A stretch of 64,000 bases of DNA, taken from the NCBI RefSeq assembly GCF_019966495.1, contig NZ_JAIMIA010000002.1, forward strand, positions 62,001 through 126,000, given 5' to 3'. Source of the stretch: Tateyamaria pelophila. Lineage in GTDB: Bacteria > Pseudomonadota > Alphaproteobacteria > Rhodobacterales > Rhodobacteraceae. Under the pieces are notes generated by a model that was not told where the DNA came from, searched no databases, and saw only the letters and a program-made list of their open reading frames with translations. The position numbers and the translations under genes were made by a program. Below, one piece after another: positions 1 to 64,000 of the stretch; position 1 is the first letter of the stretch; each line of letters begins with the position of its first letter.

Positions 1-2
1 CA

Positions 3-965
3 CGCTATCTGACCCAGCTTGCCTTTACCTTTCGCGCCCTTGGTCAAAAATACCTCTTGGTCGGACGCGATACCGGACGTTTTTTTGGGTCGCTCGCGAT
101 CGATGCCCGCGAAAGCGGGTTTCCCGCCGCCGAAGAGATCATCACCATGGCGAGCGACGCGCAGCAAGCCGCCCGCCATCTGGAGGGCACGCAATCGGCG
201 GATGAGCTCAAAAAGCAGATGGTCGAAATGATCATCGGTGACCGCGCGGTGCCAACCAAGCTGCAATTCGCCTTGTCGCAGCGGCTTTATTACGAAGACC
301 TGCAACGCGGGACCCTGTTTTGGCCGCGCAATGATCCTCAGATCGTGTGGACCGGCAACATTGATGACACCCGTCGGATGTTCCGCATTCACTGGGCCGT
401 CTATGACAGCCAGGTCAATTTGCCGATCATATACATGATGGAGGTCGAGGACTCGGGCCGGACGGCGTTGCCGAAAGACCAGCGCCGCTGGCCCGAAGCA
501 CAAGCCCATCTGATGGCGCAAGCGCTGGGCGGTCTGAAACTGGTCACGATCGCATCGGGCTTTGACGAGGATTTCGACGATCTGCATCCCAAGCGTCTGC
601 GCAGGTTTCACGTGGGTCCGATGTATTCTTCTGCCTTCACCCGGCAATCGGGGCCGATCACGACCGTATTGGAAGCGGCCCGCGCGCCTGAGGGGCAGGA
701 CTGGGCCTTGGTCTGGACGGACGAGGACTTGCAATCCGAACGGGTGGTCGAGGAACGGACGGGCTGGTTTTCCTCGGTTGAGCGCGAGATTTTTGCGCTG
801 GATCCCTTTGCCGGGCGCGGAGCGGAAACGGGTACGACCCGTATGGAGCGCAGCATCGTGCTGCCGCAACGCCCCTATCAGGCGCTGCAAGAGATGAATC
901 CACCGGGCTTTGGCTCTGTGCGCAAGTACGTGGTGAGCCCGGCAGGCCGGGTGCTGAGATATTGA
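3..965 (+). CDS. Conserved protein of unknown function (5' end outside window)
   Basis: The reading frame is open from the window's first codons, so the start lies upstream and 320 residues are visible. A TTG at 57 is the first start-like codon in frame, but clean coding sequence precedes it, so it is probably internal. The protein looks soluble, with no signal peptide or membrane segment, and I recognise no catalytic motif. It precedes an AAA ATPase gene on the same strand by 81 bp, and a partial repeat element fills that gap. The setting suggests the first gene of the uncharacterised ATPase operon. Function unknown. Confidence 0.75.
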   Translation, partial: RYLTQLAFTFRALGQKYLLVGRDTGRFFGSLAIDARESGFPAAEEIITMASDAQQAARHLEGTQSADELKKQMVEMIIGDRAVPTKLQFALSQRLYYEDLQRGTLFWPRNDPQIVWTGNIDDTRRMFRIHWAVYDSQVNLPIIYMMEVEDSGRTALPKDQRRWPEAQAHLMAQALGGLKLVTIASGFDEDFDDLHPKRLRRFHVGPMYSSAFTRQSGPITTVLEAARAPEGQDWALVWTDEDLQSERVVEERTGWFSSVEREIFALDPFAGRGAETGTTRMERSIVLPQRPYQALQEMNPPGFGSVRKYVVSPAGRVLRY

Positions 966-977
966 CTGCGACGGCCA

Positions 978-1039
978 AGATTTTTCGTACGAAAAATCTC
1001 ACCTCCGGTGGGAGTTTACTTGGCAAGATGAAGCAGGGG
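978..1039 (+). repeat. Partial copy of the three-hairpin intergenic element, with a 22-bp perfect palindrome
   Basis: Positions 978-999 form a perfect 22-bp palindrome (AGATTTTTCG joined to TACGAAAAATCT). It is followed by ACCTCCGGTGGGAGTTTACT and then TGGCAAGATGAAG. This second part matches the 3' half of elements near 50.1, 51.9 and 60.1 kb. In this copy the palindrome takes the place of their second hairpin, and the first hairpin is absent. Confidence 0.7.
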
Positions 1040-1046
1040 ATTTGAA

Positions 1047-2981
1047 ATGAGCCAGACGTCCGATCAAATGGAACTGCGCGAAACGGAGATTGTTGCCCAT
1101 TATCCGATGGCGCTGGCGATGTTGCAGGGCTTTGATCATGCGCCTCGCATTGGGGCTGCGCGCGCCGCTCCTGCGGTCGAGCGGTCTTCCGGTATTGGGA
1201 CCCGACGCCGATTTCGCAGTACGACGCCGGGGCTGGCGACCCGTCGTTCTGTGCCAACCGGGGCTGTCCAGTTGATGGCGACCATAAAAGGTGCGGACGA
1301 GGGGGATGCGCTGATCTCTGTGGTGCAGGCCACTGTGCTCAATGCGCTGCGCCGGGCTGTGTCCATTGCTTTGGCGGTGGCCGGGAATTACGCATCGAAC
1401 TCGGGTCTGGGAGATATGAAGCGCGCCAATCTGGAAGGGGCTTTGCCCACGGCGCGCAAGGTCGAATTTGCAGAGTTGCTGGCGGCAGAGGCGTTGATCA
1501 CCCTCTATGTCTTTGCCAACGCAACTGCCTATCTGTTGTCGTCTCACCAGACAGAGGTGACCGCCGAGGTGGGTGAGGTCAAAGAGGTCCTGATCGACAA
1601 TGGTCAAACTGCCTTGCATGGTGCGCTGTGGGAATTGGATCAGAACATCGCGGCACTTGCACCAGATGACGTCCATCTCGTGGCGGCTATAACCTCCTAT
1701 GCCGAGGCGTTGATGGAGACAGTGGCGCTGCGGGCGCAAAACGCGCCGCGTCTGGCCGCATTTACTGGGGCCTCCTGGCACGTCGAGGCCGATGACTTCA
1801 CCGTGCAGGGCTTCACCCCCGCCACCAAGGCCAAATCCACCACCCTCACCATGACCTTCAAGAAACCGCATGAGGTCGTGGGCAACCATATTGCCAAGTA
1901 CCAGGCCATGAAGCTGGCCAAGATGCTCGTGGCCTATGACTTTGACCGCCGCCTCAACCCCTTTGCCGAACTGGGCGGGTTCATCTTTACCTTCATGGGC
2001 GACGGCAAGCCGGGCACCGGGAAAACCACGCTGATCCAGATGATGGCCGGGCTGCTCAACGATTACTGTCAGGCGGCGGGCTACCCGTTCCGCTACCAGA
2101 ACCTCTCGACCGACAATATCGACAGCTATCAGGGCAAATCGGGGCAAAACGCCAAGGCGTTCATCAACACTGTGCTCGACCCGTCGGTCATCGGCTTTGG
2201 CACCATCGACGACATCGACCAGCTTGCGGGCAAGCGCGGCGACCGGCAATCCTCGGCCGGGCAGCTTGAAATCACTGCCGTGCTGATGGAGAGCTTTGCG
2301 GGTGCCAATACGGTCGTGCGCGGCAATTGCACGTTTGGCATGTTCTCCAACTACCCCGAGAATGTGGACGACGCGCTGCGCCAACGGGCAGGCGCGCGGT
2401 TCCTCGTGGACGGACCGCAAACGCGCGACGACTATATCGACATCCTCTACCTGCTCATGGGCAAGAACCACGACATCCCGCTGGGCGCGCATGAGGTGTT
2501 TTCCGCGCAAGAGATCAAGAAGGCCGTCGCCGCCAGCTTTGAGGGCCACGCCCGCCCGCATGAGCCGGGGCTGATGGAGGTCTTTGATCGCGTGCAGGGA
2601 CAGATCGGCGACCTCGACACCATCGCGAAACTGGGGACGTACCTGAAAGCGATACAGGAGGCCGACCCGCGCTTTACCGGCCGCGCGATCAAGAACATCA
2701 CCGACGCGGTCAAGGTGCGGGCCATGGACTTTGAGCTGCCCGACGCATGGATGGAGAGCCCCGATCTTTTCCTCTTCAAGGACTACGAGACCAAGACCGC
2801 GATGATCGCGGACCTGCGCGTGCCGATCACGACGGATATGGTGGTGCAGGAAATCAACCGCTATGCGGACAGCGAATTCCGCTACGCGGACAAGTCGGAT
2901 GAGGTTGCGATCGAGGCGCTGGTGCGCGACTTTGGGCGGCAGGAAGAGGCGAAGAAACGGTGGTTGGAAGGGAAGGGCTGA
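1047..2981 (+). CDS. AAA-family ATPase of unknown role
   Basis: This 644-residue protein has an N-terminal region of about 300 residues without recognised motifs, followed by an AAA ATPase core. The Walker A motif GKPGTGKTT is at residues 320-328, and a Walker B-like FGTIDDID is at about 384-391. A later segment reading NYPENVDDALRQRAGARF fits the sensor/arginine-finger part of AAA folds. The stop overlaps the next gene's ATG as ATGA, which suggests translational coupling. There is no membrane segment. ATP hydrolysis is well supported. The substrate is unknown; a remodelling role together with the downstream DUF6638-like protein is inference. Confidence 0.85.
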   Translation: MSQTSDQMELRETEIVAHYPMALAMLQGFDHAPRIGAARAAPAVERSSGIGTRRRFRSTTPGLATRRSVPTGAVQLMATIKGADEGDALISVVQATVLNALRRAVSIALAVAGNYASNSGLGDMKRANLEGALPTARKVEFAELLAAEALITLYVFANATAYLLSSHQTEVTAEVGEVKEVLIDNGQTALHGALWELDQNIAALAPDDVHLVAAITSYAEALMETVALRAQNAPRLAAFTGASWHVEADDFTVQGFTPATKAKSTTLTMTFKKPHEVVGNHIAKYQAMKLAKMLVAYDFDRRLNPFAELGGFIFTFMGDGKPGTGKTTLIQMMAGLLNDYCQAAGYPFRYQNLSTDNIDSYQGKSGQNAKAFINTVLDPSVIGFGTIDDIDQLAGKRGDRQSSAGQLEITAVLMESFAGANTVVRGNCTFGMFSNYPENVDDALRQRAGARFLVDGPQTRDDYIDILYLLMGKNHDIPLGAHEVFSAQEIKKAVAASFEGHARPHEPGLMEVFDRVQGQIGDLDTIAKLGTYLKAIQEADPRFTGRAIKNITDAVKVRAMDFELPDAWMESPDLFLFKDYETKTAMIADLRVPITTDMVVQEINRYADSEFRYADKSDEVAIEALVRDFGRQEEAKKRWLEGKG

Positions 2982-3613
2982 TGGAGACGGGCACAATATC
3001 GGCTGCAATAACTGCGTTAGCCACATTGCTGCTAGCAGGCGCAGCAGTTGGTGCAACTGTTGCTGCGTTCGCTGGCCTAAACACATGGAAAAAGCAATCT
3101 CTTTGGGACTTGGATCATGAGTTTGCTAGGCGAGCACTTCTGACATTGTATCGGTACAGAGACACACTTTTTGCAGTAAGGCATCCGGCGATGCTGAATT
3201 CAGAGATGAGACTAAACGAAGAAGAACGATCTGGGGTTAGAGCGAATAGTGAACAAAGCGCGGGAGTAATCAAAGCCTACGCCCGCCGATGGGAAAAGCA
3301 CTCCAGTTCTGAGCGTGAACTGGAAGCGGTTCTGTTGGAAGCGGATGCCGTTTGGGGCCTCGAGCTGAGAGTGCTGTGCAAACCGCTTTTTGATCTTCAG
3401 AGAGAATTGCGCACCTACATTCGATTACACATTGATGCTAATTTGCGGGGCAATACTGAACTCGCAACTGAATATCGAAAGATACTGCGCACTTACCGGG
3501 ACATCTTGTATGATTCAATGAACGAGAGCGATGATTTTAGGCGAGAGTATTCGGCTTATCTGGCGGAAGTTGAAAGTTTTCTTCGTCCCAAGCTAGGGCG
3601 GCAAAGCAAATGA
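2981..3613 (+). CDS. Membrane-anchored protein of unknown function, lower-GC insertion in the operon
   Basis: The 210-residue product starts at the ATG overlapping the ATPase stop and ends in an ATGA overlap with the next gene. Residues about 5-33 form one hydrophobic segment, followed by a cytosolic, charged and mostly helical domain (WKKQSLWDLDHEFARR onward). Codon use is visibly more AT-rich (gaa, aaa, tta-type codons) than in the genes on either side, whose third positions are mostly G or C. It resembles single-span hypothetical proteins often seen in accessory regions, but I cannot assign a family. It probably entered an older ATPase/DUF6638 operon while keeping coupling on both sides. 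Confidence 0.75.
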   Translation: METGTISAAITALATLLLAGAAVGATVAAFAGLNTWKKQSLWDLDHEFARRALLTLYRYRDTLFAVRHPAMLNSEMRLNEEERSGVRANSEQSAGVIKAYARRWEKHSSSERELEAVLLEADAVWGLELRVLCKPLFDLQRELRTYIRLHIDANLRGNTELATEYRKILRTYRDILYDSMNESDDFRREYSAYLAEVESFLRPKLGRQSK

Positions 3614-4947
3614 TCCGCCTCATCCAATCCGGCCTCATGTATGGCAACCTCTTCCACGTCGCCTCCCCCGCGCTAGTCGAGCGTTACAACCGGGCGCTCG
3701 AACACCTCACCGCCAAGCGGACCCGCCTCACCGATTTCTATATCGACATCTCCGGCTTCTCGCCCGAGGTGGGGGACGACCTGAACGATCCGCTCTACCT
3801 CAACCACAACGGGGTGAACCGGCAGTTCATCCTGCTCTCCACCGAACAGCGCAAATGCCCGCTGCTCGATGCCAAATTCTCCACCTCGCGGCCCATCCTG
3901 CAACGGTTCATCGCAGAGAATGAGGCGGCCCTTTTTGCGCTCACGGCCCGCGACGCGGTGGCGGGGGAGTTGGTGAACTCGGTCTATGACGTCTCAAGCC
4001 CCGCGCGCCTGTTCGATCTGCGCGCCATCACGGTCGAGGCGGACACCACGCAAGGCACCGTGCGCAATGCGCAGGCGCTGGCCGACAAGGTCGACACCTT
4101 TCTGGGGGCAGAGGACGCGTGGTTTGACGATGTGCTCATCGCCGAGATGATCGAACTGGCAGGGCAAACAGGCGACGTGACGCGCAATCCGGTCACGCTC
4201 AAACCGCTCACGGTCACCAACGGCAATTTCTGGACGGCGCATTTTGGCGGGCTTTATATCTTTCAGACGCTTGACCATCCGGCGGTGATCGGCAGCACAG
4301 CCGCCCCGCAGGACGTGCCGATGCCGCAAAGCCTTGATCTGAGCCACCGGAACCGGATTGCGAAGTTTCTGAACGACAACGCGCTGGTTGAACCCATCGT
4401 CAAGGCGCGGGGCATCGATGTGGCGGCGATCCTGCGGCAAAAGATGGATTTTGTGCTGGTCTCGGTCGCGACAGAGGCGGGCATTGATCTGGCAGGCAGC
4501 ACGCGGCGCGATATGCGTTTGCTGGCGCGCAATCATTCGAAGCTTTTGCCCGAGACCTTCCATGCGCTGGGCAAATTGCTGGCCTGGGTCGAACACGGGG
4601 GCACGTGGCCGCGCATTGCCTCGGATCATCCGGCCTATTTCTATACTTTGCGGGCGGCGGACACGCCCGATGCGGAGTTGGTCAACATGTTGCTGGCCGA
4701 GCTTGGCCCGCTGGATGTGCGCCAGCTTTTCATCTGCCACAAGCAGGCGTTTTATGCGGCCTATGCGGGCTGGCCGGAGGCAAAACAGGAATATGTCGCG
4801 CGCTATCTCGAAGCAGAGTATCAAGCCGACAAGGTGGGCGCGCGGACAGCCCTGTTCGGCCACGACGCCCCAATGGAGCCGCCCGAGCCCCCCCGCCAAC
4901 GCGATCTGATCGCCCGCGTGGGACCCTGGGGCGCTGAGAGAAGATAG
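3610..4947 (+). CDS. DUF6638-like conserved protein
   Basis: This is a 445-residue, apparently cytosolic protein with no signal peptide, membrane segment or obvious catalytic signature. The family name is from memory of roseobacter annotation, where such proteins sit next to a AAA ATPase. The ATG at 3610 overlaps the previous stop. GC content returns to the high local level at the first codon, in contrast with the gene just upstream. The C-terminus is proline- and arginine-rich. A partnership with the ATPase is inferred from operon position only. Confidence 0.7.
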   Translation: MIRLIQSGLMYGNLFHVASPALVERYNRALEHLTAKRTRLTDFYIDISGFSPEVGDDLNDPLYLNHNGVNRQFILLSTEQRKCPLLDAKFSTSRPILQRFIAENEAALFALTARDAVAGELVNSVYDVSSPARLFDLRAITVEADTTQGTVRNAQALADKVDTFLGAEDAWFDDVLIAEMIELAGQTGDVTRNPVTLKPLTVTNGNFWTAHFGGLYIFQTLDHPAVIGSTAAPQDVPMPQSLDLSHRNRIAKFLNDNALVEPIVKARGIDVAAILRQKMDFVLVSVATEAGIDLAGSTRRDMRLLARNHSKLLPETFHALGKLLAWVEHGGTWPRIASDHPAYFYTLRAADTPDAELVNMLLAELGPLDVRQLFICHKQAFYAAYAGWPEAKQEYVARYLEAEYQADKVGARTALFGHDAPMEPPEPPRQRDLIARVGPWGAERR

Positions 4948-4957
4948 GAAACCTGCG

Positions 4958-5212
4958 ATGCATATGCTTTTGATACTTTTTGTGGTGCTGACCGTGGTTT
5001 ATGTCAGCCTGTCGTTCTATTCGCGTGCCATACGCCGCGACAAGCTCGAGGCGGAATGGGATGCGGGCGGCATTTCGACGCCGCGTGAGCAGTTTGTGAA
5101 GGACGGGCTGAAGGCATATGATGGGTCATTGCGTCGCAAACTGATCCTGGGTGTCTATATCATTCCGGTGTGCCTTGTGGCGCTGACCATCTACCTCGTT
5201 AATTTCGCCTGA
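4958..5212 (+). CDS. Small two-span membrane protein
   Basis: The 84-residue product has a hydrophobic segment at residues 3-20 and another at about 64-82, with a charged middle section (RAIRRDKLEAEWDAGG). This predicts two membrane spans with a soluble loop. The start ATG at 4958 lies behind AGGAAACCTGCG. The gene is 10 bp after the DUF6638-like gene and 11 bp before the DUF1523 gene, so it belongs to the same transcript. Function unknown. Confidence 0.75.
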   Translation: MHMLLILFVVLTVVYVSLSFYSRAIRRDKLEAEWDAGGISTPREQFVKDGLKAYDGSLRRKLILGVYIIPVCLVALTIYLVNFA

Positions 5213-5223
5213 AAGGGTTCCTT

Positions 5224-5868
5224 ATGCGTTACATCGGTTGGACTTTGATGATTGTCTTCTGGGTCAGTGTGGGTGGCTTTCTGCACTACACTCTGCCGGA
5301 CAGGGACATTGTGCGGGTCGTCAACACATACGAGGAACGGCAGGATCTGAACGACTGGACCCGGATTTTCTGGTCTCGTCCGGATGGTCAGTCCGATCAG
5401 CTCGCCGCCCGCGATGTGCAGTTCATCCAGACCGTCCGTTCCGATGGCGATCTGATGGTCTACCGCAACGAGGACACCGGCTGGAGCTGGCCGCCCTACT
5501 TCAAGTTCGACACCGCCAACCTCTATACCGAGGCCAATGACGCCGTGTCGGACCGGGCCGCACCCGAATGGTTCGTGATCCGGCACTATGGCTGGCGCAG
5601 CGAATTGCTGTCGTCCTTTCCCAACGCCATTTCGATCAAGCCCATCGCGGGCCCCGATACGCCTATGGGGCTGCCTTGGCTGAACATTATCATCCTGACC
5701 CTGATTGCCGCGTTCTTTTATACGATCTGGGTCCGCTGGCGACGCTTTCGCCAGGCGCGGATCGACCCGGCGCTTGAGGAAATTCAGGACAATTGGGAAT
5801 CAGCCGGAGACGCCGTGCAGGAGCGCCGCGGCCGGTTTCGGCGGTGGCTTGCCACGTGGCGTAGCTAA
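5224..5868 (+). CDS. DUF1523 family membrane protein
   Basis: The 214-residue sequence matches what I know of DUF1523, a family common in Rhodobacteraceae. One membrane segment is at residues 5-24 and a second at about 143-163 (LNIIILTLIAAFFYTIWV), with a tryptophan-rich domain between them that is probably periplasmic. The C-terminal tail is basic. It is the last gene of the plus-strand run that begins at the window start. Its TAA stop forms the first three bases of a perfect hairpin. Biochemical role unknown. Confidence 0.85.
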   Translation: MRYIGWTLMIVFWVSVGGFLHYTLPDRDIVRVVNTYEERQDLNDWTRIFWSRPDGQSDQLAARDVQFIQTVRSDGDLMVYRNEDTGWSWPPYFKFDTANLYTEANDAVSDRAAPEWFVIRHYGWRSELLSSFPNAISIKPIAGPDTPMGLPWLNIIILTLIAAFFYTIWVRWRRFRQARIDPALEEIQDNWESAGDAVQERRGRFRRWLATWRS

Positions 5869-5895
5869 GGCGGAAGACGATTCCGCCTTACGGGG
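5866..5895 (+). repeat. TAAGGCGG hairpin element, copy 1 (contains a stop codon)
   Basis: TAAGGCGGAA, a GACGA loop and TTCCGCCTTA make a perfect 10-bp stem, followed by CGGGG. The first TAA is the stop codon of the DUF1523 gene. There is no T-run, so it is not a classical intrinsic terminator. It could act as a transcript-end hairpin or be a mobile short repeat. Relatives lie at 9651, 9737 and 49252. Confidence 0.8.
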
Positions 5896-5954
5896 ATCTC
5901 CCTGCGCGTCATGATCGATGGCAAAGGGGCGCGCCGGTGCAGACACGAAGTGTC

Positions 5955-6773
5955 TTAATCCCCGAGCTTTTTGTGCACTTCGTCCAGATCAATCTCGCCG
6001 ATGGGCATCTTGTTGCCCGGATTTTCGAAATCGTATTTGAACAGGTTGAAGTCCCGTTTGTAGATTTCATACATCAGGTGCATCGACAGGTCGTCGAAAT
6101 AGTCCTCCACCGGATGCGCGCGTTTGGGACCATGCCCTTCACTTTCGTTGAAGCGCGGTATTTGCGCAAGATCGACCGGGTATGGGGCCTCTATGGCCTG
6201 CATCACGTCGGCCATGCCTGCGTTGAAGCTTTCGGTCCATATGATCTTGTCGTAGCGCCCGCCGTTCACAATGAAGGTCGAGACGTGACCGGACATGGCG
6301 GACCAATGAATGTCGGGGTCCATCGGGCGGCGCCACCGGATTGTGTCACGGACAAAGAGCAGAAACCGGCGGAAGGACTTGACCTGGTCAAAGTCCTGCT
6401 TGCCGTCATCCCCACCCACTTCGATCCCGTATTTCTGGATCAACAAGGGCACGAGGTTACCGCGATACCGTTTTCCGTTGCGCTGAATGCCGCAGATCTT
6501 GTCGAAAAATGAGCTGAGCACGCGGGTGTAGGGGTTGCGCACGCATGTGAAGGCATAGCTGTCATGGGAGCGCACATTTGCCGTGATCAGGTGTTGGCTG
6601 TCCTCCAGCGCCCACTTGTGCAAGCCGCCCTGGGCATCATGGATATCCCCGTCGAAAAAGGTCCCATGGTCGGAGTAATACATGATCTGACCGATCGTCG
6701 AACAGGCGCATTTGGGCACCACCCGGTACACCATGCTCTGGCTCTCAGTCATCCATGTTCCCGGAAAGCCCAT
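5955..6773 (-). CDS. Sulfotransferase family protein
   Basis: The 272-residue protein carries YRVVPKCACSTIGQIMYY near its N-terminus. This resembles the 5'-PAPS-binding loop of carbohydrate sulfotransferases (KxxCTS/T type). A downstream segment (YAFTCVRNPYTRVLSSF) matches the 3'-phosphate-binding motif with its conserved R and S. The start at 6773 is chosen because AGGGG lies about six bases upstream; the open frame extends further only from a TTG. It is divergent from the GT14 gene. Sulfation of a surface glycan is a reasonable inference; the acceptor is unknown. Confidence 0.8.
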   Translation of the reverse strand: MGFPGTWMTESQSMVYRVVPKCACSTIGQIMYYSDHGTFFDGDIHDAQGGLHKWALEDSQHLITANVRSHDSYAFTCVRNPYTRVLSSFFDKICGIQRNGKRYRGNLVPLLIQKYGIEVGGDDGKQDFDQVKSFRRFLLFVRDTIRWRRPMDPDIHWSAMSGHVSTFIVNGGRYDKIIWTESFNAGMADVMQAIEAPYPVDLAQIPRFNESEGHGPKRAHPVEDYFDDLSMHLMYEIYKRDFNLFKYDFENPGNKMPIGEIDLDEVHKKLGD

Positions 6774-6915
6774 ATTTTCTGCCCCTGATGTGTCGCCGCA
6801 ATGTCGCGCCGTTTTGATTGAACGACAAAAAAGCAAAGAAATCCTGTTTATTCAATCTCTCCTTAGCTTTATCTGATTAAAGAATTCCGCGTATTGGGGC
6901 AGTCTGGTTTCTGAA
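6774..6915. promoter_or_regulatory. AT-rich divergent promoter region
   Basis: This 142-bp region between the divergent sulfotransferase and GT14 genes is clearly more AT-rich than its surroundings and must hold promoters for both. No unambiguous -35/-10 pair or operator could be assigned by eye. Confidence 0.4.
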
Positions 6916-8493
6916 ATGGCAAGAATCGCCTACATTCTGTTGTGCCACAAGGACCCCGTTGCGATCATCAGGCAGGCGGAGCGGTTGACGGCTGTGGGCG
7001 ATTACATGTCGATCCATTTCGACGCACGCGCCAACCCGGTGCATTTTCACCAGATCCATGACGCCCTCAAGGACAACCCGAATGTCACATTCGCACGCCG
7101 TCGCATCCGCTGTGGATGGGGCGAGTGGAGTCTGGTGCGCGCCACTCTATATGCCGTCGAATCCGCTGTGGCGGCTTTCCCACGCGCGACACATTTCTAC
7201 ATGCTTTCGGGCGACTGCATGGCGATCAAGTCGGCTCAATACGTCCACCGTTTTCTGGACGATAACGACGCGGACTTCATTGAAAGCGTCGATTATTTTG
7301 AAAACGACTGGATCAAGACCGGCATGAAGGAAGAGCGGTTGATCTACCGCCACTATTTCAACGAACGCACCCAGAAACGCCGTTTCTACGCCAGTTTCAA
7401 CCTGCAGCGACGCTTTGGTCTGACGCGCGATATCCCGGCGGACATACAGGTGCAGATCGGTAGCCAGTGGTGGTGTCTGCGCCGCGAAACCATCGAGGCG
7501 GTGCTTGATTTCACACAGCAGCGGCGCGACGTGATGCGGTTTTTCCGAACCACATGGATCCCGGATGAGACTTTTTTTCAAACGATTGTGCGTCATCTCG
7601 TGCCCGAAGCCGAGATACGGAACAGAACGCTGACCTTTTTGATGTTCACAGATTACGGCATGCCCGTGAATTTCTACGATGATCACTACGACCTGCTGCT
7701 CAGTCAGGATTATCTGTTCGCCCGCAAGATCAGCCCCGAGGCCAATGACCTCAAACGCCGCCTCGGGCAGCTTTATGCGGCAGAGCAAATGGACTTCCAG
7801 ATCTCGAATGAGGGCCGCAAACTGTTCCAGTTCCTGACCGGGCGTGGCCGGATCGGGCGCCGCTTTGCAACGCGGTTTTGGGAAACCGAGAGCACCTTGG
7901 GCCGGAACCGTGCACTGATGATCATCATTTGCAAGAAATGGCATGTGGCCAAGCGGTTGCTGGAGCGGATCAGGCAGGTGACCAATGTTCCGGCGATGGA
8001 ATACCTCTTCAATGAAGAACACACGGCTCTGCCGAATTTGGGCGGCATCCAGTCGACGCTTGAAAAACGGACACGCCACCGGCGCTCTTTGACGCGTATG
8101 TTGTTCGACTATTACGAAACGGACCAGTTGATCGTGTGCATGGATCCGGGCGCGATCGATCTGTTGCAGGATTTTGAAGGGGACCGATCCATCACCCGCA
8201 TGCTGGAAGTTCAGTGCGAATTCTCCGACGCGTATCTGATCGGTCATGCCATGCGGGTGGGCCTTGCGGGTGAACACACATCTGCCGAAACGCTTGAACG
8301 CTTGTTGCCGACCATCCGCAATGACATAACCTTCGAATCCGACCGCATTCAGGATGCAGAGTTTGAACATCTCGATTGCATGCTGGAGAAGGCGGAGCTG
8401 GAGGAAAATGTAAAGGCCCTGGCCCGTTTTCTAAGCATTCCAGAGGACAAGGCTCGGCAGATTGCCGAGGCGGATTACCTATTTGCCGATTGA
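6916..8493 (+). CDS. Core-2/I-branching (GT14) beta-1,6-N-acetylglucosaminyltransferase-like, with DUF5928-like C-terminus
   Basis: In this 525-residue protein, residues 1-250 look like a GT14 family catalytic domain. Landmarks are MARIAYILLCHKDP, HFDARAN, WGEWSLVRATL, FYMLSGDCMAIKS and SQWWCLRR. The remaining 270 residues match the DUF5928-type C-terminal extension seen in roseobacters (from memory). No signal peptide or membrane segment is visible, so it probably acts in the cytoplasm. It is paired divergently with a sulfotransferase, suggesting joint modification of an exopolysaccharide or other glycan. Donor and acceptor cannot be read from sequence. Confidence 0.85.
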   Translation: MARIAYILLCHKDPVAIIRQAERLTAVGDYMSIHFDARANPVHFHQIHDALKDNPNVTFARRRIRCGWGEWSLVRATLYAVESAVAAFPRATHFYMLSGDCMAIKSAQYVHRFLDDNDADFIESVDYFENDWIKTGMKEERLIYRHYFNERTQKRRFYASFNLQRRFGLTRDIPADIQVQIGSQWWCLRRETIEAVLDFTQQRRDVMRFFRTTWIPDETFFQTIVRHLVPEAEIRNRTLTFLMFTDYGMPVNFYDDHYDLLLSQDYLFARKISPEANDLKRRLGQLYAAEQMDFQISNEGRKLFQFLTGRGRIGRRFATRFWETESTLGRNRALMIIICKKWHVAKRLLERIRQVTNVPAMEYLFNEEHTALPNLGGIQSTLEKRTRHRRSLTRMLFDYYETDQLIVCMDPGAIDLLQDFEGDRSITRMLEVQCEFSDAYLIGHAMRVGLAGEHTSAETLERLLPTIRNDITFESDRIQDAEFEHLDCMLEKAELEENVKALARFLSIPEDKARQIAEADYLFAD

Positions 8494-8525
8494 TCCTTGC
8501 GACTGTGGGCAGGTAAGCACACAGG

Positions 8526-9644
8526 ATGGACAACAGCCCCCAAAATGACATTTTCGCCATTACCCTCCCGGGCATGGAAAACACGCTGGCCGCCGAGGCC
8601 CGCGAGATGGGCTTTGACGTGGCCAGCACCGAGCCCGGAGGGGTCACATTGCGCGGCGGTTGGCCCGAGGTCTGGCGGGCCAATCTGGAACTGCGGGGCG
8701 CCACGCGGGTTCTGGTGCGTCTGGGTTCATTCATGGCCTTTCACCTGGCACAGCTCGACAAACGCGCCCGAAAATTTCCATGGGCCGATACGTTGCTCCC
8801 GGACGTGCCAGTCCGGGTTGAGGTCGCGACGTCGCGCAAATCCAAGATTTATCATGCCGGGGCCGCCACCGAGCGGATTGCCAAGGCGCTGACCGAAAGT
8901 GCCGGCATGACCGTGGCCGCGGATGCGCCCGTCACACTCAAGATCCGTATCGACGACAACCGGGTGACGATCAGCGTCGACACCTCCGGCGAACCTTTGC
9001 ACAAACGCGGTCACAAGGAAGCGGTTGGCAAGGCGCCGATGCGTGAAACGCTGGCGGCCCTGTTCATGCGCCAATGCGGTTTTGACGGCAGCCAGACCGT
9101 CTATGATCCCATGTGCGGCTCCGGCACATTCGTGATCGAAGCCGCCGAGATCGCGGTGGGCTTGCAGGCGGGACGCGCCCGGCCCTTCGCTTTTGAGCAG
9201 ATGGTGTCCCATGATGCCGCAGCCGTGGCAGGCTTGCGCCGGATGGACCGGTCCGGCGTGACGTCGGTTCGGTTTCATGGCTCGGACCGTGACGCGGGCG
9301 CGATCCGCATGGCACAGGCCAATGCCGCGCGCGCAGGCATTGCGGATCTGACGGATTTTCAAGTCGCTCAGGCGCATGCGATCCTCCCGCCCGACGGGCC
9401 ACCGGGATTGGTGATTGTAAATCCGCCCTATGGTGCCCGGATTGGCGACAAAAAGGCACTTTACCCGGTCTACGGTCAGTTGGGAAAAGTGCTGAAAGAC
9501 CGGTTTTCGGGATGGCAGGTCGGGGTCATCACCAGCGAAGGCGCGCTGGCCAAAACAATGGGTCTGCCGTTCTTGCCGGATGGTCCTTCCATTGCGCATG
9601 GGGGATTGCGGGTCAGACTGTACAGGACGTCTACACTACCCTGA
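8526..9644 (+). CDS. THUMP-domain class I SAM-dependent RNA methyltransferase (RlmL/Trm-G10 type)
   Basis: The 372-residue protein has an N-terminal THUMP-like region (residues 1-160) followed by a methyltransferase domain. DPMCGSGTFVIEAAE at about residue 196 is the SAM-binding motif. NPPYGARIG at about 299 is the NPPY catalytic motif of N2-guanine methyltransferases. It corresponds to the catalytic N-terminal half of E. coli RlmL, without the RlmK half. It probably methylates a guanine in 23S rRNA or tRNA; the exact site is uncertain. Confidence 0.9.
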   Translation: MDNSPQNDIFAITLPGMENTLAAEAREMGFDVASTEPGGVTLRGGWPEVWRANLELRGATRVLVRLGSFMAFHLAQLDKRARKFPWADTLLPDVPVRVEVATSRKSKIYHAGAATERIAKALTESAGMTVAADAPVTLKIRIDDNRVTISVDTSGEPLHKRGHKEAVGKAPMRETLAALFMRQCGFDGSQTVYDPMCGSGTFVIEAAEIAVGLQAGRARPFAFEQMVSHDAAAVAGLRRMDRSGVTSVRFHGSDRDAGAIRMAQANAARAGIADLTDFQVAQAHAILPPDGPPGLVIVNPPYGARIGDKKALYPVYGQLGKVLKDRFSGWQVGVITSEGALAKTMGLPFLPDGPSIAHGGLRVRLYRTSTLP

Positions 9645-9650
9645 GTACAG

Positions 9651-9676
9651 AGGCGGACTAAACTCCGCCTTACTGG
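9651..9676 (+). repeat. TAAGGCGG hairpin element, copy 2
   Basis: AGGCGGA, a CTAAAC loop and TCCGCCT form a 7-bp stem followed by TACTGG. It starts 7 bp after the methyltransferase stop. It is an inverted, slightly diverged copy of the element at 9737-9763. Confidence 0.7.
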
Positions 9677-9736
9677 CAGAGATTGCGCCCTTGCCGATCA
9701 TGGCGAGGACTTAAGTGCATCTGATTGACCGCGGAA

Positions 9737-9763
9737 CCCGTAAGGCGGAGTTTGGTCCGCCAT
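9737..9763 (-). repeat. TAAGGCGG hairpin element, copy 3 (inverted relative to copy 2)
   Basis: CCCGTAAGGCGGA, GTTTGG and TCCGCC read on plus. The reverse complement matches copy 2 at most positions, so the two copies face each other about 60 bp apart. It lies upstream of smpB and could form a large foldback with copy 2 in any read-through transcript. Confidence 0.7.
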
Positions 9764-9834
9764 CTCGGTTTGTAGTCGGCGTGCCACGCGCACCCTCTTG
9801 CACGACAGGTGGCATGCGCCTACATCCGTGTCCC

Positions 9835-10311
9835 ATGGCCCAAGGTAAATCAGACCCCAACTACAAGATCGCCGCCGAGAACCGGCGCGCGCGTTTTGAC
9901 TATGCGATCGAGGATGACATCGAATGCGGCGTCGTTCTGGAAGGGTCGGAAGTCAAAGCCCTGCGCGCAGGCGGAGCCAACATCGCCGAAAGCTATGCGG
10001 CTGTTGAAAACGGTGAGCTGTGGTTGGTGAACTCCTATATCGCCCCCTACACACAGGCCAAATCGTTCAAGCATGACGAACGCCGCCGTCGTAAATTGCT
10101 GGTCACCCGCAAACAGTTGGGCAACCTTTGGAATGCGACCCAGCGCAAGGGTATGACGCTCGTCCCGTTGGTGCTCTATTTCAACCACAAGGGCATGGCG
10201 AAGATAAAAATCGGCATCGCCAAGGGCAAGAAACTGCACGACAAGCGCGACACATCGGCCAAACGCGATTGGGGCCGCCAGAAGCAGCGCCTCCTCAAGC
10301 AGGGCGGCTGA
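9835..10311 (+). CDS. smpB: SsrA-binding protein SmpB
   Basis: The 158-residue product has the normal SmpB length. It shows the SmpB core [19 protein letters not shown], the conserved [20 protein letters not shown] stretch and the basic C-terminal tail ([14 protein letters not shown]) that enters the ribosome decoding site. SmpB binds tmRNA and starts trans-translation. An in-frame GTG far upstream is rejected because only the ATG at 9835 gives the usual N-terminus. No strong Shine-Dalgarno sequence precedes it. Confidence 0.97.
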
Positions 10312-10436
10312 TCCCGCGCCAGTGCGCGCAAACAGCCTCTCAAGCCGGGTAATACCCGCCCGATGCGCCCGCCTGCTCTTGCCACATCTGCGCCACGACG
10401 CTACTCAAAGGCGGTCTTGCACCTTCACGAAAAAGG

Positions 10437-11300
10437 ATGAGCCCCATGCCAGATGATTCCAACACGCTGGTGTCGACCGATTGGTTGGCCGCCCACCTGA
10501 AGGACCCGGATCTGCGTGTGCTCGACGCCTCTTGGTATCTGCCCGATGCGCAGCGCGATCCGAAAGCGGAATACCAGGCGGCCCACATTCCCGGCGCGCG
10601 GTTCTTCGACATCGACGACATCAGCGACGCCCGCTCGGACCTGCCGCACATGGCGCCCCCGGTCGAGAAATTCATGAGCCGGATGCGCGCCATGGGCGTC
10701 GGTGACGGTCATCAGGTCGTGATCTATGACGGCGCAGGATTGCTGTCCGCGCCGCGCGTCTGGTGGCTTTTTCGGCTGATGGGTCACCGCGACGTGGCCG
10801 TGCTCGACGGGGGGTTTCCAAAATGGCAGGCCGAGGGCCGTCCGACCGAAGATATGCCGCCCATGGTCAAGGACCGGCACATGACGGTCCGCTTTCAGAA
10901 TCAGCTGGTACGGGACGTGACGCAGGTCAGCCAGGCGTCAAAACTGAGCTCGACACAGATCGTGGATGCCCGATCCGCGCCGCGATTCCGGGGCGATGCG
11001 CCCGAGCCGCGCGAAGGATTGCGGGCCGGTCATATCCCCGGCTCCCGAAACGTGCCGTTCGATACGCTGCTGAATTCCGACAGGACCATGAAACCTTCCG
11101 ATGAGGTCCGCAGTATTTTCGAAGCGGCCGGGGTGGATGTGTCGAAGCCGATCATCACGACTTGCGGCTCGGGGATCACCGCCGCCATTCTTGGTTTGGC
11201 GCTGACGCGCGCGGGCCACGACAATTGGTCACTTTATGACGGAAGCTGGACGGAATGGGGAATGTTCCCCACCGTGCCCGTCGCCACAGGAGACGCCTGA
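10437..11300 (+). CDS. sseA: 3-mercaptopyruvate sulfurtransferase (tandem rhodanese)
   Basis: The 287-residue protein has two rhodanese domains, an inactive N-terminal one (residues about 10-140) and a catalytic one (about 165-280). The active-site loop CGSGIT carries the nucleophilic cysteine. CGSG(V/I)T is typical of mercaptopyruvate sulfurtransferases, whereas rhodaneses usually have CRxGx[RT]. It transfers sulfur from 3-mercaptopyruvate to thiol acceptors or cyanide. The stop overlaps the aminotransferase start as TGATG, and transamination of cysteine would supply its substrate, which makes the pairing sensible. Confidence 0.9.
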   Translation: MSPMPDDSNTLVSTDWLAAHLKDPDLRVLDASWYLPDAQRDPKAEYQAAHIPGARFFDIDDISDARSDLPHMAPPVEKFMSRMRAMGVGDGHQVVIYDGAGLLSAPRVWWLFRLMGHRDVAVLDGGFPKWQAEGRPTEDMPPMVKDRHMTVRFQNQLVRDVTQVSQASKLSSTQIVDARSAPRFRGDAPEPREGLRAGHIPGSRNVPFDTLLNSDRTMKPSDEVRSIFEAAGVDVSKPIITTCGSGITAAILGLALTRAGHDNWSLYDGSWTEWGMFPTVPVATGDA

Positions 11301-12481
11301 TGTTCGAGACCCTCAAACCGCAAAAGCCGGATGCCATTCTGACACTTGTCCAGATGTTCAAGGATGATCCGCGCACCGACAAGATCGATCTGGGCGTTGG
11401 CGTTTACAAGGACGCGACGGGCAATACCCCGGTGATGCGGGCGATCAAGGCGGCCGAACAAAAACTGTGGGAGGCCGAGACCACCAAAAGCTATGTGGCT
11501 CTGGCCGGTGATCCGGGCTTTTCGGATGCGATGATCGCTCTGGTTCTGGGCGACGCCGTGCCACGGGCCTCCGTTTCCGCGGCGGCGACCCCCGGCGGCA
11601 CAGGCGCCGTGCGCCAGGCGTTCGAGCTGATCAAAATGGCACGCCCCGATGCGCGGGTCTTTGTGTCGAACCCGACATGGCCCAACCACCTGAGCATTCT
11701 CGATTATCTTGGGATGGAAAAGGTACTTTACCGCTATTTCGATGATGAAACGCGGGGCGTGGATTTCGACGGCCTGATCGCCGATCTCAAAACAGCGCGC
11801 AAGGGCGACGTGGTACTGCTGCATGGCTGCTGCCATAACCCGACGGGCGCCAACATGACCCTGCCGCAATGGCAGGAGGTGATCGCGGTGCTGCAGGAGA
11901 CTGGCGCAGTGCCCATGATCGACATCGCCTATCAGGGGTTTGGCGACGGGTTGGAGGCGGATGCCGCCGCGACCCGTGCCGTGGCCGCCGCCGTGCCCGA
12001 ATGCCTGATCGCGGCAAGCTGTTCCAAGAATTTCGGCATCTACCGCGAACGCACCGGCATCCTGATGATGATTGCCGGGGACACCGACGGTAAGGTGGCG
12101 CAAGGTGCACTGGCCTTCCTCAATCGTCAGAACTTTTCCTTCCCGCCGGATCATGGCGCGCGTCTGGTGACAATGATCCTGAACGACGACGCGCTGCGTG
12201 CCGATTGGATGGCCGAGCTTGAAGCCGTCCGCCTCTCGATGCTGGGTCTGCGCGAACAGCTTGCGCAGGAGCTGCAACAGCGCGCGGGCTCTGACCGCTT
12301 TGGCTTTCTGGCGCAGCACCGGGGCATGTTCTCGCGTCTGGGGACGACACCGGAACTGGTGCAAAAGCTGCGGGACGATCATGGGATCTACATGGTCGGT
12401 GACAGCCGTATGAACATCGCGGGCCTGAACGCGAAAACCGTGCCGATTCTGGCAGAGGCCATCATCAAAGCGGGCGTCTGA
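11300..12481 (+). CDS. Aromatic/aspartate aminotransferase (class I, PLP)
   Basis: The 393-residue protein starts MFETLKPQKPDAILTLVQMF, like the TyrB/AspC subgroup of fold-type I aminotransferases. CCHNPTGANMT contains the conserved NPTG. SCSKNFGIYRERTG holds the PLP lysine (SxxK) and the phosphate-binding arginine. The true start is the ATG overlapping the sulfurtransferase stop. It interconverts amino acids and 2-oxo acids. Preference for aspartate or aromatic substrates cannot be decided by eye. Confidence 0.92.
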   Translation: MFETLKPQKPDAILTLVQMFKDDPRTDKIDLGVGVYKDATGNTPVMRAIKAAEQKLWEAETTKSYVALAGDPGFSDAMIALVLGDAVPRASVSAAATPGGTGAVRQAFELIKMARPDARVFVSNPTWPNHLSILDYLGMEKVLYRYFDDETRGVDFDGLIADLKTARKGDVVLLHGCCHNPTGANMTLPQWQEVIAVLQETGAVPMIDIAYQGFGDGLEADAAATRAVAAAVPECLIAASCSKNFGIYRERTGILMMIAGDTDGKVAQGALAFLNRQNFSFPPDHGARLVTMILNDDALRADWMAELEAVRLSMLGLREQLAQELQQRAGSDRFGFLAQHRGMFSRLGTTPELVQKLRDDHGIYMVGDSRMNIAGLNAKTVPILAEAIIKAGV

Positions 12482-12854
12482 TGCGAGATCGGATTAGTAC
12501 CAGATAAAAATACAGGACAGTTCCCGGCCCTCGCTGGGGCAAAGCCCCTTCCCGTGTGGGAGGGTCGGGAGCAGTCCGGCGGTGCCAGATGGGTCTTGGG
12601 ATGCGTTTGAAATCGCCCTGATGGCTAACCTTACGTTGTGTGCTTCAGATCCCCAATTCATCCGATGATCCCGGCATGTCCCTTAGCTCTTCCTGAGCCG
12701 CGCCCAAATTTCAGGCGCTGTTGTTCGGGGTGACAATGTGCCAAAGGCGCTTTCTCAAAACGTACATTTTCAGGGGCAAGCAACGCATTTTTTCCCGGTG
12801 AGGGCACGCACGGCAGGGGCCATCCGTCGGTTGATCCGCAGCGCGCAAGGACCA
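12482..12854. other. Non-coding stretch with a nested inverted repeat
   Basis: No convincing gene is seen between the aminotransferase and the amtB terminator. At about 12523-12571, TCCCGGCCCTC and GAGGGTCGGGA pair with one G-T wobble, enclosing a GGGGCAAAGCCCC hairpin. No T-run follows, so it is either a structured RNA segment or a non-classical transcript end. The rest shows no recognisable feature. Confidence 0.45.
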
Positions 12855-12885
12855 TAAAAAAAGACCGGGCGCAAACGCCCGGTCA
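12855..12885 (-). terminator. Intrinsic terminator of glnK-amtB
   Basis: Read on minus, a stem ACCGGGCG / CGCCCGGT with a TTTG loop is followed by CTTTTTTT. It lies about 30 bp after the amtB stop. Confidence 0.9.
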
Positions 12886-12915
12886 GGTCTTTCAAAAGTC
12901 TGATCGGAAGGAGGA

Positions 12916-14229
12916 TCAGCCTTTTGCAAATTCGGGGTATGCTTCCATCCCCAGTTCCGACACGTCGAGGCCTGTGATCTCGTCTTCTTCCGAGACCCGA
13001 ATGCCCATGGTCACCTTCAGGATGAACCACAGCACGAGGCTCACAACAAAAGTGAAGACACCGTAGGCAGCGATACCAGTCAGCTGTGTCATCAGAGCTG
13101 CGTCGCTGTTGTAGAACACAACTGCGATGGTGCCCCAGATACCCGCAAAGAGGTGGACTGGGATGGCGCCGACAACGTCGTCGATCTTGAATTTGTCGAG
13201 CATCGGAATGGCCAGAACAACGATGATCCCACCCACGGCACCAATCCAGAGCGCGCCAAAGAGTGTCGGTGCCAGAGGCTCGGCTGTGATCGACACGAGG
13301 CCTGCCAGCGCGCCGTTCAGCACCATGGTCAGATCAGGCTTTTTGTAGAGGACCTGCGTCATGATCAGCGCTGTCAAAGCACCGGCTGCGGCGGCCATGT
13401 TGGTGTTGGCAAAGATACGGCTTACGTCCGACACGTCGCCCACAGTGCCCATGGCAAGCTGCGAACCGCCGTTAAAGCCGAACCAACCCAGCCAAAGGAT
13501 GAATGTCCCCAATGTGGCAAGGGCAAGGTTCGAGCCCGGCATTGGATTGACACGACCGTCCTTGAACTTGCCCAGACGTGGACCCAGCACGATCACACCA
13601 GCCAGGGCGGCCCAGCCACCCACAGAGTGCACGACCGTCGAGCCGGCAAAATCTTGGAAACCGGCAGCATCAAGCCATCCGCCGCCCCACTTCCAGGACC
13701 CGGAGATGGGGTACATGAAGCCTGTCAGGACAACGACAAAGATCAAGAAAGGCCACAGCTTGATACGCTCAGCGACGGCTCCCGAAACGATGGACGCGGT
13801 TGCAGCGACAAAGACCAGCTGGAAGAAGAAATCCGAGCCGATGGAGGCATAGTCCAGAGCTGCATCCGCAGCCGATATGCCAACGGCATCCAGCACCGTT
13901 TGTCCGCCGAGCGCGAAATAACCGTTGAAATCGCCGGGGTACATCGTGTTGAAGCCCACCAGCCAGTACATGATGGCAGCGATCGAGAAGAGCGCGATGT
14001 TCTTGGTCATCTGCATCGTGACGTTCTTGGAGCGGACAAGTCCGCCTTCGAGCATCGCAAAGCCTGCGGCCATGAAGAACACCAGGAAACCGGCCATGCA
14101 GAACAGCAGGGTCGTCATGATGTAAGGCCCGATTTCGTCAAAGCCCGGCGCGGCAGCATCCTGTGCCAGCGCCAGCGTCGGCAAAGCGGTCAGAGCCGTG
14201 CCAACGAGGAGAGATTTGGTAAGTTTCAT
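12916..14229 (-). CDS. amtB: Ammonium transporter AmtB
   Basis: The 437-residue inner-membrane protein has a cleavable signal peptide (KSLLVGTALTALPTLALAQ) and about 11 membrane spans. Family landmarks include GGWLDAAGFQDFAGSTVVH around the pore, WLGWFGFNGGSQ, and DDVVGAIPVHLFAGIWGT with the second pore-lining histidine region. It conducts ammonium/ammonia into the cell and is gated by GlnK. The glnK gene lies 27 bp upstream on the same strand, the classical glnK-amtB operon, and a strong terminator follows. Confidence 0.96.
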   Translation of the reverse strand: MKLTKSLLVGTALTALPTLALAQDAAAPGFDEIGPYIMTTLLFCMAGFLVFFMAAGFAMLEGGLVRSKNVTMQMTKNIALFSIAAIMYWLVGFNTMYPGDFNGYFALGGQTVLDAVGISAADAALDYASIGSDFFFQLVFVAATASIVSGAVAERIKLWPFLIFVVVLTGFMYPISGSWKWGGGWLDAAGFQDFAGSTVVHSVGGWAALAGVIVLGPRLGKFKDGRVNPMPGSNLALATLGTFILWLGWFGFNGGSQLAMGTVGDVSDVSRIFANTNMAAAAGALTALIMTQVLYKKPDLTMVLNGALAGLVSITAEPLAPTLFGALWIGAVGGIIVVLAIPMLDKFKIDDVVGAIPVHLFAGIWGTIAVVFYNSDAALMTQLTGIAAYGVFTFVVSLVLWFILKVTMGIRVSEEDEITGLDVSELGMEAYPEFAKG

Positions 14230-14256
14230 TGTCCGTATTTTCCCATGTTGGGTTGC

Positions 14257-14727
<471 letters not shown>

Positions 14728-14846
14728 TCAGCCAAACGCTTAAAAAGTAGTCATTCCAGAATCATGATCTTGACCATTAGGGGGTGTCGCAAACCCGCTC
14801 AAAGGCGATATGATACCTAAAACAAAAGGCCGGGCAGGGGTCGTTC

Positions 14847-17006
14847 ATGAGTGATTCAAAAAGAGGCAAACGGCCTCTCGTGGCTGATCGCCGCTACCCA
14901 AAGCGTAAAACTACGGCGACGGCGAAAAAACCGGTGAAAAAGCCCGCGCCCAAGCGGCGCAAAACGGTTCGTAGGCCAAGAAAGAAGGACAATATACTTG
15001 TCCGTCTGATGAAATGGCTCATGCGCGGCATCTGGGCTATTTTCTGGCGTGCCGGTTTGGTTGCGGTGCTCTTGCTCGGGTTGGCGGTTGGGTACTATTG
15101 GACCACTTTGCCGGACGTGAACGCACTGTTGGATGGGCGCGCGCGCGGCTCTGTCACCCTGAAAGATCGTGATGGCGCCACCTTTGCCTGGCGCGGGGAT
15201 CAATTTGGCGGTGTTGTGACCGCCGAAACCGTATCCCCCGCGTTGCGGGACGCGGTTGTCGCGACGGAGGACCGCCGTTTTTTCCGGCATTTTGGCCTGA
15301 GCCCCCGCGGCATCGCATCGGCGGTTCGTATCAACCTGAGCGAAGGGCGCGGGCCACTGGACGGCCACGGCGGTTCGACGATCACGCAACAAACGGCGAA
15401 ACTCTTGTGTCTGGGGGTCGAGTTTGATCCGACGCAATGGAAGACCGAAGCGGATTATGTGGCAGATTGCCGTCGTGGATCGCTCCAACGCAAGGCCAAA
15501 GAGGCGATTTATGCCCTTGCGATGGAGGTGAAATATTCCAAGAACGAAATTCTGTCGATCTACCTCAACCGGGCCTACATGGGGGGCGGTGCCTACGGAG
15601 CTGAAGCCGCTGCACAGCGTTTCTTCGGCAAGCCTGCCGCCCTGACCACACCAGCAGAGGCGGCGATGCTGGCAGGCCTGTTGACGGCGCCGTCAACGTT
15701 GTCGCCAACCGCCGATCTGGAACGCTCGCAAAATCGCGCGGCAACTGTCCTGCGCCTGATGGGCGAACAAGGATATCTGTCCGAGACGGAAGTGGCCCGT
15801 TGGCAGAATGAGCCTGCGGATCTGTCACCCGCTGCGCGCCGCAAGGCAGGTGGATATTTTGCGGATTGGGTGATGGTGTCGGGCCCCGAATTCTTTACCC
15901 GCAACACCACCGAAGACGTCATCATCAACACCACGCTGGATCAGCGCATTCAGCGCGCTGCCGAAGATGCGCTGACCTATATCTTTGAAAACAAGGTGCG
16001 CGAAGGATCCAAGGCGCAAGCGGCGATCGTGGTCATGAGCGCAGATGGCGCTGTGCGTGCGATGGTCGGTGGCCGCGAGAACCGCGTTGCAGGTGTTTTC
16101 AACCGGGCCATTCAAGCCAAGCGGCAGACAGGGTCTGCTTTCAAGCCGTTCGTTTATGCCGCGGCGCTTGATCTCGGCTATTCGCCGCTCGATATGGTCG
16201 TGGATGAACCCTATTGTCTGACTATTCCCGGATCCGGTGAATGGTGTCCTCGCAACTATACAAACACCTATTCCGGACAGGTCACGTTGACCGAGGCCTT
16301 GAAACAGTCGTTGAATATCCCGGCCGTCAAGGTGTCGGAGGCCGTCGGGCGTGATCTGGTCAGGGAAGTGGCGGCCCAGTTTGGCATCCGAGACGATCTG
16401 GCCGACGGTCCGGCCCTGGCGCTTGGGGCTTCCGAAAGCACTTTGCTTGATATGACGGGGGCATATGCCGGTATCTTGAATGGCGGCTCGTCAGTGACGC
16501 CATATGGACTGGTTGATCTGCGGTTGCAGGGAGACAGCGAAGCCTTGATGGGCACCGCGGGCGGAATCGGAGAGCGTGTCATTCAGGATGACGCCGCGGC
16601 CCAGTTGATCTGGATGATGGAAAAGGTCGTCTCCGAAGGCACAGGTCAGCGTGCCCAGTTTGAAGGCCGCCAAATTGCCGGCAAGACCGGAACGACCCAA
16701 GCCGCGCGGGATGCATGGTTTGTCGGCTTTACGGCGGATTACGTTGCCGGTGTCTGGATGGGCTATGACGACAACACGCCGCTGTCCGGCGTGACCGGCG
16801 GCGGCCTGCCTGCTGAAATATTCCGCGAAACGATGGTGCGTGTCCACGAAGGTGTTCCGATCAAACCGCTGCCGATGTTGGCGCCCAAAAGCGCACCGGT
16901 ACCGCAGCAAACAGGTCCTGCGCCGGGTGAAATGCCCCGCACGACGGAAGGATTGATCGAAAAGCTGCTGCGCGACATTCTGGGCGGCGGGTCGGCAAGA
17001 AACTGA
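14847..17006 (+). CDS. Class A penicillin-binding protein (bifunctional transglycosylase/transpeptidase)
   Basis: The 719-residue protein has a very basic cytosolic N-terminus (residues 1-50), one membrane anchor (about 63-88), and a GT51 domain with EDRRFFRHFG (about 142) and GGSTITQQTAK (about 172). The transpeptidase domain follows, with TGSAFKPF (catalytic serine about 429), SLN (about 488) and KTGT (about 612). It polymerises and crosslinks peptidoglycan in the periplasm. The sequence is closest to the short PBP1 forms. The lysine-rich tail at the N-terminus is unusually long but probably just a basic cytosolic anchor. Confidence 0.93.
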   Translation: MSDSKRGKRPLVADRRYPKRKTTATAKKPVKKPAPKRRKTVRRPRKKDNILVRLMKWLMRGIWAIFWRAGLVAVLLLGLAVGYYWTTLPDVNALLDGRARGSVTLKDRDGATFAWRGDQFGGVVTAETVSPALRDAVVATEDRRFFRHFGLSPRGIASAVRINLSEGRGPLDGHGGSTITQQTAKLLCLGVEFDPTQWKTEADYVADCRRGSLQRKAKEAIYALAMEVKYSKNEILSIYLNRAYMGGGAYGAEAAAQRFFGKPAALTTPAEAAMLAGLLTAPSTLSPTADLERSQNRAATVLRLMGEQGYLSETEVARWQNEPADLSPAARRKAGGYFADWVMVSGPEFFTRNTTEDVIINTTLDQRIQRAAEDALTYIFENKVREGSKAQAAIVVMSADGAVRAMVGGRENRVAGVFNRAIQAKRQTGSAFKPFVYAAALDLGYSPLDMVVDEPYCLTIPGSGEWCPRNYTNTYSGQVTLTEALKQSLNIPAVKVSEAVGRDLVREVAAQFGIRDDLADGPALALGASESTLLDMTGAYAGILNGGSSVTPYGLVDLRLQGDSEALMGTAGGIGERVIQDDAAAQLIWMMEKVVSEGTGQRAQFEGRQIAGKTGTTQAARDAWFVGFTADYVAGVWMGYDDNTPLSGVTGGGLPAEIFRETMVRVHEGVPIKPLPMLAPKSAPVPQQTGPAPGEMPRTTEGLIEKLLRDILGGGSARN

Positions 17007-17038
17007 ACCGCCAGTCCGGCCACGGTCGCTGACCTTTG

Positions 17039-17626
17039 TCAGCCTGCTTTTTTCAGGTCCGCGATCATGCCATCGATGCTGCCGCCATTGCGATCTATGA
17101 GCGCGCCGATTTCGGAACGTTCGGTCAGCAACAGATTGACGCCTTCGATGTACATGTTGAAAAACAGGTCCTTACCCGCCCGGTCAGAGACCTGAAACGT
17201 CACGTCAAACGGCGCCTCGTTGCGCAGGTAGGCTGTTGTTGAAACCTCGTACCAGTTCTTGACTTTCTTGACGCTGCGAACCTCAAGCCGACCGCCGATG
17301 AACTCGCGGAACCGGCTGCCGTATTTGCGGCCGATATAGCTCTGAAATGCACTGGAGAAGGCGCGCTTTTGCGACGCGGTCGCGCGACGGCCATCGACGC
17401 CCATCGCATAGGCAGCGATATACGACGTGTCGCTGTAGCGTTTGAAAATGCGCTCGAAATCGCGGAACATCGCGCTTTCACTCTTACCGGCGGCGATCAC
17501 CTTGTTGATGTCGTTGACCAGCGAATCCACGAGCTTTTTGGCGCCCGCTTCCGTAATGGCGAAGGCGGGCAAGGCTGGCAAAACCAGCGCGGCGCTCAGC
17601 CCGGAAATAAAAAACCGTCGGTTCAT
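17039..17626 (-). CDS. MlaC-type periplasmic phospholipid-binding protein
   Basis: The 195-residue protein has an N-terminal export signal beginning NRRFF and ending ALPAFA; the twin arginine could mean Tat export. The mature part matches the Ttg2D/MlaC family (FERIFKRYSDTSYIAAYAMG, WYEVSTTAYLRN). MlaC carries phospholipid between the outer-membrane MlaA complex and the inner-membrane MlaFEDB transporter. It is 2 bp downstream of an mlaA gene on the same strand. The MlaFEDB genes are not in the window. Confidence 0.9.
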   Translation of the reverse strand: MNRRFFISGLSAALVLPALPAFAITEAGAKKLVDSLVNDINKVIAAGKSESAMFRDFERIFKRYSDTSYIAAYAMGVDGRRATASQKRAFSSAFQSYIGRKYGSRFREFIGGRLEVRSVKKVKNWYEVSTTAYLRNEAPFDVTFQVSDRAGKDLFFNMYIEGVNLLLTERSEIGALIDRNGGSIDGMIADLKKAG

Positions 17627-17628
17627 CG

Positions 17629-18393
17629 TTAAAAACCCTCCGTATCCAACGCAAAGGGATCAATCTCTGCGCTTGCATCCTCTTGACCCAGTTCGAACCG
17701 GCGATTTTGCGTCGCGATGAGGCGCGCCTGGCTATAACTGTCTGCACTTCCATATAGGACGCCATCCACAGAATCCACGTAACGACCGCGCGAACTCATG
17801 CCACGGGCGACGCCAGCCCCGAGACTGACGTAACTGGCCGGGCCGTCCAGCCCAACATAACTCAGCGGATTGGTAAAGAAATCGACCAGCAAACCAGTTG
17901 TGTCCCGTTGATTCGATGGCCCGAGCAGTGGCAGTTCGATATAGGCCCCTTCGCCGACGCCCCAGACATGAAGCGTTTCGCCAAAGTCGGTTTCATGTTG
18001 CGGGATACCGAAATCCGTGGCGGCATCAAACAGACCCGCGAGGCCGAGAACCGAGTTGACCGCGAACCGAACGACGCCGAGGCCGGCACCGGGCACATCA
18101 CCTTGCAACAGGCTGTTCACGACGATCGAAGGTGATTGCAGATTGCGCGAAAAATTGACGATGCGATCTTCAATGTCGTCCGGAATAACGCTTGAATAGC
18201 CAACGGCGGTGGGCCGCAAAAGAGCTTGATCAACGTTGCGATTGAATTCATGCACCCTGCGATTCTGTGTTTCGAATGGATCGTAGATTCCGTCTGCCGT
18301 CATACCATCACCGTCGACGGTACTGCAGGCCGCAACCGCGAATATCAGCAATAATGCCGAAATGCGGCGGCTTGCGGCAAAAAAACGAGCCAA
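17629..18393 (-). CDS. mlaA: MlaA (VacJ) outer-membrane lipoprotein
   Basis: This 254-residue precursor has a lipoprotein signal ending FAVAACS, so the lipidated cysteine is at about residue 22. DPFETQNRRVHEFN is the VacJ family signature, and the region GETLHVWGVGEGAYIELPLLGPSN is also typical. MlaA removes misplaced phospholipid from the outer leaflet of the outer membrane and passes it to MlaC. It is the first gene of a two-gene minus-strand operon and is divergent from the type I secretion genes. Confidence 0.93.
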   Translation of the reverse strand: MARFFAASRRISALLLIFAVAACSTVDGDGMTADGIYDPFETQNRRVHEFNRNVDQALLRPTAVGYSSVIPDDIEDRIVNFSRNLQSPSIVVNSLLQGDVPGAGLGVVRFAVNSVLGLAGLFDAATDFGIPQHETDFGETLHVWGVGEGAYIELPLLGPSNQRDTTGLLVDFFTNPLSYVGLDGPASYVSLGAGVARGMSSRGRYVDSVDGVLYGSADSYSQARLIATQNRRFELGQEDASAEIDPFALDTEGF

Positions 18394-18559
18394 TGGAAAT
18401 CTCCGGTTAATATTCGTATGGAGTAACTATTACGTCCACAATAAAAGCTGTTACACAAGTAGTGAGCATTTGACAGATTTGTGGCACTTGCGCGACAGGA
18501 AACTCAGGCCGAAAGTGCGTCGGCTCATACCGATACGGCCAGCGAGCGAAAAGGTGCTT

Positions 18560-20298
18560 ATGCAAGATAGATCGACACAACTGGGGCTGGCGGAATTGCG
18601 CGCGGCTCGGGCTGAAAGCCGCAGTCTGTACTGGGCTGTTGGTCTGTTCAGCTTGTTCGCCAATTTGCTGATGCTGACCGGGCCCATGTACATGTTGCAG
18701 GTCTACGACCGCGTTTTGGGCAGCCGGAGCGAAGAGACACTGATCGCCTTGTCCATACTCGTGCTGTTTTTATACGGTGTCATGGGCATTCTCGATTACA
18801 CCCGCGGCCGAATCATGGCCCGCGTTGGCGCACGGTTTCAAGCCCGGCTGGATCGCAGGGTCTTTGACGCGGTCGTGCGCAAATCCGCGGTTGCTCCGGA
18901 TCTGCGCACGCAATCGGGACTTGCCGATCTGGAAAGCATTCAGCGGTTCATGACTTCTCCGCTCTTGCTTGCCTTCTTCGATTTTGCCTTGGACGCCAAT
19001 TTTCATCACCGGGATTTTCCTCTTCCATCCTCTTCTTGGGGCGCTGGCCCTGGGCGGTGGGCTTTTGTTGATTCTCATCGCTTTGGCGAACCAGTTCTTG
19101 TCGAAACGGCCGCAAATTGAATCTGGGCAGGCCGGGCAAAAAGCGAATGCGATGTCGGACCAGCTGCGGATCGAAACGGAGATGGTGCAGTCGATGGGGA
19201 TGCGCGAGGCCGCTTTCGACAGGTGGCAAACAGCGCGCGGTAAAGCGCTGGAATCGCAGATCAAGGCGACCGATATCGGCGGTGGGTTTACCTCACTGAC
19301 CAAGACGTTGCGCCTGTTCTTGCAGAGCGCCATGCTGGGCTTGGGGGCTTATCTGGTACTGCAGAACCAAATGACGCCGGGGGCGATGATTGCGGGGTCG
19401 ATCCTGTTGGGCCGTGCACTTGCTCCGATCGAGACGATGCTGACCCAATGGCCTGTGGCCCAAAGTGCGAGCAGGGGATGGGGGTCGCTGTCCGAATTGT
19501 TGGGTGCCGTTCGGCCGGAAAAAGAACGCACTGCTTTGCCAACACCCAAGGCGCGGTTGGTTGCCAAATCGCTGACAGTTATTGCCCCGGGGGAGAAGAC
19601 GGCGGCGCTGCGTGGTTTGAATTTTGAATTGCCGCCTTGGGTCCGCCATGGGTGTGATTGGCCCATCGGGTGCGGGAAAATCGACGCTGGCGCGCTGTGT
19701 GACGGGTGTTTGGGCACCTGCCGGTGGATCCATTCGACTGGATTCCGCCGCGCTCGACCAGTACGAGCCGAGCGCGCTGGGGCGCCACATCGGCTATTTG
19801 CCGCAGCGAGTGCAGCTGTTTGACGGCACGATTGCAGAAAACATCGCGCGTTTGTCATCAGAACCTGATGCGGCGAAAGTGGTTGCAGCCGCTCAAAAAG
19901 CCGACGCGCACAAGATGATCCTTGAGTTGCCGGATGGTTATGACACCCGGATCAATGCGACGCAGCAGCGCCTGTCTGGCGGACAGATTCAGCGTATTGG
20001 GCTGGCACGCGCACTTTACGACAAACCGGTTCTGCTGGTCTTGGACGAGCCGAACTCGAACCTCGACAACGAAGGCACGGCTGCGTTGAACGCCGCGATC
20101 CGATCCTTGAAAGCGGACGGGCACGCCGTGATCATCATGGCTCATCGTCCTGCCGCCATTCAGGAGTGTGATCTGCTGCTGGCGATTGACAATGGCATAC
20201 GCACGGCCTTTGGACCCAAGGACGAAGTCTTGAAGTCGACGGTCAAAAACCATGAGCAAATCAAACGCGCGCCAGCGAATGCGGGAGGCGTGACATGA
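18560..20298 (+). pseudogene. Type I secretion ABC transporter (PrtD family), broken by two +1 frameshifts
   Basis: Three overlapping frames together encode a complete exporter of about 578 residues. Frame 2 carries the N-terminal membrane region from ATG 18560 behind AAAAGG. The frame shifts at the T-run 18982-18985 and again at TT 19637-19638. Removing one T at each point restores AFFDLPWTPIFITG and LPPGSAMGVIGPSGAGKS, both family-perfect. Walker A is GPSGAGKS, the signature LSGGQIQRIGLARAL and Walker B LLVLDEP. Both errors add a T in a short homopolymer, so either sequencing error or recent decay is possible. The partner HlyD gene overlaps the end and is intact. Confidence 0.9.
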
Positions 20299-21596
20299 GT
20301 GACAAGAAATGGTCTGCGCGCAACGCCGTGCTCTTTGGCTTCTTTGGTTTGCTCGGTCTTTTGGGCGGATTTGTCGTCTGGGCCACCCAGACCCAGATTG
20401 CTGGCGCTATTGTCGCCTCCGGGCGGATCGAAGTGGAGCAGAACCGGCAGATCGTTCAACATCCCACCGGCGGCGTTGTCGCTGCGATCGAAGTGGAAGA
20501 GGGCGACACCGTAGAGGCTGGCGAATTGCTTGTGTTGCTGGACGCCAATCAGATGAAGTCGACCCTTGCCATCATCGAAGCGCAATTGTTCGAATTGATG
20601 GCGCGGCGCGGGCGTCTGTCTGCCGAGCGGGATGAAAGCGATGAGATCACCTATGATCCTCAACTGCTGGCATTCATGGAAGAACGGCCTGAAGTGCGCG
20701 AATTGGTCAACGGCCAGACAAATATCTTCCGTGCACGGCTCGAGACGGTCGCGCGCCAGACAGAACAGTTGGGCAAGCGTGCCGACCAGACCCGAAATCA
20801 GATCGTCGGCATCGAAGCACAGGAACGGTCCCTTGGGCGGCAATTGAAACTGATTGAGGAAGAACTGTCAGCACAACAGAGCTTGTTCGACCGTGGGCTG
20901 TCACCTGCGGCGCGTGTTCTGGCGCTGCAGCGCGAAAGTGCGTCCCTGGATGGCCGCCTTGGCGAACTGGCGGCCTCCAAAGCCCAGGCCGAACAGCGCA
21001 TTACCGAGGTCGAACTTGAGGTTCTGCGCCTGAGTACTCAGAGACGAGAAGACGCCATTACGGATCTGCGCGATATTCGCTCGCGCGAGACAGAGTTGAC
21101 AGAGCAGCGGCTTGCCCTGATTTCCGAGATCGACCAGATGGAAATCCGTTCCCCGGTCTCCGGCATTGTGTATGGCATGCGCGTCCAGACAATTCGATCC
21201 GTGATACGTAACGCCGAACCAATTCTGTATGTAATCCCGCAAGATCGGCCTTTGATTATTGCCGCGCAGGTTTCTCCGATCCACATCGACGAGATCGTTG
21301 TCGGGCAAGCTGTGAACCTGCGCTTCTCTGCTTTGGATCAACGTACGACACCGGAACTGGTCGGTGAAGTGGTTTTGGTCTCTGCAGATGCGTTTGAGGA
21401 TGAAACCTTGGGCACCAGCTATTATCGGGCCGAGATTGTTTTGAACCCGGGGGAGCTGGAAAAGCTTGCAGAAGGTCAAATTCTGATCCCCGGCATGCCG
21501 GTGGAGGCGTATATCAGAACGACAGATCGCTCGCCGCTGGCCTATCTGATCAAGCCGATGGCCGACTATTTCAACCGGGCTTTCCGCGAATCCTGA
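20295..21596 (+). CDS. HlyD-family type I secretion membrane fusion protein (PrtE-like)
   Basis: The 433-residue protein has one N-terminal membrane segment (residues about 11-33). A biotinyl-lipoyl half-motif follows at about 50-75 (IVQHPTGGVVAAIEVEEGD), then a long coiled-coil region at about 90-285, and a second lipoyl half with IRSPVSGIVYGMRV. It bridges the inner-membrane ABC exporter and the outer-membrane TolC channel. The ATG overlaps the ABC gene stop. No protease or RTX cargo and no TolC gene are within the window. Confidence 0.93.
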   Translation: MSDKKWSARNAVLFGFFGLLGLLGGFVVWATQTQIAGAIVASGRIEVEQNRQIVQHPTGGVVAAIEVEEGDTVEAGELLVLLDANQMKSTLAIIEAQLFELMARRGRLSAERDESDEITYDPQLLAFMEERPEVRELVNGQTNIFRARLETVARQTEQLGKRADQTRNQIVGIEAQERSLGRQLKLIEEELSAQQSLFDRGLSPAARVLALQRESASLDGRLGELAASKAQAEQRITEVELEVLRLSTQRREDAITDLRDIRSRETELTEQRLALISEIDQMEIRSPVSGIVYGMRVQTIRSVIRNAEPILYVIPQDRPLIIAAQVSPIHIDEIVVGQAVNLRFSALDQRTTPELVGEVVLVSADAFEDETLGTSYYRAEIVLNPGELEKLAEGQILIPGMPVEAYIRTTDRSPLAYLIKPMADYFNRAFRES

Positions 21597-21664
21597 TCTA
21601 GGGTCTTTTCACGCATGCGAGTGCAGGCTAGCGTCCGCGAAAGAACAGCCAAAAGGATGCTGCC

Positions 21665-22123
21665 ATGAGTATCGAATCCCGCCTCGCCGACCTTGGCGTC
21701 ACATTGCCGGACGCCCCGGCTCCTGCGGCCAATTACGTGCCTTTTGTTCAGGTCGGTGACATTGTCTATGTCTCTGGCCAGATATCCAGCGGGCCTGATG
21801 GTTTCATCACGGGGAAATTGGGGGACAAAATGGATGCTGCTGCGGGTGCCGCGGCTGCCAAGACCTGCGCGATCAGTTTGCTGGCACAAGTCAAAGCAGC
21901 TTGTGGCGGGGACATCGAGAGGTTGGTTCGCGTGATAAAGCTGACTGGTTTCGTAAACTCCACTGCCGATTTCACGGATCAGCCCAAGGTGATCAATGGC
22001 GCGTCCGACTTCTTGGTCGAAGCGCTTGGAGACGCTGGCAGACACAGCCGGTCCGCCGTCTCTGCAGCATCTTTGCCATTGGGCGTTGCAGTTGAGATCG
22101 AAGGCATTTTTCAGATCAAATGA
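21665..22123 (+). CDS. RidA family (YjgF/YER057c/UK114) protein
   Basis: This 152-residue protein belongs to the longer RidA subgroup: AANYVPFVQVGDIVYVSGQI and SRSAVSAASLPLGVAVEIE are conserved landmarks. RidA proteins hydrolyse reactive enamine/imine intermediates, though members of this longer subgroup may not all share that activity. AAAAGGA precedes the ATG. The stop overlaps the phosphodiesterase start (ATGA), so the two genes are coupled. Confidence 0.88.
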   Translation: MSIESRLADLGVTLPDAPAPAANYVPFVQVGDIVYVSGQISSGPDGFITGKLGDKMDAAAGAAAAKTCAISLLAQVKAACGGDIERLVRVIKLTGFVNSTADFTDQPKVINGASDFLVEALGDAGRHSRSAVSAASLPLGVAVEIEGIFQIK

Positions 22124-22890
22124 GTCCTCGGTTGAATGACGGGTTTCTGCGCGCGCCGTTTGCCCATCGTGGCTTGCATGATCTGAAGGATGGCCGCCCG
22201 GAAAACAGCCGTGCGGCGTTTACAGCTGCGATTGAAAGCGGTTATGGCATTGAGTTGGACCTGCAGCTCAGTGCAGACAACCAGGCGATGGTGTTTCATG
22301 ATGATACGCTGGACCGGCTCGCCATGGCCAAAGGCCCTGTGCGCGCGATGTCGGCGCGTGCACTGTCGCAAACTCGGTTGAAGGGGGGCGACGAAGGTAT
22401 TCCGACTTTGTCTGAAGTCCTGAAACTTGTGGCAGGCAGGGTGGCTTTGCTGATCGAGATCAAGGATCAGGACGGGGCCATGGGGCCAAACATCGGCCAG
22501 CTTGAAGCCGCGACCGCCGCCGCCCTTGAAGGGTACTCCGGTCTTGTTGGGTTGATGTCCTTCAACCCGCATTCAGTGGCTCAGATGGCCGAGCTGTGTC
22601 CGGATATCCCGCGCGGTCTGGTGACCGGTTCATATCGCTACGATGCGAACTGGCCCTTGCCGAAGGCGACGTGTGACCGCCTGCGCGACATCCCGGACTA
22701 TGACCGCGTGGGGGCCACGTTCATCAGTCACGAGGTGGCTGATCTGGCGTGCCCGCGTGTTGCCGCGTTGAAAAGTGCCGGTGCAAGTATTTTTTGCTGG
22801 ACAGTCCGGTCGCCTGAAGTTGAGGCAGAGGCGCGCAAAGTTGCAGATAATGTGACATTTGAAGGCTACCCCGCCAAGATCCTTGGTTGA
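22120..22890 (+). CDS. Glycerophosphodiester phosphodiesterase
   Basis: The 256-residue GDPD TIM barrel begins with FAHRGLHD (catalytic histidine), then PENSRAAF with the metal-binding glutamate, ELDLQLSADNQAMVFHDDTLDRL with the second histidine and acidic residues, and LIEIKDQ. It hydrolyses glycerophosphodiesters to glycerol-3-phosphate and alcohol. No signal peptide is present, so it is cytosolic. It is coupled to the RidA gene upstream. Confidence 0.92.
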   Translation: MSPRLNDGFLRAPFAHRGLHDLKDGRPENSRAAFTAAIESGYGIELDLQLSADNQAMVFHDDTLDRLAMAKGPVRAMSARALSQTRLKGGDEGIPTLSEVLKLVAGRVALLIEIKDQDGAMGPNIGQLEAATAAALEGYSGLVGLMSFNPHSVAQMAELCPDIPRGLVTGSYRYDANWPLPKATCDRLRDIPDYDRVGATFISHEVADLACPRVAALKSAGASIFCWTVRSPEVEAEARKVADNVTFEGYPAKILG

Positions 22891-22926
22891 ACCAGCGCCG
22901 GGGCGCCACACATTAAGCGTTCCACC

Positions 22927-24129
22927 ATGAGGGAAGGCCGCGTGTCCGAACAAGAAATCGAAATCCGTGTCCTGCCCAGTCTGAGCGAGATTGACGCGGC
23001 CACATGGGATGCCTGCGCTTGTCCCGAGGCGGTGGACGGCGCGCGGCCCAAGGATCCTTTTACGACGCACAGGTTCCTCAAGGCGCTTGAGGACAGCAAC
23101 TCGGTCGGCGCCGGAACGGGATGGCAGCCCCAATATTTGCAAGCCACCCTGGCCGGGCAAACGATCGGGGTCGCCCCGATGTACGCCAAAGGGCACAGCC
23201 AGGGCGAATATATCTTTGATCACAACTGGGCGCATGCCTTGGAACGGGCCGGGGGGCGGTACTATCCGAAACTGCAGATCGCGGTGCCGCACACGCCTGC
23301 CACGGGCCGTCGGTTCCTGACCCATCCCGACTTTTCCGAGACCGGGCTGTCCGCCCTGGTGCAGGGTGCGGTTCAGTTGGGGAAAAACAACAATCTCAGC
23401 TCGCTGCATGTGACGTTTTGCACTCAAGACGAGCGGGAGATAGGTGCAACGCTGGGTTTGATGCCCCGCACCACACAGCAGTTTCACTGGCTGAACGAAG
23501 GCTATGACACATTCGATGATTTTCTGGCGACGCTGAGCAGCCGCAAACGCAAGAATATCCGCAAGGAACGGCGGCAGGCGCAGGACTTTGGCGGAACGAT
23601 CCAGACCTTGACCGGGGATGATCTGCGCCCTGAACATTGGGATGCGTTTTGGGAGTTTTATCAGGATACCGGGGCCCGCAAATGGGGCACACCTTACCTG
23701 ACGCGCCGCTTTTTCCGGATCGCACAGGAGACGTTGCGCGATGATATGGCGCTGGTTCTGGCCGAACGCGATGGGCGGTATGTGGCAGGTGCGTTGAACT
23801 TTCTCGGCGCAGATGCACTTTATGGGCGATATTGGGGGTGCAGTGAACATCATCCCTGTCTGCACTTTGAATTGTGTTATTATCAGGCGATCGACATTGC
23901 GATTGCGCGGGGTCTGGCCCGGGTCGAGGCGGGGGCGCAAGGCGAGCACAAGCTGGCACGGGGCTATTTGCCGACCCAAACGCACAGCCTGCATTGGGTC
24001 GGCGATCCTGGTTTCGCGGATGCAATCGCCCGTTATCTGGAGGCCGAACGTGAAGCGATCGAAGAGGAAATAGAAATTCTAACAGAGTATGGACCGTTCA
24101 AGCGGGTCCGGATCGAGGAGCAGGAATGA
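22927..24129 (+). CDS. FemAB-like GNAT-fold protein (DUF482)
   Basis: The 400-residue protein matches the DUF482/FemAB-like family: [17 protein letters not shown] at the start, and [16 protein letters not shown] and [19 protein letters not shown] in the C-terminal GNAT-like half. The role is usually given as peptidoglycan- or aminoacyl-transfer-like but is not established. A GTG at 22945 has a better ribosome site (GGGAAGG) than the ATG at 22927 and may be the true start. The stop overlaps the PhhB gene. Confidence 0.85.
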
Positions 24130-24425
24130 CAGAAGTTTTGAGCGAAGAGACACGCGACACATTGCTCGCGCCATTGCTGAACAGTGGGTGGGCTATCGTC
24201 GAAGACCGTGATGCGATTCACAAGACGTTCGTGTTTGATGATTTTGTGCATGCGTTTGGCTGGATGACCCAAGCCGCGATCTGGGCCGAGAAATGGGGTC
24301 ACCACCCGGAATGGTCCAACGTTTACAAAACCGTCGAGGTCACGTTGACGACCCACGATGTCGGCGGATTGAGCCCGCTGGACGTAAAGCTCGCGCGAAA
24401 GATGGATGGGCTGGCGGACAGCTGA
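24126..24425 (+). CDS. phhB: Pterin-4a-carbinolamine dehydratase
   Basis: The 99-residue protein has the diagnostic [20 protein letters not shown], with the HH and HPE(W) residues that catalyse dehydration of 4a-hydroxytetrahydrobiopterin. It normally recycles the cofactor of phenylalanine hydroxylase, but that gene is not in the window, and in alphaproteobacteria the gene often stands alone. It overlaps the FemAB-like gene by four bases. Confidence 0.95.
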
Positions 24426-24467
24426 CCTGATGCGCCGGTCTTGCTTGACCTGCGGTCTAATCATTTC

Positions 24468-24486
24468 GGATCCGTTTGACGGATCC
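24468..24486. repeat. Short hairpin GGATCCGT-TTG-ACGGATCC
   Basis: An 8-bp perfect stem with a three-base loop, 43 bp after phhB and just before the bidirectional terminator. It may assist transcript termination or protect the 3' end. Confidence 0.6.
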
Positions 24487-24492
24487 AAATGA

Positions 24493-24521
24493 AAAAGGCC
24501 CCCGAGTTTCGGGGGCCTTTT
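24493..24521. terminator. Bidirectional intrinsic terminator between phhB and peroxiredoxin
   Basis: AAAAGGCCCCCGA, GTT, TCGGGGGCCTTTT make a perfect 13-bp stem flanked by A and T runs. It serves the converging genes on both strands. Confidence 0.95.
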
Positions 24522-24541
24522 GCGTCATTCTGATTTGGTGC

Positions 24542-25030
24542 CTACATCGACGCCAGCAAAGCTTCGCCGCCAGAGACTTCGCACACACCGGGGCTCTCTT
24601 CTTCTTGCAGCAATGTCACGACACCGTCGTCGACCAGCATTGCGTAGCGTTTCGAGCGTGCCAACAGCCCGGCAGGCGGGGCCGAGAAGTCCATACCGAT
24701 GGCAGTAGTGAACGCGCTTTCCGCGTCGCCCAGCATGGTGATGCCCGCATCTGCGGCACCGGTGGCTTCGCCCCATGCCTTCATCACGAAGGGGTCATTG
24801 ACCGAGACGCAGATAATCTCGTCCACGCCCTTGGCATCAAACTGATCCTTGGTGCGGACAAAGCTGGGCACATGGGCGGAATGGCATGTGGGCGTAAACG
24901 CCCCCGGCACGGCAAAAATCACGACTTTGCGCCCTTTGGTTTTGTCCGACAGTTGCACGGGTGCTGGACCTTCCGCGCCCAGTTCGACCAGAGTTGCGTC
25001 GGGAAGTGTATCGCCTTGGGTAATCGCCAT
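24542..25030 (-). CDS. Peroxiredoxin (Prx5/AhpE-like, glutathione/glutaredoxin type)
   Basis: The 162-residue protein contains PGAFTPTCHSAHVPSF, the Prx5-family active site with the peroxidatic cysteine and the PxxxT/SxxC frame. It reduces hydrogen peroxide and organic peroxides in the cytosol using a thiol partner. A second cysteine (SPGVCEVSGG) near the C-terminus could act as a resolving residue. It is a single gene ending at a shared terminator and divergent from the reductase gene. Confidence 0.94.
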   Translation of the reverse strand: MAITQGDTLPDATLVELGAEGPAPVQLSDKTKGRKVVIFAVPGAFTPTCHSAHVPSFVRTKDQFDAKGVDEIICVSVNDPFVMKAWGEATGAADAGITMLGDAESAFTTAIGMDFSAPPAGLLARSKRYAMLVDDGVVTLLQEEESPGVCEVSGGEALLASM

Positions 25031-25116
25031 GAGATGGGCCTTTCTTGCAATTGCGTCAGTTGATCACTGCGATATAGGCTGCCCGTTGCCATAGGGCGAG
25101 AGAAAAGGGCAAAAAC

Positions 25117-26319
25117 ATGGATCATGTCGTCGTTATTGGCGCGGGGCAGGCGGGATCGTCTTGTGTGGCAAAGCTGCGCAATGCCGGGTTTGAGGGGCGT
25201 GTAACCCTGATCGGCTCCGAACCCGTGCCACCCTATCAGCGCCCCCCTTTGTCCAAAGCCTATCTGATGGGTGACATGACATTGGAGAGATTGTTTCTGC
25301 GACCTGAGGCATTTTATGCTGAGAATGCGATTGATCTGCGTCTGTCCACAACGGTGACCGGTATCGATACTGCCGCGCGAACCGTGGCCATTGGCGATGA
25401 AACCCTTGCTTATGATGAGCTTGTGTTTGCAACAGGATCGGTGCCGCACCGCTTGCCTGCCGCCATTGGCGGGGATCTGGACGCCGTCTTTGTGGTGCGC
25501 GATCTGGCGGATGTGAATGCGATGGCGCCCCGCTTTGACGCGGGCGCGCGCCTCTTGATCGTCGGGGGCGGTTATATCGGGCTTGAGGCTGCGTCGGTTG
25601 CGGCCAAACTGGGCCTCGACGTCACGTTGGTCGAAATGGCGGAGCGCATCTTGCAGCGGGTCGCGGCCCCCGAAACGAGCAACTTTTTCCGGGCTTTGCA
25701 TGCCAGCCACGGGGTCGATATCCGCGAGGGTGTCGGGCTTCAGCGCCTCACCGGTGACGGGACCGTCTCTGCAGCGGAGTTGTCAGACGGCAGCACGCTG
25801 GCGGTCGATTTCGTGATCGTCGGCGTTGGTATTGCGCCTGGCGTGGCCTTGGCCGAAGCGGCGGGCATTGAGATCGAAAATGGGATCAAGACCGATGCGA
25901 TGGGCCGCACCTCTGCGCTGCATGTCTGGGCCGCGGGGGATTGCGCTTCTTTTCCCTACCGCGATGGTCGCATCCGTTTGGAAAGCGTGCCCAATGCGAT
26001 CGAGCAGGCGGAATGCGTAGCGGACAATATCATGGGCGCAGGCAGGCACTATGTGGCCAAGCCGTGGTTCTGGTCTGACCAATATGACGTAAAATTGCAG
26101 ATTGCCGGGCTGAACACGGGCTATGACCGCGTCGTGACCCGCGACGGCGGTGACGCCAAATCATTCTGGTACTATCGCGGCGAGGCACTGCTGGCGGTCG
26201 ATGCAGCCAATGATCCGCGCGCCTATATGGTGGGCAAACGGTTGATCGAGGCCGGGAAAACGGCTGATCCGGAGCGTGTCGCCGATCCCGAAACCGACCT
26301 GAAAGTGTTGCTGAAGTGA
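25117..26319 (+). CDS. FAD-dependent ferredoxin/rubredoxin reductase-type oxidoreductase
   Basis: The 400-residue protein has an N-terminal FAD dinucleotide fold (VVVIGAGQAGSSCVAKLR), a second NAD(P) fold at about residue 148 (LLIVGGGYIGLEAAS), the flavin-binding VWAAGDCASFP, and a C-terminal reductase domain with WFWSDQYDVKLQIAG. This is the putidaredoxin-reductase type of the class. It passes electrons from NAD(P)H to a small iron-sulfur partner. No ferredoxin or oxygenase gene adjoins it, although an AlkB-type hydroxylase lies 29 kb away. Confidence 0.92.
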   Translation: MDHVVVIGAGQAGSSCVAKLRNAGFEGRVTLIGSEPVPPYQRPPLSKAYLMGDMTLERLFLRPEAFYAENAIDLRLSTTVTGIDTAARTVAIGDETLAYDELVFATGSVPHRLPAAIGGDLDAVFVVRDLADVNAMAPRFDAGARLLIVGGGYIGLEAASVAAKLGLDVTLVEMAERILQRVAAPETSNFFRALHASHGVDIREGVGLQRLTGDGTVSAAELSDGSTLAVDFVIVGVGIAPGVALAEAAGIEIENGIKTDAMGRTSALHVWAAGDCASFPYRDGRIRLESVPNAIEQAECVADNIMGAGRHYVAKPWFWSDQYDVKLQIAGLNTGYDRVVTRDGGDAKSFWYYRGEALLAVDAANDPRAYMVGKRLIEAGKTADPERVADPETDLKVLLK

Positions 26320-26873
26320 GGATCATTGCCGGACGCTGGCGTGGCACCCGGCTGGCCACGGTAGGCAAGGGTGATCCGGGCGCGCATCTGCGCCCGACCC
26401 CTGACAGGGTGCGCGAAAGCCTGTTTTCAATGCTGACCCATATGGGTGTTCTGGAGGGTGCGCGGGTGCTGGATCTGTTTGCAGGCACCGGTGCGCTCGG
26501 GCTGGAGGCGCTGTCGCGCGGGGCCGCATCAGCGGTTTTTGTCGAAAACGGACGGGTGGCGCAGCGTCTGATTTCCGAAAATATCCAAAGGCTCAAGGCG
26601 GCGGATCAAACCCGCGTGATCCGGGCGGATGCGACGCGATTGGGGGAGTGGGAGCAAGCCCCTTTTGATCTGGTGTTTCTGGACCCGCCATATGGCAAAT
26701 CCATGGGCCAGTCAGCGGTTGAGGCCGTGCGCGCATGGATGGCCCCCGGCGCAATCGTTGTTTGGGAAGAAAGCAGCTTTATGCTGCCACCAGCGGGTTT
26801 TACGCCTCTTGACCAGCGGCGTTTTGGCGAAGCGCATGTGACGCTTTTGGAACGGGATGACATGACGGCTTAA
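26316..26873 (+). CDS. rsmD: 16S rRNA (guanine(966)-N2)-methyltransferase RsmD
   Basis: The 185-residue protein starts at GTG 26316, overlapping the upstream stop, with the family N-terminus MRIIAGRWRGTRL. RPTPDRVRESLFSML, VLDLFAGTGALGLEALSRGA (SAM site) and FLDPPYGK (catalytic DPPY) are all RsmD hallmarks. It methylates G966 of 16S rRNA during 30S assembly. Confidence 0.95.
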   Translation: MRIIAGRWRGTRLATVGKGDPGAHLRPTPDRVRESLFSMLTHMGVLEGARVLDLFAGTGALGLEALSRGAASAVFVENGRVAQRLISENIQRLKAADQTRVIRADATRLGEWEQAPFDLVFLDPPYGKSMGQSAVEAVRAWMAPGAIVVWEESSFMLPPAGFTPLDQRRFGEAHVTLLERDDMTA

Positions 26874-26950
26874 CGCTTCGAAGCTCATGTCAAATAACGT
26901 GTAATGCGCGCGCTGGCGATCCCACAAGACGGGCGTGTCGCCCGCCTGCA

Positions 26951-27793
26951 TCAGCCGTATGTGGGGTGGAACTTTCCAGCCGGGGACAGCGTGAATATCT
27001 CGACGCCGGTTTCGGTGACGCCGACCGAATGTTCGAACTGTGCCGACAGGGACTTGTCTCGCGTCACGGCTGTCCAGTCATCCGCAAGCGTTTTTGTTTC
27101 GGGGCGGCCAAGGTTCACCATCGGTTCAATGGTAAAAAACATGCCGGGTTGAAGTACTGCACCCGTTCCGGGACGTCCATAGTGCAACACGTTCGGCGGT
27201 GCATGGAACACGCGGCCCAATCCATGCCCGCAAAAATCGCGCACCACAGACATGCGATGGCTCTCGACAAAACCCTGAATGGCGTGGCCTATATCACCAA
27301 AGGTGTTGCCCGGCTTCACGGCCTCAATCCCCAGCATCAACGCGTCATGTGTAATTTCGATCAGGCGTTCTGCCTTGCGGGGCAGTTTGCCTGCCACATA
27401 CATCCGGCTGGTATCGCCGAACCATCCATCAACAATCACGGTGACGTCGATGTTCAGGATGTCGCCATCCTTGAGCGTCTTGTCACCGGGGATCCCATGG
27501 CAAACAACGTGGTTCACGCTGATGCAACTGGCATGTTTATAGCCCTTGTAGCCGATCGTGGCCGATGTGGCGCCGACTTCATCGACCATTTTGGTAATGA
27601 TGCGATCAATCTCGCCCGTGGTCTGGCCGACAAATACTTGTTCTGCCATCGCATCCAGAATCTCGGCGGCCAGCCGCCCAGCCGCATGCATTCCGGCAAA
27701 GTCTGTGTTTTCGTACAGGCGTATGCCGTCCTTGGTCAGACGGCCGCGGGTCTCATGGTTCAAAGCCTGCTCCATCGGCAATTTGTGCGCCAT
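26951..27793 (-). CDS. map: Type I methionine aminopeptidase
   Basis: The 280-residue protein has the pita-bread aminopeptidase landmarks: CISVNHVVCHGIPGDK, NIDVTVIVDGWFGDTSRM with two metal-binding aspartates, CGHGLGRVFHAPPNV with a metal-binding histidine, and FTIEPMVNLG and QFEHSVGVTETG with the two glutamates. It removes the initiator methionine from new proteins. The ATG at 27793 is preferred because an upstream frame extension would overlap the sfsA stop. A second ATG at 27775 is possible. Confidence 0.95.
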   Translation of the reverse strand: MAHKLPMEQALNHETRGRLTKDGIRLYENTDFAGMHAAGRLAAEILDAMAEQVFVGQTTGEIDRIITKMVDEVGATSATIGYKGYKHASCISVNHVVCHGIPGDKTLKDGDILNIDVTVIVDGWFGDTSRMYVAGKLPRKAERLIEITHDALMLGIEAVKPGNTFGDIGHAIQGFVESHRMSVVRDFCGHGLGRVFHAPPNVLHYGRPGTGAVLQPGMFFTIEPMVNLGRPETKTLADDWTAVTRDKSLSAQFEHSVGVTETGVEIFTLSPAGKFHPTYG

Positions 27794-27827
27794 TTTACTG
27801 CACTGCGGCGAAAAGGGCCAGAGGGTG

Positions 27828-28532
27828 TCATATGGCAATGGTCATGGGGGCATTCAAGTCAACCCCGTCTGGCGTGATACGCGCATTATAGCACATCGTT
27901 TCTACTCCTGCACGAAACGCCTGCGCATAGGCGGCGGCGTATTTCGGATCGATATCCGAGGCCAGCGTGAATTGGGTGCAATCGGTGCGTTGCACCATAT
28001 AAAGCATGATGGCCCGATGTCCGCTTTGGGCGACGCGTGCCAGCTCATCGAGATGTTTGGCACCGCGTGCTGTGACGCTGTCTGGAAATTCGGCCAGTCC
28101 AGGGCGGCGTGAAAGCGTCACGGATTTCACCTCGATATAGGCATCTGGCAGGCCATCGCCGCGCAGCAAAAAGTCGATTCGGCTGTTTTCGCCATATTTC
28201 TGCTCGGGGCGCACGTCCGTGTAGGCCGCAAGCGGGGCAATCTGGCGCGCCTCAAAGGCTTCGCGCAGTGCCTTGTTTGGCACGCCCGTGTCGACCCCGG
28301 TAAAGTTTCCGTCCGCGTGCTCGATCAACCGCCAGCCGAATTTCAGCTTCTTTTTGGGGTCATCATTGGGTTCCAGCCAGACCCTCAGGCCCGGCTCTGC
28401 CAAACCCATCATCGATCCGGGGTTGGCACAATGGGCGGTCACCTCGCGGCCGTCCTCGAGGCGGCAGTCGGCCAGAAAACGTTTGTAGCGTCGGATGAGG
28501 GTCGCGGGGACAAGTTCGGTTTGAAAGCGCAT
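27828..28532 (-). CDS. sfsA: SfsA family protein (sugar fermentation stimulation/DNA-binding nuclease-like)
   Basis: The 234-residue protein starts MRFQTELVPATLIRRYKRFL, then shows DGREVTAHCANPGSMMG and YIEVKSVTLSR, the conserved SfsA core. FPDSVTARGAKHLDEL is also typical. The family has an OB-like N-terminus and a nuclease-like C-terminal fold, but its physiological role is unsettled. The open frame extends upstream without family similarity, so the ATG at 28532 is the start. It is 35 bp upstream of map on the same strand. Confidence 0.95.
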   Translation of the reverse strand: MRFQTELVPATLIRRYKRFLADCRLEDGREVTAHCANPGSMMGLAEPGLRVWLEPNDDPKKKLKFGWRLIEHADGNFTGVDTGVPNKALREAFEARQIAPLAAYTDVRPEQKYGENSRIDFLLRGDGLPDAYIEVKSVTLSRRPGLAEFPDSVTARGAKHLDELARVAQSGHRAIMLYMVQRTDCTQFTLASDIDPKYAAAYAQAFRAGVETMCYNARITPDGVDLNAPMTIAI

Positions 28533-28580
28533 GGACCCCGGCCTATACCCAGAGGCGGTACTGCTCAAGGAGGTCCGAGA

Positions 28581-29303
28581 ATGCCAAATCCCACCGCCGC
28601 AATGCTGGTCATCGGAGACGAGATCCTGTCGGGCCGCACACGCGACGCCAATATGCACTATCTTGCCGGGCAGTTGACTGAACAAGGCATCGACCTGCGC
28701 GAAGTGCGTGTGGTCAGCGACGATCCGGACGCCATCGTGGCCGCCGTCAAAGCGCTGTCGGGCGCCTATGATACGGTGTTCACCTCTGGGGGCATCGGGC
28801 CCACTCATGACGACATTACCGCCGACTGCATAGCCGCCGCATTCGAGGTGCGGATCGACGTGCGCGCCGATGCGCGCGCCTTGCTGGCGGAGCATTACGC
28901 CAATACCGGGCGCGAGCTGAATGAAGCCCGTTTGCGGATGGCGCGCATTCCCGACGGCGCCACGTTGATTGAAAACCCGGTCTCGATTGCGCCCGGCTTT
29001 ACGCTGGGCAATGTCCATGTGATGGCGGGGGTGCCGTCGGTCTTCAAGGCGATGGTCGCCACGGTGCTGCCCACACTGACCGGTGGCGCGCCCTTGGTGT
29101 CGCGCACCTTGCGTATTGATCGGGGAGAGGGCGATATCGCCGGACCCTTGGGCACTCTGGCGGCTTCGTATGCCAATCTGAGCTTTGGGTCCTATCCGTT
29201 TCAGCAAGATGGTCGATATGGGGCCAACGTGGTGATCCGAGGCACCGATGTCGCAGAGGTCGACACCGCTTTTGCGGCCCTCGAGGCACAGTTTCCCGCA
29301 TGA
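28581..29303 (+). CDS. CinA-like molybdopterin-binding domain protein
   Basis: This 240-residue protein covers only the N-terminal MoaB/MogA-like domain of CinA. AMLVIGDEILSGRTRDAN, TSGGIGPTHDDITADCIA and GFTLGNVHVMAGVPSVFKAM are the conserved segments. The C-terminal NMN deamidase (PncC-like) domain is absent, a common arrangement in alphaproteobacteria. A strong AAGGAGG precedes the ATG. The stop overlaps the acetyltransferase start. Function is uncertain, possibly nucleotide repair. Confidence 0.9.
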   Translation: MPNPTAAMLVIGDEILSGRTRDANMHYLAGQLTEQGIDLREVRVVSDDPDAIVAAVKALSGAYDTVFTSGGIGPTHDDITADCIAAAFEVRIDVRADARALLAEHYANTGRELNEARLRMARIPDGATLIENPVSIAPGFTLGNVHVMAGVPSVFKAMVATVLPTLTGGAPLVSRTLRIDRGEGDIAGPLGTLAASYANLSFGSYPFQQDGRYGANVVIRGTDVAEVDTAFAALEAQFPA

Positions 29304-30022
29304 TTACGCCCGCAGCCCTGTATGCTGCGATTGATGGCACATGGCCTGCGGCGGGGGTCCGTTCCGTCGGCCCGTGGCTGCTGCGCGATGGGCAGGGGGG
29401 CGGTAAGCGGGTCAGCGCTGCCACGGCCATTTCCGAAACGCGCGCAGAGGATATCCCCGCAGCCGAGCAAGCGATGCGTCAGCTGGGGCAGCGGCCCTTG
29501 TTCCTGATCCGTGATCAGGATGCCGCGTTGGACGCGGACCTGGCTGCGCGGGGCTACCAGACCGTTGATCCGGTCAACGGGTATATCCTCCCCGTCGAGG
29601 ATCTGACGGATGTGCCGATCCCGCGCGTGACGGCATTCACCATCTGGGAGCCGTTGGCGATCATGGCCGAGATTTGGGCCAAGGGCGGTGTTGGGCCTGA
29701 GCGGCTGAAGGTCATGGAACGGGCCAAGGTCAAGACGGGCATTCTGGCGCGCTGGAATGAAAAACCCGCCGGGACTGCCTTTGCCGCGATCCATGACGGT
29801 ATCGCGATGGTCCACGCTGTTGAAGTGCTCCCGCATCAGCGCAGGCAGGGCGTGGCAAGCTGGATCATGCGCCGCGCCGCCTTTTGGGCACAAGAAAATG
29901 GCGCCGAAACGCTGGCCGTCTTGTGCACGCAGCAAAACACCGCCGCCAATCTGCTCTATCAGCGGTTGGGCTTTCGCAAGCTCTGCGGCTATCATTATCG
30001 CCAACATCCGGAGGACACATGA
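29300..30022 (+). CDS. GNAT family N-acetyltransferase
   Basis: In this 240-residue protein the C-terminal half carries the GNAT acetyl-CoA motif: MVHAVEVLPHQRRQGVASWI and then LLYQRLGFRKLCGYHYR. The N-terminal half (residues 1-130) is less typical. It sits in a tight series with ATGA overlaps on both sides (cinA-like upstream, AhpD-like downstream). The acetyl acceptor is unknown. Confidence 0.9.
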   Translation: MITPAALYAAIDGTWPAAGVRSVGPWLLRDGQGGGKRVSAATAISETRAEDIPAAEQAMRQLGQRPLFLIRDQDAALDADLAARGYQTVDPVNGYILPVEDLTDVPIPRVTAFTIWEPLAIMAEIWAKGGVGPERLKVMERAKVKTGILARWNEKPAGTAFAAIHDGIAMVHAVEVLPHQRRQGVASWIMRRAAFWAQENGAETLAVLCTQQNTAANLLYQRLGFRKLCGYHYRQHPEDT

Positions 30023-30585
30023 CAGACCAACCCACAGCCCTCGACCTGCCCATGGCAGATCCGCTGCCCGCCCAGACCCAAAAGTACTTTGATATCTGCC
30101 AGGACAAGCTTGGCATGGTCCCGAACGTTCTGCGGGCCCACGCGTTCGACATCGCCAAGCTGGACGCGTTCACCGGCCTCTATAATGATCTGATGCTGGC
30201 TGATAGCGGCCTGACCAAACTTGAACGGGAAATGATCGCGGTGGTCGTGAGCGCCACGAACCGATGTTTTTATTGTCTCACGGCCCATGGTGCCGCTGTG
30301 CGGCAACTGTCGGGCGATCCGGCATTGGGAGAGCAGCTGATCATGAATTGGCGAATTGCGGACGTCACCGCGCGGCAACGGGCGATGCTGGTCTTTGCGG
30401 AAAAGGTGACACTGGCATCGGCCACGATCGAAGAGGCGGATCGGCAGGCGCTGCGCGATCACGGGTTAAGCGACCGCGATATCTGGGATGTGATCAACGT
30501 GGCGGCCTTTTTCAATATGTCGAACCGGGTCGCAAGCGCCACGGCGATGAAGCCAAATCCAGAATATCACGGTCAGGCGCGCTGA
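30019..30585 (+). CDS. Peroxidase-related AhpD-fold protein (carboxymuconolactone decarboxylase family)
   Basis: The 188-residue protein has CFYCLTAHGAAVRQL, the CxxC-x3-H redox centre of AhpD-type enzymes, inside an all-helical fold (MIAVVVSATNRC upstream). These proteins act as alkylhydroperoxidases or disulfide reductases. GGAGG precedes the ATG at 30019, which overlaps the previous stop. Confidence 0.92.
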   Translation: MTDQPTALDLPMADPLPAQTQKYFDICQDKLGMVPNVLRAHAFDIAKLDAFTGLYNDLMLADSGLTKLEREMIAVVVSATNRCFYCLTAHGAAVRQLSGDPALGEQLIMNWRIADVTARQRAMLVFAEKVTLASATIEEADRQALRDHGLSDRDIWDVINVAAFFNMSNRVASATAMKPNPEYHGQAR

Positions 30586-30587
30586 GC

Positions 30588-31538
30588 ATGGCTTATGGCG
30601 GGTCACGTTGGATGGGTGTGGCACTGTGCCTGCTGGCATGGCCCGTGCACGCCTTCCAACTGGAGCTGCCTCGCACCGCGCGCCAGACTGCGGCGCGCGA
30701 CAGTGCGCTGGATCAGGTGCTTGTCCCGGTGGGTCCATTTGTTGACGGTGCCCTGGAAACCCTGAAAATTGAGGGGAGGGTGACGCGCCGGGCCTATCGG
30801 CTCAATTCGCCGGGGCTGACACCTTTGCAGATATTGGCGCCTTTGCGGCAACAGATCGAAGACGCCGGATTTGACCTGGTCCTCGATTGCAACCAGATCA
30901 CCTGCGGAGGCTACGATTTTCGCTTTGCGACCGAGGTGCTGCCGGCGCCGAATATGTATGTCAACATTCGCGCCTTTCACTTTCTGACCGGGATAAACAC
31001 TGAAAACGACGCGGCGATTACGCTGATGGCCAGTTCTTCGGGCGGCGCAGCGTACCTGCAGATCATCCAGACGGGCGCGGTTTCACAAGAGGTGACCGAA
31101 ACCCGATCGCCCGTTGCTTCCGTCGAACCTGATCCCGCGCAACCGGAGTTGCCCATCGAAACGCTGGCCGCGCGCTTGCTGGAAAAGGGATCTTTCGTTC
31201 TGCGAGACATCGATTTCACTGTCGGCAGCACGACGCTGGATGATCAGCAATCGGTTGAGCTCGCAGCGTTGGCATCGTTGCTTGCCGACCGTCCGACGTT
31301 ACGCATCGCCATCGTCGGGCATACGGATACGGCTGGCGGTCTTGAAGTCAACATTGCGGTGTCGCGGGCGCGCGCGCAATCCGTGCGGACGCGTTTGATT
31401 GATACTTATGGCGTGGATCCCGAACGCATCGAAGCGGAAGGCATGGGCTATCTTGCACCCATTGCCTCCAATCTGACGGCGGAAGGTCGGGAAGCAAACC
31501 GCCGCGTCGAAGTGATCCTGATCTCAGAAGACGAATAG
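30588..31538 (+). CDS. OmpA-family outer-membrane/periplasmic protein
   Basis: The 316-residue protein has a signal peptide ending PVHAFQ, a 180-residue N-terminal domain with one disulfide-capable pair (DCNQITCGG), and a C-terminal OmpA domain. The last shows IVGHTDTAGGLEVNIAVSRA and AEGMGYLAPIA followed by NRRVEVIL, the peptidoglycan-binding signature. It probably links the envelope to the cell wall. It starts 3 bp after the AhpD-like gene stop and ends a plus-strand operon. Confidence 0.9.
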   Translation: MAYGGSRWMGVALCLLAWPVHAFQLELPRTARQTAARDSALDQVLVPVGPFVDGALETLKIEGRVTRRAYRLNSPGLTPLQILAPLRQQIEDAGFDLVLDCNQITCGGYDFRFATEVLPAPNMYVNIRAFHFLTGINTENDAAITLMASSSGGAAYLQIIQTGAVSQEVTETRSPVASVEPDPAQPELPIETLAARLLEKGSFVLRDIDFTVGSTTLDDQQSVELAALASLLADRPTLRIAIVGHTDTAGGLEVNIAVSRARAQSVRTRLIDTYGVDPERIEAEGMGYLAPIASNLTAEGREANRRVEVILISEDE

Positions 31539-31554
31539 ACCGGATGGCGAACAA

Positions 31555-31576
31555 CCCCGATGCATTTGCACCGGGG
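31555..31576. terminator. Weak hairpin between converging ompA-like and lysR genes
   Basis: CCCCG at 31555-31559 and CGGGG at 31572-31576 pair with an inner TGCA/TGCA pairing. There is no T-run on either strand, so terminator function is only possible. Confidence 0.35.
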
Positions 31577-31607
31577 CTGACATCGGTTGGTACGCCGATT
31601 GTGGATT

Positions 31608-32513
31608 TTACCAGTCAGACGGGCCTTTGTCTGCAAAGGCGTGCACCAGGAAATCGATGAAGGCACGAATTTTTGGCTGCGTGAACCGACCGGGCGGATA
31701 GACCGCATAGATACCTTGGGTTTCCTTGGGCAGGTCCGGAATCGCGTCCAGCACCAGCCCCTTATCCATGGCATCGGCATAGAGGTAAGACGGCAGATAA
31801 GCGATGCCCAGACCCGAGATGGCAGCGTTCATAAGCGATTGGCCATCATTCACGCTCAGCCCCCCGGAGGTGCGCACCTGGCGCTTTTCGCCCGACGGCG
31901 CCGTCACTTTCCACACATTTCCTGACGACTGGTTCGAATAATGCAGCAGCTTGTGCGCGTTCAGATCGTCGATCTTTTGTGGCCGCCCGTATTTCTCGAA
32001 ATAGGCAGGACTCGCGATCATCCGTTTGGTGGTTTCGGTCAGCTTGCGCGCCCGCAACGTGCTGTCTTCCAATTCACCGATGCGGATTGCCATATCGAAC
32101 CCTTCGGAGATCAGTTCGACGTAGCGGTTGTTCAAAACCATGTTCACCGTAATGTCCGGGAAATCTTCGAGGAACTCGGACAGGCGCGGCGACAGGTGGT
32201 TGACACCAAAGTCGGTGGCGACTGAAATTCGCAACAATCCGCAGGGGGCCGATTGCATGGATGTGACCAGCGAATCCGCTTCGCCCGCGTCATTCAGGAC
32301 CCGACGGGCGCGATCGTAATAGGCCAGCCCGATTTCGGTTGGAGAAACGCGTCGCGTGGTCCGGTTCAGCAATCGCGCGCCCAGACGGGCTTCGAGCGAG
32401 GACACATGTTTTGAGACGGCGGATTTTGAAATCCCCATCTTTCTGGCGGCGTCAGTAAACCCTCCCTGATCCACGACCGTTGCAAAAGCTTCCATTTCCG
32501 TGAGGCGGTCCAT
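31608..32513 (-). CDS. LysR family transcriptional regulator
   Basis: The 301-residue protein has an N-terminal winged helix (EMEAFATVVDQGGFTDAARK, ISKSAVSKHVSSLEARLGARLLNRTTRR) and a C-terminal LysR substrate domain (LLRISVATDFGVNHLSPRL onward). The start at 32513 is chosen because AAAGGGACGGGC lies just upstream. It resembles the LTTR subgroup that regulates oxidoreductases, but no divergent target gene is adjacent. The neighbour upstream is the converging/co-oriented fadH-like gene 440 bp away, which could be a target. Confidence 0.93.
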   Translation of the reverse strand: MDRLTEMEAFATVVDQGGFTDAARKMGISKSAVSKHVSSLEARLGARLLNRTTRRVSPTEIGLAYYDRARRVLNDAGEADSLVTSMQSAPCGLLRISVATDFGVNHLSPRLSEFLEDFPDITVNMVLNNRYVELISEGFDMAIRIGELEDSTLRARKLTETTKRMIASPAYFEKYGRPQKIDDLNAHKLLHYSNQSSGNVWKVTAPSGEKRQVRTSGGLSVNDGQSLMNAAISGLGIAYLPSYLYADAMDKGLVLDAIPDLPKETQGIYAVYPPGRFTQPKIRAFIDFLVHAFADKGPSDW

Positions 32514-32954
32514 GCCCGTCCCTTTCATCTTGGGTTTCAAGGAGCAGGTATCTGCCCCAATCGCGGCGAGATCAGGGCAAGGGTGGGATAATATAAGGGT
32601 CATTGCAGGGATTGTTCGTGGCATGGAAACGAAAGAAACGGTGATTGGGTTTCCTCCGTTTCTGACGTGAGCACGTCGCCTCGGGTCATATGGTCCAAAG
32701 AAGTTCGGTGCCGATATCCGCCTGCTGCATATGGTCCGGAATGGCGCAACCGGCCTCGATCACCCTTGGTGAAATCCAACGACACAGGTCGCGCTCTGTT
32801 CCGGTCCGATCTCGGAAACGGAAACAATGAAAGGGTATGTTTACCACATTTCAGACACATTCTCGGCCCGAGCAATCGCGTGCATCGTTAATGCGACACA
32901 ATGGCTAAAGCGGTCATTGGCGCGAGAATGCAGCCCGCGACCGCCAAGATCGGA
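32514..32954. other. Non-coding region upstream of the lysR gene
   Basis: This 441-bp region has no convincing gene. It includes a perfect 8-bp inverted repeat, AGAAACGG (32634-32641) and CCGTTTCT (32656-32663), 14 bp apart, which could be an operator for the LysR regulator or a hairpin. Short open frames on both strands lack ribosome sites or family features. Confidence 0.4.
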
Positions 32955-35051
<2,097 letters not shown>

Positions 35052-35065
35052 TCAGGAGGTGAAAC

Positions 35066-35530
35066 ATGTTGGTTGTGCGAAAATCAGTGGCGGCAGATGC
35101 CGATGCTTTGGGATTGGTCATGTATGATGCGATCCGATCCGGGCCAAGCCGCTATACCGAAGCGCAACGCATCGCCTGGCTTGATCGACCTCCCGCCGGT
35201 GGAAATTGGGCGGTGCGGTTGAGCACACAACAGGTTTGGATGGCTGAAGCGCAAGGTGAACCGCTTGGTTTTCTGACCCTCGACGAAACGGGGTATATCG
35301 ATCTGGCTTTCGTGACCGCAGCCGCACAGGGCAAAGGCGTTTTTTCGGCCCTGTATGATGCGCTTGAAGCTGCGGCTATGGAGGACGGCCTGACCCGCCT
35401 TTGGACCCATGCGAGCCTGATGGCGCAACCCGTCTTTGAGGCCCGTGGCTTTCGTGTTATTCGCCACGAAACAATAGACCGGAAGGGCGAGACCCTCGCC
35501 CGCGCCGAAATGGAGAAAAGCCTGACATGA
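35066..35530 (+). CDS. GNAT family N-acetyltransferase
   Basis: The 154-residue protein has the GNAT core [21 protein letters not shown] and a C-terminal [13 protein letters not shown] strong AGGAGGTGAAAC ribosome site precedes the ATG. The stop overlaps the RppH start as ATGA. The substrate is unknown. It forms a three-gene cluster with rppH and an exported protein. Confidence 0.9.
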
Positions 35531-36009
35531 CACCCGAAGAAATTGCCAAACTGCCCTACCGACGCAATGTCGGGATCATGGTGATCAATGCAGACGGCCA
35601 TGTCTGGGTCGGGCAGCGCAAGGACCGCTATCAGGATGCCTGGCAGATGCCGCAAGGCGGCGTGGACAAAGGCGAAGACGCACGGGCGGCGGCCTTGCGT
35701 GAGTTAGAAGAAGAAACCGGGATCACGGCTGATCTGGTCGAGGTCGTCGCCGAAACGGACGGTTGGTTGCCCTATGAACTGCCCCATGACCTCATCCCGA
35801 AGTTGTGGAAGGGCCAGTATCGCGGACAAGAGCAGAAGTGGTTTTTGCTGCGGTTCGCAGGCCCCGACACATATGTGAATATTGAGACCGAAGATCCTGA
35901 GTTTGCGGCCTGGAAGTGGATGACACCGAGCGAATTGCCCGATGCGATCGTGCCGTTCAAACGGGACGTCTATGAACGCGTACTGGCGGCCTTTGAAGGA
36001 CATTTATGA
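35527..36009 (+). CDS. rppH: RNA pyrophosphohydrolase RppH
   Basis: The 160-residue Nudix enzyme starts with the RppH-typical [20 protein letters not shown], then [20 protein letters not shown] and ELEEETGI, which make the Nudix box. WFLLRFAG and an F-x-W-x-W segment follow. It removes pyrophosphate from the 5' end of mRNA and so starts decay. It is coupled by ATGA overlaps to the acetyltransferase upstream and the exported protein downstream. Confidence 0.96.
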
Positions 36010-36494
36010 TGCGCTGGGCGGCAGGTCTGCTGTCGATTTTGCCCATGCCAGCGTTGGCTTTGTCTTGTGTGCCCTACGGCGTCACCGACGCCTATCTTGA
36101 GGCGGAGGCTTCTGCCGATGCATATGTCCCAGTTCTGGGAACGCTGGAGTTTGATGCATCCGCTGTGCCGCAGGTGGATTGGGACAAGCAAGGCGATGTC
36201 CCTGCACTCACCGAGATACCGGCTGTGCTCAAAGGCGATGCTTTGACGCCGCGTGGCACTACGCGTCCGCTCGAAACATCCGTCACGTTTGAGGTCAAAT
36301 GTTCGGGCCCTTGGTGCCCCAGCCCCAAGCCCGGCCGGGTCCTGGCGTTCTTGCGCGAGACCGGCGAGGCAGGCTTTGGTGTCAGCATCGGTGCTTGTGG
36401 CGGGTTTTTGTTTGGCAATCCGAAGCCGGAACAGGTCAACGCGGTTAAGGATTGCCTGACAGGGCGTGCGTGCCCCCCTTCGGCACGTCGCTAA
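36006..36494 (+). CDS. Exported protein of unknown function
   Basis: This 162-residue protein has a signal peptide ([18 protein letters not shown]) and six cysteines after it, consistent with periplasmic disulfides. No family is recognised. The start could be either of two adjacent ATGs at 36006 and 36009. The C-terminal end overlaps the converging acetyltransferase gene by four bases. It is coupled to rppH, but a functional tie is not obvious. Confidence 0.75.
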
Positions 36495-37087
36495 AGGTCA
36501 AAGATCGGCACATGCGCGCCAAGTGCCCGGTCATACCCCTGCGTGATGCGCGGATCATCTGCAATTTCGATCTTTTGTGACACGGGGATAAAACCGGACC
36601 GGCGATAGAACGGCATCGCCTGCGGGCTGTCCATCGTGCAGGTATGGACATGAAAGCGGGTGATGTCCGCTTCCCATGCTTTGTTGATGGCTGCGTTCAT
36701 CAGGTAACGGCCCGCACCCGACCCGATCAGGTCAGAGGTCAGCCCGAAATAGGCCAATTCGCATGCACCATGCGTCCGGAAGTCCAACTCAAGCAGGCCA
36801 CCATCCACATCACCGCGCCGTAAAGTGTACAGATGCACATCGGGGTCTTGCAGAATGGCGTCAAGCGCGGCGTCACTCATCACCATGCGCCCGAACCAAA
36901 GCCAGTTTTCTCCGACCTTGCGAAACAGGGCCCGATACCAATCCCGATGCGGCTGGGCGATCCGCGTCAGTGTCCAGCCCTGCGGCGCGGCAACGGGCCG
37001 CGTTTCGGCCCGCTCCGTCATCTCCAACTGCGTGACGACGGCAGCAACTTTTCCCCGCGGGATATCGTGATAGCCGTCAGCCAGCAT
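36491..37087 (-). CDS. GNAT family N-acetyltransferase
   Basis: The 198-residue protein has the GNAT landmarks ACELAYFGLTSDLIGSGAGR (acetyl-CoA loop) and CTMDSPQAMPFYRRSGFIPV. The start is the ATG at 37087, overlapping the kinase stop as TAATG. The open frame upstream is a shadow of the kinase gene. It is in one minus-strand operon with nth and the PfkB kinase. Substrate unknown. Confidence 0.9.
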   Translation of the reverse strand: MLADGYHDIPRGKVAAVVTQLEMTERAETRPVAAPQGWTLTRIAQPHRDWYRALFRKVGENWLWFGRMVMSDAALDAILQDPDVHLYTLRRGDVDGGLLELDFRTHGACELAYFGLTSDLIGSGAGRYLMNAAINKAWEADITRFHVHTCTMDSPQAMPFYRRSGFIPVSQKIEIADDPRITQGYDRALGAHVPIFDL

Positions 37088-38076
37088 TATTCGAGGCCTG
37101 CCTTCACAAATTCCGCGCGCATATCGATGACCGGACGGGGGCCGATATGGCTGATCACCTCGGCGGCGCACAGGTTGCCCATGCGCCCGCAGGTCTCCAG
37201 GTCACGGCCCGTCACAAGGCCATAGATGAAGCCGGCGGCAAACTGATCGCCCGCCCCCGTCGCGTCAACGGGGGTCACCTTGTGCACCGGGATATCGTGA
37301 CGTTCGCCTTTGGACATGATGGTCACACCGTCACCTGAACGCGTGCAGATCATCAGCTCGATCATGTCGGCCGTTCTGGCCATAGCCGCCTCAAGATCGT
37401 CGGTTTCATAGAGCGATCTGATTTCGTGCTCGTTGCCAATGACATAATCAAGCTCGTTGCCGATCATGTCGAGGAAATCGTCGCGGTGCCGATCCACGCA
37501 GAATGGATCCGAGATTGCGATGCCGGCCTTGCCGCCTGCGGCACGGGTCAGGCGCGAGGCTTGGCGAAACGCTTCTTTGCCGTGATCCTTGTCGAACAGA
37601 TAGCCTTCCAGAAAGATCATTTCGGAGGCCGACGCGACAGCTTCGGGCACGTCCTCGGGGCCCAGTTCGGTCGAGATGCCGAGATAGGTGTTCATCGACC
37701 GCTCGCCGTCGGGTGACACAAAGATCATCGAACGCGACGTGGGCAACGTACCGCCCGGCACCGGGGGGTTCACGAAATCCGTGCCGCTGTCCTGCATGGA
37801 TTGCGCATAGAAGCGCCCCAGCGCGTCATCATGCACCCTGCCGATAAACGCAGTTGGCAACCCAAGCGCGCCAACGCCGGCAATCGTATTTGCAACGGCG
37901 CCGCCCGGTGTCTGTAGCCGGTCGGACATGGCGGCATAAAGCACCTCGCCGCGATCCTGTTCAATCAGTTGCATGATGCCCTTTTCGATGCCCATCAAAT
38001 CAAGAAAGGAATCGTCGGCGTGTGAAATCACGTCGACAACGGCATTGCCGATGCCCGACAGCTTGTATTTGGTCAT
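37087..38076 (-). CDS. PfkB-family carbohydrate/adenosine kinase
   Basis: The 329-residue protein has the PfkB N-terminal fold (TPGGAVANTIAGVGALGLPT) and the C-terminal signature PVDATGAGDQFAAGFIYG, with the catalytic aspartate. The sequence is closest to the adenosine kinase-like subgroup common in alphaproteobacteria. It phosphorylates a nucleoside or sugar with ATP. The ends overlap nth upstream and the acetyltransferase downstream. Confidence 0.92.
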   Translation of the reverse strand: MTKYKLSGIGNAVVDVISHADDSFLDLMGIEKGIMQLIEQDRGEVLYAAMSDRLQTPGGAVANTIAGVGALGLPTAFIGRVHDDALGRFYAQSMQDSGTDFVNPPVPGGTLPTSRSMIFVSPDGERSMNTYLGISTELGPEDVPEAVASASEMIFLEGYLFDKDHGKEAFRQASRLTRAAGGKAGIAISDPFCVDRHRDDFLDMIGNELDYVIGNEHEIRSLYETDDLEAAMARTADMIELMICTRSGDGVTIMSKGERHDIPVHKVTPVDATGAGDQFAAGFIYGLVTGRDLETCGRMGNLCAAEVISHIGPRPVIDMRAEFVKAGLE

Positions 38077-38717
38077 TCAGTTTTATCCTCAAAGGGGCAA
38101 AGATCGCGGATGATGCAGGTGGGGCACTGTGGCTTGCGCGCCTTGCAGTGATAGCGCCCATGCAAGATCATCCAGTGGTGTGCATGCAGCTGAAAATCAG
38201 CGGGAATGTTGTCTTCGATGGCGCGTTCGACGGCTTCCACGGTCTTGCCCGGCGCAATGCCGGTGCGGTTGCCGAGGCGAAAGATATGGGTGTCCACGGC
38301 TTGCGCGGGATAGCTCCACCACATGTTCAGCACGACATTCGCCGTCTTGCGACCCACACCGGGAAGCGACTGCAACGCGGCACGGCTGTTGGGCACAACG
38401 CCGCCGTAGTCATCGACCAGGATCTGGCTCAACTTCATCACATTCTTGGCCTTTTGCCGAAAAAGGCCAATGGTTTTGATATGTTCCGTCAGCCCTTCGA
38501 GGCCCAGATCCAGCATCTTTTGCGGTGTGTCGGCAATCTGGAACAATTTGCGTGTGGCTTTGTTTACACCTGCATCGGTCGCCTGCGCCGAGAGGGCGAC
38601 CGCGACGACAAGGGTATAAACGTTCACATGCTCCAACTCGCCCTTGGGGGCGGGATCCGCCTGAGAGAAGCGGGTAAAGATCGCGCGGATCGTGTGATAA
38701 TCGAGCTGTTTTGCCAT
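38073..38717 (-). CDS. nth: Endonuclease III
   Basis: The 214-residue bifunctional DNA glycosylase/AP lyase has the helix-hairpin-helix LPGVGRKTANVVLN with the catalytic lysine, QAVDTHIFRLGNR with the catalytic aspartate, and the 4Fe-4S loop CKARKPQCPTCIIRDLC (C-x6-C-x2-C-x5-C). It removes oxidised pyrimidines from DNA. An in-frame TTG at 38753 would add 12 residues, but the ATG at 38717 is preferred. Confidence 0.96.
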   Translation of the reverse strand: MAKQLDYHTIRAIFTRFSQADPAPKGELEHVNVYTLVVAVALSAQATDAGVNKATRKLFQIADTPQKMLDLGLEGLTEHIKTIGLFRQKAKNVMKLSQILVDDYGGVVPNSRAALQSLPGVGRKTANVVLNMWWSYPAQAVDTHIFRLGNRTGIAPGKTVEAVERAIEDNIPADFQLHAHHWMILHGRYHCKARKPQCPTCIIRDLCPFEDKTE

Positions 38718-39029
38718 GACGGACGGTATGGGCAAATTTTCCGGCGCGGGCAAGGACCGGGCTGAAAGGGATCTGTCGCGGTGCGATAAAATGATGCGGA
38801 CGCCGGAGCGCGACCCATATCAAAGCACTGGACAGGGCGGCCATCGGCATCGTTCCCGCAGCGGTGGATCGGATTTCCGACCTTCGCCCGTGCAATCGAG
38901 CGTGCTTGGCCCGCCAACCGGCGAGCCACGCAGCAACACAGCCATGGCAAAAGTCCCCCGTAGCCGTGTTGTAGTATTTCTGTCGTCGAACCGAACACGG
39001 CATCGCACAAAGCCGAGTTCGAATGACCT
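38718..39029. other. Non-coding region upstream of nth
   Basis: This 312-bp stretch lies between nth and a HAD pseudogene. Open frames here lack ribosome sites and family signatures. It probably includes the nth promoter and debris from the decayed region to the right. No repeat was recognised. Confidence 0.4.
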
Positions 39030-39617
39030 TCACTTTGCCTTCTTCACATCCACGGCGAATATGGTGTTCCAATCAGTCTTCATGCTGATCACTGTCCAAC
39101 CGCTCGCGTTCGCCGTATCCATCAATGCCTGACCGAACGCGCCGACGGATGTGTCTGGCAACCCGTTCGCCGGGCCATAGGCGAATTCGCGCTCTGCGTC
39201 ATGCGGTATGGCGATGATCTCCATCCAGTCCTTCTGGGTGAACGTCGACATCGCTGGGTGATTGCCGCTCAGCACCGATTTGAACGGCTTGGTGCCCTTC
39301 CATTCCGGATGCTGTGGCGCCATTTTAGCCAACTGGACCAGGGCAAAGAGCCCCTGACCATAGAGCGGATGTTCGATCCAGGTCGTGCCGTCCTGGTCGA
39401 AGGTGGCGATGCGGTCTTGCGCAGCGATAAAGTTGGGGCCGCCGTCGGTGGTCGTTCCCGCGACAAAATCAAGGATCGCCTGCTTTGCAGCCCCTTCATT
39501 CCAAGATGACTATGGATCGTCCTGCGCGTGCAATGACAATGGCGCTGCAAGGAAAACGAGGGCTGTGATGGCAAAGCCGGTCAGGTTGCCGCGGTGGATC
39601 GAGCAACGTTGTTTCAT
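39030..39617 (-). pseudogene. HAD-family phosphatase pseudogene (in-frame stop plus internal deletion)
   Basis: Reading from ATG 39617, a signal peptide (ITALVFLAAPLSLHAQ) is followed by an in-frame TAG at 39512-39510. The same frame then continues with family-perfect sequence: NEGAAKQAILDFVAGTT, IATFDQDGTTW (the HAD catalytic DxD) and EHPLYGQGLFALVQLAKM. The C-terminus (HDAEREFAYGPANGLPD, GWTVISMKTDWN) is also intact. The middle of the protein, which in this family holds HAD motifs II-IV and is about 150 residues or more, is missing at a junction near 39205, with the frame kept. The lesions suggest a dead secreted acid-phosphatase-like gene. Confidence 0.85.
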
Positions 39618-40102
39618 CATACACGTTTGCTTCGTTCACTTTCTTTCAGTTGGCGTCTCTTCAATCCGTATATTTTGATCCCGTCGACACAGAAACGGGA
39701 GGTGCAAACATGCTCGAACATGCGCCTAAACTGCGAAACACACATAAAAGCCGCGATCCCCGGCCGTTGGTGGGCGGTATGAACATTCCAAACGACTTAT
39801 CTTGGGTCCTTTCGCCGCCCTCTTTGAATAGGTCCTCCTTTGTCGGACAGTTTTGTGGCTTGGTTAAGTTGTAGTCCAGCTGGTTTATGCCGCTTGCTGA
39901 GGTAGTGACTTTGTCGAAGACTGTGTCGCCCGAAATTCAGCAGTTTGCACTGTTTCGTCAGGCTCAGATCCGTGCAACCCCGAAGGGTCACCGATTTGCG
40001 TTCGCTCGGGCTCCTCGCCCCTCGGAGCATTACTGCGCAATACCCTGCCGTTTCAATGTCGTCACCTCTCAGTGTTTGCATGCAAACACTGAGAGGTAGT
40101 AG
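39618..40102. other. Non-coding, decayed region with a 34-bp palindrome
   Basis: About 485 bp of more AT-rich sequence with no gene. The stretch near 39830-39870 (around TGTCGGACAGTTTTGTGGCT) looks like a possible insertion-sequence end, but I cannot prove it. A perfect palindrome sits at the right end. It is best read as a scar of insertion and deletion between the HAD pseudogene and the NlpC/P60 gene. Confidence 0.45.
40064..40097. repeat. Perfect 34-bp palindrome
   Basis: ACCTCTCAGTGTTTGCA is followed directly by its reverse complement, with no loop (centre between 40080 and 40081). It lies 5 bp from a transposase fragment. It could be an operator-like site, a hairpin at a mobile-element end, or two abutting inverted copies of one terminus. 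Confidence 0.9.
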
Positions 40103-40168
40103 CTAAACCTTGTGCTGCGCTGCAATCTCTTGCGCCGTCTTGTCCTCACGCAGCGCCTCAGGCGTCAC
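40103..40168 (-). pseudogene. IS3-family transposase OrfA fragment
   Basis: On minus a 21-residue stretch, VTPEALREDKTAQEIAAQHK and V, ends at a TAG. It matches the helix-turn-helix part of IS3-family OrfA proteins (family pattern: valine-alanine-leucine-(glu)-ALREDKT-QEIAA-H-V). Nothing else of the element is present. The identification rests on a short match. Confidence 0.55.
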
Positions 40169-40170
40169 CG

Positions 40171-40317
40171 TCAAATGGTCCACAACTGTGCCGTTTTGCG
40201 GCCTCTGCGCGCAAGCAGTGGGACAATGGGATTATCCCCACGAAGCCGACCGGCGCTCAGCATATAGTCTTTGATCAGGGTGTGGATGGGGGCCAGGGCG
40301 ATATCGTGCGTGGCCAT
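40171..40317 (-). CDS. Short truncated ORF immediately after the NlpC/P60 gene
   Basis: The 48-codon frame begins with ATG directly after the TGA of the NlpC/P60 gene (TGAATG) and ends at 40171, three bases before the transposase fragment. The product starts MATHDIALAPIHTLIKDYML. I recognise no family. The contact with the preceding stop and the abrupt end next to insertion-sequence debris suggest the 5' remnant of a former operon gene cut by an insertion. Confidence 0.4.
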   Translation of the reverse strand: MATHDIALAPIHTLIKDYMLSAGRLRGDNPIVPLLARRGRKTAQLWTI

Positions 40318-41097
40318 TCAGAGCCGTTTGTGCGCCGTGACCGGGCCGCCGCCAGTTTCAGATATCCGATTGATGGCCGCCAAAATTGGTTCTTCGACGA
40401 CGCACATGTGGTAGGCATTGGCGTGGATCATATGCGTCGCTGACGTCACCAGCGCCTCATGACCTTTCCAGAAAATCACATCGCCGGGTCGGTAGCTGTT
40501 GTCTGAAACCGGGTGACCCAATTGCATTTCCTGTTGGTCGCTGTCGCCGGGGCAGGGCACACCCGCTGCCAGCAAGGCCGCTTGAACCAGCCCGGAGCAG
40601 TCTATCCCTGCCCGCGTGTTGCCGCCCCAGAGGTAGGGGGTGCCGAAAAAAAGCCGTGCGGTTTCGATCGGATTCAAAGGTGGGGCGGGCAGTTCGGTCA
40701 GGGCTTGTTTGGGGATGTGCCCGAGGTTGGTTTCGACGAAATCCCTTGTGGCACCGATCGCCCTGATCTTTGCCCCGAAGCTGAGATTTGCGAGGTCCGC
40801 CGATTTGATCGAAGGCCCGGTGTAGGCATGGGTTGCTGCGGCGGTGACCAGATGAGTATGCACAACCGGTGCGCCGATGCTGGAACTGCTGACATACCCG
40901 ATATAGCCGTCTTTTTCAGCGCGCACATAGCTGTGCTGTCGGCTTTTGCCCAGAACGGTGACGGCTTCGCCGAGCAAGAGTTGCCTGTCGCGCGCGCCCT
41001 TCGGACTGGCGCACAAGTCCACATGTGCGACGATGACCTGGCCCGGCGTTTCAGAGCGGGCAACAGTTGGGTCCGGATCGACCCTGCGATCCGTCAT
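40318..41097 (-). CDS. NlpC/P60 family cell-wall peptidase
   Basis: The 259-residue protein has two SH3-like segments (residues about 20-130) and a C-terminal NlpC/P60 domain. TRAGIDCSGLVQAALL contains the catalytic cysteine, and RPGDVIFWKGHEALV and MIHANAYHM supply the histidine region. No signal peptide is obvious. The ATG overlaps the aminopeptidase stop, so the two genes form one operon. Cleavage of peptidoglycan peptides, followed by aminopeptidase digestion, would suit a recycling role (inference). Confidence 0.9.
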   Translation of the reverse strand: MTDRRVDPDPTVARSETPGQVIVAHVDLCASPKGARDRQLLLGEAVTVLGKSRQHSYVRAEKDGYIGYVSSSSIGAPVVHTHLVTAAATHAYTGPSIKSADLANLSFGAKIRAIGATRDFVETNLGHIPKQALTELPAPPLNPIETARLFFGTPYLWGGNTRAGIDCSGLVQAALLAAGVPCPGDSDQQEMQLGHPVSDNSYRPGDVIFWKGHEALVTSATHMIHANAYHMCVVEEPILAAINRISETGGGPVTAHKRL

Positions 41098-42476
41098 ATT
41101 CCGAGAGCTTTTGGCAGCGCCGTCAGGAGCGCGCGGGTGCCTTGGCCGACGCCCCCTTTGGACCGCGCCGGTGCATCGCTGGGTTGCCAGCCGTAAATGT
41201 CGAAATGCATGTAGCGGGGCGTTCGCGTGACAAAGCGGCGCAAGAAAAGCGCAGCGGTGATCGTGCCTGCGAACCCGCCTTTGGGCGCATTGTCGAGGTC
41301 TGCGATGCCGGGTTCGATCATCGCCTCATAGGGGGTGTGGAAGGGTAACCGCCAGACGGGGTCCGCGCATGCAAGTGCGGCTTGATCCAAGATTGAACTA
41401 AGGCCCGCGTCGTCGGTAAAGTAGGGTGCGATGTCAGGCCCGACGGCGACGCGTGCAGCTCCTGTCAGGGTTGCCATAGAGATTATGAGATCTGCATCGC
41501 CTTCGTCCGCGAGGGCAAGTGCATCAGCCAACACAAGCCGTCCTTCGGCGTCCGTATTGTTGATCTCGACCGTCAGACCCTTGCGCGACGTCAGGATATC
41601 CTGAGGGCGGAATGCGTTGCCCGAAACGCTGTTTTCGACGGCGGGAATCAGGACGCGCAATTGCAGGGGCGTGCCTGTCGCCATGATCATATGCGCGAGC
41701 CCCAGAACCGCCGCAGCGCCCCCCATGTCCTTTTTCATCAGCCCCATGGAAGCGCCCGGTTTCAGGTTCAGTCCGCCTGTGTCAAAGCAAACCCCCTTGC
41801 CCACGAGGGTGAGCTTTGGGCCCGTGCTGCCCCAGTTCATGTCGATCAGCCGCGGTGCGCGATCGGCGGCCCGGCCAACGGTGTGGATCATGGGAAAGTT
41901 TTGTTCAAGCAGGGCGTCGCCTGTGATGACTGTGACATTTGCACCGAATGAACTGGCCAGATCACGCGCGGCCTGTTCCAGATCCGGCGGCCCCATGTCT
42001 GACGCGGGTGTGTTGATCAGCGTACGGGTGAGGGCTTCGCCGTTTGCGATCGCCTCGATCACCGTTGCATCGATCTCGTCCGGCGCAACCAATTGGGCCT
42101 GCATCGGAGCCTGCGATTTATAGCGATCAAAGCGATACATGGCGAGGAGCCAGCCGAGCGCTTCGATTGCAAGCGTCTCCGGATCGAGCGTGTGATGCAG
42201 GGCATAGGCGCCTTCGGGCAGGCGGATTGCACCTGCGGCGAGGTGAAAGCGACCCCGGGCGCGGGACGTGGCATTGCCGTAACCGATGACGGCCATTGCA
42301 ATGCCATCCGGCCCGGGGCAAATCAGCGTTTGCCCCAGAGCCCCGGAAAACCCGTTTGCGCTGGCCCAGTTTTGTGTGGCGCCATCCTGACGGGACATCC
42401 AGTCGTCGACAGCACCTTCATCCAGAACATGCAATGGGATCGCGTTGTCCGCGTCTGCGGCGAAGGAAAGCGGCAT
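41094..42476 (-). CDS. Leucyl aminopeptidase (M17 family)
   Basis: In the 460-residue protein the C-terminal M17 domain shows VGKGVCFDTGGLNLKPG, MKKDMGGAAAVLGLA (metal-binding lysine and aspartate) and NTDAEGRLVLADAL (the family signature). The N-terminal 150 residues form the non-catalytic domain. It removes N-terminal residues from peptides using two metal ions. It is coupled to the NlpC/P60 gene downstream, an arrangement common in alphaproteobacteria. Confidence 0.95.
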   Translation of the reverse strand: MPLSFAADADNAIPLHVLDEGAVDDWMSRQDGATQNWASANGFSGALGQTLICPGPDGIAMAVIGYGNATSRARGRFHLAAGAIRLPEGAYALHHTLDPETLAIEALGWLLAMYRFDRYKSQAPMQAQLVAPDEIDATVIEAIANGEALTRTLINTPASDMGPPDLEQAARDLASSFGANVTVITGDALLEQNFPMIHTVGRAADRAPRLIDMNWGSTGPKLTLVGKGVCFDTGGLNLKPGASMGLMKKDMGGAAAVLGLAHMIMATGTPLQLRVLIPAVENSVSGNAFRPQDILTSRKGLTVEINNTDAEGRLVLADALALADEGDADLIISMATLTGAARVAVGPDIAPYFTDDAGLSSILDQAALACADPVWRLPFHTPYEAMIEPGIADLDNAPKGGFAGTITAALFLRRFVTRTPRYMHFDIYGWQPSDAPARSKGGVGQGTRALLTALPKALGI

Positions 42477-42550
42477 GGGGCACCTTTGTTTGAACTGCTT
42501 TTGCAGACCCTAGCCAGTTTCCCCCCGGTCGCAAGCTTTGCCGACAGCGC

Positions 42551-42931
42551 TTAGATCGTGATGTCCTGCAAATCCCATATGGCGGTCAGCGATCCTTCGC
42601 CTGCTCGCATGAGACGACCCAGTGTTGCCGCCAAGGCGACGCTGTCGCCGATATCGATGCAATCCATCACGTCACGGGCCACCCTCGCCAACAAATCCAT
42701 GCCGATCTGTTCGGCGATGGCGATCAGGGAACGCGCGGATTTGCGCAGTTCATCATATTCGGCGCTGCGCATCAGCCGGTCGCAATGCGCCATGCGCAGC
42801 GCCAGTTCTTCCATGGCGCGACAGACAACATCTTCGGCACCGGCGTGGCCCATTTCAGAATACAAGGCGCCAAGACGGTCGTGATCGACACTGACCGGTT
42901 CGGCGAGCCGGATTTGTGTTACGGAATTCAA
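42551..42931 (-). CDS. Small helical protein of unknown function (Hpt-like pattern)
   Basis: The product is about 126 residues if it starts at TTG 42931, which has GAGGTGAG correctly spaced. A GTG at 42940 or ATG at 42976 are alternatives. The protein is all-helical with the segment SARSLIAIAEQIGMDLLARV and a C-terminal GSLTAIWDLQDI. The pattern recalls histidine phosphotransfer (Hpt) domains, but the usual phosphorylated histidine position holds an arginine, so an Hpt role is doubtful. Single gene with no operon partners. Confidence 0.65.
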   Translation of the reverse strand: MNSVTQIRLAEPVSVDHDRLGALYSEMGHAGAEDVVCRAMEELALRMAHCDRLMRSAEYDELRKSARSLIAIAEQIGMDLLARVARDVMDCIDIGDSVALAATLGRLMRAGEGSLTAIWDLQDITI

Positions 42932-43099
42932 TTTACTCACCTCATTCTCATCCAGTGTGGTGTGCCCCCACGGCACGGGAGTGATGCCATGAACACCCTT
43001 CCCAAATGGTTATGTGCAACCAGCCTTTTCTCTCGAATTTTGTGAGAATTACCGCTAATCACCATTGAGAAAGACCAATGGGACGGGTGAATAAGGGAC

Positions 43100-43750
43100 A
43101 TGCACAGGATCAAGCCGCTGCCGACATATTTGTTGCATCGTTATCAGGGTTGGAAAGCGACAACGTATTCAGAGAACAAAGCCTGGTACAAGCGACTGGC
43201 GACCGAAGGACAACGGCCGCGCACGATGGTGATTTCGTGCTGTGACAGTCGCGTGCACGTCACATCGATTTTTGGCGCGGATGAAGGCGAAATCTTTATT
43301 CACCGCAACATTGCCAATCTGGTGCCGCCTTTTGAACCGGACGGTGACCATCACGGGACGTCGGCCGCAGTTGAATATGCGGTGACCGTGTTGAAAGTCG
43401 CCAATATCGTCGTGCTGGGCCATTCCGACTGTGGTGGTGTGCAGGGGTGTCTCGACATGTGCGACGGCCATGCGCCGGAGCTTGAGGAAAAGACAAGCTT
43501 TGTCGGGCGTTGGCTGGATATTTTGCGTCCGAAATTCGCGGAAGTCGCAGACATCTCGGACAAGAGTGCTCAAGTGCGGCGGATGGAGCAACTGGCCGTC
43601 GTCATATCGCTGGAGAACCTGATGACATTTCCCTTTGTCGAAGACAGGGTCAACGATGGCTCGCTCAGCGTGCATGGGTTGTGGACCGACATCGGCCAGG
43701 GGGACATGATCCAATACATGGGCCAAATACAGGATTTTGTACCGGTTTGA
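43100..43750 (+). CDS. Beta-class carbonic anhydrase
   Basis: The 216-residue protein has the zinc site ISCCDSRVHV (C-x-D-x-R) and LGHSDCGGVQG (H-x2-C), so all zinc ligands and the Asp-Arg dyad are present. It interconverts CO2 and bicarbonate in the cytosol. It is 61 bp upstream of a bicarbonate transporter and a PII-like protein, which makes an inorganic-carbon handling cluster. Confidence 0.96.
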   Translation: MHRIKPLPTYLLHRYQGWKATTYSENKAWYKRLATEGQRPRTMVISCCDSRVHVTSIFGADEGEIFIHRNIANLVPPFEPDGDHHGTSAAVEYAVTVLKVANIVVLGHSDCGGVQGCLDMCDGHAPELEEKTSFVGRWLDILRPKFAEVADISDKSAQVRRMEQLAVVISLENLMTFPFVEDRVNDGSLSVHGLWTDIGQGDMIQYMGQIQDFVPV

Positions 43751-43811
43751 GGTTTACTTTCGCGGTACACTGCTGACAGGAACATGTGTTCAATTTTCAA
43801 AGGTTAACCCT

Positions 43812-44792
43812 ATGGACCAGATCCTGAGCCTGGCAGCGACAAACTTGCTGTCGCCCATTATCCTGAGTTTTGCGCTGGGCGTGGCGGCCGCTTTGGCCCG
43901 ATCTGATCTGAACATTCCAGAGGCGGTGGCCAAGGGGATGTCGATTTACCTGCTGTTTGCCATCGGGTTCAAAGGCGGGGTGAGCGTCGCCGATCATGGC
44001 ATCGACGCCAAGTTGGCGTCGTCCTTGCTGGCCGGGATTTTCCTGTCTGCGGTTTTGCCGCTGATCGCATTCGCGCTGTTGCAGGTGATGAGCAACCTCA
44101 GCCGTCTGGACGCCGCAGCCGTCGCGGCGCATTACGGATCAATCTCCATCGTGACGTTCGTTGCTGCGACATCCGTTCTGGAAAGTGGCGGAATCGTTGC
44201 CGAAGGGTACATGGTCGCCGTTGCCGCCGCGATGGAAGCGCCTGCGATCCTGTCTGCCTTGTGGCTGATTTCTCGGGGTGGTGCGGATGCCCGGCACATG
44301 GATCCCGACCTCATGCGAGAGATCATGCTGAACGGCTCGATTGTCCTGTTGGTGGGCAGCTTTGCTATCGGCTGGATCACGGGCGCAGAGGGTCTGGCGC
44401 GGATCGAATCCTTTATCGTGTCACCGTTTCAGGGTGTGTTGTGCCTGTTCCTGCTGGATATGGGGTTGGTTGCGGGGCGCGGACTGCGCGGTGGTTCCGC
44501 TGTGCTGAAACCTGGCGTTTTGGCCTTTGGCGTTGTGATGCCTTTGGTCGGGGCGAGCCTTGGGTTGGTCACGGGCATGCTGCTGGGCTTGAGTGTGGGC
44601 GGCGTGGCGCTCTTTATGGTGCTGTCGGCGTCGGCCAGTTACATTGCCGTGCCCGCAGCAATGCGGGTCGCACTGCCCGAGGCGAACCCGTCGATCTATC
44701 TGACCCTGTCGCTGGGGGTGACTTTCCCATTCAATCTGACGTTGGGCATTCCGATTTACGTATCGGTTGCCAGCGCGCTGGCCGGAGGCTGA
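43812..44792 (+). CDS. SbtA-type sodium-dependent bicarbonate transporter
   Basis: This 326-residue protein with about ten membrane spans matches the SbtA family: ALGVAAALARSDLNIPE at the first span, AAHYGSISIVTFVAA in the middle, and a repeat-like second half with MVLSASASYIAVPAAMR. The start is the ATG at 43812; upstream codons have no family sequence. SbtA imports bicarbonate with sodium. Its position between carbonic anhydrase and an SbtB-like gene supports the call. Confidence 0.88.
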   Translation: MDQILSLAATNLLSPIILSFALGVAAALARSDLNIPEAVAKGMSIYLLFAIGFKGGVSVADHGIDAKLASSLLAGIFLSAVLPLIAFALLQVMSNLSRLDAAAVAAHYGSISIVTFVAATSVLESGGIVAEGYMVAVAAAMEAPAILSALWLISRGGADARHMDPDLMREIMLNGSIVLLVGSFAIGWITGAEGLARIESFIVSPFQGVLCLFLLDMGLVAGRGLRGGSAVLKPGVLAFGVVMPLVGASLGLVTGMLLGLSVGGVALFMVLSASASYIAVPAAMRVALPEANPSIYLTLSLGVTFPFNLTLGIPIYVSVASALAGG

Positions 44793-44795
44793 ACG

Positions 44796-45107
44796 ATGCA
44801 GACCCATCAAGCAAAACGCGTGGCCATCATTATCGAACAGGTCATGCAAAAACGATTGACGGATGTGATGACCGAAGCGGGCGTGACCGGATGGACCGTG
44901 TTGCCTGTTCTGGGCGGCTCTGGCCGGTCGGGAGCGTGGAGCAGGGAAGGGCAAGTCAGTCGCGCAGGCAGCATGGTGCAGGTGGTTTGCGTCATTCGCC
45001 CGGAGCGGTTGGACACGTTGCTGGACGCCGCATTTCGCGTAGTGGATCGGCACATTGGCATTGTCTCGATCAGTGATTGTGAAGTCTTGCGGGCCGAGCG
45101 GTTCTAA
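44796..45107 (+). CDS. SbtB-like PII-family regulator
   Basis: The 103-residue protein has the ferredoxin-like PII core (KRVAIIIEQVMQKRLTDVMT and AGSMVQVVCVIRPERLDTLL). It lacks the canonical P-II T-loop tyrosine motif YRGAEY, and it lacks the C-terminal CGPEGC redox hairpin of cyanobacterial SbtB. It starts 3 bp after the transporter stop. SbtB binds cyclic nucleotides or ADP/AMP and blocks SbtA; that role here is inferred from synteny. Its TAA is followed by GGCGGGTT. Confidence 0.8.
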   Translation: MQTHQAKRVAIIIEQVMQKRLTDVMTEAGVTGWTVLPVLGGSGRSGAWSREGQVSRAGSMVQVVCVIRPERLDTLLDAAFRVVDRHIGIVSISDCEVLRAERF

Positions 45108-45114
45108 GGCGGGT
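45105..45114 (+). repeat. Degenerate TAAGGCGG element overlapping the SbtB stop
   Basis: TAAGGCGGGTT begins with the stop codon and matches the left arm of the copy at 49256. The right arm is not present, so no hairpin forms here. Confidence 0.4.
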
Positions 45115-45713
45115 TCGGACAGGTTGCGCTTCAAGAAGATAGAGCGGCACACCGAAAGACCGGCATGCCGCTCGTACTGCTCGTTATCGTTCAGGTTGCG
45201 CATTGTGATGCGACCTGTACGTCATTAAGTGCCTGCAGCACTGATCCAAAGACAGTTCAGCGCAATGCCACGACAGATCATGAACGACCGACAAGTTCTC
45301 GAATTTGGCCGGTTCTCAAGCGTATAGCCTGTTCCTGCCTTCATCTGTAGAGCTGATCCTGGCGTCCTGCCATGAATCGCGGGGTCTTTGGCCCCAGCGT
45401 TTTCGTGCGCTTATGCAGCACTTTCCGGGCAAGATCGTCAGCAAAGATTGCTGCAAGTTCCTGCCGTGTGACACGATCATGCCTTGCGGCGTTGTCAGTC
45501 GTGTCATTACCTTCTTCCACACGCAATAACGCGCGCGCCCAATGTAACATCCCACTCACCTCATCGGCTTGTCCGGCCCCCCGGCCGGTATCTGTTCTGC
45601 CTGGTAAGGCAGATGTCCGTCGACCCCCCGGTCTAAGACCAGAGTGGTATGACAGGGATTGATTACCAATGTGTTTCCACGACGCAGATTTCGTGATCGC
45701 AAGGTGCCGAGCA
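45115..45713. other. Mostly non-coding region between sbtB-like gene and asd
   Basis: About 600 bp with only one candidate small gene (45341-45559). The rest has no family match and includes short GC-rich inverted repeats near 45570-45600. No RNA gene was recognised. Confidence 0.4.
45341..45559 (-). CDS. Candidate small protein of unknown function
   Basis: A 72-residue frame starts at ATG 45559 with GAGGTGAG five bases upstream. The product is charged and probably helical, with VTRQELAAIFADDLARKVLHK and no membrane segment. It is the only frame in this 650-bp gap with a good ribosome site. It may be spurious; no family is recognised. Confidence 0.35.
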   Translation of the reverse strand: MSGMLHWARALLRVEEGNDTTDNAARHDRVTRQELAAIFADDLARKVLHKRTKTLGPKTPRFMAGRQDQLYR

Positions 45714-45714
45714 T

Positions 45715-45739
45715 GAAAAAAGGGGCCAAGCGGCCCCTT
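45715..45739 (-). terminator. Intrinsic terminator of asd
   Basis: Read on minus, AAAGGGGCC, a GCTT loop and GGCCCCTTTTTT. It lies about 25 bp after the asd stop. Confidence 0.93.
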
Positions 45740-45763
45740 TGAATTCTGATCCGTTCGGCTGGG

Positions 45764-46786
45764 TCAGCCCTTTTGCAGCATCCGGTTGCCCAGAAGCTCT
45801 GCGATTTGCACGGCATTCAGGGCCGCACCCTTGCGCAGGTTGTCACTGACGCACCAGAAATTCAGGCCATTGTCGATGGTGCTGTCCTGACGGATGCGGC
45901 TGACGAAGGTCGCGTAATCGCCCACACATTCAACCGGTGAAACATAGCCGCCATCTTCACGCTTATCGATGACCATCACGCCGGGGGCTTCGCGCAGGAT
46001 ATCGCGCGCCTCGTCCTCATCGAGAAAATCTTCGAACTCGACGTTGATCGCTTCGGAGTGACCCACGAATACCGGCACCCGCACGCAGGTCGCGGTGACC
46101 TTGATCGACGGGTCGATGATCTTTTTCGTTTCGACCATCATCTTCCATTCTTCCTTGGTCGTGCCGTCTTCCATGAAGACGTCGATCTGTGGAATCACGT
46201 TGAATGCGATCTGTTTCTGAAATTTTTTCGGCGGTACTTCGGATGTGGGGTTGTAGATGGATTTCGTCTGATCCCACAACTCATCTGCGCCTTCCTTGCC
46301 CGCACCCGACACCGACTGGTAGGTCGACACGACAACGCGCTTGATGGTGGCGCGATCGTGCAAAGGCTTGAGCGCCACGACCATCTGCGCGGTCGAGCAG
46401 TTGGGGTTGGCGATGATGTTTTTCTTGGCATAGCCTTCGATCGCGTCGGGGTTGACCTCTGGCACGATCAGCGGGACGTCAGCATCATATCGGTAGAGCG
46501 ACGAATTATCGATCACAACGCAGCCAGATTTGGCGGCGATGGGGGCATATTTCTTGGTCGCGTCCGAGCCAACGGCAAACAGCGCGATATCCCAACCCGT
46601 GAAATCGAACGTATCAAGGTCCTTCGTCTTGAGCGTCTTGTCGCCAAATGACACCTCTGTGCCCAGCGAACGGCGGCTGGCCAGAACGGTCAGTTCATCC
46701 ACTGGAAACTGGCGCTCGGCCAGGATGTTCAACATTTCGCGACCCACGTTGCCGGTGGCGCCTGCGACGACGACACGATAACCCAT
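45764..46786 (-). CDS. asd: Aspartate-semialdehyde dehydrogenase
   Basis: The 340-residue protein begins MGYRVVVAGATGNVGREML (NADP fold). It shows IIANPNCSTAQMVVALKPL with the catalytic cysteine, VVVSTYQSVSGAGKEG, and the ERTRVP-like VRVPVFVGHSEA. It reduces aspartyl phosphate to aspartate semialdehyde for lysine, threonine and methionine synthesis. AAGGAGAAG precedes two adjacent ATGs; the second (46786) gives the usual N-terminus. A terminator follows. Confidence 0.96.
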   Translation of the reverse strand: MGYRVVVAGATGNVGREMLNILAERQFPVDELTVLASRRSLGTEVSFGDKTLKTKDLDTFDFTGWDIALFAVGSDATKKYAPIAAKSGCVVIDNSSLYRYDADVPLIVPEVNPDAIEGYAKKNIIANPNCSTAQMVVALKPLHDRATIKRVVVSTYQSVSGAGKEGADELWDQTKSIYNPTSEVPPKKFQKQIAFNVIPQIDVFMEDGTTKEEWKMMVETKKIIDPSIKVTATCVRVPVFVGHSEAINVEFEDFLDEDEARDILREAPGVMVIDKREDGGYVSPVECVGDYATFVSRIRQDSTIDNGLNFWCVSDNLRKGAALNAVQIAELLGNRMLQKG

Positions 46787-46851
46787 CATCTTCTCCTTTT
46801 TGGGTAGGTGGTGCGCCTTTATACCCAATGTGCGACGGGGGAAAGAGGCGG

Positions 46852-48024
46852 CTAATCCTTCGTGTCCTGACTGAAGACATAGACAGAGAGCCCCAGCAAA
46901 ATTGACACAGCCAGAAAGCCGAAAATCGCAGTATAAGGCGCGCTCGTGCCATCTTCGACAAAGGCGGTGTGCAATCTGCCCGATGCAAATTGCATCAACG
47001 CAACGCCGCCGATTCCAAAAAGGTTCATCAGCGTCACACCCCGGCCGGTGAGATGAGGCGGGAAAAAGCCGCGCGCATGGGCGACCACGACCGGGAAGGA
47101 TGCGCCGAAAAGGCCCAGCGCACATATCAGCGCGATGGCCATCGTGAGATTGATGGCCGGAAACGCAAACAGCGCAAAACTGGCCAGCATCGCAAGGACG
47201 TTGCCACCGAAGACAACCCATTTCCGACTGCCGAAAATGCGATCGAGCGGGCCGTACAGCACGACCCCGAGGATCATGGCACAGCTCATGGCAAGCGCGG
47301 CCTGACCAATCTCGGCCTGGTCGAGGCCGTAGACATCGCGCAGAAACGGGCTGATCCAAAGCCCGCGTATCGCCGCTGCAGGGGCGTAGCTGACAAACAT
47401 GATCGGAATGATCAGCCACAGGGCAGGCATGCGCAGCAAGTCCAAAACCGATCCGCCCGCGTTGCCCTCGATTTTGGCCGGGTCGCGGATCGCCAGAAAC
47501 AAGCCCGATGCGATGGCGACACAGAGGGTCGCCAGCACCCAGAGGGCCGCGCGCCAGCCAATCAGGTCAACCGCCCAATTCAGCGGAACAGAAGCAGATA
47601 CGTTGCCCAAAGTTCCGACGCCGATCATCACAGCGGCCAAGGTCGCAAACTGTATGGGCGGGTATTCGCGCGCAAATATATAGAATGAAGCCATCAGAAC
47701 CGGCGAACACCCGATGCCGATCAGCACCATGGCCGCGTTGATGTGAAACGCAGAGGTGGCGACGGCAAACAACGCCGAGCCGCCGCCCGCGCCGATCAGG
47801 AACAGGCTGGCCGCCGTGCGCCGTGGTCCGATTGTATCCAGCGCCCAGCCCACCGGGATTTGCATCGCGGCAAATGTCAGAAACCACAGGCCCGATGCGG
47901 TCGCCAGGATGTCGGGCCCGAGGCCGAGATCTGTTTCCAGCGGAACGACAAGGACAGCGAGGAAAGCGCGGAAGAACTGGCTGAGCACATAGCTCAGCGT
48001 GAGCAGGACGATGCCGGGGTTCAT
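46852..48024 (-). CDS. MFS transporter
   Basis: The 390-residue protein has about 12 hydrophobic spans. It carries the MFS loop 2-3 pattern GWALDTIGPRRTAASLF after the second span and a related DRIFGSRKWVVFGG between spans 8 and 9. The ATG at 48024 has GGAG upstream; the open frame extends further without similarity. The substrate cannot be deduced. It is a single gene between asd and the divergent DUF3095 gene. Confidence 0.9.
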   Translation of the reverse strand: MNPGIVLLTLSYVLSQFFRAFLAVLVVPLETDLGLGPDILATASGLWFLTFAAMQIPVGWALDTIGPRRTAASLFLIGAGGGSALFAVATSAFHINAAMVLIGIGCSPVLMASFYIFAREYPPIQFATLAAVMIGVGTLGNVSASVPLNWAVDLIGWRAALWVLATLCVAIASGLFLAIRDPAKIEGNAGGSVLDLLRMPALWLIIPIMFVSYAPAAAIRGLWISPFLRDVYGLDQAEIGQAALAMSCAMILGVVLYGPLDRIFGSRKWVVFGGNVLAMLASFALFAFPAINLTMAIALICALGLFGASFPVVVAHARGFFPPHLTGRGVTLMNLFGIGGVALMQFASGRLHTAFVEDGTSAPYTAIFGFLAVSILLGLSVYVFSQDTKD

Positions 48025-48130
48025 AATGGCTCCGATATTTTCTGATGAGGTGGCATGCGTACCCAACGCACGCAAGTGTGATTGTGCCACGCGGGTCCTG
48101 TGCTAGGCTTGGGCATTCGGGAGTCGCGCC

Positions 48131-49258
48131 ATGTTTTATGACAGCTTGCAGCGCTTTGATGCGTTTTCGGCCCTTTCGGACCCGGCACTTTATACGCCTT
48201 TGCCAGAGGACTGGATCGTCGGCACATCCGACATCGTGGGCTCGACCAAGGCGATTTCTGCGGGCCAGTACAAAACCGTCAACATGATCGGAGCGGCGGT
48301 AATCTCCGCCCAGATCAACGCGGCAGGGGGGCGGGCGTTTCCATACGTCTTTGGCGGCGATGGTGCTGCCTTTGCGCATCCCGGAAAATTCGCGGAGGAA
48401 ACGGCGGCGGCGCTGGCCGCGGTTCAGGTCTGGGCGCGTGAGGCGTTCGACATGGAATTGCGTATCGGGATGTTCAGTATGGCGGATATCCGCGCGGCTG
48501 GCAAAGATGTGACCGTTGCCCGGTACAAAGTGTCGGACGGCGTGGATTACGCAATGTTTGCGGGTGGCGGACTGAGTTGGGCCGAAGCGCAGATGAAGGC
48601 GGGTGTCGGAACGGTTCCGCCCGCTGAACCGGGTACGCAGCCCGACCTGACTGGCCTGAGCTGTCGGTGGAGCCACATGAAATCTACGAATGGCACCATC
48701 CTTTCTGTCCTGATCCAACCGACCGAAGGCGTAAGCAGTGCAGCCTTTGCAAAAGTGGCCGAGGATGTCTTGACCATTGCCCGTAAGCTGGCGCGGGGCG
48801 GGCATCCTGCACCGCCCGGAGGGCTGGGCACGGATTGGCCACCCGCCGGAGCGACCCTTGAGGCGCATGCCAGCCGCGGGTCCATGAGCCTTGAAAAACG
48901 GCGGCGGCAAATCCTGTTTGAGACGCTGATCGCCTGGATCTTGCTCAAGACCAAGATCAAGATCGGCGGATTTGATCCGGCGCACTACCAGCGCATGGTT
49001 GCGGGCAATGCCGATTTCCGGAAGTTTGATGATGGGCTTAAAATGACGATCGATTGCGATCCGGAGACCGTATCTGCGTTGGAAGCGGTTTTGGCCGAGG
49101 CATGCCGCAACGGGATCGTCCGGTACGGGCTTCACCGCCAAAACGAGGCGATGATGACCTGCATTGTACCGTCCATGATGGACGACACCCATGTCCATTT
49201 CATCGATGGAGCGGCCGGCGGCTATACGCAAGCCGCCCTTGGGATCAAAAACCCGTAA
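48131..49258 (+). CDS. DUF3095 family protein (cyclase-like fold)
   Basis: The 375-residue protein matches DUF3095: FYDSLQRFDAFSALSD, LPEDWIVGTSDIVGSTKAI and PYVFGGDGAAFAHPGK. The TSDIVGSTKAI and GGDG segments recall the metal-binding and catalytic parts of class III nucleotide cyclases (DIVGFT, GD). A C-terminal region (LEKRRRQILFETLIAWIL) follows. Enzymatic activity is unproven. The TAA stop begins a hairpin element. Confidence 0.85.
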   Translation: MFYDSLQRFDAFSALSDPALYTPLPEDWIVGTSDIVGSTKAISAGQYKTVNMIGAAVISAQINAAGGRAFPYVFGGDGAAFAHPGKFAEETAAALAAVQVWAREAFDMELRIGMFSMADIRAAGKDVTVARYKVSDGVDYAMFAGGGLSWAEAQMKAGVGTVPPAEPGTQPDLTGLSCRWSHMKSTNGTILSVLIQPTEGVSSAAFAKVAEDVLTIARKLARGGHPAPPGGLGTDWPPAGATLEAHASRGSMSLEKRRRQILFETLIAWILLKTKIKIGGFDPAHYQRMVAGNADFRKFDDGLKMTIDCDPETVSALEAVLAEACRNGIVRYGLHRQNEAMMTCIVPSMMDDTHVHFIDGAAGGYTQAALGIKNP

Positions 49259-49276
49259 GGCGGGTTTTAACCCGCC
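49252..49276 (-). repeat. TAAGGCGG hairpin element, copy 4 (contains a stop codon)
   Basis: ACCCGTAA followed by GGCGGGTT, TT and AACCCGCC. The TAA at 49256-49258 is the stop of the DUF3095 gene. The stem is 8 bp with a two-base loop. It reads as the family consensus (…CCGCCTTACGGG) on minus. The converging HpaI gene ends inside it. Confidence 0.75.
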
Positions 49277-50043
49277 CCGCCTTTCCACTGCTTGGCCAGT
49301 GCGCGCAAAGCGCCTGCCAGAAGATGCAGGTCAACGCCAGTGGCGACAAAGCGTGCGCCGGCGTCGATCATATCCTGCGTCATGTCTGACGTCGTTGACA
49401 AAACGCCCGGAGCTTTGCCTGCAGCCTCGATCCGTTGAAATGCGCCTTTGATGGTCGCTTGGACCTCGGAGTGTTTGAGTTGCCCCATATAGCCCATATC
49501 GGCAGAAAGATCCGCAGGTCCGATAAAGACCCCATCGATGCCGTCGACCGCAAGAATGTCATCGAGTGCCGCGATTCCGGCGCGATTTTCAACCTGTATC
49601 AGCAAACATATCTGATCGTCGGCCGTGGTGCCATAATCGGTGATTTCGCCAAAGTGGCTGCAGCGTGCACCGGAATAGCCGACCCCACGTCCACCTGTCG
49701 GCGGGTAGCGCACGTCATGTACCAGCTGCCGGGCCTGTTCCGCGGTTTCGACCATGGGGACCAGAACTGTCTGTGCGCCTGCGTCCAGCACCTGCTTTAG
49801 GATCCAGGTTTCGGAAATGGGCACGCGCACGGCCGCATGACTGCCTGAGGCTGCAAGCGCCATAAGCTGCATACGGATGCGCGAAATGTCGTAGGGCGCG
49901 TGTTCGCCATCGATCAGCAACCAGTCGAAGCCTGCTGTTCCAGCGATTTCGGTGGCGAGTGGATCGCCCAAGGAGAGCCAGCAGCCAATGACGGTTTCGC
50001 CGCTTTTCAACGCAGCCTTGAACGGATTGTGGGGGGCAGGCAT
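49267..50043 (-). CDS. HpcH/HpaI family class II pyruvate aldolase
   Basis: The 258-residue TIM barrel has FDWLLIDGEHAPYD, VRVPISETWILKQVLDAGA, VPMVETAEQAR with metal-binding glutamate, TGGRGVGYSGARCSHFG and FIGPADLSADMGY. These are the 4-hydroxy-2-oxo-heptane-1,7-dioate aldolase (HpaI) landmarks. It cleaves 4-hydroxy-2-oxo acids to pyruvate and an aldehyde. It is not next to aromatic-degradation genes, so a wider aldol role is possible. Confidence 0.93.
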   Translation of the reverse strand: MPAPHNPFKAALKSGETVIGCWLSLGDPLATEIAGTAGFDWLLIDGEHAPYDISRIRMQLMALAASGSHAAVRVPISETWILKQVLDAGAQTVLVPMVETAEQARQLVHDVRYPPTGGRGVGYSGARCSHFGEITDYGTTADDQICLLIQVENRAGIAALDDILAVDGIDGVFIGPADLSADMGYMGQLKHSEVQATIKGAFQRIEAAGKAPGVLSTTSDMTQDMIDAGARFVATGVDLHLLAGALRALAKQWKGGAG

Positions 50044-50123
50044 GTGACGTCTCCTTTGGTTTTGGAAATCCTAGCCTTGGGGGCCGTTCAATGACCAGCC
50101 CTTGTCGGCATCGTTGTGATGAG

Positions 50124-50210
50124 GCGCTCACGCGCCACGCGATGATTGCACCCGCCTCCGGCCGGTGCGTTTTTGCCTCCGGCGGGAGTTTATCTGGCAA
50201 GATGAAGGTG
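50124..50210 (+). repeat. Three-hairpin intergenic element, copy B
   Basis: GGCGC-TCAC-GCGCC (hairpin 1), a spacer ACGCGATGATT, GCACC-c-GCC-TCC-GGC-c-GGTGC (hairpin 2), GTTTTTG, CTCC-GGCG-GGAG (hairpin 3), then TTTATCTGGCAAGATGAAGG. It lies between the HpaI and regulator genes, both on minus. Confidence 0.8.
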
Positions 50211-50212
50211 GA

Positions 50213-50917
50213 TCAGAGGACTTTGATGACGTCTTTTTCAACGGATAACATATAGCCACGTCTGGCGATGTTCTTGACCAGCAGCTCGCTGACGATCTGG
50301 TTGCCCAGCGTGTCGCGCAGCCGTTTGATCCGCGTGGCACCTGCGGCCTCGTCGCAGTCGGCGGACGCTCGGCCAGAGATCACCCCTTCGATTTCCGACC
50401 CGGAGAGGATATCGTCGTCCATCCGTGCTTCGGCCAGGACCGACATCGTTTCCATTGCGGCGTCGGTAAGTTTAAAGCCGAGGCAATTGAGATAGACGGT
50501 GTTTTCCTCGCGGCTGATCAGCAGGGAATTGACCTGAATACCGACACGTTCGATTTGTGCAAAACGCCGGTTCAGGCCCACGATCAGGAAAAGAAAGACC
50601 AAGGCCGCGCTCATCATCGCCGTAGCGAAGACCAAGAGCACGAAAATCACCATGCGGTAACTGGCCAGCGTGTCGGAAAAGGCGTTTCCGGACTGCGCGA
50701 GGATCTCGAGCAGTTTGATTTCAGCCTGGCTGTTGAGGTTGGCGTTTTCGATGAACATCCGTTCAACGCGGGCATCAAAAGCGCCGGAATCGGGCAGAGT
50801 CAGAAACAGCAGGAGCGCCGCTCCCAGCAACAGGATCAGAATGCCAGCGACACCCAGCACAACCAGTCGCCCGCCGGTGCGCCGCATCTCAGAAGCGGAG
50901 GTAGTATTGTCCTGCAC
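50213..50917 (-). CDS. Membrane-anchored OmpR-type winged-helix regulator
   Basis: The 234-residue protein has two membrane segments (about residues 16-40 and 86-112) enclosing a periplasmic loop of about 45 residues, then a short linker and a C-terminal OmpR/PhoB-type winged helix. The latter includes FKLTDAAMETMSVLAEAR, then IKRLRDTLGNQIVSELLVKN and IARRGYMLS. Topology is opposite to ToxR/CadC, with DNA binding at the C-terminus. The start is GTG 50917 behind GGAAAG, inside the end of the upstream gene (29-bp overlap). It may sense an envelope signal. Confidence 0.8.
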   Translation of the reverse strand: MQDNTTSASEMRRTGGRLVVLGVAGILILLLGAALLLFLTLPDSGAFDARVERMFIENANLNSQAEIKLLEILAQSGNAFSDTLASYRMVIFVLLVFATAMMSAALVFLFLIVGLNRRFAQIERVGIQVNSLLISREENTVYLNCLGFKLTDAAMETMSVLAEARMDDDILSGSEIEGVISGRASADCDEAAGATRIKRLRDTLGNQIVSELLVKNIARRGYMLSVEKDVIKVL

Positions 50918-51170
50918 TGTCTTTCCTTTGATCGAGCCCTTCGGGGCCAAAAACCGACATCACTTGCAGTAGCGTCCAGCCGCTTGCCATTAGCCGCCCT
51001 GCCAGTTCGTCTTTTGCTGCACCCATTGAGCATTGGCCAGAGAGTTGCACCACACCGTAGTGCAGGCGCAGGGGGCTGTCTTGCTTGGCCTTGTAATCGG
51101 CAAAGCACTGCGCGGCTGCCCCACTGGTCAAAGCGCATGTGAGCGCGAAGGAGAGAGCAATGTGTTTCAT
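50889..51170 (-). CDS. Small exported protein overlapping the membrane regulator
   Basis: The 93-residue protein starts at ATG 51170 with a signal peptide (IALSFALTCALTSGAAAQ) and has two cysteines in the mature part (CFADYKAK, GQCSMGAAKDELAGRL), consistent with one disulfide. It ends inside the regulator gene, so the two are translationally linked. No family is recognised. It is a candidate periplasmic partner of the regulator's loop (inference). Confidence 0.7.
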   Translation of the reverse strand: MKHIALSFALTCALTSGAAAQCFADYKAKQDSPLRLHYGVVQLSGQCSMGAAKDELAGRLMASGWTLLQVMSVFGPEGLDQRKDSAGQYYLRF

Positions 51171-51344
51171 GACCGTGAGAGTGGAGTGAAGTGCGCGGAT
51201 ATTCAATAACAACCGGGCGCTCGGGGTCGTGTCATCAGATAACAAGGGGTCGTTATTGCCTGTCTGGTGACCGCAGCGGCACATTCGTTTCAGTACCAAG
51301 AGCCTTGGTCCGATTTCCGAATGATCCCACAAAGGACGATCCAA

Positions 51345-51842
51345 ATGACATATCTTTCATACCGCCATTTCATCGCTATCGTTGTGACCAGCGCGATTGC
51401 CATCGCCGGTTTCAGTGCGGCCCCGGCCCGCGCTGGGCAAGACGACGTGAACAAGGCCTTGGCCGCTCTGGCAGGCTTGGCCGTTTTGGGCGTCGTCATT
51501 CACAACGTGCGCGAGGACGACAAGAAGAGCAAACCGAGGGTCATCGATCGCCGTTATGGTCCAGATGATCGTTTTCGCGAAGAGGTGCGCCGTGGTGAGA
51601 AGCCGCGGCCCTTGCCGCGGCGTGTGAACCGCAAGCTTTTGCCGCAGCAGTGTTTGCGCAGTGTCGAGACCCGGGAGGGGCGCATGCACGTATTTGGGCA
51701 ACGTTGCCTTGAGAGGAATTATCGTTTTGCCGACAGTCTGCCGCGCAAATGTGAGCAGAAGTTTCGGACAGATCGGGGCAAGCGTATGGGTTACGGCGCC
51801 CGGTGTCTGAGTCGGAGAGGGTATGCGCTGGCCCGTCGATAG
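51345..51842 (+). CDS. Exported basic protein of unknown function
   Basis: The 165-residue protein has a signal peptide ending SAAPARAGQ, a second hydrophobic stretch (ALAALAGLAVLGVVIHNV), and a long basic, arginine-rich domain with four cysteines (QQCLRSVE, GQRCLERNYR, PRKCEQKF, ARCLSRR) at similar spacing. That suggests two related disulfide-bonded half-repeats. AAGGAC lies before the ATG. It resembles hypothetical secreted proteins of roseobacters. Function unknown. Confidence 0.75.
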   Translation: MTYLSYRHFIAIVVTSAIAIAGFSAAPARAGQDDVNKALAALAGLAVLGVVIHNVREDDKKSKPRVIDRRYGPDDRFREEVRRGEKPRPLPRRVNRKLLPQQCLRSVETREGRMHVFGQRCLERNYRFADSLPRKCEQKFRTDRGKRMGYGARCLSRRGYALARR

Positions 51843-51910
51843 GAAGGGGATGTGACGATCCTCCAGGTGTCGAACTGGCCGGGCGGTGCGTCGGCGCCGC
51901 CTTGCTTCAT

Positions 51911-52000
51911 TGCGCTGCCATGCGGCAGCACGTGACGTTTGCACTTTCCGCCGGAAAGTGCGTTTTGCCTTCGGCGAGGATTTTTTGGAACAGAGAAAGG
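51911..52000 (+). repeat. Three-hairpin intergenic element, copy C
   Basis: GCTGCC-ATGC-GGCAGC (hairpin 1), ACGTGACGTTT, GCACTTTCC-GCC-GGAAAGTGC (hairpin 2, perfect 9-bp stem), GTTTTG, then CCTTCGGCGAGGA, TTTTTTGGAACAGAGAAAGG. It is directly upstream of rnhB, and its last bases (AAAGGA) serve as the rnhB ribosome site. Confidence 0.8.
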
Positions 52001-52007
52001 AACCAGC

Positions 52008-52598
52008 GTGCCGGACTTTTCCCTTGAGGCGGCCATTGGCGGATATGTGGCCGGGGTAGATGAGGTGGGTCGTGGTCCTTTGGCGGGTCCGGTCACGGCG
52101 GCCGCAGTCGTGTTGGACGTGGCGCGTATCCCGGTCGGATTGGACGATTCAAAAAAGCTGACGGCGCGGGCCCGTGAAGCCTTGTGGTCCAAGATCCTGA
52201 ACTGCGCGGATGTGTCTGTCGCCCATGCCTCTGTGGCGGAGATCGATCGACTGAACATTTTGCGTGCGTCCCATTTGGCGATGGAGCGGGCGGTGGCCGG
52301 TCTGCGTTTTGTGCCTGATCATCTGTTAATCGACGGCAACATGATACCGCGCGGAATAGCCCTTCCGGCGTCGGCTGTGGTCAAGGGGGATGGGCGGTCG
52401 CAGTCGATTGCAGCGGCTTCAATTGTGGCCAAAATATGTCGTGATCGGATCATGGTGGATTTGGCGCAACAGCATCCCGGTTATGGCTGGCACACGAACA
52501 TGGGATATGGATCGAAAAGCCACATAGCTGCGCTTCAAAATCTAGGGGTGACACCACACCATAGGCGTTCGTTCAAGCCCGTCCACAATATGTTGTGA
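52008..52598 (+). CDS. rnhB: Ribonuclease HII
   Basis: The 196-residue protein has GYVAGVDEVGRGPLAGPV (catalytic DE), DDSKKLT, LLIDGNMIPRG with a catalytic aspartate, and KGDGRSQSIAAASIVAKICRD. It removes ribonucleotides from DNA. It starts at GTG 52008 with AGAAAGGAACC upstream. It is followed by ccrM, the classical alphaproteobacterial order. Confidence 0.97.
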   Translation: MPDFSLEAAIGGYVAGVDEVGRGPLAGPVTAAAVVLDVARIPVGLDDSKKLTARAREALWSKILNCADVSVAHASVAEIDRLNILRASHLAMERAVAGLRFVPDHLLIDGNMIPRGIALPASAVVKGDGRSQSIAAASIVAKICRDRIMVDLAQQHPGYGWHTNMGYGSKSHIAALQNLGVTPHHRRSFKPVHNML

Positions 52599-52614
52599 CA
52601 AGTCTGTTTCTTAA

Positions 52615-52710
52615 GTCGCTGATTCAAAAAAGAATTTGACCGCGAATCAGGTAGGCTTCATCTTGGACCCAACCAACGAGTGCACAAGCACCGGGGACAG
52701 AGGCAGATAG
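52615..52710 (+). promoter_or_regulatory. ccrM upstream region with two GANTC sites
   Basis: GATTC at 52621-52625 and GAATC at 52644-52648 are both GANTC, the CcrM target. A TTAA at 52611-52614 could be half of a CtrA site, but the second half is missing. In Caulobacter two GANTC sites lie in the ccrM leader and make the gene methylation-sensitive. The same arrangement here suggests self-regulation. Confidence 0.6.
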
Positions 52711-53811
<1,101 letters not shown>

Positions 53812-53876
53812 CATTTTTCGAACACCGCCGGTGCCTGCGGCCTACCCATGGCCACTCTGCAAGGCACTACACCTAT

Positions 53877-53904
53877 GCCCCGCCTCTTTTGGCGGGGCTT
53901 TTTT
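53877..53904 (+). terminator. Intrinsic terminator of rnhB-ccrM
   Basis: GCCCCGCC, a TCTTTT loop and GGCGGGGC form an 8-bp stem followed by six T. Confidence 0.95.
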
Positions 53905-53948
53905 GCGTTGATGGCGTACATTCATTGCAAACCGCGCGGAGATCGCCA

Positions 53949-55301
53949 ATGACGGATGTCACACAAAACAGGTCCACGTCAGGGCGTTCCTCCGACGCAG
54001 ATGAGGTGCCGTCGCACCGCCATGCGCGGGAAGCCCTGGCGCGCAACAAGCAGGAAGGTATGGATCTGGCCGTCAAGGCGCGGACGACGGCGCTTCTGAT
54101 TACGGCGGGTTTGCTGGTCTTTCTCAATCCAAGCTGGGAGGTCATCTGGTATCAAGGCTTGTTGTTGCTTTTGGTGTTGGTTGGTCTCTTGCAAAGGCGC
54201 GTCGGGCGCGTCGGCCAATCGCGCGTCGAGCTTTTGTTGCTCTTTCTGGATCTGCTGTTGATGACGGTTGCCTTGCTGGTACCGAACCCGTTGTCGAAAG
54301 AGGACCTGCCCACCGCTCTGATTTATCAGTTTGACGTTTTCCAGTATTTTTACATTATTCTGGCAACCGGCGTGTTGTCCTATTCGTGGCGCACGATTGT
54401 CGCGATTGGAAACTGGACGCTTTGTCTGTGGCTTTTGGGAACGCTTTCCATCTGGTTTTTCGGCCGGACGGTGCCGGGCCTGAGCGAAGCGGCTCTGGAG
54501 CTTTTTCCCGGCAACATGGATCTGGGCGCGCAACTGGATCCGAATCTTGTCCATTGGGATTTGCGGATTCAGGAAGTTATGGTGTTCATCATTGTGGCGG
54601 GCATTCTGGCCGTCACGGTAAGGCGTTATCAGAATTTGGTTCTCGACAGCGCTGAAATGTCCCGCGAACGCACCAATCTGGCGCGCTATTTTTCTCCGAC
54701 CATGGTCGAAGAGCTGTCACAAAAGGATGAACCGCTTGGCCAGATCCGCAGCCATGATGCGGCGGTGCTTTTTGTCGATATCGTCGGGTTCACGGCCTAT
54801 TCCGATGGCCGCCCGCCGCAGGAGGTGATCGAGACCTTGCGTACCTTTCACGCGCGGATGGAAAGCGAGGTGTTTGCCCATGGCGGCACGCTCGACAAAT
54901 ACCTGGGGGACGGGTTGATGGCCACGTTCGGAACGCCGTTGCCGCTGAAGGATGATGCGGCACGAGCGGTGGCCTGCGTGCGGGCGATGGCTGACCGAAT
55001 GGCTGCGCTGAATGCGGCCCGCAAGGCGGATGGGCTGCCCGAAATCGATGCGCGCTTTGGCTTGCATTTCGGTCCGGTGGTTCTTGGGGATATCGGGGCC
55101 AACCGGCTGGAATTCGCCGTTCTGGGCGACACCGTCAATGTCGCCAGCAGGCTGGAGGCGATGACGCGATCCCTGAATGTGCAGGCCATCGCTAGCGATG
55201 CCGCAATCCAGGCGGCCGGTAGCCATGAAGGCTTTGAGGCGGTCCCGGACCAAGCGGTGCGCGGCGTGGCCAAGCCGCTCGCCGTTTGGGTGTTGCCTTA
55301 G
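53949..55301 (+). CDS. Class III adenylate/guanylate cyclase with membrane domain
   Basis: The 450-residue protein has about six membrane spans in residues 40-230, then a cytosolic cyclase domain. AAVLFVDIVGFTAYSD (first metal aspartate), TLDKYLGDGLMATFG (second) and LEFAVLGDTVNVASRLE are conserved. It makes cyclic nucleotide, probably cAMP. The membrane part could be a sensor of MASE type. Single gene; it follows the ccrM terminator. Confidence 0.93.
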   Translation: MTDVTQNRSTSGRSSDADEVPSHRHAREALARNKQEGMDLAVKARTTALLITAGLLVFLNPSWEVIWYQGLLLLLVLVGLLQRRVGRVGQSRVELLLLFLDLLLMTVALLVPNPLSKEDLPTALIYQFDVFQYFYIILATGVLSYSWRTIVAIGNWTLCLWLLGTLSIWFFGRTVPGLSEAALELFPGNMDLGAQLDPNLVHWDLRIQEVMVFIIVAGILAVTVRRYQNLVLDSAEMSRERTNLARYFSPTMVEELSQKDEPLGQIRSHDAAVLFVDIVGFTAYSDGRPPQEVIETLRTFHARMESEVFAHGGTLDKYLGDGLMATFGTPLPLKDDAARAVACVRAMADRMAALNAARKADGLPEIDARFGLHFGPVVLGDIGANRLEFAVLGDTVNVASRLEAMTRSLNVQAIASDAAIQAAGSHEGFEAVPDQAVRGVAKPLAVWVLP

Positions 55302-55381
55302 GTACGCAGTAGCCTTTCTTAGAACTTAAATATTAAAATCAAGTATTTGCAAAGGTAGGTCAATAACGCCTGCGTCTACGA

Positions 55382-56515
55382 TCAGCGGGGCAAGGGATTG
55401 CTGGCCTTGTTGTAAGGCCGCCAATCGGTGATTTCAGGATAATACATATCTCGCCATTGCTTGACCCTCGGGTTCATCACCCGCCGCCAGACACGTGGGA
55501 TCATGGCGGCAATCGTCATCACCGGATAGCCATAAGGCAACTGTGGGGCATCGGCTTCGGTATAGTTTTGCAACATTGGAAAGCGGCGATCTGGTTTGTA
55601 GTGATGATCGGAATGGCGCTGGAGATTTATCAAAAGCCAGTTGGAAGCCCTCTGGGCGGCATTCCAGGAATGGCGCGGCTGGACGTGTTCGTATTTTCCA
55701 CCGCCCAGATGCTTGCGGGTCAAACCGTAATGTTCAATGTAATTGACCAGTTCCAATTGCCAGATCGCGGTTCCGGCTTGCATCGCAAAGAGGCCGACGC
55801 CGACCCACCCGCCCAAGGCGAAAGCCAAAAGCAAAAAGGCCGACTGCAGCATCGCATATTTCCAGAACGGGTTCGAGCGATCTGTTGCGGGCAGGTTTTT
55901 GCGCGCCAGCATCGCTTTTTCTGCGGCCCATGCAGAGGCAAGGCTTTGTCGGAGCACGCGGGGATAGAACCGATAGAAACTCTCCCCCATGCGCGCCGTC
56001 ACCGGATCGCGCGGCGTTGCGACATAGCGGTGATGCACCAGCAGGTGCTCCGAGCGGAAATGGGAATAGAGCACCATCGCGAGCAACGCATCCGCCAGCC
56101 ACCGCTCCACCTTGTTCTTCTGGTGCATCAACTCGTGACTGTAGTTGATCCCCACGGTGCCATTGATAACACCGACGCCAAAGAAAATGGCGAGCTTTTC
56201 GAACGTGTTCAAATGCGTGGCGGGGGCCACGTACCAGATCAGGCTGAACAGCGTTACAAATTGCACCGGCGGCCAAACGGTTGTGAGGGCGCGGTACCAG
56301 CGCAAGTCATCCTCGGTTGTTTCCAGATCGGCATTGTCGGTGTTCACGCCAACCGCCAGATCGAGGATTGAAAACATGTACCACGTGACAAGAGGCAGCA
56401 GTATGACCGTCCAGCCGCCATGTATCGCCGTGACCCACGCCAGCGGGATCAGCAAGAACGAGATCCAGAAGGGCAGGGCGCTTTGGAATTTTGCGACGGT
56501 TTCGGGCGGCAGGGT
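55382..56515 (-). CDS. AlkB-type alkane monooxygenase/fatty acid desaturase-family membrane enzyme
   Basis: The 377-residue integral membrane di-iron enzyme has the histidine boxes SHELMHQKNK, SEHLLVHHR, and LQRHSDHH, plus NYIEHYGL, the HYG motif of alkane hydroxylases. Six hydrophobic segments are present. It probably hydroxylates medium-chain alkanes or fatty compounds at the end position. The ATG at 56515 (AAAGGA upstream) is preferred over a GTG at 56542. No rubredoxin gene adjoins it; the reductase at 25 kb could supply electrons (speculative). Confidence 0.92.
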   Translation of the reverse strand, partial: TLPPETVAKFQSALPFWISFLLIPLAWVTAIHGGWTVILLPLVTWYMFSILDLAVGVNTDNADLETTEDDLRWYRALTTVWPPVQFVTLFSLIWYVAPATHLNTFEKLAIFFGVGVINGTVGINYSHELMHQKNKVERWLADALLAMVLYSHFRSEHLLVHHRYVATPRDPVTARMGESFYRFYPRVLRQSLASAWAAEKAMLARKNLPATDRSNPFWKYAMLQSAFLLLAFALGGWVGVGLFAMQAGTAIWQLELVNYIEHYGLTRKHLGGGKYEHVQPRHSWNAAQRASNWLLINLQRHSDHHYKPDRRFPMLQNYTEADAPQLPYGYPVMTIAAMIPRVWRRVMNPRVKQWRDMYYPEITDWRPYNKASNPLPR

Positions 56516-56600
56516 CATCAACGCGATCCTTTGGGGCTTCACCGTTAAATCATAGGGGGTTAACGGGTCGTGTGCAAAGCGGGACCCGGCAGCGCAGCGC

Positions 56601-57647
56601 TTAACTCTGCGTCAGGTCAAAAGCTTTGCGCATCACGGTCGGCAGATCGGAGGGTCGAAAATCCGTGCGTGGCAGGAACGCACCGACATCGGTCTGCACC
56701 TCTGCGCCGACATCGGCCACCATCACGTCAAGCATCAGGTGAAAATGGGTGAAAGTGTGGCGCACTTCGCCCGGAATTTTTTGCCAGTCTGCCGCAATTG
56801 GCGGATTTTGCGGCCGCTGATCCGACACGGTGATCCAATCCGATCCGGGCCAGCCCAACATACCACCCAAAAGGCCCTTTTCCGGGCGTGTTTCCAACAA
56901 CACCGCCCCGTCCGCCCGCCGCGCGATGTAGACTGTGCCGTGGCGCACCGGTTTTGCCGCTTTCGGTGTTTTCCTTGGTAATTCAGCTGCGGTACCTGCG
57001 ATGCGTGCGACACAGGGGTCACGCCATGGGCAGATGCCGCAAGCCGGAGACTTGGGAGTGCAGATCGTGGCGCCAAGATCCATGACCGCCTGCGCATAGT
57101 CCCCCGGGCGGTCTGCCGGTGTCAGAGCCTCCGCATAGGCGGTCAGGATCGGTTTGGCCGACGGCAGGGGGGTGTGTTCGTCATGCATGCGGGCCATGAC
57201 CCGCTCGACATTGCCGTCCACGACCGTGTGGCGCAGGTCAAAGGCGATGGAAGCAATCGCCGCCGCCGTGTAGGGGCCGATTCCGGGCAGTTTCAACAAG
57301 GCCGCGTGATCGGGGGGAAACACACCGCCATGATCTGCGACCACAGCACGGGCACATTTGAGCAAGTTGCGCGCGCGGGCGTAATACCCAAGTCCCGCCC
57401 AAGCCCCCATGACGTCGGCATCTTCCGTCGCAGCAAGGTCGCTGACGGTTGGCCATCGCGCGATAAACTTTTGAAAATAGGACGTTACGGCGGCAACAGT
57501 GGTCTGTTGCAGCATAATCTCACTCATCCAGATGGCATAGGGGTCGGGGCGTTTGCCAGACGCCTTATCGGTCGGGGAAACACGCCATGGCATGATGCGG
57601 GCGTGGACATCATACCAGTCCAACAGGTCGGCGCTGAGGTCACGCAA
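56601..57647 (-). CDS. mutY: A/G-specific adenine glycosylase MutY
   Basis: The 348-residue protein has the MutY N-terminus (MPWR), EIMLQQTTVAAVTSYF, the helix-hairpin-helix LPGIGPYTAAAIASIAFD and VVDGNVERVMAR with the catalytic aspartate. Its iron-sulfur loop CTPKSPACGICPWRDPC has the C-x6-C-x2-C-x5-C spacing. The C-terminal NUDT1-like 8-oxoG domain follows (LLETRPEKGLLGGM). It removes adenine opposite 8-oxoguanine. The likely start is TTG 57647 with AGGAA upstream. It is divergent from the DciA-like gene. Confidence 0.96.
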   Translation of the reverse strand: MRDLSADLLDWYDVHARIMPWRVSPTDKASGKRPDPYAIWMSEIMLQQTTVAAVTSYFQKFIARWPTVSDLAATEDADVMGAWAGLGYYARARNLLKCARAVVADHGGVFPPDHAALLKLPGIGPYTAAAIASIAFDLRHTVVDGNVERVMARMHDEHTPLPSAKPILTAYAEALTPADRPGDYAQAVMDLGATICTPKSPACGICPWRDPCVARIAGTAAELPRKTPKAAKPVRHGTVYIARRADGAVLLETRPEKGLLGGMLGWPGSDWITVSDQRPQNPPIAADWQKIPGEVRHTFTHFHLMLDVMVADVGAEVQTDVGAFLPRTDFRPSDLPTVMRKAFDLTQS

Positions 57648-57731
57648 GATTTATGTTCCTTTCGGGCATCTGATCTGGGTTCCGGCCACAGCATCCGCTA
57701 TGGTTGGCGCAAGATGAAGGAGAACATAGTC

Positions 57732-58253
57732 ATGGCCACGCGCCGCGCCAGTACAAAAGGGTTCAAACGGACAGCTTCGTTGCTGACCGGGCGGATTCGT
57801 CAGGCGAGCGAGAGCCGGGGCTTTGCACAAAGCCGGTTGCTGACGGATTGGGCCGAAGTGGTCGGACCGGATGTGGCCGCGATCGCGCGGCCCGTCGAAG
57901 TCAGCTATGGCCGGGGCGGCATGGGGGCGACCCTGACGCTGCTCACCACCGGCGCACAGGCCCCGATGCTCGAAATGCAAAAAGAGCAACTGCGCGCCAA
58001 GGTAAACGGCGTCTACGGCTACAATGCCATTGCGCGCATCCGGATCACGCAAACAGCCGCAACCGGATTTGCCGAAGGGCGGATCGCGTTCGAAGGCAAG
58101 CCCAAGGAGACCGGGCCAAAGACACCGGACGCAGCGACGCATCAGGCGGCATCCGCTGTGGTGGCCCCCGTGGAAGACGACAGTTTGCGCGCGGCCCTCG
58201 AACGGTTGGGCGCACATATTCTGACAAAAGAAAAACAAGGAACACGTACATGA
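57732..58253 (+). CDS. DUF721/DciA-like protein
   Basis: The 173-residue protein has GFAQSRLLTDWAEVVGPDVA and a beta-rich segment ending MLEMQKEQLRAKVNGVYGYN. This is the DUF721 core, which in DciA loads the DnaB helicase. The AAGGAG site lies before ATG 57732. The stop overlaps the dsbA-like start. Its position next to mutY is usual for Rhodobacteraceae (from memory). A replication role is by family only. Confidence 0.85.
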   Translation: MATRRASTKGFKRTASLLTGRIRQASESRGFAQSRLLTDWAEVVGPDVAAIARPVEVSYGRGGMGATLTLLTTGAQAPMLEMQKEQLRAKVNGVYGYNAIARIRITQTAATGFAEGRIAFEGKPKETGPKTPDAATHQAASAVVAPVEDDSLRAALERLGAHILTKEKQGTRT

Positions 58254-58933
58254 ATCGCATTCTTGCCGTAGCGGCAGTGGCCATCGGCGTGGCCGGATAC
58301 TTTTGGTATTCGTCAACCGCCTCGAACTCAACGAACAACGCTCAGTCGACTTATTTGCTGGGCGCCGCCCATGCGCAGGAAGCAGACGCTGAAATCGACA
58401 CATCGACCGTGGTGGATATGGCCATCGGCAACCCCGATGCACCGGTCACTGTCATTGAATATGCAAGCTTTACCTGCCCGCATTGTGGCACGTTCCACAC
58501 GGGTCCGTTCAAACAACTGAAGGCGGATTATATCGATACCGGCAAGATCAACTTTGTCTACCGTGAGGTTTATTTCGACCGCTTTGGCCTTTGGGCGTCT
58601 GCGGTTGCGCGCTGTGCCGGGCCGGACAAGTTCTTTGGGATCACCGATCTGCTGTATTCCAGCCAGTCCGAATGGACGCGCGCCGGTGGCGGTGACCCCG
58701 GTGCAATCGTCGAAGAGCTGCGCAAGATTGGCCGCCTGGCCGGTCTTGACAACGATGCGATCGAAGCCTGTTTGCAAGATGGCGACAAGCTGCGGACGTT
58801 GGTGGCGTGGTATCAGGAAAACGCGGAGCGGGATGGGATTCAGTCCACGCCGAGCTTTGTCATCGATGGCCGTATGTACAACAACATGAGCTATGACGAG
58901 ATGAAGCGCCTGATCGACGAAGCGTCCAGCTGA
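58250..58933 (+). CDS. DsbA-family thioredoxin-fold protein
   Basis: The 227-residue protein has an N-terminal membrane anchor or signal (ILAVAAVAIGVAGYFWY), then ASFTCPHCGTFH (active-site CPHC) and the cis-proline loop IQSTPSFVIDG. It is a periplasmic disulfide oxidase or isomerase of the ScsC/Com-1 type. ATGA overlaps link it to the DciA-like gene before and the CoA-transferase after. Confidence 0.93.
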   Translation: MNRILAVAAVAIGVAGYFWYSSTASNSTNNAQSTYLLGAAHAQEADAEIDTSTVVDMAIGNPDAPVTVIEYASFTCPHCGTFHTGPFKQLKADYIDTGKINFVYREVYFDRFGLWASAVARCAGPDKFFGITDLLYSSQSEWTRAGGGDPGAIVEELRKIGRLAGLDNDAIEACLQDGDKLRTLVAWYQENAERDGIQSTPSFVIDGRMYNNMSYDEMKRLIDEASS

Positions 58934-60060
58934 TGCCAGATGCGCCCAAGGGCCCGCTGGCCGGGTTGCGCGTGGTCGAACTGGCACGGGTTCTGGCGGG
59001 CCCCTGGGCAGGCCAGACATTGGCGGACCTGGGCGCGGAAGTGATCAAGGTCGAAGCCCCGCGCGGCGACGATACCCGCCAGTGGGGCCCGCCTTTTGTG
59101 ACGCGGGATGACGACGTGTCAGCCGCATACTTCCACTCGACGAACCGTGGAAAATCCTCTGTCGTGATTGATTTCAAGACAGAAGAGGGCCAAGCGGACC
59201 TGCGCGCGCTGATCGGCACTGCAGATATCCTGATCGAGAATTTCAAAGTGGGCGGCCTGGCTAAATACGGGTTGGACTATGACAGCCTGAAGGATGATTT
59301 TCCGCGTCTGATTTACTGTTCGATCACCGGATTTGGGCAAACAGGCCCATATGCCAGCCGGGCCGGTTATGATTTCATCATTCAAGGTATGTCTGGGTTG
59401 ATGTCGATCACCGGTGAACCAGGCGGGCAGCCGCAAAAATCCGGTGTCGCGATTACGGACCTCTTTACCGGGGTCTATGCCACGACGGCAATTCTGGCTG
59501 CTGTCCATCAGAGGCTGCAAACCGGACGTGGGCAGCATATCGACATGGCCTTGCTTGATGTCGCTGTGGCGATGACGTCAAACCAGGGGATGAACTATCT
59601 GACCAGTGGTGTCGCCCCCGGAATGATGGGCAATGCGCATATGAACCTGACGCCCTATCAGGTTTTCGATTGTTCGGACGGTCATATCATTATCGCCACC
59701 GGCAACGACAGTCAGTATCAGCGGCTCTGTCATCTATTGGGGCTGGACGAGATGGCGCTGGCGCCTGAATTCCTGCGCAATTCGGATCGGATCGCCAATC
59801 GCGCGGAGATGACACGTCGGCTGACGGAAGCGACAGTGCAGCGTGGCCGGGCAGATTTGCTTGCGGCCTGTGAAGCCGCAGGTGTGCCAGCCGGTCCGAT
59901 CAACGACATGGCAGATGTAATGGCCGATCCGCAGGTTCAGGCCCGCGGCATGCAGATCGAATTGGGCGGTGTGCCTGGCATCCGGACCCCCATCGTGTTT
60001 TCTGATGCAGAATTGTGCCTGGACCGCCCGTCGCCGAAACTGGGCGAAAGCGAAGTCTGA
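58933..60060 (+). CDS. CaiB/BaiF family CoA-transferase
   Basis: The 375-residue family III CoA-transferase shows PLAGLRVVELARVLAGPWAG, ADLGAEVIKVEAPRGDD, and SGVAITDLFTGVYATTAILA with the conserved aspartate nucleophile position. QHIDMALLDVAVAM and a C-terminal PAGPINDMADVMADPQV complete the family pattern. It moves CoA between carboxylic acids. The substrate is unknown. It starts at the ATG overlapping the dsbA-like stop. Confidence 0.94.
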   Translation: MPDAPKGPLAGLRVVELARVLAGPWAGQTLADLGAEVIKVEAPRGDDTRQWGPPFVTRDDDVSAAYFHSTNRGKSSVVIDFKTEEGQADLRALIGTADILIENFKVGGLAKYGLDYDSLKDDFPRLIYCSITGFGQTGPYASRAGYDFIIQGMSGLMSITGEPGGQPQKSGVAITDLFTGVYATTAILAAVHQRLQTGRGQHIDMALLDVAVAMTSNQGMNYLTSGVAPGMMGNAHMNLTPYQVFDCSDGHIIIATGNDSQYQRLCHLLGLDEMALAPEFLRNSDRIANRAEMTRRLTEATVQRGRADLLAACEAAGVPAGPINDMADVMADPQVQARGMQIELGGVPGIRTPIVFSDAELCLDRPSPKLGESEV

Positions 60061-60064
60061 AGGG

Positions 60065-60153
60065 GGCGCTGCCGCGCCACACGATGTTTTGCATCCGCCT
60101 TCGGCAGATGCGATTTGTGCCTCCGGCGGGGATATTTTTGGCCAAGAGAGGTC
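60065..60153 (+). repeat. Three-hairpin intergenic element, copy D
   Basis: GGCGC-TGCC-GCGCC (hairpin 1), ACACGATGTTTT, GCATC-c-GCC-TTC-GGC-a-GATGC (hairpin 2), GATTTGTG, CCTCCGGCGGGGA and TATTTTTGGCCAAGAGAGG. It fills the space between the converging CoA-transferase and lpxK genes. Confidence 0.8.
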
Positions 60154-61147
60154 AGGGTTTGGGAAGTCTTGCCAAAGCTTCGGTCAGTTCGGCGGGATCG
60201 TTTAACGCCAGTCGGACTGGCAGGGTAATGACCTTGTGCCGGAAAGTGGCCGGCAGTCGGGCTGCGTCCTTCTCGGTCGTGACCAATTGCGCGCCTTTGC
60301 TGCGGGCTTCGGTTTCCAACCGGCTCAGCAGAGCTGGCGAGAGTTTTTGGTGATCTGCGAGGTCTTCGCTGCGCAGGATGTTTGCGCCAAGATCACGCAG
60401 CGTTTCAAAGAATTTTTCAGGCCGCGCGATGCCGGCGAAAGCAATAAAGGGCGTGTCCGTCCAGTCCATGCCGGTCTGGAGGGGGGTCAGTGCGCCGCTG
60501 ATATGCCGCAATCCGGACGGCAAAACATTTTTTCGAAATGCCGTCTGTGCTGCGTCGCTTCCAATGGAAAGCAGGATGTCGGCGCGTCGCAGGCCCTTTT
60601 CGACGCGTTCACGCAGAGGTCCCGCCGGCAGGCAGTATCCGTTGCCAAAGCCGGTTTCTGCATCAACAACCACCAGTGAAAGATCGTGGAACAGGCTTGG
60701 ATCCTGGAAACCATCATCCAGCACAATTGCGGTAGCGCCTGCCGCAATGGCGGCTTGCGCGCCTGCGACCCGATCTTTGGCGACCCAGGTGCGGGCGAAG
60801 GCGCTGAGCAGCAACGGCTCGTCACCGGTTTGGGCGGCCGTGTGGCGACCTGGATCGACTTCGGTTGGGTTGATGATCGTGCCGCCATATCCACGGCTTA
60901 CGATATGGGGATCATGGAAGACATCCCGCAATTTTTCGGTGACGGCGATGACCGTCGGTGTCTTGCCAGTGCCGCCGACGTTGATGTTGCCGACGCAGAT
61001 TACGGGGACGGCCATGCGGTTGCGCGGCCCCTTTTGCAATCTGCGTGCCGTCATATGGGCATAGGTTGCCCCCAGCGGCGAAAGCACCCGCGCGCGCCAG
61101 TCCCGGCGCCCATTTGGTGAAGTCCAGAACCTGGGCGCGTGCATCAT
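60152..61147 (-). CDS. lpxK: Tetraacyldisaccharide 4'-kinase LpxK
   Basis: The 331-residue protein has ICVGNINVGGTGKTPTVIAV (Walker A), VSRGYGG, GDEPLLLSAFA and IVLDDGFQ, all LpxK signatures. It phosphorylates the lipid A precursor at 4' using ATP at the inner membrane. The start lies in ATGATG overlapping the waaA stop; 61147 or 61144 are both possible. It is the last gene of the minus-strand lipid A/Kdo cluster. Confidence 0.95.
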   Translation of the reverse strand: MMHAPRFWTSPNGRRDWRARVLSPLGATYAHMTARRLQKGPRNRMAVPVICVGNINVGGTGKTPTVIAVTEKLRDVFHDPHIVSRGYGGTIINPTEVDPGRHTAAQTGDEPLLLSAFARTWVAKDRVAGAQAAIAAGATAIVLDDGFQDPSLFHDLSLVVVDAETGFGNGYCLPAGPLRERVEKGLRRADILLSIGSDAAQTAFRKNVLPSGLRHISGALTPLQTGMDWTDTPFIAFAGIARPEKFFETLRDLGANILRSEDLADHQKLSPALLSRLETEARSKGAQLVTTEKDAARLPATFRHKVITLPVRLALNDPAELTEALARLPKP

Positions 61148-62367
61148 GCCGCCGGACCATCCTGAAGCGCATCCAGATGTGTCTCGACGTGCTTGATGAT
61201 GCTGTCGAGGCTGTCCGCGCTTTCGGTGACCACATCCCAACCCGCCATTGTCATCTGAGCCGCCTGATCGGGGGCCATTATTTGAATGACCGCGCGCCCC
61301 AATGTTGCCGCGTCGTTCACAATTCGGGCGGCACCCGCGTTCATCAGGCTGGTGTAAGCCTCGACGTTGCTTCCGGTATGTGGCCCATAGATGATCGCCG
61401 TTCCATGGGCTGCGGCGGTATAGGGATCACAGCTTTCCTGGCTCGAATTCAAGGACCCTCCGAGAAAGCTGACCGGAGCGATGCGCAACCACAGTCCCAA
61501 CTCTTCCGTCGTGTCGGCAATCAGGACTTGGGTGTTGTCATTCGGCAATTCCCCATCGCTCCAAAGCATCGTGCGCAGACCTGCTTTGTCCGCAGATCTC
61601 GCGATGTCCGATATCGAGTCCATGTCGGCGGGATCCAGAATGAGGAGCAAGCGGTGAGACGCCATGAGGGCCTGGCGATGCGCGGCGAGGATCGTGCCGG
61701 CCTCGCCCAGAGCGATCTGCATGGCGAGCCAAACCGGCCTGCCGCCAAGAGCCTGCGTGATTTCGTTCACGTCGCTATCGGCGGCGGGCAACATGCGACC
61801 GAAGGGCCGCAGAGGCGGCGCCTGTTTCATCTTTTCAAAGGCGCAGCCCAATTGCGCCAACCGCAAGTGCGCCGCGCGCGAGCGGACGATGACCGTGTCG
61901 AATTTCGCAATGAGGTGCCTTGGTACCTCGGGCAGCCAGCGGTCGCGGCGGCTATCGAAACCGTCCTGGTCCGCATCGATCAGCATCATCTTTGCCCCGC
62001 TGTCGGCTGCGGATTGGATCAGGTTTGGGCGCAATCCACCCCACGCCCAGATCACGACATCGGGCTTCCAGTGTTCGATGAAGGCATCGGTAACATCCGG
62101 GTGTTCGTCTGGAACCGCCTCTGGAATGATCATTGCTGCCTTGCGATTTTGAAATGACGCGTGCGTGGCCGTCATGAGGACATGGCAGCGGTGTCGCATG
62201 CTGATCAGCCTGAAGGCAAGATCGCTCAGGGCACGGTTTTTGCCCGGTTCTGCGGCATGGATCCAGATCAGTTCACCGTCGGGGCGCGGCCTGGAGGGTT
62301 TGAATTCCGGGGACGCACGCCGCCGGGTCACAGTGCGATATGCTTTGAGCCCGAGTGATCCGCGCAC
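61144..62367 (-). CDS. waaA: 3-deoxy-D-manno-octulosonic acid transferase (WaaA/KdtA)
   Basis: The 407-residue GT30 protein lacks the usual N-terminal anchor sequence strength. The C-terminal half is typical: FLGGSL, NSSQESCDPYTAAAHGTAII and IYGPHTGSNVEAYTSL. It transfers Kdo to lipid IVA. The N-terminal motif that usually reads SxGE reads IHAAEPGKNRAL here, so the catalytic glutamate may be displaced or substituted (E40). The likely start is GTG 62367 with GAGGT upstream. It follows the DUF4170 gene by 8 bp and overlaps lpxK. Confidence 0.88.
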   Translation of the reverse strand: MRGSLGLKAYRTVTRRRASPEFKPSRPRPDGELIWIHAAEPGKNRALSDLAFRLISMRHRCHVLMTATHASFQNRKAAMIIPEAVPDEHPDVTDAFIEHWKPDVVIWAWGGLRPNLIQSAADSGAKMMLIDADQDGFDSRRDRWLPEVPRHLIAKFDTVIVRSRAAHLRLAQLGCAFEKMKQAPPLRPFGRMLPAADSDVNEITQALGGRPVWLAMQIALGEAGTILAAHRQALMASHRLLLILDPADMDSISDIARSADKAGLRTMLWSDGELPNDNTQVLIADTTEELGLWLRIAPVSFLGGSLNSSQESCDPYTAAAHGTAIIYGPHTGSNVEAYTSLMNAGAARIVNDAATLGRAVIQIMAPDQAAQMTMAGWDVVTESADSLDSIIKHVETHLDALQDGPAA

Positions 62368-62375
62368 AGGTGACC

Positions 62376-62618
62376 TCAGCCCAATTCTTCGGTCGCTGCG
62401 GCCATGTTTTCCTCATCCCGCAAACGGTGCAGGTGGGCGATATAATAGCGCATATGGGCATTGTCGACGGTGCGTTGAGCTTCGGATTTCCAGGCGTTAT
62501 ATGCGCTGTCATAATCGGGGAAAATGCCCACGATATGCAGGTCATCGACGTCTTTGAAGACGTTTTTTGAGGGATCAACCAATTCGCCGCCAAAGACGAG
62601 ATGCAAGCGCTGTGCCAT
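62376..62618 (-). CDS. DUF4170 family protein
   Basis: The 80-residue protein reads RLHLVFGGELVDPSKNVF, then DVDDLHIVGIFPDY and a helical end, which is DUF4170. Such genes sit next to Kdo transferase genes in alphaproteobacteria, as here. No enzymatic motif is present; a regulatory or structural role is unknown. Confidence 0.9.
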   Translation of the reverse strand: MAQRLHLVFGGELVDPSKNVFKDVDDLHIVGIFPDYDSAYNAWKSEAQRTVDNAHMRYYIAHLHRLRDEENMAAATEELG

Positions 62619-62674
62619 GGGATTTTCCTTTGGGTCTGGGTGTCAGGTTCAGTTTGCGCAAATGAATGCAGGGG

Positions 62675-63454
62675 TCAAGCCGGGGCGAGGCGCGTAACCA
62701 GGTCACGGTGAAGCGGGCTTGCCGCCGCGACCACGCCGTTAAGTTTGGGGTTCGGGTTGTTGAATCGCAAAGGCGCGCCGGTGCGATCCGTAATGCTGCC
62801 ACCCGCCTCGGCCACGATGAGCGCGCCAGCAGCGATGTCCCATTCCCAACTGGCGCGTAGGGTGATCATTCCGTCAAAGCGCCCTTCTCCCACCAGAGAC
62901 AGGCGATAGGCGAGCGATGGGCGGTAGTGTCGATCCAGCGTCGGGAGGCCGCCGGGCCAATTGCGCGCATCCAGATTGGGGCGCGCGGCCAGCACCTTGG
63001 CCGGACTGTTCGGGTCGCCAATTGCGACACGCACCGGTTTGCCGTTCAGAGTACTGCCTTTGCCCAGACCGGCTGCGTACATCTTGTCACGCAAAGGCAA
63101 GAAAATGGCCGCGGCGGTAATTTGCCCCTGTCGGGCCACCGCAATGGAAATGGCCCATGTGCGGCTGCCTTCGACAAAACTGCGGGTGCCGTCGATCGGG
63201 TCGATGATGAACACGGTGTCTTGTGCCAGCCGGTCCGTCGTGTCCTCGGTCTCCTCCGAGAGCCAGCCATAGTCCGGGCGGGCTGTGCGCAGGTTGGACA
63301 TGAGGATATCGTTGACCGCGATGTCGGCTTCGGTCACCGGGCCCGCATCGTCGGGTTTGTCCCAACGGGCCGCCGATGGCCCGACAAAGCTGGCGGCCAC
63401 GCGCCCGGCCATGCGAGCGGCATCGACGAGCAAGGGCAGATCAGTTGCCGGCAA
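62675..63454 (-). CDS. Inositol monophosphatase-fold phosphatase (3'(2'),5'-bisphosphate nucleotidase CysQ-like)
   Basis: The 259-residue protein has FIIDPIDGTRSFVEGS (metal site DxIDGT), WLSEETED with the metal glutamate, and ASWEWDIAAGALIVAEAGG, all IMPase-family motifs. In this cluster position it is often annotated CysQ, which removes 3'-phosphoadenosine 5'-phosphate; an inositol or sugar phosphatase is an alternative. The start appears to be TTG 63454, overlapping the pmbA stop by 14 bp. Confidence 0.9.
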   Translation of the reverse strand: MPATDLPLLVDAARMAGRVAASFVGPSAARWDKPDDAGPVTEADIAVNDILMSNLRTARPDYGWLSEETEDTTDRLAQDTVFIIDPIDGTRSFVEGSRTWAISIAVARQGQITAAAIFLPLRDKMYAAGLGKGSTLNGKPVRVAIGDPNSPAKVLAARPNLDARNWPGGLPTLDRHYRPSLAYRLSLVGEGRFDGMITLRASWEWDIAAGALIVAEAGGSITDRTGAPLRFNNPNPKLNGVVAAASPLHRDLVTRLAPA

Positions 63455-64000
63455 GGATCATTCCCGGCACCAGCAGCGATGGCACAACCCGCGACAGATG
63501 CATGCGGGCATCGTTTGCAGGCACGATCCCACGCAGCATTTCAGGCAGGGACCCGGCGATGGTGCATTCATTGACCGGATGGGTGATCTCTCCGTTTTCG
63601 ATCCACAGACCTGCGGCGCCGCGTGAATAGTCACCGGTGTTGGGGTTGATCGTCGAGCCGATCATAGAGGTCACCAGCAGCCCGGTGCCCATGTCGCGGA
63701 TCAGATCGGCCCGGCTCGCCGTTCCCTGGTCGAGGGCCACGTTCCAATTGCTGGGGCTGGGCGGTGCCGAGGTGCCGCGTGCCGCGTTTGCGGTCGAGGC
63801 CATGCCAAGTTTACGCCCGCTGGAAAGATCAAGCGTCCAGCCTGTCAGCACGCCGTTTTCGACGATGGCACGGCGGCGGGTTGGCAAGCCCTCGGCGTCG
63901 AACGGGCGCGTGCCATTGGTCCGGGGGCGACGGGGGTCCTCGATCAGATTGAGGGTCTCTGGCAGAACCTGTTCGCCCAGCCTGTCGCGGAGCCAGGACG
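63441..64000 (-). CDS. pmbA: TldD/PmbA family metalloprotease subunit (5' end beyond window)
   Basis: The visible 186 residues are the C-terminal part of a PmbA/TldD protein: GTRPFDAEGLPTRRRAIVEN, LLVTSMIGSTINPNTGDYSR and GLWIENGEITHPVNECTIAG are diagnostic. The frame is open through the window edge, so the gene begins beyond 64000. TldD/PmbA proteins form a zinc protease acting on peptides. It begins the visible minus-strand operon pmbA-cysQ-DUF4170-waaA-lpxK. Confidence 0.92.
   Translation of the reverse strand, partial: SWLRDRLGEQVLPETLNLIEDPRRPRTNGTRPFDAEGLPTRRRAIVENGVLTGWTLDLSSGRKLGMASTANAARGTSAPPSPSNWNVALDQGTASRADLIRDMGTGLLVTSMIGSTINPNTGDYSRGAAGLWIENGEITHPVNECTIAGSLPEMLRGIVPANDARMHLSRVVPSLLVPGMILAGN

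Follow-up and report, generated by a model that had tools for sequence, protein, structure and literature searches.

Hairpin elements with bipartite tags at gene 3' ends in Tateyamaria pelophila and related Rhodobacteraceae: candidate gene-end boundaries

The window analyzed in this study, a stretch of 64,000 nucleotides from the genome of Tateyamaria pelophila, carries four copies of a short intergenic element, all on the + strand. Three of these (copies B, C, and D) consist of three hairpins followed by a tag of type II, I, and VI, respectively. Copy B (50121..50211) lies with its tag end adjoining the stop codon of a minus-strand gene (50213-50917). Covariation was observed in its hairpin 1 (50123..50136; GGCGC/GCGCC) and hairpin 2 (50148..50168; GCACCCGCC TCC GGCCGGTGC, with one internal mismatch), which are followed by hairpin 3 and the tag (50174..50207; TGCC TCC GGCG, then GAG-TTTAT-CTG-G-CAAGATGAAG). 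Copy C (51908..52003) occupies the leader directly 5' of the RNase HII gene, which starts at about 52008, and its tag is one base below the usual length. It comprises hairpin 1 (51914..51929; GCTGCC/GGCAGC), hairpin 2 (51941..51961; GCACTTTCC/GGAAAGTGC, then GTTTT), and a terminator-like hairpin 3 of seven pairs, followed by ATTTTTTGG and the tag, which ends in AACAGAGAAAGG (51963..52000). Copy D (60063..60155) fills the gap between the convergent stop codons of a CoA-transferase gene (end 60060) and LpxK (stop 60152). Its parts are hairpin 1 (60065..60078; GGCGC/GCGCC), hairpin 2 (60091..60111; GCATCCGCC TTC GGCAGATGC, with one internal mismatch), and hairpin 3 with the tag (60118..60151; TGCC TCC GGCG, then GGA-TATTT-TTG-G-CCAAGAGAGG); the last bases of this tag are GAGG instead of GAAG. 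The fourth copy, A (978..1033; R1, E=0.0032), is an addition to the earlier note on this DNA and has two hairpins; it is composed of the hairpin AGATTTTTCGTACGAAAAATCT, the core ACCTCCGGTGG, and the type II tag GAG-TTTAC-TTG-G-CAAGATGAAG, and an ATG stands at 1047, 13 bases downstream of the element.

Copies B, C, and D had been reported in the earlier note, and they proved genuine, with the arms given there; hairpin 2 of B and D is longer than the five pairs described and includes the internal mismatch. Their likeness is above chance, copy D as a blastn query recovering copy B at E=4e-11. The claim that all copies share one strand holds for the window only, and fails genome-wide: a degenerate pattern gave 22 forward and 14 reverse matches in the whole genome, as opposed to one match for the reversed-pattern control. 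The covariation of the arms was borne out. Among 23 copies, 87% of the pair cells were intact, compared with 75% in shuffles and 31-44% with slid partners, and changes on both sides of a pair numbered 46 cells vs 13.6 in shuffles (MAFFT alignment, 23 copies) and 134 vs 33 (model-fitted alignment, 43 copies); these controls consist of shuffles and slid partners, by which alone the second refuting outcome of the earlier note (covariation at the level given by phylogeny) was tested, and sequences that are related may exceed shuffles even if they have no structure. In hairpin 3, no pair was changed on both sides in the 23-copy set, and variety is visible in copies outside that set. The folding energy of copies B, C, and D was unremarkable (z -1.5, -1.9, and -0.7, respectively; + strand), and we regard it as weak evidence for structure. 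Selection on folding is supported by the covariation together with the conserved position in the congeners read, and the stem-loop sequence of the element appears to change freely provided that pairing holds.

The elements belong to a repeat family of Rhodobacteraceae, as had been suspected, with matches across genomes and numerous copies in each. With copy D as the query, blastn gave matches for every one of the 18 congeners searched and for none of 12 genomes from other families, and the family was matched in 79 of 149 genomes, taken one per genus (E<=1e-4). Its commonest form occurs at 16-74 sites per genome in the 10 genomes searched. The outcome that no further copies exist, which the earlier note had considered, is excluded. 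The three-hairpin architecture is not the unit, but one variant of a large family in marine roseobacters and their relatives. The unit, which is constant in this family, consists of a hairpin, whose sequence is interchangeable, and a bipartite tag after it; the tag is made up of a three-nucleotide code, a T-tract (such as TTTTT, TATTT, or TTTAT), three free bases, a G, and about 10 coded bases. Dimers were found in one genome only (G093), where 13 inverted pairs form long palindromes and account for 26 of 74 cores. No name for the element was found in the literature searched, either by topic or by sequence words. The core also occurs on plasmids of Leisingera, Phaeobacter, Ruegeria, and Cereibacter. 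Matches to 14 phage records (Pseudomonas and Streptococcus phages) were partial, with E about 4, and those to plasmids of Paenibacillus, Leptospira, and Rhizobium fell within annotated genes; both sets were taken as chance.

The tags fall into discrete types, a few per genome, which are repeated within genomes and differ between genomes. The code is linked to the tag, and the three intervening bases vary. This analysis used 150 listed matches of 276, all with the GCCTCCGGCGG core required by the pattern, and the grouping by six tag bases gives zero entropy at those bases by construction, the code, the letters of the T-tract, and the G lying outside the grouping. The three free bases were less closely linked to tag type (1.28 bits vs 0.84 in shuffles; maximum 1.0). 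Tag length is nearly constant, with the short tag of copy C and five matches that are one base longer (in four of eight genomes) as exceptions. The same tag occurs on different hairpins within one genome. We judge gene conversion unlikely as the sole cause of the uniform tags, because a tag is common to different hairpins and because bases inside the tag vary; this is an argument only.

We analyzed the placement of the elements relative to genes, using calls from a hexamer caller trained on these loci, by which nine of 146 modules fall "inside" a gene. The elements stand at gene 3' ends in both orientations, and some fill the space between convergent stop codons. Divergent regions were avoided (3 of 137 elements vs 22 of 91 background gaps), and a same-direction gene preceded 22 of 28 model hits (those outside called genes; locus L089 skipped). 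In co-directional gaps, the common-core copies were divided 45 vs 36 by direction (p=0.37) and the tag-selected sets 27 vs 20 (p=0.38). Of 56 copies, 44 have a stem followed by a T-tract on the + strand and seven have one on the - strand, compared with 27% of 168 shuffles. Orthologues make up much of this count, 40 of the 56 being copies of B, C, or D, and some weak copies were omitted from it (C in G014, G013, and G018; D in G016 and G018). The shuffles used for placement, T-tract, and orientation preserve single-base composition only. In most three-hairpin copies, locus B excepted, the hairpin and T-tract lie on the sense strand of the upstream gene; the orientation of the common-core copies does not follow this arrangement. 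A strict terminator scan returned two terminators at locus C and none at B or D. A replication-polar signal was also considered and rejected, the strand runs in two contigs giving no sign of polarity (G003 contig 1, 20 vs 16.5 expected, z 1.3; G158 contig 8, 13 vs 11.5, z 0.7).

The presence of a hairpin with a T-tract raises the possibility that these are ordinary intrinsic terminators that look alike through convergence and base composition. Compensating changes in stems are a further point of likeness; compensatory evolution is reported for terminators (PMC5381666). However, the bases past the T-tract, about 10 in number, are fixed (40, 38, and 33 real matches vs 0 for the reversed control), the tag types are specific to genomes, and the three-hairpin copies share a spacer between hairpins 1 and 2. 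Furthermore, the common-core copies have no orientation preference, which argues against a plain terminator. We consider this explanation very unlikely.

The three loci were compared among congeners, 16 of 18 being read at B-D; these were picked for a match there, G006 and G010 being left out. Among them, synteny was observed in 16 of 16 for locus B and in 15 of 16 for locus C. For loci B and C, the types of the tags were called by eye with near variants lumped, and five of the 14 inner branches of the species tree are weak. On this basis, the tag type at locus B changed 10 times among 17 species, compared with a mean of 10.1 for shuffled labels, i.e., there was no phylogenetic signal, and the position and hairpin 1 remained constant while the tag type switched. 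Locus B is antisense to both neighbor genes, which counts against reading it as a terminator. At locus C, the upstream gene has kept its ordinary hairpin-T terminator, 5' of the element, in 16 of 16 congeners read (12 by pattern and four by eye), so the element does not replace the terminator there; in T. pelophila itself, the terminator of the upstream gene is weakened. At locus D, matches with E<0.001 were found in nine of 16 congener regions, and one further match had E=0.19. All six species that lack the element have, after the DsbA-like gene, an ordinary hairpin with at least four T's immediately behind it, whereas four species that have the element and lack the CoA-transferase gene keep the hairpin and have lost the adjoining T-tract. 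This contrast of four vs six species gave a Fisher value of 0.005, with no correction for shared descent, and the presence of the element changed only three times on the tree; the species with the weak element (G016, E=0.19), in which no such hairpin was found, was omitted from the count. In G004, one of the four decayed cases, five T's remain a few bases further on.

Based on these results, we put at about one in two the probability that the elements are gene-end terminators or boundaries, REP-like in placement but without RAYT. Counting against it are the roughly even division of the common-core copies between the two directions, the antisense position of locus B, the terminator kept at locus C, and the strict scan, which was negative at B and D. 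Stopping of RNA polymerase at the elements is suggested by their stem-loops and T-tracts. More tentatively, a putative sequence-specific DNA- or RNA-binding factor might read the tag and strengthen the boundary. On the + strand, the three-hairpin form would act as a transcription terminator, with a stem-loop and then a U-rich stretch, and would either close the upstream gene or block antisense transcription into the 3' end of the neighbor. In the opposite orientation, the stem-loops would be transcribed into the 3' untranslated region of the gene before them, as has been proposed for REP and BIME hairpins. A different role, as a trans-acting small RNA or a riboswitch-like leader, would fit the position of copy C in the RNase HII leader, where the tag is at ribosome-binding distance from the gene, and that of copy A ahead of an ATG. 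Many copies per genome, with different neighbor genes and mostly at 3' ends, speak against it. Comparison with Rfam, a check suggested in the earlier note, likewise gave no match at the gathering score in the window, and the weak matches at E<=5 (four in one search and none in the other) were unconvincing and at chance level. This role is highly improbable in our judgment.

The reading as gene-end boundaries has to be weighed against mobile repeats, since the earlier note had called the element REP-like. The placement agrees with this description: like REP, BIME, and REPIN sequences, the elements are short palindromes that lie at the 3' ends of genes in both directions, alone or (in one genome) as inverted pairs, with many copies per genome and several sequence types. 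Known REPs are defined by RAYT, a member of the Y1 transposase superfamily, and in this respect the likeness fails. None of the 12 element-bearing genomes searched contained Y1_Tnp (PF01797), which was present in four of 20 genomes of the genus (three above the cut-off); the search control was positive in five of 14 known genomes. GTAG or CTAC lay within 10 bases 5' of the core in one of 146 modules, and among the 150 listed 33-base matches GTAG occurred in one, where it is located in the free bases. Here it is the flanking tag that stays constant and the stem that differs between copies, whereas in REPs the stem comes with a GTAG foot. With no Y1_Tnp in the 12 element-bearing genomes searched and hardly any GTAG or CTAC near the core, classical RAYT-driven REP or REPIN elements were rejected, and we give them next to no chance. 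The CGTC-tagged REPs, for which no dedicated transposase is known, are mostly found in alphaproteobacteria, in all orders of that class, and mostly as dimers, according to their description (PMC3733652). They carry CGTC, TGTC, or CCTC, a stem of 8-9 bp starting with AT, and a CCA tail, and the main text makes no mention of Rhodobacter, Ruegeria, or Paracoccus, species being listed in the figures (PMC3733652). In a comparison by eye, our elements appear to lack these features.

An alternative that we regard as possible, if doubtful, is a selfish or non-autonomous REP-like repeat that depends for its movement on some enzyme different from RAYT. Such an enzyme would need the code and the tag and leave the three free bases unread, and copies would replace one another at the hairpins. 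This would fit discrete tag types that recur in each genome and differ among genomes, the switching of tags at locus B in the manner of shuffled labels at a constant place and hairpin 1, and the inverted pairs of G093, whose layout resembles REP dimers. However, loci B and C are retained in nearly all congeners read, and one tag on different hairpins in a genome means that whole copies were not simply copied. No mobilizing gene was found: in the four Y1-type gene loci read there was no close core match, only two loose ones, both at L137 and with three mismatches each. Nor was there a clean junction at an empty site; the species that lack copy D have an ordinary terminator in its place.

Returning to the gene-end boundary, a more specific version, which we consider rather unlikely as it stands, is that gene ends are marked combinatorially, by interchangeable terminator-like hairpins and several tags, each with its own putative factor. 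Factors and genome-wide tag sets would then co-evolve, which could produce species dialects and let tags swap at a given locus while the boundary stays intact. Roseobacters are common marine bacteria with many element sites each, and no description of the elements was found in the literature searched. If proteins read the tags, this would be a new layer of gene-end control, and the swapping of tag types at one locus between species offers a ready-made comparative experiment; if the tags mark a mobilizing enzyme, it would be a REP-like system without RAYT. In either case, copies can be easily found and annotated by their tag patterns. Other modular palindromic repeats are known from alphaproteobacteria, namely the Rhizobium intergenic mosaic elements (RIME/ABC). 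The DNA uptake sequences of Neisseriaceae are short species-specific tags with dialects, often arranged as inverted pairs that serve as terminators at gene ends; in contrast to these, our elements number tens, not many hundreds, per genome, and several tag types occur in each genome.

The three-hairpin sequences of the window are copies of a real, widespread, structured gene-end element. The earlier note had placed three copies here, and their positions and strand were borne out: copies B (50121..50211), C (51908..52003) and D (60063..60155) all lie on the + strand. Taken alone, the folding energies of the copies were unremarkable, so the case for the element rests on comparison. The draft genome comprises 5.65 Mb in 280 contigs, with the window at 62001–126000 of contig 203, and a blastn search with copy D gave 20 matches in it; copy D was matched in 18 of the 18 congeners searched and in 0 of 12 genomes from other families of the class. 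The first covariation test was based on an alignment of 23 copies (A2), in which 87.0% of the pair cells were intact, against 75.3% in shuffles and 31–44% when one side was slid, and 46 cells were changed on both sides, against 13.6 in shuffles. The arms described in the note as covarying do so in hairpins 1 and 2, which carry this signal; in hairpin 3, no pair of the 23-copy A2 was changed on both sides. Among 43 model matches, 134 cells were changed on both sides against 33, in an alignment that was made to the covariance model R1 and so leans towards it. At E ≤ 1, R1 gave 52, 70, 95, and 48 matches in four genomes. The covariance-model search of other genomes that the note had proposed covered 149 genomes of the bacterial family, one per genus with our own included; 79 of them had R1 matches at E ≤ 1e-4, under filters that lose weak matches.

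Within the window, no Rfam family was found at threshold, and no name or description of the element was found by name or sequence in the openly searchable literature. A REP sequence driven by RAYT was considered and rejected: Y1_Tnp, which includes RAYT, was present in 0 of 12 element-bearing genomes, the control being positive in 5 of 14 known genomes. In the genus, Y1_Tnp occurs in 4 of 20 genomes, and the four Y1_Tnp loci read had no close core match. CGTC REPs, compared by eye from their published description, appear to differ from this element in tag and stem. HRC-8-4, a Rhodobacterales motif near cco operons, is described as having a single terminator-like stem (PMC8632094).

In the copies read, the stems vary far more than the linkers. 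Within the genus, the three-hairpin form reads approximately stem 1–ACACGATGTTTTGCA–stem 2–TGCGTTTTG–stem 3–tag, in which stem 3 is often GCCTCCGGCGG and occurs also as CCCTTCGGGG, GCGCTCCGCGC, or GGGGGCTCTGCCCCC with a further C-run. On the 3′ side of stem 3 follow a 3-nt code, a T-tract (for example TTTTT, TATTT or TTTAT), three free bases, a G, and an end code, which finishes mostly in GAAG or GAAA and is GAGG in copy D; this whole stretch is the tag. Stems 1 and 2 are missing from most own-genome copies caught by the core pattern, and a two-hairpin copy lies at 978–1033 of the window. The 36 bases 5′ of the core fold more stably than shuffles (−10.3 versus −7.3 kcal/mol), and over all modules the stretch 3′ of the tag hardly does (−8.5 versus −7.8 kcal/mol). 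Just past the tag, a second hairpin was apparently present, by eye, in several plasmid copies (loci L122, L123, L126, L129, and L130, about 2034–2080); on the other strand, it would precede the complement of the tag, which is rich in pyrimidines. Loci L235–L254 and L264–L293 include a class of hairpins of the kind GGGGGCTCTGCCCCC–(second hairpin)–CCCCCGGGAT, with two C-runs as possible partners for the first G-run, which would allow two different folds ahead of the tag.

What is new and unexplained about the element is its tags. The core-plus-tag pattern was found in 19 of the 20 genomes of the genus, with 276 matches and 0 in the reversed control. Among the 150 matches listed of these 276, the tag types were discrete: the code GGA went nearly always with AACAGG or AACAGA, GAG with CAAGAT, TGG or TCG with TCAGAA, GCA with AACAAT, CGG with CGAAAT, and AGG with CGAAAG. 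In the same 150, code and tag shared 2.37 bits of information (shuffles 0.46, maximum 0.57), and the three bases between them were variable in every type with at least 5 copies. Type I occurs at 38 sites of our own genome and type III at 33 sites of one congener (G003), each with a control of 0; the GCCTCCGGCGG stem was present at 9 of the 29 own-genome type I sites read. G093, a genome of another genus, has the main tag GACACATGATG (40 matches, reversed control 0) and a second tag of the AATAAGAAA type. One tag stands on different stems and has free bases inside it, which argues for selection of the tag rather than simple copying. A single tag letter tends to mark the species: among the matches listed, all 6 type I copies of our own genome have AACAGA, and 23 of the 24 from five congeners have AACAGG. 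Exceptions were found at locus C, which the core-plus-tag pattern does not always catch, in the congeners G001 (AACCAGAG) and G014 and G016 (both AACAGAG).

Placement was counted with gene calls from a hexamer caller trained on these loci. Convergent-gene gaps hold 53 of 146 distinct core modules. Where both flanking genes run the same way, the module shares their direction in 45 cases and opposes it in 36; 3 modules lie in divergent gaps, and the caller put the other 9 within genes. Since 22 of 91 background gaps of at least 40 bases were divergent, divergent regions are avoided. Orientation between co-directional genes was even (45 versus 36, p = 0.37), and the same test on tag-selected sets gave 27 versus 20 (p = 0.38). 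In the three-hairpin set, a same-direction gene precedes 22 of the 28 hits outside genes, and four of the six remaining hits are locus B orthologues. When 12 annotated plasmid regions were read, cores were found between rfbB and rfbD (one region), between gcvH and gcvP in reverse (two), and between the Y-family and error-prone DNA polymerase genes (one); these cores sit within likely operons. The element strands gave no sign of replication polarity.

Regions spanning B to D were taken from 16 of 18 congeners, picked because a match lay there, and the gene order was the same in all 16 except for the CoA-transferase gene. Of these 16 regions, all had a match to the element at B, 15 had one at C, and 9 had one at D at E < 0.001; a tenth match at D stood at E = 0.19. 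Hairpin 1 at B was, by eye, GGCGC/GCGCC in 16 of 17 species, and hairpin 2 had several versions. Six tag types were assigned by eye, and a species tree was built from ten proteins. At B, the tag type changed 10 times on the tree against a shuffled-label mean of 10.1 (128 of 200 shuffles were no higher); because the element is kept there and its tag changes like shuffled labels, we infer that the place was inherited and the 3′ module replaced repeatedly. At C, 4 changes were counted against 6.5 (2 of 200 no higher), so the 3′ module there partly tracks descent. The CoA-transferase gene (58933–60060), between the DsbA-like gene and LpxK, is present in 5 of the 16 congener regions (L188–L203), and element D can occur without it. 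The gene next downstream of RNase HII encodes a CcrM-like DNA adenine methyltransferase (52711–53811; N6_N4_Mtase and RAMA) and was found at that position in 16 of 16 regions read. Gene names in the window come from Pfam matches, except for genes 50213–50917 and 51345–51842, which had no Pfam match.

A termination or boundary function of the element is most likely. In six congeners without D, the DsbA-like gene is followed by a hairpin such as CGCCCGGCC/GGTCGGGCG and, with no gap, by a run of 4–8 T's. The hairpin is kept in four congeners that have D but lack the CoA-transferase gene, and its next bases there are CGCGC, ACGCT, TCTTG, and CTGCG; the congener with CGCGC has a five-T run a few bases further on. 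G016, which has a weak D element and no such hairpin, was placed in neither group. By this comparison, termination at D seems to have passed to the element. Presence at D, with G016 scored as present, took three changes on the tree, and the independent events are therefore few. On the + strand, a tailored scan found a stem with a T-tract in 44 of 56 copies, against 7 of 56 on the − strand and 27% of shuffles; a strict terminator scan found two sites at C and nothing at B or D. B is antisense to both neighbours, which counts against a plain terminator, and the even orientation of the common-core copies does not fit one either. At C, the upstream gene has its own ordinary hairpin-T terminator before the element in 16 of 16 congeners read (12 by pattern, 4 by eye), and in our own genome this terminator is weakened. 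The spacing between the tag at C and RNase HII is that of a ribosome-binding site, and a strong terminator there would silence RNase HII unless the promoter of RNase HII lies within. In view of this counter-evidence, we propose that the tag may work at the level of double-stranded DNA or irrespective of orientation.

In G093, 13 inverted core pairs (L168–L179) lie close to stop codons, each making a palindrome some 110 bases long. The free bases match between the arms in 7 of these 13 pairs, and one pair combines two tag types.
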